From: Brunnivagina elsteri CCALA 953
Lineage (GTDB): Bacteria; Cyanobacteriota; Cyanobacteriia; Cyanobacteriales; Nostocaceae
DNA: 44,193 nt
Reading direction: 5' to 3'
NCBI RefSeq assembly: GCF_002289455.1
Contig: NZ_NTFS01000004.1
Coordinates: 1-44,193 of the forward strand
Each line of letters opens with the position of its first letter. Positions within the stretch are counted from its first letter, which is position 1. The notes under the pieces were generated by a model. The model saw only the letters and a list, made by a program, of their open reading frames with translations. It was not told the origin of the DNA and made no database searches. Below, one piece after another: positions 1-44,193 of this stretch. The translations under genes were made by a program, and so were the position numbers.

Positions 1-389
1 AATTTTTTTTAATATAATAGTCCTAATCTTTCCTTCCTATCTTGGTTTTGATTAGTCTTATACTCTACAAAAAATAATCCATATCTATGGCAGTTCGATA
101 ATTTTCAGAACTCAAATAGGATTGGTACATAACATCAAATGACTATGAAACAAATATACATAAAATGAAACTATTTAAAAATTTTAGAGAGGTGATTGTG
201 GAATTATAACCATTAATCACTATCTCTGCCAATTCGGCAATCAATAGTAGTTATCCACTGCTTAAATAGTCTCAAGATGACGAGTCTATTTGTGGCGGAT
301 ATGATAGAAAAGTATCGCCGATTGATTAACAAATGGATGTTATAGGATTGTTCCCTCAAAAGCCAGTTCCCCAACCACAGTGAAAATTT
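1..389. other. AT-rich upstream region, no gene seen
   Basis: I see no convincing coding region, RNA gene or strong hairpin here. It is the 5' flank of the cellulase gene and presumably holds its promoter, but no clear -35/-10 pair stood out. Confidence 0.5.
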
Positions 390-2078
390 ATGCCATTTAT
401 CCCAAAAATGAAACGGCGAAGAATTCAGTTTTACCAACGGCTGTTCGTACTTTCTGTAGCGTTAGTTGTATTCTTGGGTGGATTTTTGGCAAGATTACCG
501 ATTGACAACACAAGCAATGCTGTCTTGGCATCTGAAGTAATCCAGCTACCACTATCAACCAGTGGTGCAAAAATTGTTGATGCCCAGGGAAAAACCGTAT
601 TATTCCGAGGTGTAAATTGGTTTGGGATGGAAGTCGAAACCCACGCACCTCATGGATTGTGGAAACGGGATTACAAAGAGATGCTTGCCCAAATCAAAAG
701 CTTGGGATACAACCTCATCCGTTTACCATACTCAGTTGAAGCTTTACGTAGCAAAAGTGCTTCTGGGATAGACTACACCATCGGCAGCAACAAAGAGCTT
801 CAGGGAAAAACCCCCTTGGAAATCATGGACTTAGTAGTTCAAGAAGCCGATCGCAAAGGATTGCTGGTTATACTTGATAGCCATCGTCTCAACGACAAGC
901 GTATTCCCGAACTTTGGTACGGTGATGGTTTTAGCGAAGCCGACTGGATTGATACTTGGCAGATGCTAGCACGACGTTACAAGAAGCAAAAAAATATAGT
1001 TGGTGCGGATTTGAAAAATGAACCCCACGGTAAAGCTAGTTGGGGTACTAACAATCTGGCAACCGACTGGCGATTAGCTGCGGAACGGGCAGGGAATGCA
1101 ATTCTTGGTATAAACCCTAACTGGCTAATCGTCATCGAAGGAATCGAGAACAACGTTCCCGGACAAAAACTTACCCATCATTGGTGGGGTGGAAATTTAG
1201 AAGGTGTCAAACGCTACCCAGTTCGCTTATCAAAACGGAATAAGTTAGTTTATTCTCCCCACGAATACGGTGAAGGTGTACATAAAAAGCCGTATTTTGA
1301 TGATAAAAGCTTTCCCAAAAATCTGACACAACGTTGGGAAACGGGTTTTTATTATATTGCTCGTCAAAAAATTGCTCCCATCTGGATTGGGGAATTTGGC
1401 GGTAGACTTGTTGACAGCAAATCTAAAGAAGGGATTTGGCAAAACCAGTTTGTCAATTATATTCGCGATAAAAACTTAAACTTTGCCTATTGGAGTTGGA
1501 ATCCTAACAGTTCCGACACAGGTGGAATTTTACTTGATGATTGGAAATCGATTGATGCACCAAAGCAAGTATTACTGTCTAAAATATTGCCTGTAAAATT
1601 CACCCCACCACCAGTAGCACCAGTAGCAATAATGCCGACTATACAGCCAATACAAGCGGGAAAAGCCCCATTCTCCAAAAATTCTTCCCCTTCTCCATCC
1701 TCTTTATCACCTCCTCCATCTTTATCATCTCCTCCATCTTCCTCACTTTCTGCTTCTTCTTCATCTAAGCAAATACAAGTGACCAGCAAAATAGATTCAG
1801 ATTGGGAATCCGGGTTTTGCGTCATTTTCAAAGTGGAAAATACCAGCAGTAGTAAAATTAATAATTGGCAGCTTAAATTTAACATGAATAATGCTGCAAT
1901 TAATAATTCTTGGAATGGTACTTTTAAACAACAAGGAAAGAGTGAATATGTTGTTAATCCTCTAAATTGGGGAATGACAATAGAACCAAAACAGGTGCGT
2001 GATACTGGTTTTTGTGCCAATAAGTTAGGTAGTGGAGATTATCAGCCCAAACAGATTGAAATCACCATCAACAATTAG
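390..2078 (+). CDS. Secreted GH5 family cellulase (endoglucanase-type) with C-terminal CBM2-like module
   Basis: The 562-residue protein has a basic start (KMKRRR), a hydrophobic segment at about residues 18-34 (signal peptide or membrane anchor), a glycoside hydrolase family 5 domain at about 55-400, a Pro/Ser linker at about 410-460 and a C-terminal beta-rich module at about 462-562. The GH5 acid/base is E211 in KNEPHGK and the nucleophile is E335 in WIGEFGGR; H291 in SPHEYGEG and the W-rich strand after E335 also fit. The C-terminal module has a Cys near each end and conserved Trp residues (NNWQLKF, NSWNGTF, LNWGMTI), as in CBM2 cellulose-binding modules. Known role of the family: hydrolysis of beta-1,4-glucan outside the cell. 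In a cyanobacterium the substrate may be its own cellulose or sheath polysaccharide (inference). M7 at 408 is an alternative start; neither start has a clear Shine-Dalgarno sequence. Confidence 0.9.
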   Translation: MPFIPKMKRRRIQFYQRLFVLSVALVVFLGGFLARLPIDNTSNAVLASEVIQLPLSTSGAKIVDAQGKTVLFRGVNWFGMEVETHAPHGLWKRDYKEMLAQIKSLGYNLIRLPYSVEALRSKSASGIDYTIGSNKELQGKTPLEIMDLVVQEADRKGLLVILDSHRLNDKRIPELWYGDGFSEADWIDTWQMLARRYKKQKNIVGADLKNEPHGKASWGTNNLATDWRLAAERAGNAILGINPNWLIVIEGIENNVPGQKLTHHWWGGNLEGVKRYPVRLSKRNKLVYSPHEYGEGVHKKPYFDDKSFPKNLTQRWETGFYYIARQKIAPIWIGEFGGRLVDSKSKEGIWQNQFVNYIRDKNLNFAYWSWNPNSSDTGGILLDDWKSIDAPKQVLLSKILPVKFTPPPVAPVAIMPTIQPIQAGKAPFSKNSSPSPSSLSPPPSLSSPPSSSLSASSSSKQIQVTSKIDSDWESGFCVIFKVENTSSSKINNWQLKFNMNNAAINNSWNGTFKQQGKSEYVVNPLNWGMTIEPKQVRDTGFCANKLGSGDYQPKQIEITINN

Positions 2079-2487
2079 AGGGCATTGCGTTTATAAACCT
2101 CATCTACCTTGAGAACTATAGAAATCCGAAGCGGACATGCTCCGCGATCGCAAGGTATTAAGCTAAAAATGAGTCCATGCGATCGCGACTTTACCTTCAA
2201 AACGCGGTAGTTGCTTCGCATTCTCGTAGAGTAGTGCCAATGATAAGGCTGAAATCTAATTTGCAAGTGAGCATAACCGCATCACGGTTACTGCTCAACT
2301 CGACTTTGAACTGCTTCATATTTGGGTAGGGACAGTACAGAAAGGCTATCTATATAGTCCTGAATATCAAGTTGTTGTAAGGTTTTTGTTTGCTGACAAT
2401 CATGCGGTTGCCGTTCCGTAAAACGTTATTGCATAATAGGAGGAATATATTTACTGAGTTTCTTTTTACACTTCTCATACTAAAATC
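2079..2487. other. Repeat-rich intergenic region
   Basis: No gene is visible. From 2094 there is a copy of the left end of a MITE-like element (TAAACCTCATCTACCTTGAG), closely matching the left end of the element at 31605. It is followed by palindromic HIP1-containing sequence. The second half leads into the HNH-like gene and has GGAGGA at about 2440, too far from the ATG to act as its ribosome site. Confidence 0.5.
2094..2121 (+). repeat. Remnant left end of MITE-like element
   Basis: These 28 bases match the left terminal part of the element at 31605-31724 with only a few substitutions. No matching right terminal inverted repeat was found nearby, so this looks like a solo end or a decayed copy. 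Confidence 0.55.
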
Positions 2488-3498
2488 ATGTCAGACGATT
2501 CTCAACGTAATTCCGCTACTAATGCTGCTGCTAGCACCCAAGTTCGTCACGCCCTGAGGGACGACATTAAGCAGTACACTCCAGAAAAGTTGGGGCATTT
2601 GAAGAGAGGTGGAATACGTAGTGGTCTGGGACGAGGTGACGCTCAAACTCAACAGATGATTGACAAAATACCGCCATCTCAACGTGCAGGCGTTGACGGT
2701 CAATCCGCTGCTTCCAAAGTCAAAGAGTATCTTGCAGACAAGGATGCCAGTCATGTAACACCTCACAGCAAAGGTGGCTCAAGCCATCCAGATAATATTA
2801 AATGGGAAAACAAAGCTGCGAATCGTGCTCGTGGCGATCAGCAAATGACTCGGCAAGAGCAAAAGCGGATTGATGTCAAAGTAAAAATTGACAATTTAAC
2901 TGGCGCGTTAAAGTCCGGTCTACAAGCTGCGCCCAAAGGAGCAGTAATCGGTGCGATTACAACTGCTCCTTTTTCCATGCTCAGGAATGCGCTGCGAGTT
3001 ATGCGAGGAGAAATATCGCCTCAGGATGCAGCTATGGAAACAGTCAAAGAAACTGCTATTGGAGGAGGGGTTGGTGCTGCAACAGCTTTTACGGTCACAG
3101 CAGTTGCTACAGCTTGTCCTCCTGTTGCTCTAGCGTTAACAGCAGTTTCTCCTGTTCTGTTAGCTGTGGGTGGTGCAGGCATGGTTTATGAATTCTTCAA
3201 GATTCTTGATGACCATAAGAATCAAACGAAAGAATATTATAAATCACTAACTCAGCGCGATCTAAACTATCTCAAAGAGGTTGAAAATGAGCTTTTATAC
3301 GAACACACCAAAAATCTAGCGTTTTTGGATAATGCTCAAGCGCTAAACACTGAGATTTCAAATCGACCGATTGAAACTGGTGTTGAAGGAGCATTAAAAA
3401 GATATCTTGAGTCAGCCGCTATTGCCAAATCGTTAGGAGTTAGTCCAGTTGGTAGTAAGGCATTGCTTGGCTCTCAGGACTCTATTCCCTCTGCGTAA
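2488..3498 (+). CDS. HNH-like nuclease-domain protein with hydrophobic glycine-rich helices (unknown function)
   Basis: This is a 336-residue protein. Residues 68-125 contain a His/Asn-rich segment (H89 and H93 in SHVTPHSKGG, N103 in PDNIKWEN, N112 in ANRARG) that reads like an HNH/ββα-metal nuclease motif. Before it is a polar region; after it are two hydrophobic Gly/Ala-rich stretches at about 150-165 and 190-235 (GGGVGAATAF, then a Val/Leu/Ala-rich run), which could insert in a membrane. The C-terminus is helical and charged. No signal peptide is present. The next gene starts 21 bp downstream and also has a glycine-zipper-like hydrophobic segment, so the two are probably co-transcribed. 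A toxin, bacteriocin-like or defence nuclease role is possible but is inference, and I do not recognise a named family. Confidence 0.65.
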   Translation: MSDDSQRNSATNAAASTQVRHALRDDIKQYTPEKLGHLKRGGIRSGLGRGDAQTQQMIDKIPPSQRAGVDGQSAASKVKEYLADKDASHVTPHSKGGSSHPDNIKWENKAANRARGDQQMTRQEQKRIDVKVKIDNLTGALKSGLQAAPKGAVIGAITTAPFSMLRNALRVMRGEISPQDAAMETVKETAIGGGVGAATAFTVTAVATACPPVALALTAVSPVLLAVGGAGMVYEFFKILDDHKNQTKEYYKSLTQRDLNYLKEVENELLYEHTKNLAFLDNAQALNTEISNRPIETGVEGALKRYLESAAIAKSLGVSPVGSKALLGSQDSIPSA

Positions 3499-3519
3499 AT
3501 AATTGAGTTAGGTAAAGCT

Positions 3520-4098
3520 ATGTTTTTTATTTTACCTCTTGTTGGTGCTGCGGTCGGTGCTGCCTCTGCTGCTTTTGCTACTCATGCTGCTGGTGAAAAA
3601 GATCGACAAGCTGCAAAGCATCACAGGCAAGTTGCTAACGATATTTCAACCAAATATTCAAACTTAGAGAAAAAATACAATGAATATTCTGAGAAAAGCA
3701 AACAACAAATCCATGATTCGACTAAACAACATGCTCTCGATGAGGCAGAGAAAGATATTCTACGTCTAGCAATTAGGCTCCAGCAGTGTTTATATACGCT
3801 AATGTGGGACATTGATGACAATCCAACACACAAGTCCTTAGTAGAATTTGAAAAAGCAGTCTTAGCAACAAATACAGTTTTATTTGAACTAAGAGAAGAA
3901 TTCATTCAAGTTCCTGATAAATACTTTTCTCGCAATTTAGAACGAGCTAATGAAGTAATTGCAGAGCTTCCAGGTGATGTACTTGGAGGTGATATATATC
4001 CAGTTAGACAATGCCTCAATTGTGGGCAGAAGAACAGAATTATCCCTCACAATCTTAGTCTTAATCCAATTTGCGGAAGTTGTCGGGCGAACTTATAG
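3520..4098 (+). CDS. Membrane/coiled-coil protein with C-terminal zinc ribbon (unknown function)
   Basis: The 192-residue protein begins with a hydrophobic Gly/Ala-rich segment (residues 1-24), followed by a long charged helical region at about 26-150 likely to form a coiled coil. It ends in a four-cysteine zinc ribbon: C165 and C168 in CLNCGQ, then C185 and C188 in CGSC. The ATG is 21 bp after the stop of the HNH-like gene, and a hairpin terminator lies about 170 bp downstream, so the two genes likely form one transcript. The layout suggests a membrane-associated partner or regulator of the upstream protein (inference). No homologous family is recognised. Confidence 0.65.
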   Translation: MFFILPLVGAAVGAASAAFATHAAGEKDRQAAKHHRQVANDISTKYSNLEKKYNEYSEKSKQQIHDSTKQHALDEAEKDILRLAIRLQQCLYTLMWDIDDNPTHKSLVEFEKAVLATNTVLFELREEFIQVPDKYFSRNLERANEVIAELPGDVLGGDIYPVRQCLNCGQKNRIIPHNLSLNPICGSCRANL

Positions 4099-4399
4099 CT
4101 GGTATCAAAGAACAGGTAAAGCCAGCAAACAGGTCACTGTAGCAGACGGACAAAAGTGAGTGGGGTGGGGATGCCGAGGTTGTCTGCCGCGCTGCGTTTT
4201 GCCGTTAGTCAAGTTAATTGCTCGTTGCATCGACAAGGATACGATCGCAACTTTTGAATAAATACCAAAAAAGCGTCCCTAACTAATATTAGGAACGCTT
4301 TTTTTGCTGACATTAAGATGACTAGTAGTTATGAGCAAGTTATCAAACAATTAAACTAAAACCGCAGTTTAAATTTAATTCTAACTCCTAGCTTCCTAC
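4099..4399. other. Convergent intergenic region
   Basis: It lies between the zinc-ribbon gene (plus strand) and rpoC2 (minus strand). It contains no gene; its main content is the strong hairpin at 4267-4305. Confidence 0.6.
4267..4305. terminator. Bidirectional intrinsic terminator
   Basis: The hairpin has a stem AAAAAAGCGTCCCTAA paired with TTAGGAACGCTTTTTT (one G-T pair) and a six-base loop. T runs occur on both strands, so it can end transcription of the zinc-ribbon gene from one side and the rpo genes from the other. Confidence 0.85.
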
Positions 4400-7300
4400 T
4401 TAAAAATCATCATCAACATCTATATCTACATCATCCACATCAGCATCATCAACTTCCTCGTAATCATCTTCATCAACGAGGTCGCTAACTTCAGGAACCA
4501 TGTAATCATCTTCCTCGATAATAGCGCCACTACGTCTAGCACTAACACCAAAAGTTGCATCGGGAACACCAAGAGTAGGCGAATCCAAATTATAGTTACG
4601 AGCCGTGCGATCGTCGAGTACCATATCGAGTGGGTCGTCAACCTCATCTAAAACACTGCTGGTTAGTTCAGTGGAGTAGTCATCAACAATAGTAGGTTCA
4701 TCGTAAGCATTGAAACCCGTACCCGCAGGAATTAAACGTCCGATAATTACGTTTTCCTTCAAACCGCGCAACCAATCTGATTTTCCTTCGATCGCAGCTT
4801 CAGTAAGTACCCTTGTAGTTTCTTGGAAAGATGCGGCGGAGATAAAACTATCGGTATTCAAAGATGCCTTAGTAATACCGAGTAGCATTGGCGTATATTG
4901 CGCCCTCGCACCACCAGTAATCGACATTGCTTCGTTAACTTGCTCGATTTGTCGCAATTCCACCAACTCACCAGGGAGCATTGTTGTGTCTCCACCATCA
5001 TCAACCCGCACCTTCGATGTCATCTGACGAACGATAACTTCAATGTGTTTGTCGGCAACATCAATACCTTGGGATTGGTATACCGATTGGACTTCGTTGA
5101 CGAGGAAACTTTGTACTTCCTGTAGTGCAATACTCGCACAAGCATAAATACCATCTTCATGACCGAGACTAAAGAACAAATCCAAAATCTCGTGAGGGTT
5201 AGAAGGACCATCAGTCATGGTTTGTCCGGCTTCTACTTGCTGCCCATCGGAAATATTCAAGTTTTGTCCGGGTCCAAGGTTGTATTCGGTGACAACGCCA
5301 TTTGCTTCGATCACTTTAATTGCGATCGCTTCATCTCCATCACTATAAACAATCTTAACTTCACCGCTACGTCTTGCTAGAATACAACCTTCTTTTGGCT
5401 TCCGAGCTTCGAGCAATTCTTCGATTCTTGGCAAACCTTGGATGATGTCCCCAGTTTTGGCACGCTCAAACACCAGCAGCACCAAGTTATCACCCCGTTG
5501 TACCAAGCCACTATCTTCAATTTGCAGCACTGCACCAGGGCTGACGCGGTAAGGACGACCAATACGGGTTTTCACCGTGTGTTTTTGGGTTGCCAAAGCT
5601 GAGTCACCCCCACCAGTTCCAGCACCGCTAGAAACTTCGACAATTTGCCCAGATTCTTCAGCTACGGCACCAGTAGCAATTTCGCTACCCTCAACAATTA
5701 AGTCGCCAACTTTTACCTTGGGTTGATTCTTGCAGTGTGTAACTAGTACATCACTATTTCGCAGCACCAAACAACGACGTACAGCCTCCGTCCCCTTCTG
5801 GATACCCCTGACTACACCCCCTTCTTTACAAAGGATTTGAGTCCGGGCAACGACTGCTCCCGGAGCAATTGTCATTCCTTCCTCAACTTCGAGGTTGGTT
5901 TCCGTACTACCTTGGGTTGCATCCGCAGAAATATCGCGACGAACTACCAGGGATTCCAAAATAACCAGTTGCAAGCGTTGAATATCTGGGTCTTCCTCAT
6001 CCGGAACTAGCTCGATATCGGCTGCTAATGGTGAGGCGCTATGGTCATGGTCGGCTTCTTGCTCGATTTCCAATACCAACTGAGTACGTAGTAGCTCGAC
6101 ACCTTCAACAGATTTGACCCGCTCAGAATCCTTATACGGCAAGCGTTGTACTGCACGCAATTGAATCGAACGTCCAGTTTGCTGACTTACTGATGTTGTT
6201 GATGGCACATCTGGTTGTTCGGGAACTTTAAACTCGACAGCCGGACGACTCAACAATGCTGGACCTTCGGGAGATTCAACATACTCGATGTAACGCAGTT
6301 CGGTGACAACTTGTCCCATCAACTCTTCGCCCGGTTGTACAAATGTACCATCACGTCCCATGACAGCTTCGGGATTATCGAGCATTAGTAGTTCACCCGG
6401 CTTCACCACGACTTCCCGCAGAATGTCGTTTTTCTGAGTCACTTCGACTACGCCGCTATTTTGGCAGAAGATGTCTTTAACAACTTCATCACCAGCATTG
6501 ACAAATTGACCATCTTCAACTAGCAATAGCGAAATATCTTTGTTAACTTCATGGGTTTCTTCGGGAATCCATAGCAAGCTACCAGCTTGTACGACCTCAT
6601 AACCTTGCTTTGCCTTACCTTTCTTCTGAACTTCCACACCAGCAAATTTGAGCAAACCACCTGTTGTAGTCCGGTAGCGATCGTCGATTAATTCGGCGAC
6701 AACCTGACCGTTTTGTACTTTCGTCCCTGGGGTAGCTCTAAGGTTAAAGGCTTGATTGTTAATCGTAGTCACCAAGTAATTATTCCGACCTTGAGTACTT
6801 TGTGCCGTCACCGTTGCCTGGTCAAGTACTACCGATGCAGTAATAATTTCAATTTCCCTAGTATTCTTGCCTGGTTGCACTTCCGGCAAGCGAACTACAC
6901 CACCGTGAACTGTTGTTAACTGGGTTTCAGCCAACACACCATTAGTTACGACACTATCACCTTCTTTGACAACGAGTTCTGCTCCCGGTGGTAAATTATA
7001 GACATCGCCTGAGAGTATCCAAATCAATCCACCTTTAGCGGCTGTAGTTGTTGTATTTCCCTGCCTGTCGGTTTTTTGCTCGGCAACAACATCTGAGAAC
7101 TTGACTTCACCCGCCAAGTCTGACGCTACATCTTTTACAGCTTTCTCAGTACTTATACGTGTAGTTCTTCCACCCAGTGCAACTTCCGCGATCAGCTGCC
7201 CAACTTTGACCTTTTGACCGTCTGTAATATAAAGTGTAGAACCTTGAGTAAGCTCAACTTCTTTGATACCCGTTTCGCTGTTGTCAACAGTGACGATGCC

Positions 7301-8461
7301 GTTCATTTCCACAAATAATGCATCTTCACCGTGGCGGGTACGGAAAGGACGGGTGCGTAACTTGCGAGGAATCTTTACAGTCCCGTTAGTCTCCGATCGC
7401 ACTTGTTTCGCAACTTCCCCGGTGAATACACCCCCGGTGTGGAAAGTCCGCATGGTTAACTGGGTTCCAGGTTCGCCAATACTTTGAGCGGCGATAATTC
7501 CCACAGCTTCACCCAAGTCAACCATTTTGGCATGTGCCAAACTCCAACCGTAACAGTGTCGGCAAACCGATCGCGCAGCTTCGCAAGTCAGGGGCGATCG
7601 CACCATCACTTCTTCAACACCAGCTTTTTCGATCTCGTTGGCTAATTCCTCGGAAATCGCGGTGTTGCGAACCGCAATAATTTCCCCTGTCTTGGGATGC
7701 ACTATGTCTACATTGACAACCCGTCCCATCAAGCGAGTCGCTAGGGTCATCAAAACCTTAGAACCGTCTCTCATTGGCTGAATGGGAATACCCCGCATCG
7801 TTCCGCAATCAATTTCCCGAATAATTACGTCCTGGGATACGTCAACCAGACGGCGAGTTAGATAACCAGAGTCGGCTGTACGCAGAGCAGTATCAACCAA
7901 GCCTTTTCTCGCACCATAGGAAGAAATAATATATTCAGTTACAGTCAAACCTTCACGGAAGTTCGTTTTAATTGGTAAGTCAATGATTTCCCCTTGGGGA
8001 TTAGCCATCAACCCACGCATTCCCACCAACTGACGTACCTGGGAAATATTACCCCGCGCTCCAGAAAACGCCATCATGTATACCGAGTTGAGGGGGTCAG
8101 TACTTTCAAAGTGCTTAACTACCTCATCTTTCAGGGCTTCAGAAGTTCCGTTCCATGTATCAATTACTTTCTGGAAACGCTCAACCTCAGTAATCTCACC
8201 CCGTTGGTAGCGCTCCTCTGTGGCGCGAATATCATCCTCCGCCGCATCAAGCAAACTCCGTTTCGATGGAGGCACCATCAAATCATCAACGCTGATGGAA
8301 ACCCCAGCCTTTGTTGCGTAGCGGAAACCCAAAGCCTTGAGCTTATCTGCCATTACCGCCGTCCGTGACGATCCGTACTGGGTAAACGCCCAAGAAATCA
8401 AGTTTCGTAGTTGACCCTTGTTAACTACACGATTCCGGAAAACCATTTTTTCATTAGTCAT
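4400..8461 (-). CDS. rpoC2: DNA-directed RNA polymerase subunit beta'' (RpoC2)
   Basis: The 1353-residue protein is the C-terminal half of the bacterial beta-prime subunit, separate in cyanobacteria and plastids. Around residues 290-310 is a four-Cys zinc site ([15 protein letters not shown]). It is followed at about 320-347 by the trigger-loop region ([20 protein letters not shown]). The very long segment after that is the cyanobacterial SI3 insertion built of barrel-sandwich hybrid repeats, before the conserved end ([47 protein letters not shown]). The C-terminus is a highly acidic Asp-rich tail. Length is normal for the family. The ATG is preceded by AAAGGA. It is the last gene of the rpoB-rpoC1-rpoC2 group, 157 bp after rpoC1. 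Confidence 0.98.
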
Positions 8462-8618
8462 TTGTCATTAATCCTTTAGTCATTAGCGATTGGGCTACGG
8501 GCATTGGGGAAATAATGGGCAATGGGAACGCTTTCGCTCTGCGGTCAGCCGCAGAATAGGGCAATCAGCAACAGAAATCTCTTCCTATGCGCTTTGCCCC
8601 ATACCCGATTCCGATTCC
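8462..8618. repeat. rpoC1-rpoC2 spacer with short degenerate repeats
   Basis: The spacer contains degenerate repeats of ATTGGGC/ATTAGTC type, as in cyanobacterial STRR tracts, plus a small inverted sequence around 8531-8555 (CGCTCTGCGGTCAGCCGCAG). No gene is present. Confidence 0.5.
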
Positions 8619-10496
8619 CTAAGTTGCTAATGCTTCCTGAATCGCTTTATTGTAGATAACGCGACCCGGAGTAGTACGTATATATTGAGTCATCAAATTT
8701 CCCTGAGCATCTAGGCGGACGCGACGGAATTTATACATTTTGGTGACTGTGCCATCTTCATTTTTAGTCTCTTGCAATGGCTCCAAATCAGCTTCAGGGG
8801 ATTCAACTTCGCCATCATATCTAACGAATACATAGGCATGTAAGTCGATTTGCCCCTGTTCAAAAGCCATAATTGCATCATCTAAAGACCCAAAATATTT
8901 TCCAGCACCTTTGGTTGCACCGGGATTTTCTGCGGTTAGGTAATAAGCACCCAAAACCATGTCTTGGCTAGGGGTAATAATTGGCTTACCAGTTGCAGGA
9001 GACAAAATATTATTAGAAGCCAACATCAACAACCGTGCTTCAGCCTGGGATTCCAATGATAGGGGAACATGTACTGCCATTTGGTCGCCGTCAAAGTCGG
9101 CGTTAAACGCCGGACAGACTAGTGGGTGCAGTTGAATTGCTCGACCTTCCACCAAAATCGGCTCGAATGCTTGAATACCCAAACGGTGAAGTGTCGGCGC
9201 ACGATTCAGCATCACAGGGTGTCCTTCGATTACTTCTTCGAGAACATCCCAAACCTGTGGATCAGCCCGTGATATGAGTTTTTTCGCCGCTTTGATGTTA
9301 TTTACCATCCCACTGCGAATCAACCGATTAATTACAAACGGTTGGAATAATTCGATCGCCATTTCTCTTGGCAATCCGCACTGGTGGATATGTAATTTTG
9401 GACCAACGACGATGACAGAACGACCGGAATAGTCAACCCGTTTACCGAGTAAGTTCTGCCGGAAACGACCTTGCTTACCTTCGATAATGTCTGACAGGGA
9501 CTTCAATGGACGGTTATTTGCACCAACTACAGTCCGTCCACGACGACCGTTATCTATCAACGCATCAACGGCTTCTTGCAGCATCCGTTTTTCGTTACGG
9601 ACAATAATTTCTGGTGCGAGAATTTCTTGCAGTCTTGCCAAACGGTTGTTACGGTTAATCACGCGCCGATATAAATCATTTAAGTCGCTTGTGGCAAACC
9701 GTCCACCATCTAACTGCACCATTGGGCGCAAATCGGGAGGAATCACGGGAATTACCGTCATTACCATCCATTCTGGTTTGGAACCAGTGGCGATAAAGTT
9801 GTCAATTACCCGCAACCGCTTAATCAACTTTGCTCGTTTCTGTCCCTTTGCAGTGCCAATTTCCTCGCGAAGATTTTCAGCTTCCTGCTCTAAATTAATA
9901 TCAGCGAGTAAGCGTAGTAGTGCTTCTGCACCAATCCCCACCTCGACTCCAACTAATTGGGAATCTTCAGCATAAATCTGGTCTTCAATTTCCAACCACT
10001 GGTCTTCACTTAGGAGTTGCTTATAACTTAAAGTATCAGCGTTGCCCTGACTGAGAACCACATAGGAATTGAAATATACAATTTGCTCCACATCCCGCAA
10101 AGGCATATCCAGCAGGATGGCAATATAACTGGGAATACCTTTGAGATACCAAACGTGAGCTACAGGAGCCGCCAGTTTAATGTAGCCCATCCGGTGGCGA
10201 CGCACTCGTGATTCCGTAACTTCCACACCGCAACGTTCGCAAACGATACCACGGTGACGAACGCGCTTATACTTACCGCAATGACATTCCCAATCCTTCG
10301 CAGGACCAAAAATACGCTCGCAAAAAAGCCCATCCATTTCCGGTTTGAGAGTCCGGTAATTAATAGTTTCTGGCTTGGTAACTTCCCCGACTACTTGACC
10401 GTTAGGTAACGTTCTCTCACCCCAAACTCGAATCCGTTCGGGCGATGCCAAGCCGATTTTGACGTAATCAAATTGGTTGTTTTGACCTGGTCTCAT
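8619..10496 (-). CDS. rpoC1: DNA-directed RNA polymerase subunit gamma (RpoC1)
   Basis: The 625-residue protein is the N-terminal half of beta-prime, with the usual cyanobacterial length. The N-terminal zinc finger is [13 protein letters not shown] followed by CERCG. The catalytic magnesium-binding loop NADFDGDQM is at about residues 463-471 in [20 protein letters not shown]. The lid/rudder region ([35 protein letters not shown]) is intact. It works in the core enzyme with alpha, beta, beta'' and omega. It sits between rpoB (164 bp upstream) and rpoC2 and is presumably co-transcribed with both. Confidence 0.98.
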
Positions 10497-10660
10497 GTTT
10501 TTTATTACTGAGTTCTTACTTAAAGAGCTACTTTAAACACACGCTTTTATTAGTGCGTTGTGAGGAGTATTTAGTTGTCAGAGTTAGGAGTTGAGAGTGA
10601 TGAATTAGAAGAAAGAAAATTTCAATCCCTAAGCCCTCACCCCCACTCCTAACTATTTTT

Positions 10661-13600
10661 TTACTCGTCTTCTTCGACTGAATCGCGGGATAGGGACTCA
10701 TAAGTTGGACGAGGAGGTGTACGACGCGCTGATTGGTCTGCCATCAAATCGACTTCGACATCAAGCGAACTACCATCATTCTGAGTCTCAACCTTATGGA
10801 CGGCAATATCCAAACCTAACGATTGCAACTCGCGCATCAATACCTTGAACGACTCCGGTGTTCCTGGTCGCGGAATTGCCTTGCCTTTCACGATCGCATT
10901 CAAAGCTTCGTTACGTCCTTGCATGTCGTCGGATTTTACTGTCAACAACTCCTGCAATGTATATGCTGCACCGAAGGCTTCGAGTGCCCATACTTCCATT
11001 TCTCCGAAGCGCTGACCACCTTGTTGTGCCTTACCACCCAAGGGTTGCTGCGTAACCAGCGAGTAAGGTCCGGTAGAACGAGCGTGGATTTTATCGTCTA
11101 CTAAGTGTACAAGTTTGAGCATGTAAGCTACGCCAACTGTTATTGCACGGTCAAAGGGTTCCCCTGTCCGACCGTCGTAAACCATAATTTTGCCAGCATT
11201 GTCGGGGTTGTATAGCCAATCTCTACCAGTTTCATCCCGTGCTTCTTGTAATTTGCCGTGGACGATCGCACGTGAGGATTCTTCGCCGTACATTTCATCG
11301 AAGGGGGTAATCTTGAACCGCACGCCTAAGTGATGACCAGCCCAACCTAACATGCACTCAAAGACCTGTCCTACGTTCATCCGGCTCGGTACACCCAGAG
11401 GATTGAGGACGATATCAACGGTGCCACCATCGGGGAGGTAAGGCATGTCTTCCGCCGGTAATATCTTGGAAATAATCCCTTTATTACCATGACGACCAGC
11501 CATTTTATCACCGACTTGTATTTTCCGTTTTTGGGCTACATATACCCGCACTACCATATTGGCACCAGGTGGTAATTCGTCACCTTGTTCGCGGGTAAAC
11601 AGCCGCACATCAACGACTCTACCTTTTTCTCCGTTGGGGACACGCAATGAGTTATCCCGCACATCCCGCGCTTTTTCACCGAAAATTGCTCTTAACAATT
11701 TTTCTTCGGGTGGTTGGTCCGATTCTCCTTTAGGGGTGACTTTACCAACGAGAATATCCCCAGCATCTACCCAAGCCCCAATCCGGATAATCCCTTGTTC
11801 GTCCAACTGACGCAAGGCATCTTCACCAACGTTGGGAATTTCACGGGTGATTTCTTCTGGTCCTAGTTTGGTTTGTCTTGCCTCTATTTCATATTTTTCA
11901 ATGTGAATCGAGGTGTAAATATCCTCCTGTACCAAACGCTCGGAAATCAAAATCGCGTCTTCGTAGTTGTACCCTTCCCAAGGCATGTAGGCGACGATGA
12001 TGTTTTGTCCGAGGGCTAATTCTCCACCTTCGGTAGAAGAACCATCTGCCAAAACCTGCCCTGCCACTACCTTTTCACCCATCCGCACCAAGGGCTTCTG
12101 GTTTAAACAGGTATCTTGGTTCGATCGCTGATATTTGGAAAGGTAATATTTAAGCTCTCTTAATTCTGGCGGGTTGAATCTGGGGGCTTCCCCTTCCATC
12201 ACTTTCGGTCGTGGACGCACACGAATCTCCGTAGCATCAACGTAGGTTACATCACCATCGGTACGGGAGACAATTACCATCCCGGAGTCCCGCGCTGCCT
12301 GTGCTTCTAAACCAGTTCCCACTAAAGGACGTTCTGGTCTGAGTAGGGGTACTGCCTGCCGTTGCATGTTGGAACCCATCAGTGCCCGGTTTGCGTCATC
12401 ATGCTCCAGGAAAGGAATCATGCTGGTGGCAACCGATACAATCTGGACTGGAGATACCGCCACGCAGTCTACCTGTTCGGGGGTTGTTGTCGAGAACTCC
12501 CGACGGTAACGGATGGGTACTATCCCTTTCAAATAACCGTTTTCATCGGTCATCGCGTCACCTGCTGCCACCCGTAAGTCGTCTTCTTCGTCGGCAGTCA
12601 TGTAAATTACGGGCAAGTCTAGCCGTACTTTCGCATTTTCAACTTGACGGTAAGGTGTTTCCAAAAATCCATATTGGTTAACTCTGGCATGGGTTGCCAA
12701 GGAACCAATCAAACCCGCGTTGGGACCTTCGGGTGTCTCAATCGGGCAAATACGTCCGTAGTGGGATGGGTGAATATCCCGGACTGCAAACCCTGCGCGT
12801 TCGCGGGTCAAACCGCCAGGACCAAGGGCTGATAGTCGGCGTTTGTGGGTCAATTCCGCGAGGGGGTTGGTTTGATCCATGAACTGCGATAATTGGCTCG
12901 ATCCAAAAAATTCCTTGATGGCAGCGACCAAAGGCTTGGGGTTAACCAAGGATGCAGGGGTGAGGACTTCGGCATCGGATACGGTCATCCGTTCGCGAAT
13001 AATCCTTTCTAAGCGGTTTAAGCCGACTCTAACTTGGTTTTGCAGCAATTCGCCAACACTGCGGACGCGACGATTCCCTAAGTGGTCGATGTCGTCAGTA
13101 TTACCAATATCAAATTCGAGGTTGATTAGGTAATCGACAGCTGCTAAGATATCGTTAGGAGTCAAAACTCGCACTGTATCAGGTACTTGCAGGCGTAGTT
13201 TCTTGTTTAATTTGTATCTTCCGACTCTTCCTAAGTCGTAGCGTTTTGCGTCAAAGAAGCGTGAGTCTAGCAGTTGTTGTCCGCCCAATACTGTTGGTGG
13301 TTCGCCGGGACGTAATTTACGATACAATTCCAGCAAGGCTTCTTCTTCAGAAAACTGACCTTCTTTTTCGATGGTTTTTTGGAAGTATTCGGGGTGACGG
13401 AGGGCATCGAAAATTTCGTTATCTGATAATCCCAAGGACTTTAGCAGTACTTGTGCCGAAAGCTTGCGGGTTTTGTCGATACGTACCCAAACTAAGTCAT
13501 TACGGTCGGTTTCAAACTTTAACCAAGCACCTCGGTTAGGAATTAAGCTGGCTGAGTAGGTTCTGCGTCCGTTTTTATCGATTTCTGATTTATAGTAGAC

Positions 13601-13996
13601 TCCAGGCGATCGCACAATTTGGTTAACGATAACCCGTTCTGCACCATTAATAATAAATGTGCCTCGATCGGTCATCAATGGCAAATCGCCAATAAATACA
13701 TCTTGCTCTTTAATTTCGCCAGTTTCTTTGTTAATTAAGCGCGTCGGCACGTACATTTGCACTGCGTAGGTACTGTCCCTTCGCTTTGCCTCGTCAACAT
13801 TATACTTGGGTTCCTTCATCTTGTAGTTATTACCCAAGAAATGCAGTTCGAGTTTGCCAGTGTAGTCAGTAATTGGACTAAAAGAATTTAGCTCTTCTAC
13901 CAACCCTTCTTCCAAAAACCAGCGAAAACTCGAACGCTGGATTGCAATTAAGTCGGGTAATAGAAAGGCTGGTTCCATAATCGATTCGTTAGTCAT
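10661..13996 (-). CDS. rpoB: DNA-directed RNA polymerase subunit beta (RpoB)
   Basis: The 1111-residue protein shows all the expected beta-subunit blocks. The rifampicin-pocket region at about 360-420 includes [20 protein letters not shown] and [19 protein letters not shown], followed by [18 protein letters not shown]. The [17 protein letters not shown] block and the C-terminal clamp block ([21 protein letters not shown]) are also intact. The Asp at the rifampicin site and the surrounding residues look wild type. The ATG is preceded by AAGGTAGAGG at good spacing. It is the first of three rpo genes, with an 875-bp leader region separating it from tatD. Confidence 0.98.
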
Positions 13997-14168
13997 GCCT
14001 CTACCTTTATCAACCTGGTTAAGCTTGTTGTTGAGATTGTTGTTAAGCTTATGATTAAGCTTGTTGAAAATACTGCGTCGAGCAATAATTGCTGCCTGCT
14101 AGTATCCATCTGACTTTACTTTTCGCTTTTTCCGATGTTTGCCAATTGCAGTAAAGAATGTTCTTTGT

Positions 14169-14194
14169 AGATAGATGTAGCGGTTCATCTATCT
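14169..14194. other. Hairpin in rpoB leader
   Basis: A perfect 9-bp inverted repeat (AGATAGATG / CATCTATCT) with an 8-base loop lies about 175 bp upstream of the rpoB start. It could be part of a leader RNA structure; no T run follows on either strand. Confidence 0.45.
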
Positions 14195-14250
14195 TGGATA
14201 AGTATTTTGACAAAAACATATCTACTTCCTCCAATTTATCGGAAGTAAAT

Positions 14251-14318
14251 AATGCCAGAAGCTAGCTTTTAGCTTGATTCCTCTCAGTAGATGGTGTAGA
14301 TGTGCTGGCATTTTTTTT
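14251..14318 (+). terminator. Hairpin with T tract on the strand opposite rpoB
   Basis: AATGCCAG pairs with CTGGCATT, with a long loop that contains a smaller AAGCT/AGCTT stem, and eight T residues end the structure on the plus strand. It has the form of an intrinsic terminator for plus-strand transcription, yet no plus-strand gene precedes it, so it may end an antisense or small RNA or protect rpoB from read-through. Confidence 0.4.
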
Positions 14319-14871
14319 GCTTTGCTCACTTCCCCTTCAAAAAGCCTGTTTGTTTCGATCCTGTGCAGACTACCACTCTCCATTGCCAGAAATTCCAGCA
14401 GGTTTGTGGTTGCTCTGTGATACTTTGCTACAAATCTTTGAGAATTATGCTTATAAAATAATTTTTAGCTAGTCAGGGTAATACCTTGGAATTCGTGGTT
14501 ATGAAAATAATGGCTTCTTTCAGGCTAAATAATAATTGCCAGACTGTATTAAATGCAAATTAAATGCAAAAAAAAGTTATGATTTGTATACAAATCGCTA
14601 CTTAATAAAGTCCGACTGTACGGATGAATCTAATTTGAGGTTGAAAAGATTTATTCATAGATTTTTAGTCGCATCCGTTGGTCGAGATGGGAGGATGGTC
14701 AAATCAAGTTAGCTTAAATTTGCCTCCTTAATCATTATGACGCAAGCAAGCCTTTTTTGGAGGAAATAATATTATCATATTTTTGTCCCCACAAAAATTT
14801 ATTTTTCTTAATGCCAGTCTTCCGAAATCTAGTAGCGATCGCATTTAAAATCTTTAACCCAAATATGAAGC

Positions 14872-15657
14872 TCAAATCTTTAAACCAAATAACTTACAGG
14901 CATTTTCAGTTGTTTGTTGTGCGATCGCGTCTAGGGTTTCTCCCCGAAGATTAGCAACATGTTCGGCAACGTAACGAACGTAAGCAGGCTCGTTACGTCG
15001 CTCACCTCGTTTGGGAACAGGAGCCAAAAACGGACAATCTGTTTCGATTAAGAGGCGATCGCTACTAACCATTGCCGCACTTGATTGAATGGTTTTGGCA
15101 TTTTTGAATGTGACTGTGCCGCTAAAGCTAATGTAGAAACCTAAATCTAGAAACCATTGAGTTTCTTCAGGTTCCCCACCCCAGCAATGCATGACACCCC
15201 GCACTCGTCCCCCTTTCATATCTGTCCATTTTTGCAGAATCTCTCTAACTGACGAAGCCGCATCACGACAATGGATAATGACAGGCAAATCAAGTTCTGA
15301 TGCGATCGCAAGTTGCGACTCAAACACCATCACCTGATGTTCGTAATTATCAGCTTTATAAAAATCAAGCCCCATTTCCCCAATCGCAACAATTTTTGCA
15401 TCAGAGCGGGCAAATGCTTTAATTTCATCTGCTGTCTTGTCACTCCATTTATCTGCATCCAATGGATGCAAACCTACAGCAACACTCAGTTCGGGAATTT
15501 GTTGAGCTATGGCTTGAATACTAGGAAACTCGGATGGCTGAACACAGGAATGTACCAAATGTACTACACCTGCTTCTTGCCATCGCGATCGCACCATTGC
15601 TAAGTCAGAAAGGAAAACCTCAAAGTTGAGGTGAACGTGGGTATCAATCAGCTGCAT
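14872..15657 (-). CDS. tatD: TatD family metal-dependent deoxyribonuclease
   Basis: This 261-residue TIM-barrel amidohydrolase-like protein has the standard TatD metal-ligand motifs: DTHVHLNF at the N-terminus, [24 protein letters not shown] and [10 protein letters not shown] near the C-terminus. The family has 3'-5' exonuclease or endonuclease activity and roles in DNA repair; the specific role here is not shown. Length is normal. It lies 68 bp downstream of rpsT on the same strand, and the rpsT-tatD-rpoB order is typical of cyanobacteria. Confidence 0.93.
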
Positions 15658-15725
15658 TTTGATTCTGCGAAATTAACTAGCTACCTTCTACTCATTTCCG
15701 ACTCACAAGCAGCCAACGCGATCGC

Positions 15726-16022
15726 TTAAGCTGCTGTTTGTGCCAATGATTTTAATCGTTGTGCTAATCTCGATTTCTTCCTCGCACCATTATTGGTATG
15801 TAGGACACCACGCTTTACAGCTTTATCAATTTTGCTATAAGCCTCTGACATCCGAGCCATCATTTCTTGCTTGGACTCATCTGTGGGTTGAGCAGTATAC
15901 GCTTCTAGTGATGCATAATACTTCTTCATTAGAGTTTTAACAGCCGACTTATAGGCTTTATTGCGTAGTCGGTTGCGTTCTGCTATTTTGGCACGTTTGA
16001 GAGCTGACTTATTATTTGCCAC
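15726..16022 (-). CDS. rpsT: 30S ribosomal protein S20
   Basis: The 98-residue basic protein begins [18 protein letters not shown], which is the normal S20 start with GTG as the initiator. GGAAG lies six bases upstream of this GTG. The frame is open further upstream to a TTG at 16154, but that extension (rich in Ile and Asp) is not S20-like and should not be counted. S20 binds 16S rRNA in the small subunit. The gene heads the rpsT-tatD-rpo group. Confidence 0.96.
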
Positions 16023-16967
16023 TGTTAACTTCCGGAAATAACTATCTATAAAATGTACACACACTGCTAGATATACTAATATAGCATCCATATTGCCAAT
16101 ATCAAGATTCGTAAAAATATTAATATCAAGAGTCTTGATTTGCAGCATATCCAAGCTGACATCTGCTTAAATGTTTGCCTATACATCTATATAGAGATAT
16201 ATACATACTAGTGAAACCAATTTAATCAGAAGCCGCACATTATTTCCACCCTACCCGAATCCTCCCCCTACGGATACTCGCGGAGCGAGAAGCTAGCTAT
16301 ATCAGTCGCCTATGGAGGGAGATGGATTCTTGTTCCCCATGCTTGAAAACGCGGGATTGAAATAGTGACGACAGATGCTCCTTTGTAATCCCAATATTTT
16401 AGATAAATAAAGTATCTAATACTACAAAGCAATCTAAACAATATTAAAATTTTATATTTTCAGCAGTGGGAATACTTAGTTAAAAATAGTAATAGCCAGT
16501 TTAATCATAACCAGTTCCGCATTTTAACTATTTAAAAAAGTAAAAAAGCACTAGCAGATACGCAAACAATCTATACATTTTTCTGCTTCTGAAATTACCT
16601 CTCTAAGAAGTATGAGCAATGAAAAACGTGCCATAAATATCACCAGATACTATTTCGTGGTATTTTGATTCAAGCATCGAAAGTGTGTCAATCCGCGTAA
16701 TCTTACATAAACATCATCAATAAGTGTAAATGCTGTTTTAATACAATTTGATTAATGAAAAATTCATAAAAAATTTAATGATATATCCCATTTCTTCACA
16801 GCTTACATATTGAAAATTGAGCATTTTAAGATACAATTAGACAATAGCGCAGTAATCATATCCACTTAGTGTCATCAGGCTCTATTTATTATTTTTTACA
16901 TAACTGATACTGGTGCTGCGGTCACACAGATATATACTTTTAACAAGCAATTTGACTTGAATTAAAC
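16023..16967. other. Long AT-rich divergent intergenic region
   Basis: It lies between the divergent rpsT and the membrane-protein gene. No gene is visible. Around 16255-16320 there is a GC-richer palindromic segment (CTCGCGGAGCGAG at 16278-16290) of the dispersed cyanobacterial type. The remainder is AT-rich with TATA-like tracts around 16180-16210 that could include promoters. Confidence 0.5.
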
Positions 16968-17765
16968 ATGAGCCTATCAGCACTGCGAAAATTTATTTTA
17001 CCACCTGTCATTGCTTCCGCAGCAGTTTTTGCGGCAATGAGTTTTCCTCTAGCTGTACTAGGTGATAAGCCTATAAATATTAGGTTTGAGGAAGAACCAA
17101 TTTTTGATGGCAGACTCAGAGATATTGCTCCTCCTTATGTGGTGGCAATAACAGCTTTAAGCTTAGGAGCGGGTATAGCTGCTGCTGCTGTTAGCGGATG
17201 GCGCAACTCTTCTCGTAAATCATCGGAGTTTGAGCAACAACTGACACAACTTGAAGAACATTTAGAACAAAAAGATAAATTACTCAAAGAATTAAATTTA
17301 TCAGAATCACGACTGCAATTATCTGGTTTAAATAATTTCTTAGATGAGGAAGTTCCTTTCGATAGTTATGTAAATCGAAATACTCCACCAACTGTGGTGA
17401 CTCAACCAGTTGTCGCCCAAATTCCAGTACAAACATATCAACAAGTTGTAAATTCCTTACCTTCGCGGGCTTCAAAACCACTAGTAAACCAATCAAAAGT
17501 CGCGAATGCATCATCAGCTTTTGCATCTGGGCAAAGTTATATGACGAAGCATGGGCAAGCACAAGCTAATGCCAAAGATGCTCAAGCTAGCGTTACAGCG
17601 CGGGAATTTGAAGCTCTACAAATCCAGCTTCGAGAAATGATGGAGCGGATGCAAATGATGCAGAATAGCCTGCAACAACAACCTAATGCTGTAAGTAACG
17701 TTGCGATCGCAAATAGATTTCAAGTCCATTACGAAGCTGCAACCACAGATGAAGTGAAGTTTTAA
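16968..17765 (+). CDS. Cyanobacterial membrane protein with coiled coil (unknown function)
   Basis: This is a 265-residue protein. It has a hydrophobic segment at about residues 10-31 and a second at about 55-78 (YVVAITALSLGAGIAAAAVS), so two membrane spans or a signal peptide plus one span. A Glu/Gln/Leu-rich coiled coil follows at about 84-118. Then there is a low-complexity Gln/Val/Ser linker and a C-terminal Met/Gln-rich amphipathic helix at about 208-238 (REMMERMQMMQNSLQQQ). I do not recognise a functional family. It is a monocistronic gene ended by the terminator at 17791. Confidence 0.75.
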   Translation: MSLSALRKFILPPVIASAAVFAAMSFPLAVLGDKPINIRFEEEPIFDGRLRDIAPPYVVAITALSLGAGIAAAAVSGWRNSSRKSSEFEQQLTQLEEHLEQKDKLLKELNLSESRLQLSGLNNFLDEEVPFDSYVNRNTPPTVVTQPVVAQIPVQTYQQVVNSLPSRASKPLVNQSKVANASSAFASGQSYMTKHGQAQANAKDAQASVTAREFEALQIQLREMMERMQMMQNSLQQQPNAVSNVAIANRFQVHYEAATTDEVKF

Positions 17766-17790
17766 GGATTTTAATTTTCATCAAAAAATC

Positions 17791-17826
17791 AAACCGAGCA
17801 AGTTTTAGATACCTTGCTCGGTTTTT
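17791..17826. terminator. Intrinsic terminator
   Basis: AAACCGAGCAAG pairs perfectly with CTTGCTCGGTTT around a short loop, followed by a T run. It lies between the convergent membrane-protein gene and GDP-fucose synthase gene and can act in both directions. Confidence 0.85.
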
Positions 17827-17847
17827 GCCAAATATAGAGATTAATTT

Positions 17848-18792
17848 TTAATTAGCATTTTTACGCCACCAATCAATCGTATTTTTCAACCCTTCCTCAA
17901 ATCCGATCTGTGCGGTAAAGCCAAACTCTTTTTTCGCACGTTCCGTATCCAAGCAGCGACGGGGTTGTCCGTTGGGTTTGTCGGTTTCCCAAACAATCTC
18001 ACCTTCAAATTTCATCAACCTACAGATTGTGGTAATCAAATCCTTGATGGAAATTTCGTAGCCAGTGCCCAAATTTACAGGTTCAGAATCATCATAAAAC
18101 TGGGTTCCCATGACAATACCGCGAGCCGCATCTTCAGAATAGAGGAACTCACGGGTTGGAGTACCATCACCCCACACAGGTAATTGTTTGTCTCCCCGTT
18201 CTTGTGCTTCCTGGACTTTGCGGATTAACGCAGGAATGACGTGGGAACTGTTGGGGTTAAAGTTATCTTCCGGTCCATATAGATTCACCGGAAGTAAGTA
18301 AATACCGTTAAAGTTGTACTGTTGCCTGTACGCTTGGAGTTGAACTAACAGAGCTTTTTTTGCTATACCATAGGGTGCATTAGTTTCTTCCGGGTAGCCA
18401 TTCCAGATGTCTTCTTCCTTGAATGGCACTGGTGTAAACTTAGGATAGGCGCAAATTGTGCCAACACAAACAAATTTTTCTACACCAGCTTCATAAGCAG
18501 CGTGAATTAATTGCGTACCCATCATCAAATTGTCGTAAAACAACTCTGCGGGTTTTTCACGATTCAAACCAATGCCGCCAACATGTGCCGCAAGATGGAT
18601 GATAATATCTTGCTGGTCTGCTGCACGTTTGCAAGCTTCCATTTGGCATAAATCATAGTCACGCGATCGCACGACTGTAATTTTATCTTTGCTTGCCCCA
18701 GCTTTACACAACTGGTCGATTACCTGCTTACCCAGGAAACCAGCACCACCAGTCACGAGAATCCGTTTGTCTTTGAGTTCTAAGCCAGTCAT
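17848..18792 (-). CDS. fcl: GDP-L-fucose synthase
   Basis: The 314-residue extended SDR protein has an N-terminal NAD(P)-binding motif [10 protein letters not shown], the GIGLN segment of this family, and the catalytic YGIAKK (YxxxK). The conserved sequence [20 protein letters not shown] is characteristic of GDP-fucose synthases (GDP-4-keto-6-deoxy-D-mannose epimerase/reductase). It makes GDP-L-fucose from the product of the adjacent GDP-mannose dehydratase. Both genes are on the same strand, 250 bp apart, and belong with the glycan genes further upstream. Confidence 0.95.
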
Positions 18793-19048
18793 AGGATTTT
18801 GGATTTTAGATTTTGGTTTAGATTTTGGTTTGGATTGTGGTTTATTAGGCTCTAGATTTTAAATTTAGGATTTTTGGATATTCTTGCAAACCAATTCAAA
18901 ATAAGTTTTGAATCGAAGTTTTACAGCATTAACGACAACAGCAGCATTTTAATTGATTTTAAAATCTACCACTTAGGCAAAAGAGCAGATGACTGTGTAA
19001 CTTTTACCTGAATCCCAAATCCCAAATCCCAAATCTAAAACCTAAAAA
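18793..19048. repeat. Spacer with STRR-type heptamer tracts
   Basis: The spacer between gmd and fcl contains repeats of GGATTTT/AGATTTTGG type at 18793-18855 and the tandem heptamer AATCCCA at 19011-19035. These are short tandemly repeated sequences typical of heterocystous cyanobacteria. No gene is present. Confidence 0.6.
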
Positions 19049-20128
19049 TTAGAAGTGGAGGGCACGTAGTTCTTGACGGACTGTCGCTGTATCATTAGAA
19101 ACTTCCGAGCCTTTACCATTTTCTGAAGTAATACCTAAAGCCTGCAAATCAGCTTCAACCATGAGTTGTACAAGCTGATCGAATGTTACCGAGGGTTTCC
19201 AACCCAATTGTTGCTGTGCTTTGGTTGAATCACCAATCAACAAATCAACTTCCGCAGGACGTAGATAACGCTCGTCAAATTCTACATAATCTTCCCAATT
19301 GAGGTTTACGTATCCAAACGCTTTTTCCAAAAACTGACGCACGGTGTAAGTTTCACCAGTCGCAATGACATAATCGTCTGGTTGTTCTTTTTGCAGCATC
19401 AACCACATCGCCCGCACGTAATCCTTTGCATAACCCCAATCTCGTTTGGAGTCTAGATTACCCATATAAATATTTTTCTGTTTGCCAGCAACAATCCGAG
19501 CCACCGCCATTGTAATTTTACGGGTGACGAATGTCTCACCGCGTCTGGGCGATTCATGATTAAACAAAATACCATTACAAGCAAATAAGTTGTAAGATTC
19601 GCGGTAGTTTATAGTTTGCCAGTGAGCATATACTTTCGCACAAGCATAAGGACTGCGGGGATAAAAAGGAGTTGTTTCGCTCTGAGGTACGGCTTGTACC
19701 AAACCATACATTTCTGAAGAACCCGCTTGATAAAAGCGTACCTGAATACCTGTACGGTGTTGGTAATCGCGAATTGCTTCCAATAAACGCAAAGTTCCTA
19801 CACCCACCGAGTCAACAGTATATTCCGGTGAATCAAAGCTAACACGTACATGGGATTGAGCGCCCAAGTTATAAATTTCTACTGGTTGAACTTCTTCTAA
19901 AATGCGGCGCAGTGTGGTTCCATCTGTCAAATCACCATAGTGTAAAAATAAACGCACACCCTTTTTATGAGGGTCTTCATACATATGGTCGATGCGATCG
20001 GTATTAAATGTAGAGGTACGGCGAATAATACCGTGAACTTCGTAACCTTGTTCCAGCAGAAACTCGCTTAGATAGGAACCATCTTGACCTGTAATACCAG
20101 TAATCAGCGCTCGCTTTTGTTGCGTCAT
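19049..20128 (-). CDS. gmd: GDP-mannose 4,6-dehydratase
   Basis: The protein has the nucleotide-binding motif [19 protein letters not shown], the signature [13 protein letters not shown], the SSEMYG segment and the catalytic [10 protein letters not shown] (YxxxK). It converts GDP-D-mannose to GDP-4-keto-6-deoxy-D-mannose for GDP-fucose and related sugars. I chose the ATG at 20128 ([11 protein letters not shown], 359 residues); the frame extends only two codons further to a TTG. An AGGGA sequence lies upstream. A C-terminal Ser/Thr-rich tail after residue about 330 is somewhat longer than usual. Confidence 0.95.
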
Positions 20129-20507
20129 GCTCAATAATCCCTCGTTCTCTATGTTTGATTTAATCGATGAACTAGATAGATAGACATATCAACCTGGTAT
20201 AAGCTAGCAACTACTAAATTTTTTGCCCAGTAGGGAACTTACTAGTTATTTGCATATGCCTGATTGCCATTTTAAGTAAATCCACTTATTTTGCTGGAAT
20301 TTATGACTACCCCACTTAAGCTTAACTAGCAAAAGTCAAACAATCCTGTTAGTTTGTGCTGATATTCATGAAAACTTTATATTTTTAAAGAAGGATTGGG
20401 CACTATTGTAATATGCAATACAGATGCCCAATATCCAACAAAAAATATCTGTGAAATAAATTACCTCACAGATACTGTAAAATTCATACCCATACATTGC
20501 TAGCTAT
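20129..20507. other. AT-rich intergenic region
   Basis: No gene is visible between gmd and the sugar-transferase gene. The AT-rich sequence may hold the gmd promoter. No strong hairpin was identified. Confidence 0.5.
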
Positions 20508-21269
20508 TTAGTATGCCCCGTTATTCTTGGGAATAATGACGACACCAATTGTTTTGAGAACAATCCACAAATCGAGCCAAAAAGTCCTAAATTTTACGTA
20601 ATGTAGGTCTATTTGAACACGACGAGGGTAAGGGATGTCATTACGCCCAGATACTTGCCACAACCCAGTAATCCCAGGTTTGATAGTTAATATTTGCTCG
20701 ATGTGACAGCCGTATTTTGGAAGTTCTTCCTCAACTAAAGGTCGAGGACCAACAACACTCATGTCCCCTTTGAGAACGTTCCAAAACTGAGGAAATTCAT
20801 CCAAGCTGGTAATTCGCAAAAAATGACCAATAGGTGTAATTCTAGGGTCGTGCTTGAGTTTAAAGCTTGACTCGAACTCATCCCGCATTTGTGGTGAGGT
20901 TTCCATGATTTGCACGAGTATGTCGTCAGCATTACTCACCATTGTGCGGAATTTTATACAGTTGAAAGTCCTGTAGTTCTTTCCAACCCGTTCTTGAACA
21001 TAAAAAATAGGTCCCTCCGAACCAGCTGCAATTAGTAAGGCTAACAGCAGATAGACGGGAGAAAACATAATCAAAACAAATAGCGAAAACGCTATGTCGA
21101 ATAGTCGTTTGGCAAACTCTCCGTTGATTCCCGCAAAGGGTAAACCTCTAGGTTTGGGTTTCGGTATCCTTTTTAATTGACCGCGTTTTAAAAAGGTACG
21201 CGAAGATGCGCTAGCGGTCTGCCTTGGGCTTCGCTTTCCGGAGAGGAGTGAGCTCTGGGCAGTCATCAT
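20508..21269 (-). CDS. Undecaprenyl-phosphate sugar-1-phosphate transferase (bacterial sugar transferase family)
   Basis: The protein (about 254 residues) has a basic Ser-rich N-terminus, one hydrophobic segment (AFSLFVLIMFSPVYLLLALL) and the catalytic domain of monotopic phosphoglycosyl transferases. Key motifs are GPIFYVQERVGKN, FRTM, RITSLDEFPQFWNVLKGDMS, VGPRP and PGITGLWQVSGRND. It starts exopolysaccharide or glycan assembly on the lipid carrier. The frame opens at a TTG at 21302, but AAGGAGT precedes an ATGATG pair at 21269/21266, so one of these is the better start. Residues encoded at about 21185-21245 lie in sequence resembling a dispersed palindromic repeat, so the N-terminus may be partly repeat-derived. 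Confidence 0.88.
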   Translation of the reverse strand: MMTAQSSLLSGKRSPRQTASASSRTFLKRGQLKRIPKPKPRGLPFAGINGEFAKRLFDIAFSLFVLIMFSPVYLLLALLIAAGSEGPIFYVQERVGKNYRTFNCIKFRTMVSNADDILVQIMETSPQMRDEFESSFKLKHDPRITPIGHFLRITSLDEFPQFWNVLKGDMSVVGPRPLVEEELPKYGCHIEQILTIKPGITGLWQVSGRNDIPYPRRVQIDLHYVKFRTFWLDLWIVLKTIGVVIIPKNNGAY

Positions 21270-21361
21270 ACTCCTTAAAATCCACACCACACATAGTCCC
21301 AATCTTAAAGCTAGACAGGTGCATCTGGGGTTTTATTTCCAAAAGCTTACCTATCGAGATG

Positions 21362-22510
21362 TTATGAACCAGGAACGACTTTCTTTTCTTCGCACAGACT
21401 GACAAATTCAAGATACTGCTGTGCAAAGACTTGGGAGGAAAATTTGGTAGCGTGCTTTTTCAAGTACTCGAAATCAAATTTTCCTTTATATACTTCAAAT
21501 TCTTTTACAGCTTCTACTAACGCCGCTTCTGTTTGTTCTTTAAATAGAACACCCGTACCTGTCCCTGGCGGTGAGGAGCGAATATCCCGGACAGTCTCCG
21601 ATGCTCCACCTTTGCCGTAGGCAATTACTGGAGTGCCACAGGCTTGAGCTTCGACAAGGGCGATACCAAAGTCTTCACATGCTGCATAAACGAACGCCTT
21701 GGCGGCAGACATATACTTTTTTACCACATCATCGGGTTGCCATCCCAGTATAGTTATATTGGATTTCGATATTTTTTCTATATTTTTCATTTCTGAACCT
21801 GTGCCAATCACTACCAATGGTTTTTGGAGTTGGTTGAAAGCTTTGACTATTAAAGATACTTGCTTGTAGCTAACTAGCCGGGAAACTATTAGATAAAAAT
21901 CTTCTTTTTCGGCAGAAAAATGGAAATTATCGATGTCAACGGGTGGATAAATTACTGTTGCTTCGCGACGATAGCAGCGCCAAATTCGGCGTGCTGTGTG
22001 TTGGGAATTGGCAATAAAGTAATCAACTCGATTAGCACTTACTACGTCCCACTGGCGTAGACGATGTAGTAGGTAACGAGCCATCCATCCAGGTATCCCA
22101 TTCCCTAGATTGCTTTCACGCAAGTAATCAAATGTTAAATCCCAAGCGTAACGCATGGGACTGTGGCAGTAGCAAATATGCAGTTGCTCTGGTGTTGTGA
22201 GTACTCCTTTGGCGACTGCGTGGGACGAAGACAGAATTACGTCATATTGGCGTAAGTCTAATTGTTCGATCGCCAATGGTAGCAAGGGTAAGTACTTTTG
22301 TATACCATTGCGGGATGCGGGAAAATGCTGGAGAATAGTTGTGCCAATTTGACGTTTATACAGGTAGCTATCGGGATTGACTGACTCAAAATCGATCAGG
22401 GCATACAAATCCGCAGCAACGTGATTCAGAATTTCGCGGACGACGAGTTCTGAACCGCCAGTGGCTTTTGGTGTGAGCCATTCATGCACTAAAGCATATT
22501 TCAAGGGCAC
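21362..22510 (-). CDS. GT4-family (GT-B fold) glycosyltransferase
   Basis: The 382-residue protein has the GT-B C-terminal domain of family 1/4 glycosyltransferases. SRLVSYKQ comes at the start of that domain, then GTGSEMKNIEK, ILGWQPDD and the donor-binding block CEDFGIALVEAQACGTPVIA with the ExxxxxxxE pattern. The N-terminus (YALVHEWLTPKATGGSE) is the usual acceptor-domain start. The initiator is a GTG. It is 92 bp upstream of the sugar-transferase gene on the same strand, so the pair probably acts in the same exopolysaccharide pathway. Sugar specificity cannot be told from sequence. Confidence 0.88.
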   Translation of the reverse strand: MPLKYALVHEWLTPKATGGSELVVREILNHVAADLYALIDFESVNPDSYLYKRQIGTTILQHFPASRNGIQKYLPLLPLAIEQLDLRQYDVILSSSHAVAKGVLTTPEQLHICYCHSPMRYAWDLTFDYLRESNLGNGIPGWMARYLLHRLRQWDVVSANRVDYFIANSQHTARRIWRCYRREATVIYPPVDIDNFHFSAEKEDFYLIVSRLVSYKQVSLIVKAFNQLQKPLVVIGTGSEMKNIEKISKSNITILGWQPDDVVKKYMSAAKAFVYAACEDFGIALVEAQACGTPVIAYGKGGASETVRDIRSSPPGTGTGVLFKEQTEAALVEAVKEFEVYKGKFDFEYLKKHATKFSSQVFAQQYLEFVSLCEEKKVVPGS

Positions 22511-22759
22511 AGCTAACTTTTGGGATAGGTAAAAAACAATACGTGCAAGTTACGAGATAGTTGGAGTTTAAATAGCAGGTGGACAGGAGTGGGAAGGATA
22601 AGGTGAACTCAAAAGTTCTCCTATGAATGAATGGGTAAGGTTCCATACCGTTTTTCCGACGAAATTCTCCCTTTACAGGTTCCGAAGGTACGCTATAAGC
22701 TGATAACCTCGTTGTTGAGATTAAATTTAACGGTCAGTAAGACAAAATAGAGGGGATTT

Positions 22760-23698
22760 ATGCGAATTTTAATCATGGGTGGCACGCGTTTTATTGGTGT
22801 TTACCTCACACAGTTGTTGGTAGAACAGGGTCATGAGGTTGTTTTGTACAATCGTGGGAATCGTCCTGTGCCTGTGAAAGGGGTGGGACAGATTATGGGC
22901 GATCGCACTGATATTTCCCAATTGCAGGAAAAATTAGCTAGCGAAAAGTTCGATGCTATTTTTGACAACAACGGTAGGGAACTTACTGATACTCAACCAT
23001 TAGCGGACATTTTTCAAGACAGGGTGCAACATTTTATATATATGAGTTCTGCCGGGGTATACCTGAAATCGGACGAAATGCCCCATATAGAAGGGGATGC
23101 TGTTGACCCCAAAAGTCGCCACAAGGGCAAATTTGATACAGAGTCTTACTTGGTAGAGCAAAATATACCTTATACTTCGATTAGACCTACATATATTTAC
23201 GGTCCTCAAAACTATAACGATTTAGAAGCGTGGTTTTTCGATCGCATTGTCAGAAATCGTCCGATTCCCATTCCTGGCAACGGGATGCATATTACCCAGT
23301 TAGGACATGTGAAGGACTTAGCAACAGCGATGTCAAGGATTTTGGGTAATTCCCACGCTATCGGACAAGTGTACAATGTTTCGGGCGATCGCTTTGTCAC
23401 TTTTGATGGTTTAGCGCGTAGTTGTGCGATCGCGGCTGGTAAATCTGCTGATGAAGTTAAAATAATTCATTACGATCCGAAGAAGTTCGATTTTGGTAAG
23501 CGTAAGGCTTTTCCGATGCGGGTACAGCATTTCTTTGCTTCGGTGACAAAAGCGATGAGTGAGTTGGGATGGCAACCGGAATATAATTTGGTTTCGGGGT
23601 TGAAGGATGCTTTTGAGAATGATTTTATGAGTTCGGGAAGGGATAAAAAGGAAGTTGATTTTTCGACTGATGAAGAGATTTTAAAAGCCGTCGGTTAG
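22760..23698 (+). CDS. CSP41-like SDR-superfamily protein (NAD-dependent epimerase/dehydratase fold)
   Basis: The 312-residue protein has a Rossmann motif (GGTRFIGVYLTQLL) and the block RPTYIYGPQNYNDLEAWFF typical of the atypical SDR group that includes chloroplast CSP41 RNA-binding proteins. The usual catalytic YxxxK is not found after the SSAGVY strand; the region reads SDEMPH, then KGKFDTESYL. This favours a non-enzymatic, RNA-associated role as in CSP41, although epimerase activity is not excluded. The ATG is preceded by AGGGGA. It is transcribed divergently from the glycosyltransferase gene. Confidence 0.82.
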   Translation: MRILIMGGTRFIGVYLTQLLVEQGHEVVLYNRGNRPVPVKGVGQIMGDRTDISQLQEKLASEKFDAIFDNNGRELTDTQPLADIFQDRVQHFIYMSSAGVYLKSDEMPHIEGDAVDPKSRHKGKFDTESYLVEQNIPYTSIRPTYIYGPQNYNDLEAWFFDRIVRNRPIPIPGNGMHITQLGHVKDLATAMSRILGNSHAIGQVYNVSGDRFVTFDGLARSCAIAAGKSADEVKIIHYDPKKFDFGKRKAFPMRVQHFFASVTKAMSELGWQPEYNLVSGLKDAFENDFMSSGRDKKEVDFSTDEEILKAVG

Positions 23699-23996
23699 TA
23701 GGAATGTTTTGGTGGAACGTATGTATTTTATGACGAACCGCCAAGACGCAGAGGACGCTGAGAGAATAAAGAATAAATATTTTGGTTTTATCGAAAGCAT
23801 TATTCAAATTTTTGTGTTTGCGCGTTAGCGTTCGCTCTTAGCGTTCCCGTAGGGTAGCTATCCGCAGGAATCGCATTTCCTGAAATGTGATCGAGATTTG
23901 TGATGTTTTGTAACATATTTACTCAAAAACTGCATAAGTTAACGTTGCTTACAGCTATCTAGTTTGGGTGGGGTAATTATTAAAATCAAAATTTTG

Positions 23997-24045
23997 TTAT
24001 CTGTCAAAAGACTGATTTTTTTGTAATTAGTCTTTTGACAGATAA
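23997..24045. other. Perfect 17-bp inverted repeat
   Basis: TTATCTGTCAAAAGACT pairs without mismatch to AGTCTTTTGACAGATAA around a 15-base T-rich loop. It may end transcription of the CSP41-like gene, although no T run follows the stem, or it may be a mobile palindrome or operator. Confidence 0.6.
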
Positions 24046-24062
24046 TTCCCCAAAATATTGAT

Positions 24063-24130
24063 GTTGGGTTACGACGCTTTCATTGAATTGTTTATTGAGC
24101 ATCAAAGATTTATCGTGCGTCTAACCCAAC
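24063..24130. repeat. Small inverted-repeat element (GTTGGGTTA type)
   Basis: The 68-bp segment is bounded by GTTGGGTTACGACGC and GCGTCTAACCCAAC, which are inverted copies with one base difference. The sequence resembles the widespread cyanobacterial GTTGGGTT...AACCCAAC elements. Confidence 0.55.
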
Positions 24131-24196
24131 CTACTCAAGCTACTCAAACTAAGCCATCATAGTAAGAACAGAAAATTACAAAATAATTTTATCCTG

Positions 24197-25225
24197 ATGA
24201 TGACGAATCAAAATCAAGCTCAACTTCCGATTCCCTCACATTTTAACCCTAATAGTGTTGGTGAAGTTTGGCGTGTACCTTATCAACAGCGTGCTGCGGA
24301 AGCACGAGAATGGGCAAATACACATAATATTCAACCTACATCAACTGATGAAAGTCGTATTTGTTTGCTTCTAATCGATGTCCAAAATACTTTTTGTATT
24401 CCTGATTTTGAATTATTTGTTGGTGGAAAATCTGGGAAAGGGGCAATCGAAGATAATGTCCGTTTGTGTGAGTTTATCTATCGCAATTTAGGAAAAATTA
24501 CAACGATTATACCAACGCTGGATACCCATACAGCAATGCAAATTTTCCACCCGATTTTCTGGATTAATTCCGCAGGTGAGCATCCGATTCCCGCAGCAAC
24601 TAATATTACACCAGATGATATTGATAAAGGTATTTGGAAGGTGAATCCGGCAGTTGCTTTTAGTTTGAATTATAGTTATGAATTTTTAGAAAAACATGCT
24701 TATCATTATGTTAAAAAACTCAGCCAAAATGGCAAATATCCCCTAACTGTATGGTCTTATCATTCTATGTTAGGTGGGATTGGACATGCTTTAGTTTCGG
24801 CTGTGGAAGAGGCTATATTTTTCCATTGTATTGCTCGAAATAGTCAAACACAATTTGAAATGAAAGGTGATAATCCGCTTACTGAAAATTATTCTATATT
24901 ACGTCCTGAGGTGATGGATAGTTTTGATGATTTGATAATTGCTGAAAAAAACTCATTTTTGATTCAACAACTTTTAGAATATGATGCTGTGGTGATTGCT
25001 GGGCAGGCAAAAAGTCATTGTGTTGCTTGGACTGTGGATGATTTGTTAACAGATATTCAATTGGTTGATGCGAGTTTGGCGAAGAAAGTTTATTTGTTAG
25101 ATGATTGTACTTCGCCTGTTGTTGTACCTGGTATTGTGGATTATAGCGATGCGGCAAGTGATGCTTATATGCGGTTTGCAAATGCGGGAATGAATGTGGT
25201 GAAGTCGGTTGATTTAGTATTTTGA
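24197..25225 (+). CDS. Isochorismatase/nicotinamidase-family hydrolase
   Basis: The 342-residue protein has the cysteine-hydrolase core of the isochorismatase superfamily. D61 is in CLLLIDVQNTFC, and the predicted nucleophile C275 is in AGQAKSHCVAWTVDDLL, followed by the VYLLDDCTSPVV strand that shapes the active site. It is much longer than the usual ~200-residue members, with an N-terminal extension of about 50 residues and an insertion between the two motifs. The substrate is unknown (amides such as nicotinamide are typical for the superfamily). Two ATG codons are adjacent at the start (24197 and 24200). Confidence 0.82.
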   Translation: MMTNQNQAQLPIPSHFNPNSVGEVWRVPYQQRAAEAREWANTHNIQPTSTDESRICLLLIDVQNTFCIPDFELFVGGKSGKGAIEDNVRLCEFIYRNLGKITTIIPTLDTHTAMQIFHPIFWINSAGEHPIPAATNITPDDIDKGIWKVNPAVAFSLNYSYEFLEKHAYHYVKKLSQNGKYPLTVWSYHSMLGGIGHALVSAVEEAIFFHCIARNSQTQFEMKGDNPLTENYSILRPEVMDSFDDLIIAEKNSFLIQQLLEYDAVVIAGQAKSHCVAWTVDDLLTDIQLVDASLAKKVYLLDDCTSPVVVPGIVDYSDAASDAYMRFANAGMNVVKSVDLVF

Positions 25226-25230
25226 ATTGG

Positions 25231-25269
25231 ATTAATGAAATTAATGAAATTAATGAAATTAATGAAATT
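25231..25269. repeat. Tandem 9-bp repeat (ATTAATGAA x4)
   Basis: Four exact tandem copies of ATTAATGAA plus a partial fifth follow directly after the isochorismatase-like gene. The tract directly abuts the hairpin at 25272. Confidence 0.9.
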
Positions 25270-25271
25270 TT

Positions 25272-25296
25272 AGACGTTCCACCGGAACGTCTCTAC
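25272..25296. repeat. AGACG-type mobile hairpin, copy 1
   Basis: AGACGTTCC-ACC-GGAACGTCT is a 9-bp perfect stem with a 3-base loop, followed by CTAC. It shares the AGACG...CGTCTCTAC frame with copies at 28649, 35536 and 41525. It lies between two convergent genes and may also act as a terminator. Confidence 0.75.
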
Positions 25297-25301
25297 GAGG
25301 G

Positions 25302-26204
25302 TTATTTAAAATAATCTTGGGGTTTTTTTGCTACCCAACCTAAATCGGAACTGGTACGGATTTCAAAATGTAAGTGCGATCGCATTGATGTTGGCTTTCC
25401 ACTGGTTCCGACTGTGCCAATTACATCACCTGGTTTGACTTCCTGACCAACGGCGACTTTAATTGTCTCTAGTTGGGCGTAACGACTTTGCAACCCGCTA
25501 CCATGATTAATTATTACCAAATTTCCATATGTACCCTGGGTATCAGCAAACGCCACAACCCCTTCAGAGATGGAATTAACTGGTGTTCCGACTGGGGCAA
25601 GTATATCAATTCCGCTATGAAAAAATACTTCGCCTGTTTTCGGGTTTGTTTGCCATCCGTAGGCTAACAAAATATTTGTTACATCTGCTAGGGGATAATT
25701 TGCGAACTTTGTGGGAGTAGAATTAGAAGCAGGGAGTGGTGCTGACTGAATTGCAGTACGTACTATGGCGCGATTTGAGTCAGGTACAAAGACGAATCGA
25801 GGGTTTTTTTGACAACCATTGACCTCGAATAGTACATCTGCACGAATTTTATATCTTTTGGCGATATCGCGCCAAGTCTGATTTCGTGGTACTTCGATGA
25901 TGATGCCATTATAGGGAGGTATCAGTATTTGCTTGCCGATTACGACTCCACGGTTTTGCAATCCTGGATTCATCGTCGCGATCGCGGTTTTTGTCAGGCT
26001 GTATTGTTGAGCAATGCTATCTAAGGTTTCACCACGGGACACGGTATGACGCAAAAAGCGTGATAAAGCTGAAGTCGGGCAACTTGACACTGTTTGCGCT
26101 AATGTCTTTTGTGCCGATGTGGTTGGCAGAATTGTTGATATTATCCCCACAGTGCTAGCTAATAATAGAAGAGATAAAGGGAAATGGGTAAAGGATGATT
26201 TCAT
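25302..26204 (-). CDS. Secreted LysM / M23-family peptidoglycan endopeptidase
   Basis: The 300-residue protein has an N-terminal signal peptide (hydrophobic at about 8-28), a LysM domain at about 52-96 (HTVSRGETLDSIAQQYSL), a second LysM-like segment at about 98-140, and a C-terminal M23 (LytM) zinc peptidase at about 175-300. The zinc ligands are visible in FHSGIDI (HxxxD) and HLHFE (HxH), with INHGSG between. It cuts peptide cross-links in the cell wall, or regulates amidases if inactive; the ligands look complete, so activity is expected. It is exported to the periplasm. Confidence 0.92.
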   Translation of the reverse strand: MKSSFTHFPLSLLLLASTVGIISTILPTTSAQKTLAQTVSSCPTSALSRFLRHTVSRGETLDSIAQQYSLTKTAIATMNPGLQNRGVVIGKQILIPPYNGIIIEVPRNQTWRDIAKRYKIRADVLFEVNGCQKNPRFVFVPDSNRAIVRTAIQSAPLPASNSTPTKFANYPLADVTNILLAYGWQTNPKTGEVFFHSGIDILAPVGTPVNSISEGVVAFADTQGTYGNLVIINHGSGLQSRYAQLETIKVAVGQEVKPGDVIGTVGTSGKPTSMRSHLHFEIRTSSDLGWVAKKPQDYFK

Positions 26205-26812
26205 GCATTAAGTTAAATGTGAAGCTGGATTTATCTAATTTAGTTAGGTATGACAGACTATTATTATCTGTGCGTGGCGCTACTAATGCTAATCTACTGT
26301 TGTGTATGGGACTTCCAGAAAATAAAATCTTCAAATTGTATACTTACCAACATTATCACGCGTAAGGGTGGGGAGACCCCACCCCTACAAAACCTGGATG
26401 GTTGTTACATAAGTATAAATCTGGTGGGAAGAGACTTAGTTTTAAGTTGTAGTTTGATTTTAGTCGGGTTTTAATCAGATTGTATTGAATGGTTAGTAAG
26501 TAGTTACGCAAAGCACTATAAGTAATTTTCTACTTTTTCTTAACTCCTAGTTCCTATTTTAAAATCAAGATTGTATGGGAGATGTGGGGGAACTAATGAA
26601 TCCTGACAAGTGACTTACTGAGTAGTTGGTTGTGGCAAAAAAATTAGTTATAAAGCCTAAAATCCTTGACTGTGTTAGGTTTTCTAGCAAATGGAACTTT
26701 TAATTAGCTTTTTACTTGATTAAACTTATAAATTAGCGATCGCTTTATATTTCTTTTACATTTTTTTACATTTCTTCTGAATTTCTTCTAAATTTACTTC
26801 TCCTTCAGTGTA
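26205..26812. other. Divergent intergenic region upstream of the HtrA-type gene
   Basis: It lies between the divergent M23 peptidase and HtrA-type genes. No gene is supported. It contains the GGGTGGGG hairpin at 26363 and AT-rich promoter-like sequence near 26750-26810, but no definite promoter. Confidence 0.5.
26363..26387. repeat. GTAGGGG-type mobile hairpin, copy A
   Basis: GGGTGGGG-AGA-CCCCACCC is a perfect 8-bp stem with a 3-base loop, followed by CTACAA. It belongs with the related hairpins at 28072 and 43277. Confidence 0.7.
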
Positions 26813-28039
26813 ATGACTATGAAGTTCTCCTTAAAGCAGCTTGGCTTGTATTTCTCTTTGGTGACGATTGGCGGTATGTTTGGCGGTAGTGCGGTTTTGT
26901 TTGCCAGTTCTTTTCTCATCCCCCAGAAGCGAGTGTTTCAGGAGTTAAAAAGCATAACCCTGGGTTCTGTTCCCGAAACAAATGTAACTCCTAAAGTTGG
27001 TGGTGTAATTGGGGCTGTCGGTAGTAATGAGAATGTAAATTTTGTTGCTTCTGCTGTTCAGCGTACTGGTCCTGCCGTTGTGCGAATTAATGCAACCCGT
27101 AAGGTCGCTAATCCAATTTCTGATGCCTTTAAAAACCCACTACTAAAGAGGTTTTTTGGTGAAAATGAAGAACCCATACCCCAAGAGCGAATTGAACGAG
27201 GTACGGGTTCTGGTTTTATTTTGAGCCAAAATGGTCAATTACTCACAAATGCCCATGTGGTGGCTGATACTGACACCGTACAGGTGACGTTGAAAGATGG
27301 TCGGTCTTTTGAAGGGAAGGTGGTAGGTGTGGATTCTGTTACCGATGTTGCCGCAGTTCAAATTCAAGCTGAGAAATTGCCCACGGTAAAAGTCGGGAAT
27401 TCACAAAATTTGATACCGGGAGAATGGGCGATCGCAATTGGTAATCCTCTCGGTTTGGATAATACTGTTACAATTGGCATTATTAGCGCTACCGATCGCA
27501 CTAGTGCCCAAGTTGGTGTCCCAGAAAAACGAGTTAGTTTTATTCAAACTGATGCGGCTATTAATCCTGGAAATTCTGGTGGACCACTTCTAAATTCTCA
27601 AGGTGAGGTTATTGGTGTGAATACGGCAATTCGCGCTGACGCACAAGGATTAGGCTTTGCAATTCCGATTGAAACTGCTGTTCGTATTGCTAATGAATTA
27701 TTCACTAAAGGACGTGTCGAACATCCCTTTTTGGGAATAGAAATGATAGATTTAAACCCTAATAAAAAGCAGCAGATTAATCAAGATAATAATTTCAAAA
27801 TTAAACAAGACACTGGTATTTTAATTAAAGGGATAGTTGATAAATCTCCGGCGGAAAAAGGGGGTTTGCGTCGTGGCGATTTAATTTTAAAAGTGAATCG
27901 CAAGCTGGTAAAAACGGCAGCCCAAGTTCAAAAAATAGTTGAGTCTAGTTCGGTTGGTCAAATTTTAGAAGTAGAAGTCAATCGTGACGGAGCTATCCAA
28001 AGCTATAAAGTTGAATCAGGTGCCTATCCATCAAAGTAG
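26813..28039 (+). CDS. HtrA/Deg-family serine protease with PDZ domain
   Basis: The 408-residue protein has an N-terminal hydrophobic anchor at about 10-35, a trypsin-like protease domain and one C-terminal PDZ domain at about 305-405. The catalytic triad is H148 in LTNAHVVAD, D178 in SVTDVAAVQI and S255 in INPGNSGGPL. Cyanobacterial homologues are HhoA, HhoB and HtrA, which degrade or refold damaged proteins at the periplasm or thylakoid; which of the three this is cannot be decided here. MTMKF could also start at the second ATG at 26819. It is convergent with the DUF760 gene. Confidence 0.94.
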   Translation: MTMKFSLKQLGLYFSLVTIGGMFGGSAVLFASSFLIPQKRVFQELKSITLGSVPETNVTPKVGGVIGAVGSNENVNFVASAVQRTGPAVVRINATRKVANPISDAFKNPLLKRFFGENEEPIPQERIERGTGSGFILSQNGQLLTNAHVVADTDTVQVTLKDGRSFEGKVVGVDSVTDVAAVQIQAEKLPTVKVGNSQNLIPGEWAIAIGNPLGLDNTVTIGIISATDRTSAQVGVPEKRVSFIQTDAAINPGNSGGPLLNSQGEVIGVNTAIRADAQGLGFAIPIETAVRIANELFTKGRVEHPFLGIEMIDLNPNKKQQINQDNNFKIKQDTGILIKGIVDKSPAEKGGLRRGDLILKVNRKLVKTAAQVQKIVESSSVGQILEVEVNRDGAIQSYKVESGAYPSK

Positions 28040-28071
28040 TTAGTGGTTATTTGGTAGTGATGTTGTAGATT

Positions 28072-28156
28072 GTAGGGGCGGGGTAATCCCGCCCTTACAA
28101 ATGGTTATGGTTGATAAATTTATAGTTGGGATATTGTATTTTTAGGGATTCCCTTA
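28072..28156. repeat. GTAGGGG-type element, copy B with extended tail
   Basis: A GC-rich hairpin (GGGCGGG paired with CCCGCCC) at 28072-28098 is followed by a 47-base tail at 28110-28156. The tail matches 43333-43379 at 39 of 47 positions by my alignment. The repeat unit is therefore longer than the hairpin. It lies between the convergent HtrA-type and DUF760 genes. Confidence 0.7.
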
Positions 28157-28193
28157 TCTATCAACTGCGACCAATTAACTATTACCAATTAAC

Positions 28194-28541
28194 TTAATGA
28201 TTATTATTCAACTCGTCTAAATGCATCCGTTGTTCCATCTGACGCAGGAAATATCCCGTCATCATTGCCGATGCGATCATTCCGGCTAAATTGTCGCGAT
28301 CGGTAGATATGTGGACATTGAAGTTATCCGCAGGCAACATCCCCACTAGCCCTTGGACATTTTGGGAAATAATTTGCTTGATTTCAGGGGTGACAGACTG
28401 GGCGACACGCGCTAAAACGTCAGGCGACTGGTGTTGCAGGTACTTGAGTAACTGGTTGGGATGTTCCTCAAAGCTCTCACTCAGAAGCTCGTTTGGGTAT
28501 TCATCGAAGTTGTCGTTTAAAAAGTTAGGGTCAAACACCAT
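28194..28541 (-). CDS. DUF760-family protein
   Basis: The protein (115 residues from the ATG at 28541) matches the small cyanobacterial/plastid DUF760 family: LLKYLQHQSPDVLARVAQSVTPE, then EIKQIISQNVQGLVGMLP, and the C-terminal GYFLRQMEQRMHL. The family has no settled molecular function that I can name. The frame opens two codons further at a TTG, but the ATG is preferred. It is likely soluble and transcribed on its own. Confidence 0.8.
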   Translation of the reverse strand: MVFDPNFLNDNFDEYPNELLSESFEEHPNQLLKYLQHQSPDVLARVAQSVTPEIKQIISQNVQGLVGMLPADNFNVHISTDRDNLAGMIASAMMTGYFLRQMEQRMHLDELNNNH

Positions 28542-28648
28542 TGGCAATTTTTTTTAGCTGAGTTGCTAATTCTACTCTAAACCATAGCATTTATGTGAAG
28601 CATATTGCTTTGGAAGGGAATGGGAATTCCGAATTTATATGGGGGGAT

Positions 28649-28673
28649 AGACGACTCACCGAGTCGTCTCTAC
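28649..28673. repeat. AGACG-type mobile hairpin, copy 2
   Basis: AGACGACTC-ACC-GAGTCGTCT is a 9-bp perfect stem with a 3-base loop, followed by CTAC. Its flank touches the stop codon of scpB on the minus strand, so it also forms the 3' end of that transcript. Confidence 0.75.
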
Positions 28674-29206
28674 TAGCTTGCTTCTGCTTGTGGCTGGAAT
28701 TCCAATTCTAGTTGACGTTCCTCTTGACGAGTGACGAATGGTTGGGGAAGTTGGTCGATTTGGAAGTATTGATTAAATTTAGGGGTAACTTGTAGGGAAT
28801 GGGAGCGGGATTCGCCATCGCGTCGTTTGCGGACAAATCCTTGTTCGACTAGTTCTTGAACGTGTTGGTAAGCTCCAGAACCGCGCACGTTAATTAAATC
28901 GCTTTGCCGGATGGGATTGTGAAGCGCGATCGCAGCTAATGTTCTTAGTGCCCCTACACCTAATTCTACTGGTATCAAGGTTTGTACTAAATCTTGGTAG
29001 TCGGAGCGCACTTGCAGACAGTAACCACCTGAAGTTTCCACAACCTCCAAGGCTGTGTCTCTACGACCATATTCATCAATTAGTTCAATAATTCCTTCTT
29101 CTGCTGTTGCGCGATCGCAAGCTGCATATTCAGCAATTTCACCGATGGACAAGGGTTTGCCCTTTAAATAGAGAATCGCTTCGATTTTTGTCGCTGCTAT
29201 AGTCAT
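28673..29206 (-). CDS. scpB: Segregation and condensation protein B
   Basis: The protein (about 177 residues) has the two winged-helix domains of ScpB: TKIEAILYLKGKPLSIGEIA at the start and SGAYQHVQELVEQGFVRKRR in the second. It partners with ScpA and SMC in chromosome condensation and segregation. I chose the ATG at 29206 (MTIAATKIEA). A further in-frame ATG at 29227 would add seven residues, but that codon lies within or beside a heptamer STRR tract and gives a non-conserved extension. Confidence 0.92.
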   Translation of the reverse strand: MTIAATKIEAILYLKGKPLSIGEIAEYAACDRATAEEGIIELIDEYGRRDTALEVVETSGGYCLQVRSDYQDLVQTLIPVELGVGALRTLAAIALHNPIRQSDLINVRGSGAYQHVQELVEQGFVRKRRDGESRSHSLQVTPKFNQYFQIDQLPQPFVTRQEERQLELEFQPQAEAS

Positions 29207-29509
29207 TTTTCTTGGTTCTCTAGTCATTAGTCATTGGTCATTGGTCATTAGTCATCAGTCTGTTGACAAATAACATTAATGACAAATCGGACAAATAACA
29301 AGTGGCACGGATTATATCACTGTTTAACTGAAATGTATATTAGATTTATTCCGGAATCTAAATTAAGAGTGAGCCACAAAATGAGTGATCCTCTATTGTC
29401 ATGCTGTAGCTTGCTACTTACAGAAGAGCATTTCTTTCTGTGGAGTTCTCTAAATACATCTCTTGATTGTGTAGATTTATGTTGGGTTACTACTACTGAA
29501 TTCTGACTA
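29207..29509. other. scpB-ispD spacer with STRR tract
   Basis: The tract at 29222-29260 is a tandem run of ATTAGTC/ATTGGTC heptamers. The remainder holds no supported gene. Confidence 0.55.
29222..29260. repeat. STRR heptamer tract
   Basis: It consists of consecutive seven-base units of ATTAGTC and ATTGGTC, in the manner of short tandemly repeated repetitive sequences of heterocystous cyanobacteria. It overlaps the region upstream of scpB. Confidence 0.8.
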
Positions 29510-30196
29510 CTAATTACCGAATCTAGTCTGAAGGATAAATTCTGCGATCGCTAAGTCTTGGGGTGTGGTAATTTTCAAGTTTGTCTCTTCCCCTTCTACG
29601 ATTTTGACTTTATAACCACATTTCTCAAATAATGCGGCATCGTCTGTGACTTCCCAGCCTTGCTGTATGCCTTCAGCATGACATTGTTTCAATAAATTTA
29701 CATCAAAACCTTGGGGAGTTTGGGCTGCCCATAAATATTGGCGGTTGGGGGTACTTTGAATTATGCCACTGTCATCAACTACTTTGATTGTATCTTTGAC
29801 GGGAACAGCCGCAATAAAGCCGGGATAATTTAGTGCTGCATCGGCACATTTATCTAATAATTGGGGTGTAGCGAGGCATCTTGCCCCATCGTGAATTAAA
29901 ACCTGTTGGGCATCATTGGGTAGGGCTTGCAAGCCATTATAAACAGATTCTTGGCGAGTTGAACCACCTACAATTAGTTCTACAGGCTTTTTCAAATTTA
30001 ATTTAACCAAAATATTCTTTAAATCGTCCCAATCTTCGGGTTGTACGACAATCCCAATCCAGCGAATAGCCTGGGAAGCTTCAGCAGCAAGCAAAGTCCA
30101 AGCAATTATTGGACGCGATCGCAAGTTTAACAAAAGTTTATTGCGATCGCTCCCCATTCTCTTACCTATGCCAGCAGCCGGAATTAGTAAATACAT
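29510..30196 (-). CDS. ispD: 2-C-methyl-D-erythritol 4-phosphate cytidylyltransferase
   Basis: The 228-residue protein has the IspD signature from the start: IPAAGIGKRMGSDRNKLLL with the CTP-binding loop. It also has VLIHDGARCL, VPVKDTIKVV, WAAQTPQGF, TDDAALFE and the C-terminal NLKITTPQDLAIAE. It makes 4-diphosphocytidyl-2-C-methyl-D-erythritol in the MEP isoprenoid pathway that supplies carotenoids, phytol and quinones. Length is normal. The ATG at 30196 is preceded by an STRR-like tract. Confidence 0.96.
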   Translation of the reverse strand: MYLLIPAAGIGKRMGSDRNKLLLNLRSRPIIAWTLLAAEASQAIRWIGIVVQPEDWDDLKNILVKLNLKKPVELIVGGSTRQESVYNGLQALPNDAQQVLIHDGARCLATPQLLDKCADAALNYPGFIAAVPVKDTIKVVDDSGIIQSTPNRQYLWAAQTPQGFDVNLLKQCHAEGIQQGWEVTDDAALFEKCGYKVKIVEGEETNLKITTPQDLAIAEFILQTRFGN

Positions 30197-30197
30197 A

Positions 30198-30283
30198 GTA
30201 TTAGTTAATAGTTGATGAGTTAATGGTTAGTAGTTAGTGGTTAATGATTAGTGGTTAATGCTTGATAGCTAATCGGTTAATGG
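30198..30283. repeat. STRR-like TTAGTGG/GTTAATG tract
   Basis: It contains degenerate seven-base units such as GTTAATG, GTTAGTA and TTAGTGG, directly upstream of ispD and between two divergent genes. Confidence 0.65.
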
Positions 30284-30372
30284 TATTTACCTATCCCTAT
30301 CCCCAATGCCCAATACCTAATTAATCATTAACTACTAATAAAATAAAAAGTGAATAGGCGTAAACAAATATT

Positions 30373-31386
30373 ATGCGAATAATAGCCCTAGTAAGCGGTG
30401 GAATAAGCGATCAGATTCTCTTCTTTCCGACTATCGATGACATCAAGCGCTATTACCCTAACGCGCAAATCGATGTTGTTACCGAACCTCGTTCAAAGAT
30501 TGCTTACCGAGTCAGTAAGTCTGTATCGGATGTTATCACGTTTGATTTTCGCGATCGCAATAGTTTGGCTGACTGGGGTAACTTGGTTGGGACAATCCGC
30601 GATCGCGAATACGATGTTGCTATTACCTTTGGACAAAGCTGGTTTATCAGTTTGCTACTCTGGTTAACTGGGATACCTACCCGCGTTGGTTTTAAAGGTA
30701 AAGGTTCCGGCTTTCTTACCCATGCAGTGCCTCTCAATAAGCGTCAGTATGCACCTTTTATATACCATGACCTCCTCAAGGGCATAGGTATAAACTCACC
30801 TTGTCCCGAATTAACAGTCAATGTTCCAAAATCCGATATTGAATGGGCTACTAACGAACAAAAACGACTGGGAATTAAGGATTCTGGATATGTATTAATT
30901 TACGGTACATCCAGCGAGTCTCCTTCTGGTTTTATTAGTTCAAAAGAAATAAAACCTCTCTCGAAAACGAATTCACCCCAAATAAGAGGAACTGATAACA
31001 TTTACCCAGTCGAAAATTGGGTTCATATAATTCAAGCTTTTCAACAAAAACAACCCGAAATGCCCATAATTGTCATTGCCGAACCCAATGACGAAGTATT
31101 TATACGCAGCATCAAAGAATCTATCCCCAATATCAAAGTTATGCTGGCTGATGATATCGGCAAGTTAACCGCAATAATTGCAGGTGCAAATTTGATGCTA
31201 TGTACTGATAGTGCCCCCATACATCTCAGTGTGGCAGTACAAACCTACACGATTGTTTTGTTTGGCTCCGCAGAACCAACTACTCTACTTCCTCAAAGCG
31301 ATAAATTCCTGGCAATTAAATCACTTACTGGCAAATTAACAGATATTCCTGTCGCAACCGTGTTAGAAAAAGTCTGGGGCGGCTAA
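30373..31386 (+). CDS. GT9-family (heptosyltransferase-like) glycosyltransferase
   Basis: The 337-residue protein has the GT-B layout of family 9: N-terminal SGGISDQILFFPTIDDIKRYYP, YDVAITFGQSWF, TGIPTRVGFKG, and the C-terminal block MLCTDSAPIHLSVAV with FGSAEPTTLLP. Family 9 members transfer heptose or other sugars to lipopolysaccharide or glycans. Cyanobacteria usually lack classical heptose cores, so the acceptor is uncertain. The insertion between the two halves (residues about 185-210) is rich in Ser and Lys. It is the last gene before a long non-coding stretch. Confidence 0.85.
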   Translation: MRIIALVSGGISDQILFFPTIDDIKRYYPNAQIDVVTEPRSKIAYRVSKSVSDVITFDFRDRNSLADWGNLVGTIRDREYDVAITFGQSWFISLLLWLTGIPTRVGFKGKGSGFLTHAVPLNKRQYAPFIYHDLLKGIGINSPCPELTVNVPKSDIEWATNEQKRLGIKDSGYVLIYGTSSESPSGFISSKEIKPLSKTNSPQIRGTDNIYPVENWVHIIQAFQQKQPEMPIIVIAEPNDEVFIRSIKESIPNIKVMLADDIGKLTAIIAGANLMLCTDSAPIHLSVAVQTYTIVLFGSAEPTTLLPQSDKFLAIKSLTGKLTDIPVATVLEKVWGG

Positions 31387-31424
31387 TAATCTTACTGAAA
31401 GCTATCTCACTGATTTGCTACTTA

Positions 31425-31447
31425 GGCAGGCACAAAAATTGCCTGCC
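31425..31447 (+). terminator. Probable terminator of the GT9 gene
   Basis: GGCAGGCA pairs perfectly with TGCCTGCC around a 7-base loop, 38 bp after the gene stop. A weak T tract begins some ten bases later, so termination efficiency is uncertain. Confidence 0.5.
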
Positions 31448-31604
31448 AAATCCAAATTTTTATTCTCACAAAAATAATAGTTTATCTACTCCATCAGCGC
31501 GTCTCTACTCTCGTTCAACACTGGCTCAAGACCATTGCGTATCAAACAAGATAAAACAATAAGTCTGTAAAATGTATCATCCCTAATGTTAGTTTATTTT
31601 TATT

Positions 31605-31724
31605 TAAACCTCGTCTATCTTGAGAACTGTAGTTTTCCATAAAGACTTTGAGATTGCTTCCTTACGTCGCAATGACGTATTTGAATCGCTAAAAAACTCC
31701 GGGTTTCATCATCGACGAGGTTTA
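31605..31724. mobile_element. MITE-like element with perfect 11-bp terminal inverted repeats
   Basis: The ends are TAAACCTCGTC and GACGAGGTTTA, exact inverted copies. The internal sequence, read in reverse, aligns closely with the element at 32345-32499, sharing the blocks TCATTGCGAC, AGCAATCTCA and AAACTACAGTTCTCAA. It encodes no transposase and would need one acting in trans. Confidence 0.75.
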
Positions 31725-32344
31725 CTAGAGAATTAACATCACAATTCAGCGATATTTTACAAAATGTAATATTTGTCTCAAAAGCATTTTATATAGTATT
31801 ATTTTAGACATTGATATTGAAAAATAAAAATGAAAAATAAAAGCGAGTATGTCTCTGTAATTTATCTTCTTCAAGAGTATTTTGATATGACCATTAACAA
31901 ACTAAATTGAGATAAAAGTATAGCTTGATACTAAAGCACGAGCTTAAAATCAGGTTTAGCATAAAATAGTGGAAAACAAAAAATCAAGTACTTAGCGTGA
32001 CAATCACATATTTAATTTTTAAATTTTATTAAGTTCTAAAAGTACTGCCGAACACGACATTTAATAACTGAAATATGTAGTCCTAATTACATTTTAAGAT
32101 TCAAATTAACCGAAATGTAGCTATTAGCTGAAATGAATGGTCTGACCCCTCTGTACAAACCAAGTCATGTCTAACTAAGATAATAATCTTCAAAAGAAGG
32201 TATTGAGTTTTAAGGTTAGTGCATTGAGTTGTGGTTTCTAGATGGGGATTGTTTGTTGAGCTAATTGAACGCTGATATTTGTCGTTGATAAATATTGCGA
32301 TCGCACGTTAGTTATCGGTAGTTCTTAGTTAGAAACAAGGTTGT

Positions 32345-32499
32345 TAAACCTCGTCCATCATGAAAAGTGGAGTTTTGTCATTGCGACATAAGGTAGACGC
32401 TAACGCGGCTACCTTCGGAAGTCACTTCGTGCCTACCCGCAGGGTAGCAATCTCACAATCTTGATTTCAAACTACAGTTCTCAAAATAGGCAAGGTTTA
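32345..32499. mobile_element. Second MITE-like element carrying a nested insertion
   Basis: It begins TAAACCTCGTC and ends with a diverged inverted copy (GGCAAGGTTTA). Compared with the reverse complement of the element at 31605, it carries about 50 extra bases at roughly 32393-32445, rich in palindromic segments. It is otherwise the same unit in the opposite orientation. Confidence 0.7.
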
Positions 32500-32500
32500 G

Positions 32501-32593
32501 ATTCAAATCGAAGCTGACATTTTAGCTTCGGTTCGTCATCAAGGTCAGCCAGAAAGTAAAAAGCTTACACAGCAAGGTTTTTCACAAGTTTAA
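32501..32593 (+). pseudogene. Possible gene remnant beside the MITE-like element
   Basis: An open stretch of 30 codons begins right after the right end of the element, reading IQIEADILASVRHQGQPESK and continuing to a stop at 32591. The composition looks coding, but there is no start codon or upstream gene part. It may be the truncated end of a gene that was lost; the alternative is chance. Confidence 0.2.
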
Positions 32594-32787
32594 AATTTTT
32601 TCGTAAAAATGTTAGTTTCAATAAGTTTCTGGGAATACTAGTAAAGACAAATAAATTAGCTTAGGAAAGCAGGTTTTCATTTAACTTGATTTCGCAGACT
32701 TGTATCTGAATTTTGGATTGTCGGGGTATATGTCACTTTCACAAGTATCATATATATTCCGTAGTATAAATTGAGCTAGTAAATCAG

Positions 32788-32948
32788 CTAGTACCACACG
32801 GCGCAAGTAAACCGACTATTGTGAATACCAAACCCGTCACAGCCAGAGAGCCAGAGGTTATAAACCTCTGTCTAATAGCGAAAGTCCTCTTTTAGAGGAC
32901 TAAATTCAAGCCCTAAATGGTAGGCATATTTACGCCAAGCGGTACTAG
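32788..32948. mobile_element. Inverted-repeat element with two internal hairpins
   Basis: The ends CTAGTACCACACGGCGCAAG and its diverged inverse (TACGCCAAGCGGTACTAG) bound a 161-bp unit. Inside are two tight hairpins: CAGAGGTT-ATA-AACCTCTG at 32852-32870 and AGTCCTCT-TTT-AGAGGACT at 32883-32901. No transposase is encoded. The structure suggests a non-autonomous element. Confidence 0.6.
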
Positions 32949-33279
32949 TGAATTTAAATATTCCAAAAGAGAGATGCGATCGCGTGAAATTTCATTTTAA
33001 TGGAAGGTTATTGCAATCAATTTTTAATCGTTCGGAAGTTTGGAGTCATTTAACAAAAAAAATCCACCAAAGTATAAAAAAGAGCTAGAACAAAAATAGA
33101 AAACTTGGTAAAGCAAGATATGTTTTTGTTATTTGATTAACAAATCAGTTAGCTATATTGGTTGGTGAGATTGATGTATAGGAAAATACAACTGTTATTT
33201 TTTGTGTTCTTTAACTTCCCTCTTGCTTTGAATCAGTTGCATCTAAAAAATTAATATTAATCTCAAGGGGATAAACAAA

Positions 33280-34041
33280 ATGGCAATTAGATTACATAGT
33301 TTTGTAATTACTGAAAAACGATACGTACAAGTAGAAAGTCAGCCTTACCACATCACAGGCTTATTAAAACGAATAATTAATTCAGCTAATATACGTGGAT
33401 GCGATTTTATTGATATTCATAATGCTTACTATTCTTGTGAAGAAGATGGTACAGTGACTTTCTATCAGGCAAATAGACCAGAGATTGAATGTCCTGGTAT
33501 CTGGACTTATTTGTTATATGAATGTCCAAAAAGTCAAGAAAAAATCTTTCGTGACTCAAAAGTTAGCACCAGTATTGAACCTCTTTATAAATTGCTAGCA
33601 GGTGAAAAACTAATTCAAGAAACAGTAAATATTAATCAGTATTTAGAATATCAATATCGAGAAGGTGAATATCTTGATGTAATGCTTCCTTACAGTTGGG
33701 ATAATCTGGAAGGAAGAAAAATTTCTCAGTTAATATTAAATGAATATACAGCTTTTAAATCATCAAAAATTTTTACAGAGGGAGTAGGTAAAGAATACAT
33801 GGGAGTTGTATTAGAAGAATTTATTCAAGCTGGATCAGAAATATTAGAATCTGGTGGTAAATTGAATGAGTTTGAATCAGTACAATGTGGAATATTGAAA
33901 AAAATTAAAATTGATGAGATGGCAAATTTAATTTTGTCATATAACGATTACCGGATTTGGCAGACATTATTGCCAAGCAACTCAAAAGCTGTAGAATATG
34001 CATTTGATGTTGCTTTGCATCAAATGTCCTATATCAAGTAG
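33280..34041 (+). CDS. Hypothetical protein (no family recognised)
   Basis: The 253-residue soluble protein is preceded by AAGGGGA at a suitable distance, supporting the ATG. It has no signal peptide or membrane segment. It is rich in Tyr, Ile and Glu, with a beta-rich N-terminal half (RLHSFVITEKRYVQVES, DFIDIHNAYYSCEEDG) and a more helical C-terminal half. No catalytic motif or repeat is visible. The gene stands alone between the repeat-rich desert and another repeat patch, and ends in a hairpin at 34084. An immunity or accessory role would be a guess. Confidence 0.6.
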   Translation: MAIRLHSFVITEKRYVQVESQPYHITGLLKRIINSANIRGCDFIDIHNAYYSCEEDGTVTFYQANRPEIECPGIWTYLLYECPKSQEKIFRDSKVSTSIEPLYKLLAGEKLIQETVNINQYLEYQYREGEYLDVMLPYSWDNLEGRKISQLILNEYTAFKSSKIFTEGVGKEYMGVVLEEFIQAGSEILESGGKLNEFESVQCGILKKIKIDEMANLILSYNDYRIWQTLLPSNSKAVEYAFDVALHQMSYIK

Positions 34042-34083
34042 ATTATTTTCTTATTTTTAACCAAATCAAATATATATTACTCC

Positions 34084-34112
34084 TATCCCTGCCTTTTTAA
34101 AAAGGTCAGGGA
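34084..34112 (+). terminator. Terminator-like hairpin
   Basis: ATCCCTG and CAGGGAT form the outer stem and CCTTTTT/AAAAAGG the inner stem, with a one-base bulge. The following sequence is AT-rich but lacks a clean T run. Confidence 0.45.
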
Positions 34113-34219
34113 TATTTCAATTGTAGGTGACTTTTTATATCGAATTTACGAATTTACGAACTTACAAATTTATGAATTTATGAATATTAGATATACTAAA
34201 AACGGCTAGAAACTTAACT

Positions 34220-34370
34220 TTTTTAGTATGGCAAAGTTGAGTTTTTAAGCCTCTCTCCGCTATGCCTAACGGCAGGATTACGCCAACGGGGAGAGGTACC
34301 CTACGGGTATTCCAAAGGTAGCGCTACCCTAACGGGAACGCTCTATGGAGAGGGGTTCTATATTTAGTCA
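34220..34370. repeat. Palindromic repeat patch
   Basis: It contains inverted segments such as CCTCTCTCCGC/GGAGAGG and GGTAGCGCTACC together with the motifs CCTAACGGCAGG and AACGGGAACG. These resemble dispersed palindromes elsewhere in the window at 2205, 16260 and 23820. Confidence 0.5.
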
Positions 34371-34447
34371 ACTTTTAAGCCGTTCGCAGTATATCTCCTG
34401 ACTAAGTAGTTATTAGTATCATTTTTAAAAATTTATATAGATAATTA

Positions 34448-34475
34448 TTGACTTTTATAATGAAATGACTATAAA
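34448..34475 (+). promoter_or_regulatory. Putative sigma-70-type promoter of phnD
   Basis: TTGACT and TATAAA are separated by 16 bases and lie about 67 bp upstream of the phnD ATG. No obvious Pho box was found, so phosphate control is not demonstrated. Confidence 0.4.
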
Positions 34476-34542
34476 TTTAGAGTAAGAGTATTGAAACTTA
34501 TTCGCATTATTACTGCAATCTTTTACTAAAGGAGTACTACAG

Positions 34543-35514
34543 ATGGCTTGGAGTCGTAAGAGTTTGTTCGCAGTCAGCGCTACATTAACAGCACTTGCTG
34601 GGTTTTTTATAAGTTCGGTTGCTGGAGTCGAAGTTTGGTCAAATCCTTATGCTGTGGGAAGCAAGCAAACAGTAGTAGCTCAAAGTACTAGAAATTTAAC
34701 TATCGTTTTTCCTAGTAGATCGGATTCTAACGATTTGCAAAATAAAGCAAATGCAGTAGCTGCATTTCTTTCCAAAGAATTAGGAATATCTGTCATTGCT
34801 CAAGTTGGTGATGATACAGCAGCAGTAGAAGCGTTACGGGCAAATCGTGCTGACATTGCGTTTCTCAGCAGTCGTCCAGCATTGAAAGCAGAGCAACTGG
34901 CAAATGCTAAGTTGTACCTTGCAGAAGTGCGTGAAAATTACTCTGGTGGTTCCACATATAACTCAGTATTTGTCGTTCCTGCCAATAGTGCGCTCAAAGG
35001 CAAAAATACCGGAAAAGCCACACTCGAACAGTTGCGTGGTAAAAAGATGGCTTTTACATCACCTACTTCCGGTTCGGGTTTTATTTTCCCCACTAGTGAA
35101 TTAGTCAAATTGGGATTGGTCCAAAACCGCGATCGCTTGGGTAATTTCTTTGGTCAAGTTAGCTATGGTGGTAACTACAGCAAAGCTCTGCAAGCGGTAT
35201 TGCGCGGGCAAGCAGAAGTTGCGGCAGTGTCTGAGTATGCACTTTTTCCTCCCTACATCACAAATGAAGAAAGAGCAAGATTACGGATTTTGCATAAAAT
35301 CCCAAAAGTTCCAGCACATGGTATCGCGATTGATGATGATGTTCCAGTGGAACTGCGTAATCGAGTCATCACTGCTATGTTGAAACTCAACCAAAAAGCT
35401 AATAATCCGTTACTTCGCAATCTTTATAACTCGACTAAATTGGTAACTGTTGACCATAATCGTCACCTTGCACCAGTTCGCGATGCTCTGAAACGTGCTG
35501 GTATTGACCAATAA
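34543..35514 (+). CDS. phnD: Phosphonate/phosphite-type ABC transporter substrate-binding protein
   Basis: The 323-residue protein has a signal peptide (hydrophobic at about 9-27, VAQS before the mature part), then the PhnD fold: LTIVFPSRSDSNDLQ, LGISVIAQVGDDTAAVEALR, ADIAFLSSRPAL, the ligand-loop segment TSPTSGSGFIFPTSEL, and AAVSEYALFPPY. It binds phosphonate, phosphite or a related phosphorus anion and hands it to PhnE. AAGGAG lies eight bases before the ATG. It is the first gene of the transporter group. The ligand cannot be fixed from sequence. Confidence 0.88.
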   Translation: MAWSRKSLFAVSATLTALAGFFISSVAGVEVWSNPYAVGSKQTVVAQSTRNLTIVFPSRSDSNDLQNKANAVAAFLSKELGISVIAQVGDDTAAVEALRANRADIAFLSSRPALKAEQLANAKLYLAEVRENYSGGSTYNSVFVVPANSALKGKNTGKATLEQLRGKKMAFTSPTSGSGFIFPTSELVKLGLVQNRDRLGNFFGQVSYGGNYSKALQAVLRGQAEVAAVSEYALFPPYITNEERARLRILHKIPKVPAHGIAIDDDVPVELRNRVITAMLKLNQKANNPLLRNLYNSTKLVTVDHNRHLAPVRDALKRAGIDQ

Positions 35515-35535
35515 ACAATACATAAACAATACCAG

Positions 35536-35562
35536 AGAGACGACCCATCGGGTCGTCTCTAC
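35536..35562. repeat. AGACG-type mobile hairpin, copy 3, in the phnD-phnC spacer
   Basis: AGAGACGACCC-ATC-GGGTCGTCTCT is an 11-bp perfect stem with a 3-base loop, placed 22 bp after phnD. It may stabilise phnD mRNA or reduce read-through into phnC. Confidence 0.75.
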
Positions 35563-35568
35563 ATATGC

Positions 35569-35606
35569 CCAATTCCCAATTCTCAATTCCCAATTCTCAA
35601 TTCTCT
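35569..35606. repeat. STRR heptamer tract
   Basis: It is a tandem run of AATTCCC/AATTCTC seven-base units directly before phnC. Confidence 0.75.
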
Positions 35607-35615
35607 TAAATAACG

Positions 35616-36359
35616 ATGAACGAAACTGTAATCGATTGTCAGAATATGGAAACTATCTATTCTAAATCCCTCAAACGTCCTATTCTGAATGGAGTGAATT
35701 GTCAGATTCGACGCGGTGAGTTTGTGGTTTTGTTGGGTTTAAATGGTGCGGGTAAGTCTACATTGTTGCGATCGCTTGTTGGACTTGTACCTGTAATTAA
35801 GGGTAATATTCGGATTGACGGGGTTGTAATGAACTCGCAAACATTACCAAAAATCCGCCGAAAAATTGGTATGTTGTTCCAAGGTGGTGGGTTAATTCCC
35901 CAATTATCTGCTGTGGAAAATGTGTTATGTGGTCGTTTGGGAATACGAAAACCTTGGGAAACTCTATTTGGATTTCCACAAAAAGACCAATATTTGGCGA
36001 TGGAATTGTTGCAGGAAATGGGTTTGCAGGAACATAGCTATCAAAAAACTAGCTTATTGAGTGGTGGACAACAACAACGAGTTGCGATCGCACGTGCTTT
36101 AATCCAATCACCACAAATTCTCCTCGCTGACGAACCGATCACTGGGTTGGATGTGATGGCAGCAAAACAAGTGATGGAAACGCTTTTACATTTAACCGAA
36201 CTCGGTATTACTGTGGTGACAGTGCTGCACGATTTGGGTATGGCAATGGAATATGCTCAACGTGCGATCGTGATTGATGATGGATGTATTATTTATGACG
36301 GTAGTCCCGATAATCTCCCGGTACAATTTGCTCAACTTAACCAAGCTGTATATAAATGA
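35616..36359 (+). CDS. phnC: Phosphonate/phosphite ABC transporter ATP-binding protein
   Basis: The 247-residue ATPase has Walker A GLNGAGKSTLLRSL, a Q-loop in GMLFQGGGLIPQ, the ABC signature LSGGQQQRVAIARAL, Walker B ILLADEPITGLD and the switch His in VLHDLGMAM. It energises uptake through PhnE. Its stop overlaps the phnE start by four bases (ATGA), implying translational coupling. It is separated from phnD by 101 bp containing a mobile hairpin and an STRR tract. Confidence 0.93.
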   Translation: MNETVIDCQNMETIYSKSLKRPILNGVNCQIRRGEFVVLLGLNGAGKSTLLRSLVGLVPVIKGNIRIDGVVMNSQTLPKIRRKIGMLFQGGGLIPQLSAVENVLCGRLGIRKPWETLFGFPQKDQYLAMELLQEMGLQEHSYQKTSLLSGGQQQRVAIARALIQSPQILLADEPITGLDVMAAKQVMETLLHLTELGITVVTVLHDLGMAMEYAQRAIVIDDGCIIYDGSPDNLPVQFAQLNQAVYK

Positions 36360-37153
36360 CAAACCTAGCAAAAACGACTAAAAATCATTCTTGGATCGGT
36401 AATTTACTTATCATTCCCGCAATCATTTTGCTGGTTTTTATTTATGCTTGGTCACTGGAAGGTATTGGAATAAACGGGGAAACCCTGAATAATTCTTGGT
36501 TTTACGTTACAGACTTTATCTCTCGCTTTTTCCCACCTAATCTCAGTGTTTTGGAAAATGCTTGGAAAGCATTGGTACAAACTATCCAAATGTCGCTGTG
36601 GGGAACCACCATTGGGGCGATTATATCAGTTCCCATTGCGATCGCGAGTGCGAGTAATATTGCACCTGTTTGGTTACAGTGGTTGGCGAATTTCTTACAA
36701 AATACAGTTCGTTCTGTACCTTCGATTATTCTCGGTTTAATTTTTGTCGCTGCAACTGGCTTGGGAGCACCTGCGGGTACGTTGGCTTTATCTATATATA
36801 CTATAGGTTATCTAGCAAAATTTTATCAACAAGCTATAGAAGCAGTGAATTCTCGCTCTATAGAATCTTTAGGAGTAATTGGTGCTTCGAGATTGCAAGT
36901 TGCTCAATACGGGATTTTGCCTCAAGTATTACCGCTTGCATTGGGTTACACAATATGGATGTTTGAATATAATATCCGTGCAGCTTCAGTTTTAGGTGTA
37001 GTTGGTGCTGGTGGGATTGGGTTTGAGTTGAAGAGTTATATTGATGGGTTTGAATATAACAAAGCGACAACGTTTATGTTGGTGCTTTTGGTTGTCGTCA
37101 CGATTATTGATTTTTTGAGTAGTTTGATTCGCAGAAAATTAGATTCGATGTAG
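36356..37153 (+). CDS. phnE: Phosphonate/phosphite ABC transporter permease
   Basis: The 265-residue membrane protein has about six transmembrane segments. The cytoplasmic EAA-type coupling loop is IEAVNSRSIESLGVIGASRL, and the downstream WMFEYNIRAASVLGVVGAGG is characteristic of PhnE. It forms the membrane channel with PhnC and PhnD. No phosphonate catabolic gene (C-P lyase) or phosphite dehydrogenase follows, so imported substrate must be used by enzymes encoded elsewhere. Confidence 0.93.
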   Translation: MTNLAKTTKNHSWIGNLLIIPAIILLVFIYAWSLEGIGINGETLNNSWFYVTDFISRFFPPNLSVLENAWKALVQTIQMSLWGTTIGAIISVPIAIASASNIAPVWLQWLANFLQNTVRSVPSIILGLIFVAATGLGAPAGTLALSIYTIGYLAKFYQQAIEAVNSRSIESLGVIGASRLQVAQYGILPQVLPLALGYTIWMFEYNIRAASVLGVVGAGGIGFELKSYIDGFEYNKATTFMLVLLVVVTIIDFLSSLIRRKLDSM

Positions 37154-37305
37154 GGTAGGGCAACCCACGGTTGTTTGCCCTTAAATTGTTGTTTCCCGTT
37201 TCGACAATATCATCTATCGTTTGGAGTTTTCTCATAGCGGAGAAATCGGTTTTCTGGTATTTTGTGTGGGGGATAAACCCGATTTATAAGGTTTAGATAG
37301 CTGAT

Positions 37306-37334
37306 TTTTCTCTGCTGTTTCCAACCACTTTTTA
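37306..37334. repeat. Direct repeat copy flanking the toxin-antitoxin pair (left)
   Basis: These 29 bases match 37969-37997 at 28 positions. On the minus strand, the other copy encodes KKWLKTAEK at the end of the HEAT/amyloid-motif protein. Here the same reading would give KKWLETAEK. The toxin stop codon lies at the edge of this copy. Confidence 0.8.
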
Positions 37335-37625
37335 ATCAGAAAATAAAGCCTCTAAATCTCGATAACCGTTAACTACATGCACCACATCAATTCCATCTTG
37401 CCTGGGATAATAAAAGATAAGGTAGTCCTTAACAATAAAACCCCGTAAATTAGGTGCAAGTTGTTCATAGCTTTTACCCATATTCGGAAAATCAGCTACT
37501 AACTTGCATTTTTGACGAATCTCATCAAAAAGTTTGCTAGATGCTTTAGGATTAAGACGAGCAATCGATTCGCAAATATTATCTAAATCTTGGACTGCTT
37601 CATCTGAAAATGAATAATTACTCAT
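37332..37625 (-). CDS. ParE/RelE-family toxin
   Basis: The 97-residue protein has the ParE/RelE fold markers: FSDEAVQDLDNICESIARLN at the start, FPNMGKSYEQLAPNLRGFIV in the middle and YLIFYYPRQDGIDVVHVVNG near the end. ParE-type toxins poison gyrase and RelE-type toxins cut mRNA; the subtype is not decided by sequence, but the pairing with a ParD-like antitoxin favours ParE. Its start overlaps the antitoxin stop by one base (TAATG). Its stop codon is supplied by a repeat copied from the neighbouring HEAT gene. Confidence 0.9.
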   Translation of the reverse strand: MSNYSFSDEAVQDLDNICESIARLNPKASSKLFDEIRQKCKLVADFPNMGKSYEQLAPNLRGFIVKDYLIFYYPRQDGIDVVHVVNGYRDLEALFSD

Positions 37626-37879
37626 TATTCATTTTCCTGAGCAATCGAGCGAATTTTTGCTTGTAAACGTTCAAAAACGACTTCACCATCTGTTACAGAA
37701 CCTTGCTTGATTTGTTCTGTACCTAATACTATTTTTCTTTTTAATTCTTCTAACTGATTAGCTCGATTTTCTAACAATTTAACAGCTTCATTTATGACTT
37801 CATCAACAGTAGTAAATTGACCGTTAGCAATTTGCGATTGAATAAATTGTTCGTATTCGGGTTTTAAGTTGATGTTCAT
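37625..37879 (-). CDS. ParD/CopG-like antitoxin
   Basis: The 84-residue protein has a ribbon-helix-helix-type N-terminus (MNINLKPEYEQFIQSQIANG, then FTTVDEVINEAVKLLE) and a charged C-terminal part that would wrap the toxin. It binds DNA to repress its own operon and neutralises the toxin. It comes first in the two-gene operon, with a one-base overlap to the toxin gene. Confidence 0.9.
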   Translation of the reverse strand: MNINLKPEYEQFIQSQIANGQFTTVDEVINEAVKLLENRANQLEELKRKIVLGTEQIKQGSVTDGEVVFERLQAKIRSIAQENE

Positions 37880-37960
37880 CTTATTTACCTGTAGATTTAC
37901 AAGCTACTCTTGGTAAGAAATTTTCTGCTAATTGTGTTCTTTGATTTATTTTATCGTAAT

Positions 37961-38614
37961 TTATTTAATTTTCTCTGCTGTTTTCAACCACTTTTTACCC
38001 ATTTCGATGGGAATACCCAATGGTGGACAAAGTATTTTAATTAGTTCAATTCCTCCTTGTAATAATATTTGAGCAATTTGTGATTTTGTTCTAATTGATT
38101 GTTCAAATTGAATATTAAATAAGCGTTTATCTTCTGCACTTGTAATTGGGTATGTTTGAATAACTTCTTCAAGTTCCGCAATAAATAATTCTTGTGGAGG
38201 GTTGTTTTTAGGTAAAGTTTCTAGTATTTGTTCTAATTTATTAGTCAGTTCAATTACATTGCGTGTAGGTGCATAGTTGTTTTGAATTCCAACTTGATCA
38301 CCTTCTATTTTTACATCTCCTTGATTGAAGTTACTTATAGGAGCATTAAAATTGTTTTGATATTTAGGAGTTTCTGACATTAATTTTACCGATTCAGGAT
38401 TAACAATTAAGACTAAAGCATCAGCAGCTTGAAACCTAACATTGATATCTGTATCTTGCTGCAAAGCTTGGCAAAGTGCAGGAATTGCCAACTCACTACT
38501 AATTTTACCTAATGATTCAGCAGCTTTGGCGCGAATTTGTGGATTTTTATCTTCTAATAAAAGCTTGCATAAGGAATCCACTGCCATCAGTAGATATTCT
38601 TGACGAATTGTCAC
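37961..38614 (-). CDS. HEAT-repeat protein with RHIM-like motif and helical C-terminal domain
   Basis: This is a 217-residue protein. Residues 10-75 are HEAT/PBS-lyase-type repeats (VDSLCKLLLEDKNPQIRAKA). Residues 87-113 carry a segment starting NNFNAPI and ending GDQVGIQNN, similar to the C-terminus of the NACHT protein upstream. Residues about 115-217 form a helical domain ending in GGIELIKILCPPLGIPIEM and KKWLKTAEK, with an amphipathic or membrane-binding look. The start is a GTG overlapping the previous stop (GTGA), so translation is coupled. M10 is an alternative start. It may be the effector or partner of the NACHT protein (inference). Its 3' end is the source of the repeat that flanks the toxin-antitoxin pair. 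Confidence 0.75.
   Translation of the reverse strand: MTIRQEYLLMAVDSLCKLLLEDKNPQIRAKAAESLGKISSELAIPALCQALQQDTDINVRFQAADALVLIVNPESVKLMSETPKYQNNFNAPISNFNQGDVKIEGDQVGIQNNYAPTRNVIELTNKLEQILETLPKNNPPQELFIAELEEVIQTYPITSAEDKRLFNIQFEQSIRTKSQIAQILLQGGIELIKILCPPLGIPIEMGKKWLKTAEKIK
37969..37997. repeat. Direct repeat copy flanking the toxin-antitoxin pair (right, inside the HEAT gene)
   Basis: It is the partner of 37306-37334 and forms the coding 3' end of the HEAT/amyloid-motif gene. The two copies are in direct orientation and 663 bp apart. Confidence 0.8.
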
Positions 38615-39105
38615 AATTGCGCCCCAATTTTACCAATTGCTTCGACAATATTTGAGCGTACTGTGTCATTTTCATCATTCAATGCGTTTACAAGTTTGGG
38701 AATTGCGTCTTCTAAACCAATTTGTCCTAATGCATTTGCTGCTGTGGAACGTACTTCTGAACTTTCATCTTCTAAAGCTTGAAACAAGTAAGTTAGAACT
38801 TTTTCGCTACCAATTTTACCTAATGCATCGACAGTAAAAATGCGTATTTGCTGATTTTCATCCAGGAGCATTTTGACTAAATCTGGGATAGCTGCGGAAC
38901 TAGCAATTTCACCTAAAGCATAAATTACATTTAAACGAACGCGATCGCACTTATCTTCAAGTAGTTGTACAAGTGCAGGAACGGCAGTTTCACTACCAAT
39001 TTTTCCCAAGGATTCTGCTGCTTTTGCTCGTACTTCTGGTGTTGAATCTTGGAGAGTTTTACAGAGAACTTCGACTACAGTTTGTTTATCGATGCTTTTT
39101 ACCAC
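38611..39105 (-). CDS. HEAT-repeat protein (PBS-lyase type)
   Basis: The 164-residue protein consists almost entirely of about five HEAT repeats with the pattern ALxDxxxxVRxxAAxALGKIG. Examples are STPEVRAKAAESLGKIGSET and ESSEVRSTAANALGQIGLED. It has no other domain. It starts with a GTG preceded by AGGAG. It overlaps the next gene by four bases and lies 38 bp after the NACHT gene, so the three form an operon. Its N-terminal repeat is nearly the same as that of the following gene, suggesting duplication. A scaffold or adaptor role is likely. Confidence 0.8.
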   Translation of the reverse strand: MVKSIDKQTVVEVLCKTLQDSTPEVRAKAAESLGKIGSETAVPALVQLLEDKCDRVRLNVIYALGEIASSAAIPDLVKMLLDENQQIRIFTVDALGKIGSEKVLTYLFQALEDESSEVRSTAANALGQIGLEDAIPKLVNALNDENDTVRSNIVEAIGKIGAQL

Positions 39106-39143
39106 AGAATATTCTCCTGTTGAGTTTGAATTACTGCTATTTC

Positions 39144-41918
39144 TTATTGTATTGATTTACCATCTTGTAAGCCGATTTGATTTCCGTGTATGTCTACTTT
39201 TCCTGTGTTGACAATACCGACAGGTGCATAAAAGTTATTGGTCGTAGTTGATTGAGATTTATTCTCTGTTTCATCTTCCACTGGAGGAGAATCAAAAATT
39301 TCATGGTTGTAAAATTTGTAGTTCTCTTGAATTTTTAAAATTATATCCTTGGCTTCGTATACCCCAGACAATAAGAATTTCCACATTTGATATAAAATAT
39401 CATAAGTAGCAATTTTTACTAATGCTTCTGCAACTGTCCAACGAACTAATGAATGTTCATCTTGTAATGCAGTAATTAAGGGATTAACTGCGGCTTCATT
39501 ACCTATATTCCCCAACGCTTCTGCAACTCTCCAACGAACTTCTGAGTTTTCATCTTGTAATGCAGTAATTAAGGGATTGACTGCGGTTTCATTACCTATA
39601 TTCCCCAACGCTTCTGCAACTCTCCAACGAACTTCTGAGTTTTCATCTTGTAATGCAGTAATCAGAGAATTAATTGTAGGTGATGCTTCAGTACCAATTT
39701 GTGCTAATACTTCTGCAACTCTCCAACGGACTTCTGAATTTTCATCTTGTAATGCAGTCATTAATAAATGGACAGTTGTTTTGTCACAGATTTTTATTAA
39801 AAATTCTGTAGCACCTATACAAACACTGCTTGTTGGATGATTCAATAAAGGAATAAGATATTCTATCTTTACCTGATAGTCAACATTATTAGCTAATATT
39901 TTGTTGCTCTCAAGTTCAACCTCTAACTCTTCATCTTCATCTTCTACTACCTGCGGGGCAGAAGCTATTTTTTTAGAAAATTTATATAGAGGTGAATCAT
40001 TCAGAGCATTAACTGCGTCTTCATTACCAATATTATCTAATGCATTTGTGGCACTGAAACGGACTCCTGAATCTTCATCATTTAATGTAGCAATTAGTGG
40101 GTGAACTGCCGCTTCATTACCGATTTTTCCCAATCCTATTGCTGCTCTCTTACGAACGTTTGGATGTACACTTTTTAAGGCAGAGATTAGGGCATTTACT
40201 GCGGTTTCATTACCAATTTTGACTAATTCACGTATTGCTTGAAAACTGATGTAATACTCTTCATCATCTAAAAGAGTACTCAGGATATCGACTGCGGCTT
40301 CATTACCAATTTGAACTAATATATTTACAGCACGAATACGAACATCTGAGTTTTCAGATTGTAAACAATTATTTAAATAATTAACAGTAAACTCCGACTT
40401 CGTAATACCTAAAAATTCAACCTTGATTAATTCAGGAACCTCTATCCCCAAAACCAACCGCACCGTCTTCTCCTGAAACTTCTGTTTTACCTCCCCTGCT
40501 AACCTCGCACCTAACATTAAATCCACATCCAACGCTAACTTCACAATATGAACAGCTTGCGCTTCATCCTCCACTAAACCTAGCGCGATCGCAATACTTT
40601 CTGTCCATTTCAACAAATTCAAATAATCACGCTGTAATTTGCGATCGCTCAACTCAGGTAACAACCGCAGCAAGGATTCCGCAGCATAATATTCTTGCAG
40701 TAATTGATGACGAAACTGTATTTGTTCTCCACTTCCCACTTCAATCAAATGATGGTTGAGCAAATCATCCAAACAGCGCAATGCAAAATCATCTGCATAA
40801 GCTACTTTCTCTTGGAGAAACTTCTGAAACACCATTTTTACTTCCTGCTTCGGAATAGTAACGCGAAATTCCGTCGCTGGTTTTCCCTGCATCATCACAA
40901 AAGCCAAATGTTCTAAAAGCGGTTTCCACCAATTGCGATCGCTCTTTATCGGTACATCCTGTTTAACCCGATTTTCGTATCCCTGAGTAAACAAACGAAA
41001 CACCATCCCCAAATTTGCCGGAATACTATTCTGTTGTCGGAACAGTTCGCACAGCATCCACAATAATAAAGGTGTTTGCCCAAATTCCCGCACGCGATCG
41101 CGCAATTGTCGCAATAATTCCTCTCCCTGTTCTGGTAAATAAGCCAAAACAAACTGACGCATCTGTGATTCTGTCAGAGGTAGCATTTCCAGCTTTTTCT
41201 TAATTCCCAAATCACCCCCAATACCTAAGTCTCTGGTGGTAAAAATCATTGGTGTTTGGGAAAATTCCCCTCGACGAAATGCTGCTACTTGTCGTCGTGC
41301 TTCTTCTGAGGGTAATTCGTTTAATCCATCGACTAGCAGCAATAATTTACGCTGGGATAATAAGCTTTTAATTTCGTTTTCGGTTAATGGTAGTTCGTGT
41401 TGGTTAAAGAATGCTTCAATTAATTGAAAAACTGAATTTTGCCAATACCGTAATTCGATTAATACGGGAATTTGGGGTAATTCTCCAGATTGGGAGATGG
41501 GATGTATCTCTCCAGGGGTATAGAAGACGCGATGTATCGCGTCTCTACATTTTTCTAATAATAATCGGGTTAATGCTGTCGATTTTCCTGAACCTGGTTT
41601 GCCGATTAATAAAACATGGTTTGATTCTGCTAAATATTTACAAATACCTTCCAACACGGGTACACGATCGCATACCTTCTTCTTATCCTCAATTCCCAAA
41701 TTTTGCGATCGCTTGGGTACAACTTTTTTCACCATCAACCCAAAATCAAAAGGTGAATCAAAAGGTGAATCAAAGCTTGAAAAACCAGCTTTATCTTGGG
41801 ATTGCCGATCGAAGGTATCCGTCAACGTGTAAAAATTCCACCAGCGATCGCACTTCTTGCTGATGGATGCAAAATATTTATGAAATTCAGGTTCGACTGG
41901 TTCGGAAGTTGCTGCCAT
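39144..41918 (-). CDS. NACHT-domain STAND ATPase with C-terminal HEAT repeats and RHIM-like tail
   Basis: This is a 924-residue protein. The N-terminal ~60 residues include CDRWWNFYTLTD, a segment I associate with cyanobacterial NACHT proteins. The NACHT domain has Walker A GKPGSGKST at 106-114 and Walker B LLLLVDGLNEL at 192-202, with a conserved RHQLLQEYYAA helix later. HEAT repeats fill about 520-850. Four near-identical copies of ALQDENSEVRWRVAEALG lie at about 720-830, with 93-bp DNA periods. The last ~31 residues hold NNFYAPV and GNQIGLQ. A palindromic repeat encodes about residues 123-136. Proteins of this type act as oligomerising sensors in bacterial conflict or defence; that role is inferred here. 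Confidence 0.85.
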   Translation of the reverse strand: MAATSEPVEPEFHKYFASISKKCDRWWNFYTLTDTFDRQSQDKAGFSSFDSPFDSPFDFGLMVKKVVPKRSQNLGIEDKKKVCDRVPVLEGICKYLAESNHVLLIGKPGSGKSTALTRLLLEKCRDAIHRVFYTPGEIHPISQSGELPQIPVLIELRYWQNSVFQLIEAFFNQHELPLTENEIKSLLSQRKLLLLVDGLNELPSEEARRQVAAFRRGEFSQTPMIFTTRDLGIGGDLGIKKKLEMLPLTESQMRQFVLAYLPEQGEELLRQLRDRVREFGQTPLLLWMLCELFRQQNSIPANLGMVFRLFTQGYENRVKQDVPIKSDRNWWKPLLEHLAFVMMQGKPATEFRVTIPKQEVKMVFQKFLQEKVAYADDFALRCLDDLLNHHLIEVGSGEQIQFRHQLLQEYYAAESLLRLLPELSDRKLQRDYLNLLKWTESIAIALGLVEDEAQAVHIVKLALDVDLMLGARLAGEVKQKFQEKTVRLVLGIEVPELIKVEFLGITKSEFTVNYLNNCLQSENSDVRIRAVNILVQIGNEAAVDILSTLLDDEEYYISFQAIRELVKIGNETAVNALISALKSVHPNVRKRAAIGLGKIGNEAAVHPLIATLNDEDSGVRFSATNALDNIGNEDAVNALNDSPLYKFSKKIASAPQVVEDEDEELEVELESNKILANNVDYQVKIEYLIPLLNHPTSSVCIGATEFLIKICDKTTVHLLMTALQDENSEVRWRVAEVLAQIGTEASPTINSLITALQDENSEVRWRVAEALGNIGNETAVNPLITALQDENSEVRWRVAEALGNIGNEAAVNPLITALQDEHSLVRWTVAEALVKIATYDILYQMWKFLLSGVYEAKDIILKIQENYKFYNHEIFDSPPVEDETENKSQSTTTNNFYAPVGIVNTGKVDIHGNQIGLQDGKSIQ
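39424..39800. repeat. Near-identical tandem HEAT-coding repeats
   Basis: The DNA motif starting GCTTCTGCAACTCTCCAACG recurs at 39424, 39517 and 39610 with a 93-bp period, and again at about 39709 with a 99-bp step. The copies are almost identical at DNA level, which implies recent duplication or gene conversion inside the NACHT gene. Confidence 0.85.
41525..41549. repeat. AGACG-type mobile hairpin, copy 4, inside the NACHT gene
   Basis: AGACGCGAT-GT-ATCGCGTCT followed by CTACA is a 9-bp stem with a 2-base loop. It lies in the coding region of the NACHT protein and is read in frame (about residues 123-136, CRDAIHRVF). Confidence 0.75.
41747..41782. repeat. Short tandem repeat in the NACHT N-terminal region
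   Basis: The 12-base unit TCAAAAGGTGAA is present in tandem with a third diverged copy. It encodes repeated SPFD residues in front of the ATPase domain. Confidence 0.6.
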
Positions 41919-42088
41919 CTCAAATAAATTCAGTATTGAGGCTGATTATTCAAATTATAGATACAACAATCTCGACTCACAACTAAGGTAGAGAAAATAG
42001 AAATTATTTGCAAAAACAACATCAAGTGATGCCATTAATTAGGTAAAAATACTATTGTTATATTTTCTCATTAATAAAAGAAAAAAAA

Positions 42089-42745
42089 CTAGCAAACTAT
42101 AGGTACTGTCCTATCTCTTTCCTGAAGTTGTTCTGTAGGCTGTTTCTGGAGAGTGACTTCGGGGAAATGTTTATCTAACAAAGCGGGTACGTCTTTAGCC
42201 TGAATGCCACTGTAGCGGGTTTTGCATGGCATGACTAAATTTGGCGCACCTTTGCAGTTTTTCATGCAGCCTGTCGCTTTGATTGTAACTTGGTTATCGA
42301 GATTGCGATCGCTTAATTCATTTTCCAAACTTTGACAAAGCGTTTTACCTCCACGCTTCATGCAGTCGGATTTTTGACACATCAAAATTACTGCTTTCTT
42401 TTCTGGTTTTGGATTGCTTGGTTCTGCTGGAGTTGGATTAGTTTCGCGATAAACCGACTGTTCGCTTACGCGATCGCAACCTGATGCCATGACGCGTTCG
42501 GCTTTGAATTTGACTTTACCACTCTCAGTACAATATTTTTTTGTGCCGACGATTTGTAACCAAGTACCGGGAGGCAATCTTAAGTCAAACCCAAACTGCA
42601 AATGCTTTGCTAGTTTAATATAAAATTCACTTTCCGCAGTCATTAACATCAAGCCCTTGAGCTTGTAGCCATCTTTAATGACAAAATCGAGAAAACGTCC
42701 TTCAAGGCAAAATTGAGTCACTTCTACACTGTCATATTTACTCAT
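42089..42745 (-). CDS. Thioredoxin-like 2Fe-2S ferredoxin-domain protein
   Basis: The 218-residue protein has an N-terminal cyanobacterial domain (about 1-90, with FCLEGRFLDFVIKDGYKLKG), a Pro/Glu-rich linker at about 100-117 and a C-terminal thioredoxin-like 2Fe-2S domain. The cluster cysteines are probably C123 and C128 (CQKSDC) plus C160 and C164 (CMKNC). It resembles the 2Fe-2S domain of NADH dehydrogenase/hydrogenase subunits in stand-alone form and probably carries electrons. The partner is unknown. It is 42 bp downstream of a small Cys-rich gene on the same strand. Confidence 0.85.
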   Translation of the reverse strand: MSKYDSVEVTQFCLEGRFLDFVIKDGYKLKGLMLMTAESEFYIKLAKHLQFGFDLRLPPGTWLQIVGTKKYCTESGKVKFKAERVMASGCDRVSEQSVYRETNPTPAEPSNPKPEKKAVILMCQKSDCMKRGGKTLCQSLENELSDRNLDNQVTIKATGCMKNCKGAPNLVMPCKTRYSGIQAKDVPALLDKHFPEVTLQKQPTEQLQERDRTVPIVC

Positions 42746-42787
42746 TGTGTTAACCTCACTACCGTAAAATATAGAACAAGTAATTAG

Positions 42788-43024
42788 CTATAGACACTGA
42801 TGCCAGCATCGTTCCAAAGTTGAAATTAGCTGTTGACGGGAAGAAGTCAATTGACGTGTGACGCTCCAAATTTGAATAGCTGCGATCGCACTTTCAATTT
42901 CCACCACCAAAGGTTGATTTGCCTCACAACAACAGCAGATATTTAGCTCTTGCAAACGGTGAAATACTTGCCAGCGATCGCACCAATCAATTGCGATCGC
43001 TTGTTTTATGACTGGTTGTCTCAA
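42788..43024 (-). CDS. Small cysteine-rich protein (unknown)
   Basis: The 78-residue frame starts at a TTG preceded by GAGGA six bases upstream. It contains a CCCC run in LNICCCCEANQP and further Cys and His at the C-terminus (ERCWHQC). This could bind metal. It lies just upstream of the 2Fe-2S gene in the same direction. No family is recognised, and the unusual start keeps confidence moderate. Confidence 0.5.
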   Translation of the reverse strand: MRQPVIKQAIAIDWCDRWQVFHRLQELNICCCCEANQPLVVEIESAIAAIQIWSVTRQLTSSRQQLISTLERCWHQCL

Positions 43025-43276
43025 AAATAATCCTCACAAAATAGAATAAGTTGCAGTAAAATCTACCCATTCAATCCAGACAATCAACAACGCTCAGAAA
43101 TTAGCCCCTTGATATAGGATAGCTTAAGTGCTAACTTTTCCCATTTGGTTTAAAAAAAAATAAACAAAGTATTTGGTAAGCTTAGACGCATCTAAATGAC
43201 ATGTTTTAAAACGTGAGAGCCTTGCTGCAAGCATTTCAGACTTCAAACTTAAGTGCATATTAGCTTATTCACTATT

Positions 43277-43379
43277 GTAGGGGTGGGAAAACCCCACCCT
43301 TCAGATTAACTTCCCCCCTTGCAGTTGATACAGTTGGTAAATTTATAATTGGAATATTTTATTTTCTGGAAATCCCTTA
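43277..43379. repeat. GTAGGGG-type element, copy C with extended tail
   Basis: A hairpin GGGTGGG-AAAAC-CCCACCC at 43277-43303 is followed by a 47-base tail at 43333-43379. The tail matches that of the element at 28072 at 39 of 47 positions. Confidence 0.7.
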
Positions 43380-43539
43380 ATTTCCCAATCTCCAGTCAAT
43401 ACTTACTTAAAAAGCATCAGCTTTCAAAATTGATACAGATTTTTGTTATGCATATTATGGCTCCTAAGTCAAGATGGGCTTAACTATGCTTGGTTTTTGA
43501 TGATTACTTATATAGAGAAACTGTGCAAAAAATCAAACA

Positions 43540-43560
43540 TTGATGCATTTATAGCATCAA
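43540..43560 (+). other. Hairpin upstream of the Dps gene
   Basis: TTGATGC pairs with GCATCAA around a 7-base loop, about 115 bp before the Dps ATG. It could be an operator or a transcript end. Confidence 0.35.
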
Positions 43561-43629
43561 AAATATCCAAACTTTTTAATATTGATTAGGGTTCTTTTCA
43601 TACTTTTGAATGCTAGGATGTAGAGACTA

Positions 43630-43654
43630 AACAGTTTCTCAAAATAAAACTGTT
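43630..43654 (+). promoter_or_regulatory. Inverted repeat in the Dps 5' leader
   Basis: AACAGTTT and AAACTGTT form a perfect 8-bp inverted repeat with a 9-base spacer, ending eight bases before the GGAGGAG ribosome site. It could be a regulator-binding site or leader hairpin. Confidence 0.4.
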
Positions 43655-43672
43655 AAATAACGGAGGAGAACA

Positions 43673-44193
43673 ATGTCGGATACACAAACTTTGTTACGGA
43701 ATTTCGGTCAAGTTTATGACAATCCTATCCTTCTCGATAAAAGTGTAACGACTCCAGTATGCGAAGGATTTAATGTTGTGCTAGCAAGTTTTCAAGCACT
43801 TTACTTGCAGTACCAAAAGCACCATTTTGTTGTTGAAGGTGCAGAATTTTACTCGCTACATGAGTTCTTCAATGACAGCTACGGACAAGTTCAAGGACAT
43901 GTTCATGAGATAGGAGAACGCTTGGATGGACTTGGTGGAGTTCCTGTTGCTTCTTTAGCTAAATTGGCAGAACTTTGCTGTTTTGAACAAGAACCAGATG
44001 GTATATTTTCTAGTCGTCAAATGGTAGAAAATGACCTGAAAGCCGAGCAAGCAATGATTGGGCTGATTCGTCGTCAAGCTTCTCAGGCAGAGAGTTTGGG
44101 TGATAGAGGTACTCGTTATCTGTACGAACAAATTCTGATCAAAACTGAAGAACGAGCTTATCATTTGTCTCACTTCTTAGCAAAAGATAGTTT
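43673..44193 (+). CDS. Dps-family ferritin-like protein with His-type ferroxidase site (3' end cut by window)
   Basis: The first 173 residues are visible; the gene runs off the window and is probably near complete, as Dps proteins are usually about 160-190 residues. GGAGGAG precedes the ATG. The fold is shown by [17 protein letters not shown] and [14 protein letters not shown]. With E. coli Dps numbering, H51, H63 and E82 are kept, but D78 is replaced by H78 and D67 by N67. His at position 78 is a known variant of cyanobacterial Dps proteins (Thermosynechococcus DpsA and Nostoc Dps4-type). It should store iron or protect DNA from peroxide, with altered metal handling. Confidence 0.9.

Follow-up and report, generated by a model that had tools for sequence, protein, structure and literature searches.

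How might an activated NACHT-HEAT protein of a cyanobacterium pass its signal to a small protein encoded beside it? The question is raised by a locus of Brunnivagina elsteri CCALA 953, which we analyzed within a stretch of 44,193 nt (contig NZ_NTFS01000004.1, positions 1 to 44,193), here called the window. ORF calling and Pfam searches agree on the three-gene, one-strand operon proposed in the initial annotation, and place it on the minus strand in the order NACHT-HEAT, HEAT, HEAT-motif-helical. The ORF coordinates and the sequence also reproduce the 38-bp gap between the first two genes and the 4-bp GTGA overlap between the HEAT gene and the partner gene. The features are as follows.

39144..41918, minus strand: NACHT-HEAT receptor-like protein (NLR), 924 aa, NACHT then HEAT repeats (ORF)
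41130..41615, minus strand: NACHT NTPase domain of the NLR, residues 102-263, Walker A GKPGSGKST (PF05729)
39369..40391, minus strand: HEAT repeats of the NLR, residues 510-850, approximate span by eye (HEAT_2, 1.2e-66)
39279..39332, minus strand: linker IQENYKFYNHEIFDSPPV of the NLR, residues 863-880 (by eye)
39165..39239, minus strand: C-terminal motif NNFYAPVGIVNTGKVDIHGNQIGLQ of the NLR, residues 894-918 (alignment, covariation, own-genome search)
38611..39105, minus strand: pure HEAT-repeat protein, accessory, 164 aa, GTG start (ORF, HEAT_2)
37961..38614, minus strand: partner, HEAT - motif - helical domain, 217 aa, GTG start (ORF, Pfam, predicted structure)
38282..38356, minus strand: partner motif NNFNAPISNFNQGDVKIEGDQVGIQ, residues 87-111 (alignment, covariation; disordered in the model)
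37967..38263, minus strand: five-helix C-terminal domain of the partner with conserved GGIELIKILCPPLGIPIEMGKKWL (comparison, model)

All three proteins match the Pfam family HEAT_2 (E values of 1.2e-66 for the NLR, 9.5e-41 for the HEAT protein, and 2.5e-13 for the partner). The NACHT domain of the NLR matches PF05729 with an E value of 7.7e-07 and 29.5 bits, above the Pfam cut-off of 26.7, and this domain, with its Walker A sequence, places the protein among the NACHT-clade STAND NTPases. The anti-phage STAND proteins bNACHT and Avs are STAND NTPases with C-terminal repeats, a plan that the window NLR shares; unlike them, it has no recognized N-terminal effector domain, and no other effector domain appears among the best 25 of its 35 Pfam families. 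PADLOC and NCBIfam matches were weak or due to the HEAT repeats (Avs2, 5.1e-04), and a match to EruA (0.0057) is far under its cut-off. The pure HEAT protein is dispensable, because six other loci (L025, L031, L098, L114, L151, and L160) have no such gene between NLR and partner; the partners at these loci also lack the HEAT part.

The NLR and partner genes lie near each other, with one HEAT gene between them, and their products have a short motif in common, 13 of whose 25 residues are identical. It starts with NNF.AP and ends with G.Q[IV]G[LI]Q, as first described, and occupies residues 894-918 of the NLR (894-920 in the earlier account) and 87-111 of the partner (previously 87-113); on the 924-residue receptor it is indeed C-terminal. 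The local alignment score of the two motifs is 72, a value reached by none of 20,000 shuffles (mean, 23.4; standard deviation, 4.9; maximum, 55). When the 37-aa NLR tail was searched against its own genome in six frames, it found itself and the partner motif (E = 0.0022), with no third match at E ≤ 10. The linker IQENYKFYNHEIFDSPPV ahead of the NLR motif resembles, by eye, an IQ.RCKFYNYEIFHSP-like linker that precedes the motif in other NLR tails, including tails of different motif types.

A scan for the helical domain in the window, eight further loci, and 80 regions gave 84 ORFs, of which 27 have an upstream P-loop ORF of 400 aa or more, 54 have none, and 3 are long or fused. The regions were hand-chosen, mostly for short ORFs with strong E values, so these proportions do not represent a survey. 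We used 16 non-redundant cyanobacterial loci to examine covariation, namely, the 27 minus 12, plus L106, a tail ORF without a P-loop that was added by hand. The 12 comprised near-duplicates (L092, L152, L153, L154, L155, and L157), loci with a broken NLR (L024 and L163, the decayed operon of a sister genome), second copies without a motif (L031b and L153b), and loci whose upstream ORF is either weakly related to the window NLR and lacks a like tail (L130; E = 2.7e-10) or unrelated (L144). Loci that are broken or cut by a contig end (L026/L110, L028/L091, L093, L096/L027, L097, L108, and L115) stayed outside the test. At 15 of the 16 loci the tail belongs to an NLR homologous to that of the window (phmmer, E ≤ 1e-85); the L106 ORF, a HEAT tail only, was left out of that comparison.

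Across these loci, NLR tail and partner match far better within than between loci. The cognate motif scores sum to 1142, against a permuted mean of 531 (standard deviation, 70), and none of 100,000 permutations reached this sum; with NLR residues -140 to -60, the stretch just upstream, as a control, 44,955 of 100,000 did, which is no signal. The segments of receptor and partner covary strongly, and the lack of covariation that the initial annotation named as refuting its proposal is not what the loci show. By eye, the motifs fall into about eight types, which change together on NLR and partner. For example, the Microcystis loci L094 (type B) and L029 (type C) are 82% alike in NACHT and 95% alike in the helical domain, and L031 (type B) and L160 (type C2) are 77% alike in NACHT. 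The type-C tail of L029 arrived with a TIR domain, so on the NLR side more than the motif was changed. Joint motif switching is unrelated to NACHT kinship: the types need 8 changes over the 14 rows of a NACHT tree, compared to a shuffled mean of 8.6, and 67 of 200 shuffles need as few. Within a type, cognates score no higher than fellow members (the window pair ranks 3 of 16 in its own row), and any code therefore operates at the level of type only.

The reading that we favor, with a probability of about 0.55, is that like-with-like assembly joins the activated NACHT-HEAT receptor to its small helical-domain partner in an amyloid-type, two-component signalling unit. The covariation data would also fit if the like-to-like pairing were real but consisted of ordinary docking, by beta augmentation or a small hetero-oligomer interface, and by eye the motif types have little in common other than shortness, hydrophobic stretches, and G/N/D turns. 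On the other side, docking between two different surfaces needs no identical sequence on both of them.

The claim that all pairs agree was rejected. One of the 16 loci, L109, is intact and discordant: by eye, its NLR has its own, different motif and a fused helical-type end, while the motif of the partner downstream is of type A. L108 looks like L109, and its NLR body is cut by the contig end. Outside the test, the Microcystis locus L027/L096 has a 1157-aa type-C NLR before a type-B partner with an in-frame stop, and L093 has a mismatched layout like it, with the partner stop elsewhere and the NLR also cut.

These exceptions bear on a further account, in which the motif is a functionless relic of an ancestral NACHT-HEAT-motif-helical chain that was duplicated or split, its two copies being alike through copying between neighboring genes. 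Fused chains of this kind do exist: motif and helical domain are joined to a NACHT-HEAT chain in L109 and to HEAT chains in L041, L043, and L053 (last 577 to 615 aa examined), and the HEAT repeats and toxin-antitoxin genes at the loci suggest frequent recombination. The 15 cognate pairs have 232 identical residues, of which 129 are encoded by the same codon on both sides, compared to 100.5 expected from codon usage. A degree of copying from one gene to the other may therefore have occurred; the excess is clearest in L098 (15/18), L106 (17/21), and L166 (10/15), and it is the first two that lend most to the relic account. However, the count is within 3 of expectation in 12 of the 15 pairs, which indicates that amino acids were kept while codons drifted, so motif likeness appears to be maintained at the protein level and not solely by recent copying. 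In addition, the motif can change while the helical domain and NACHT stay alike, and at L027/L096 and L093 the mismatched partner is no longer intact. We therefore regard a relic as improbable.

The predicted structure of the partner is in favor of like-with-like assembly. The model contains HEAT helices at residues 5-52, a disordered stretch at 72-116 (pLDDT under 50) that includes the motif, and then the folded five-helix domain, which when modelled alone has a pLDDT of 86.4 and a pTM of 0.75. A partner motif in predicted disorder beside a folded domain is expected of amyloid signalling motifs and speaks against docking. The helical domain of the window partner has no Pfam match at E ≤ 1, and no Pfam EAD model matches the partner at that threshold, at which distant kinship may remain. 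Comparison of the domain with the PDB by Foldseek (best E, 0.49) and VIA (best Z, 5.5) gave no confident match, and nothing stands out; HeLo- or MLKL-like structures are not among the rows listed, though the domain may still have such a fold. The partners may or may not have a membrane helix: in 15 of them, the most hydropathic 19-residue stretch has a mean of 1.1 to 2.0, and every one of these stretches includes a charged residue, while 13 include a proline. The sequence MSE at partner Met79 is invariant in six partners and also starts the short partners; by eye, no clear ribosome site precedes this possible internal start.

The helical domain also occurs on pentapeptide and TIR proteins, and it may therefore be an adaptor instead of an executor; the 54 of 84 ORFs that lack an upstream P-loop ORF also count against the favored reading. 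L101 encodes a TIR-motif-helical protein (TIR_2, 8.1e-28), and in the NLR of L029 a TIR_2 domain (4.1e-14) lies ahead of the motif, which ties the motif/helical cassette to a known effector domain. The same fusions leave some place for the partner as a brake or chaperone that caps the NLR tail by its motif, with the real effector elsewhere, for example, a TIR or other motif-bearing protein: the toxic part may be other than the helical domain, and the L029 NLR has a TIR of its own. Yet 8 of 10 NLRs, including that of the window, have no extra effector or adaptor domain among the Pfam families listed (up to 25 families for three of the NLRs), and in the fused forms the helical domain is part of the receptor chain. 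The broken partner and kept NLR of L027/L096 could equally reflect loss of a useless part or of a brake, and overall we think it improbable that the partner acts in this way.

The core of RHIM motifs is Q-[IV]-G-x-x-N. The RHIM resemblance suggested in the initial annotation did not hold up on the receptor side: Q-[IVLC]-G-x-x-N is present in the window partner and absent from the window NLR tail, which reads NQIGLQD. Of the 16 loci, one (L111) has it on both sides, and 10 lack it altogether. Membership of the RHIM family was rejected on these grounds, and RHIM kinship of the motif is weak. Kinship with BASS3 is only hinted at by two published BASS3-type peptides. Five of 36 segments (the L031 partner and tail, L041, L043, and the window partner) are alike to a Methanothrix BASS3-like peptide, and 1 of 36 to a Frankia BASS3 peptide, at single-test shuffle fractions of <0.01; two other peptides from the same published table gave 0 of 36 each at this fraction. 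The scarcity of BASS3-like segments and of RHIM cores favors docking. Against it, the BASS3-like archaeal peptide, which type B and fused-type motifs resemble, formed aggregates that were amyloid-type by FTIR and Congo red (PMC8086366). Taken with the points above, docking seems to us rather unlikely.

If like-with-like amyloid-type assembly is correct, the HEAT repeats of the receptor would sense and its NACHT domain would switch and oligomerize, as the family leads one to expect, thereby gathering the C-terminal motifs. The gathered motifs would bind the like motif of the partner and nucleate its assembly, most likely as a short cross-beta stack, and this would concentrate the five-helix domains. 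These would relay the signal, and the probable outcome, as part of an anti-invader response, is damage to the cell or recruitment. We infer that like binds like, that the contact is cross-beta, and what the output is, and the label inflammasome-like fits the architecture only.

Several known systems have a related layout. In the fungal NWD2/HET-S and PNT1/HELLP systems and in mammalian RHIM signalling, a shared short templating motif joins receptor and executor (PMC7889193); the window has the common motif, and here we infer the templating. The motifs BASS1-10 (Dyrka et al. 2020) lie at NLR N termini and Bell-domain C termini (PMC7889193, PMC8086366, PMC12261475), and their signalosomes, like the window, pair an adjacent NLR-type NTPase with a small helical protein through a short motif; they too comprise several motif families, with filamentous cyanobacteria among the hosts. 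In contrast to the N-terminal placement on BASS (PMC7889193, PMC12261475) and fungal receptors, a difference that the initial annotation had rightly noted, the window motif is at the receptor C terminus, and the partner side is reversed as well, with the motif preceding the helical domain instead of following a Bell domain or HeLo-type executor. The window also differs from BASS systems, as these sources present them, in its HEAT sensor repeats, and its five-helix partner domain may be other than Bell. EAD1-10 and bacterial TRADD-N (Kaur et al. 2020, 2021) were proposed as modular homotypic receptor-effector adaptors, cyanobacteria included (PMC7159879, PMC8195603), and the L151 NLR has an N-terminal EAD8 (Pfam, 9.7e-21). 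These are adaptor domains, whereas here receptor and partner would be paired by a short motif in a disordered stretch. TRADD-N identity was set aside, since TRADD-N is described as RRM-like (PMC8195603) and the partner domain is all-helical in the model.

These observations suggest that, in cyanobacteria, like tags on neighbor-encoded proteins stick together and relay an alarm. More tentatively, about eight interchangeable, mutually insulated, amyloid-type tags may form a wiring code, in which who talks to whom is set by the segment of ~25 residues rather than by receptor or helical domain. Tag swaps could then plug HEAT, HEAT-TIR, and EAD8-HEAT receptors and TIR or pentapeptide proteins into one helical output module, in a layout that mirrors the fungal and published bacterial ones. 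The natural tag swaps on both partners in related Microcystis operons speak for pairing, and they also supply matched as well as mismatched pairs that are ready for use. Amyloid-type signalling by bacterial NLRs has so far been proposed from N-terminal motifs beside Bell domains; if the like-with-like reading is true, the search would widen, as scans confined to NLR N termini would overlook such systems.

On the minus strand of the window, in a source genome of 7.0 Mb, three genes form a tight block with 38-bp spacing and then a GTGA overlap, as the initial annotation had described and as the open reading frames (ORFs) and sequence bear out. The first gene codes for a NACHT-HEAT protein, the second for a HEAT protein and the last for a protein made up of HEAT, motif and helical parts:

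39144-41918, minus strand: NLR, a NACHT-HEAT receptor-like protein of 924 residues
38611-39105, minus strand: pure HEAT protein
37961-38614, minus strand: partner, a HEAT-motif-helical protein of 217 residues
37967-38263, minus strand: helical domain, the five-helix C-terminal domain of the partner

Of 35 Pfam families matched by the NLR, the top 25 are all NTPase or repeat domains. The motif proposed to be common to the NLR C terminus and the last protein is real: an ungapped alignment of NLR residues 894 to 918 with partner residues 87 to 111 has 13 of 25 identical positions and a score of 72, while none of 20,000 shuffles scored above 55. In a six-frame search of its own genome, the partner motif was the sole other match to the NLR tail at an E value of ≤10 (E = 0.0022). 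Among named relatives found for this locus, the closest was Calothrix sp. CSU_2_0 (L024, 91%; L-numbers denote related loci in other cyanobacterial genomes). Its operon (2832-6294; also L163) is decaying, with the NLR split into two ORFs and the partner frame broken, and the two motifs remain alike.

An initial scan of the genome collection found 8 related loci. A helical-domain profile matched 200 of 388 genomes of the order, and a second one (E ≤ 1e-8) matched 20 of 61, 82 of 217 and 28 of 386 genomes, with 2 of the 28 from this last, phylum-wide draw lying outside the order. Among 80 related regions retrieved for reading, we assigned and named about eight kinds of motif by eye, with a distant resemblance among types C, C1, C2 and F.

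Motif types, assigned by eye
Type A: ends like G..[IV]G.Q; window, L025, L098, L107, L111
Type B: [YF]D.RGA.[IV].N.A..V[QE]G.Q; L094, L031
Type C: NVQIIE.GDG.I; L029
Type C1: VQIV.TT.GGDAVIHK; L124
Type C2: VQI[IV]E.N.G.[VI][IY]GK; L151, L160
Type D: NSA.NLGGT..G.Q..TQN; L106
Type E: NF...V....G.VE; L095, L166
Type F: KVQ[IV]FE.V...I.HN; L114

We scored the last 40 residues of each NLR against the stretch N-terminal to the helical domain of every partner in 16 nonredundant loci. Covariation of the two motifs, on which the initial annotation had made its proposal depend, was clear: cognate pairs summed to 1142, compared with a mean of 531 (standard deviation, 70) for permuted pairings, and none of 100,000 permutations reached 1142. 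The median score was 74 for own pairs and 25 for other pairs, with the own partner scoring highest in its row at 9 of the 16 loci and highest in its column at 10. A control stretch of the NLR preceding its tail (-140 to -60) scored 364, versus 361.7 expected, and 44,955 of 100,000 permutations reached the observed score. Apart from L106, whose ORF consists of HEAT repeats and the tail only, the tested NLRs are homologous to that of the window at E ≤ 1e-85. Inside a motif type, foreign partners score about as own partners do, and the NLR and its partner are of the same type in 15 of 16 loci. The exception is L109, where the NLR ends (by eye) in a fused helical-type domain rather than in a motif; this mismatch has an intact partner.

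In some locus pairs, the motifs differ far more than do the NACHT and helical domains, which are 82% and 95% alike, respectively, for L094 and L029 (types B and C), 69% and 81% for L025 and L151 (A and C2), and 77% and 53% for L031 and L160 (B and C2). The L029 NLR has also gained a TIR domain in its tail, before the motif. On the NACHT tree, the motif types require 8 changes over 14 labelled rows (minimum, 6); shuffled labels gave a mean of 8.6 and values as low as 8 in 67 of 200 cases, and motif types therefore do not cluster by descent. In all 14 tree loci, the NLR has the type of its partner, so each such change shows on both proteins. Identical residues of motif pairs use the same codon in 129 of 232 cases, versus 100.5 expected from codon usage alone, and the count lies within 3 of expectation in 12 of 15 pairs (above it in L098, L106 and L166). 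Thus, judged from codon agreement, recent copying would explain the likeness in part at most.

L027/L096, one Microcystis record, has a 1157-residue type-C NLR, two RelBE-looking ORFs (by eye) and then a type-B NLR tail remnant, the HEAT gene and a type-B partner with an interrupting stop. L093 has the same order, with the partner stop at a different place and the type-C NLR also cut, to a 466-residue ORF. These mismatches probably reflect one recombination and are suggestive only.

Toxin-antitoxin-type genes recur in or beside the operon. In the window, a ParD/ParE pair lies downstream of the partner in the same orientation (37625-37879 and 37332-37625; region, 37306-37997), flanked by a 29-bp direct repeat (28/29) of the partner 3' end, as if it had inserted there or taken the place of part of another copy of the partner. 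Elsewhere, labelling by eye, we saw a ParDE pair close to that of the window (L031, 5178-5833), RelBE-like ORFs between the NLR and HEAT gene (L027 and L093) and a RelE-like ORF between the NLR and partner (L166). Second or other partner copies carry a TPDTAKADEVATQKTE-type repeat at the motif place (L031, 6356-7153; L153; L159; L165). At window positions 2488-3498, a 336-residue ORF with the stretch HVTPHSKGGSSHPDNIKWENKAANRARG, which we take to be HNH-like, precedes a 192-residue ORF, a possible nuclease pair.

Published bacterial systems, in the portions available, place the motif at the NLR N terminus and the C terminus of the Bell effector (PMC7889193, PMC12261475), opposite on both proteins to the placement here, at the NLR C terminus and N-terminal to the partner helical domain. 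For this reason, neither published bacterial amyloid signalling motifs (BASS) nor RHIM was adopted as the class of the operon. The reversed layout is not described in the available portions of PMC7889193, PMC8086366, PMC9815663, PMC10907252, PMC12261475, PMC7159879 and PMC8195603, and we therefore class the operon as a variant; the original BASS paper may contain related cases.

Motif and helical domain are also found fused to a NACHT-HEAT chain (L109), HEAT chains (L041, L043 and L053, chain ends only), a TIR domain (L101) and pentapeptide proteins (L048 and L150), and the L151 NLR has an N-terminal EAD8. Like motifs further occur on two pairs of small adjoining genes lacking NACHT, at L118 (6455-7307; IGNICCGGVNGDPGTIQ / VGNVIAGDVHGNPTAIQ; no Pfam match) and L149 (SVNIGGHFKGNMNLGDGN / SVNIGGNSEGVINLGDGS). 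Given these fusions and NLR-free pairs, the tag and helical domain behave as a cassette.

We consider it highly probable (about 85%) that receptor and partner pair like with like, a rule that may reach beyond NLRs (L118 and L149). Pairing would most likely occur through cross-beta stacking, because the same short strand-turn-strand-like sequence lies on both sides and, on the partner, falls in a predicted disordered stretch, features shared with published amyloid signalling motifs. Structure comparisons gave no confident fold match for the helical domain, which could be an executor or adaptor. The output of the NLR-partner unit would be cell damage or another anti-invader response, an expectation that follows only from its kinship with NLR systems.
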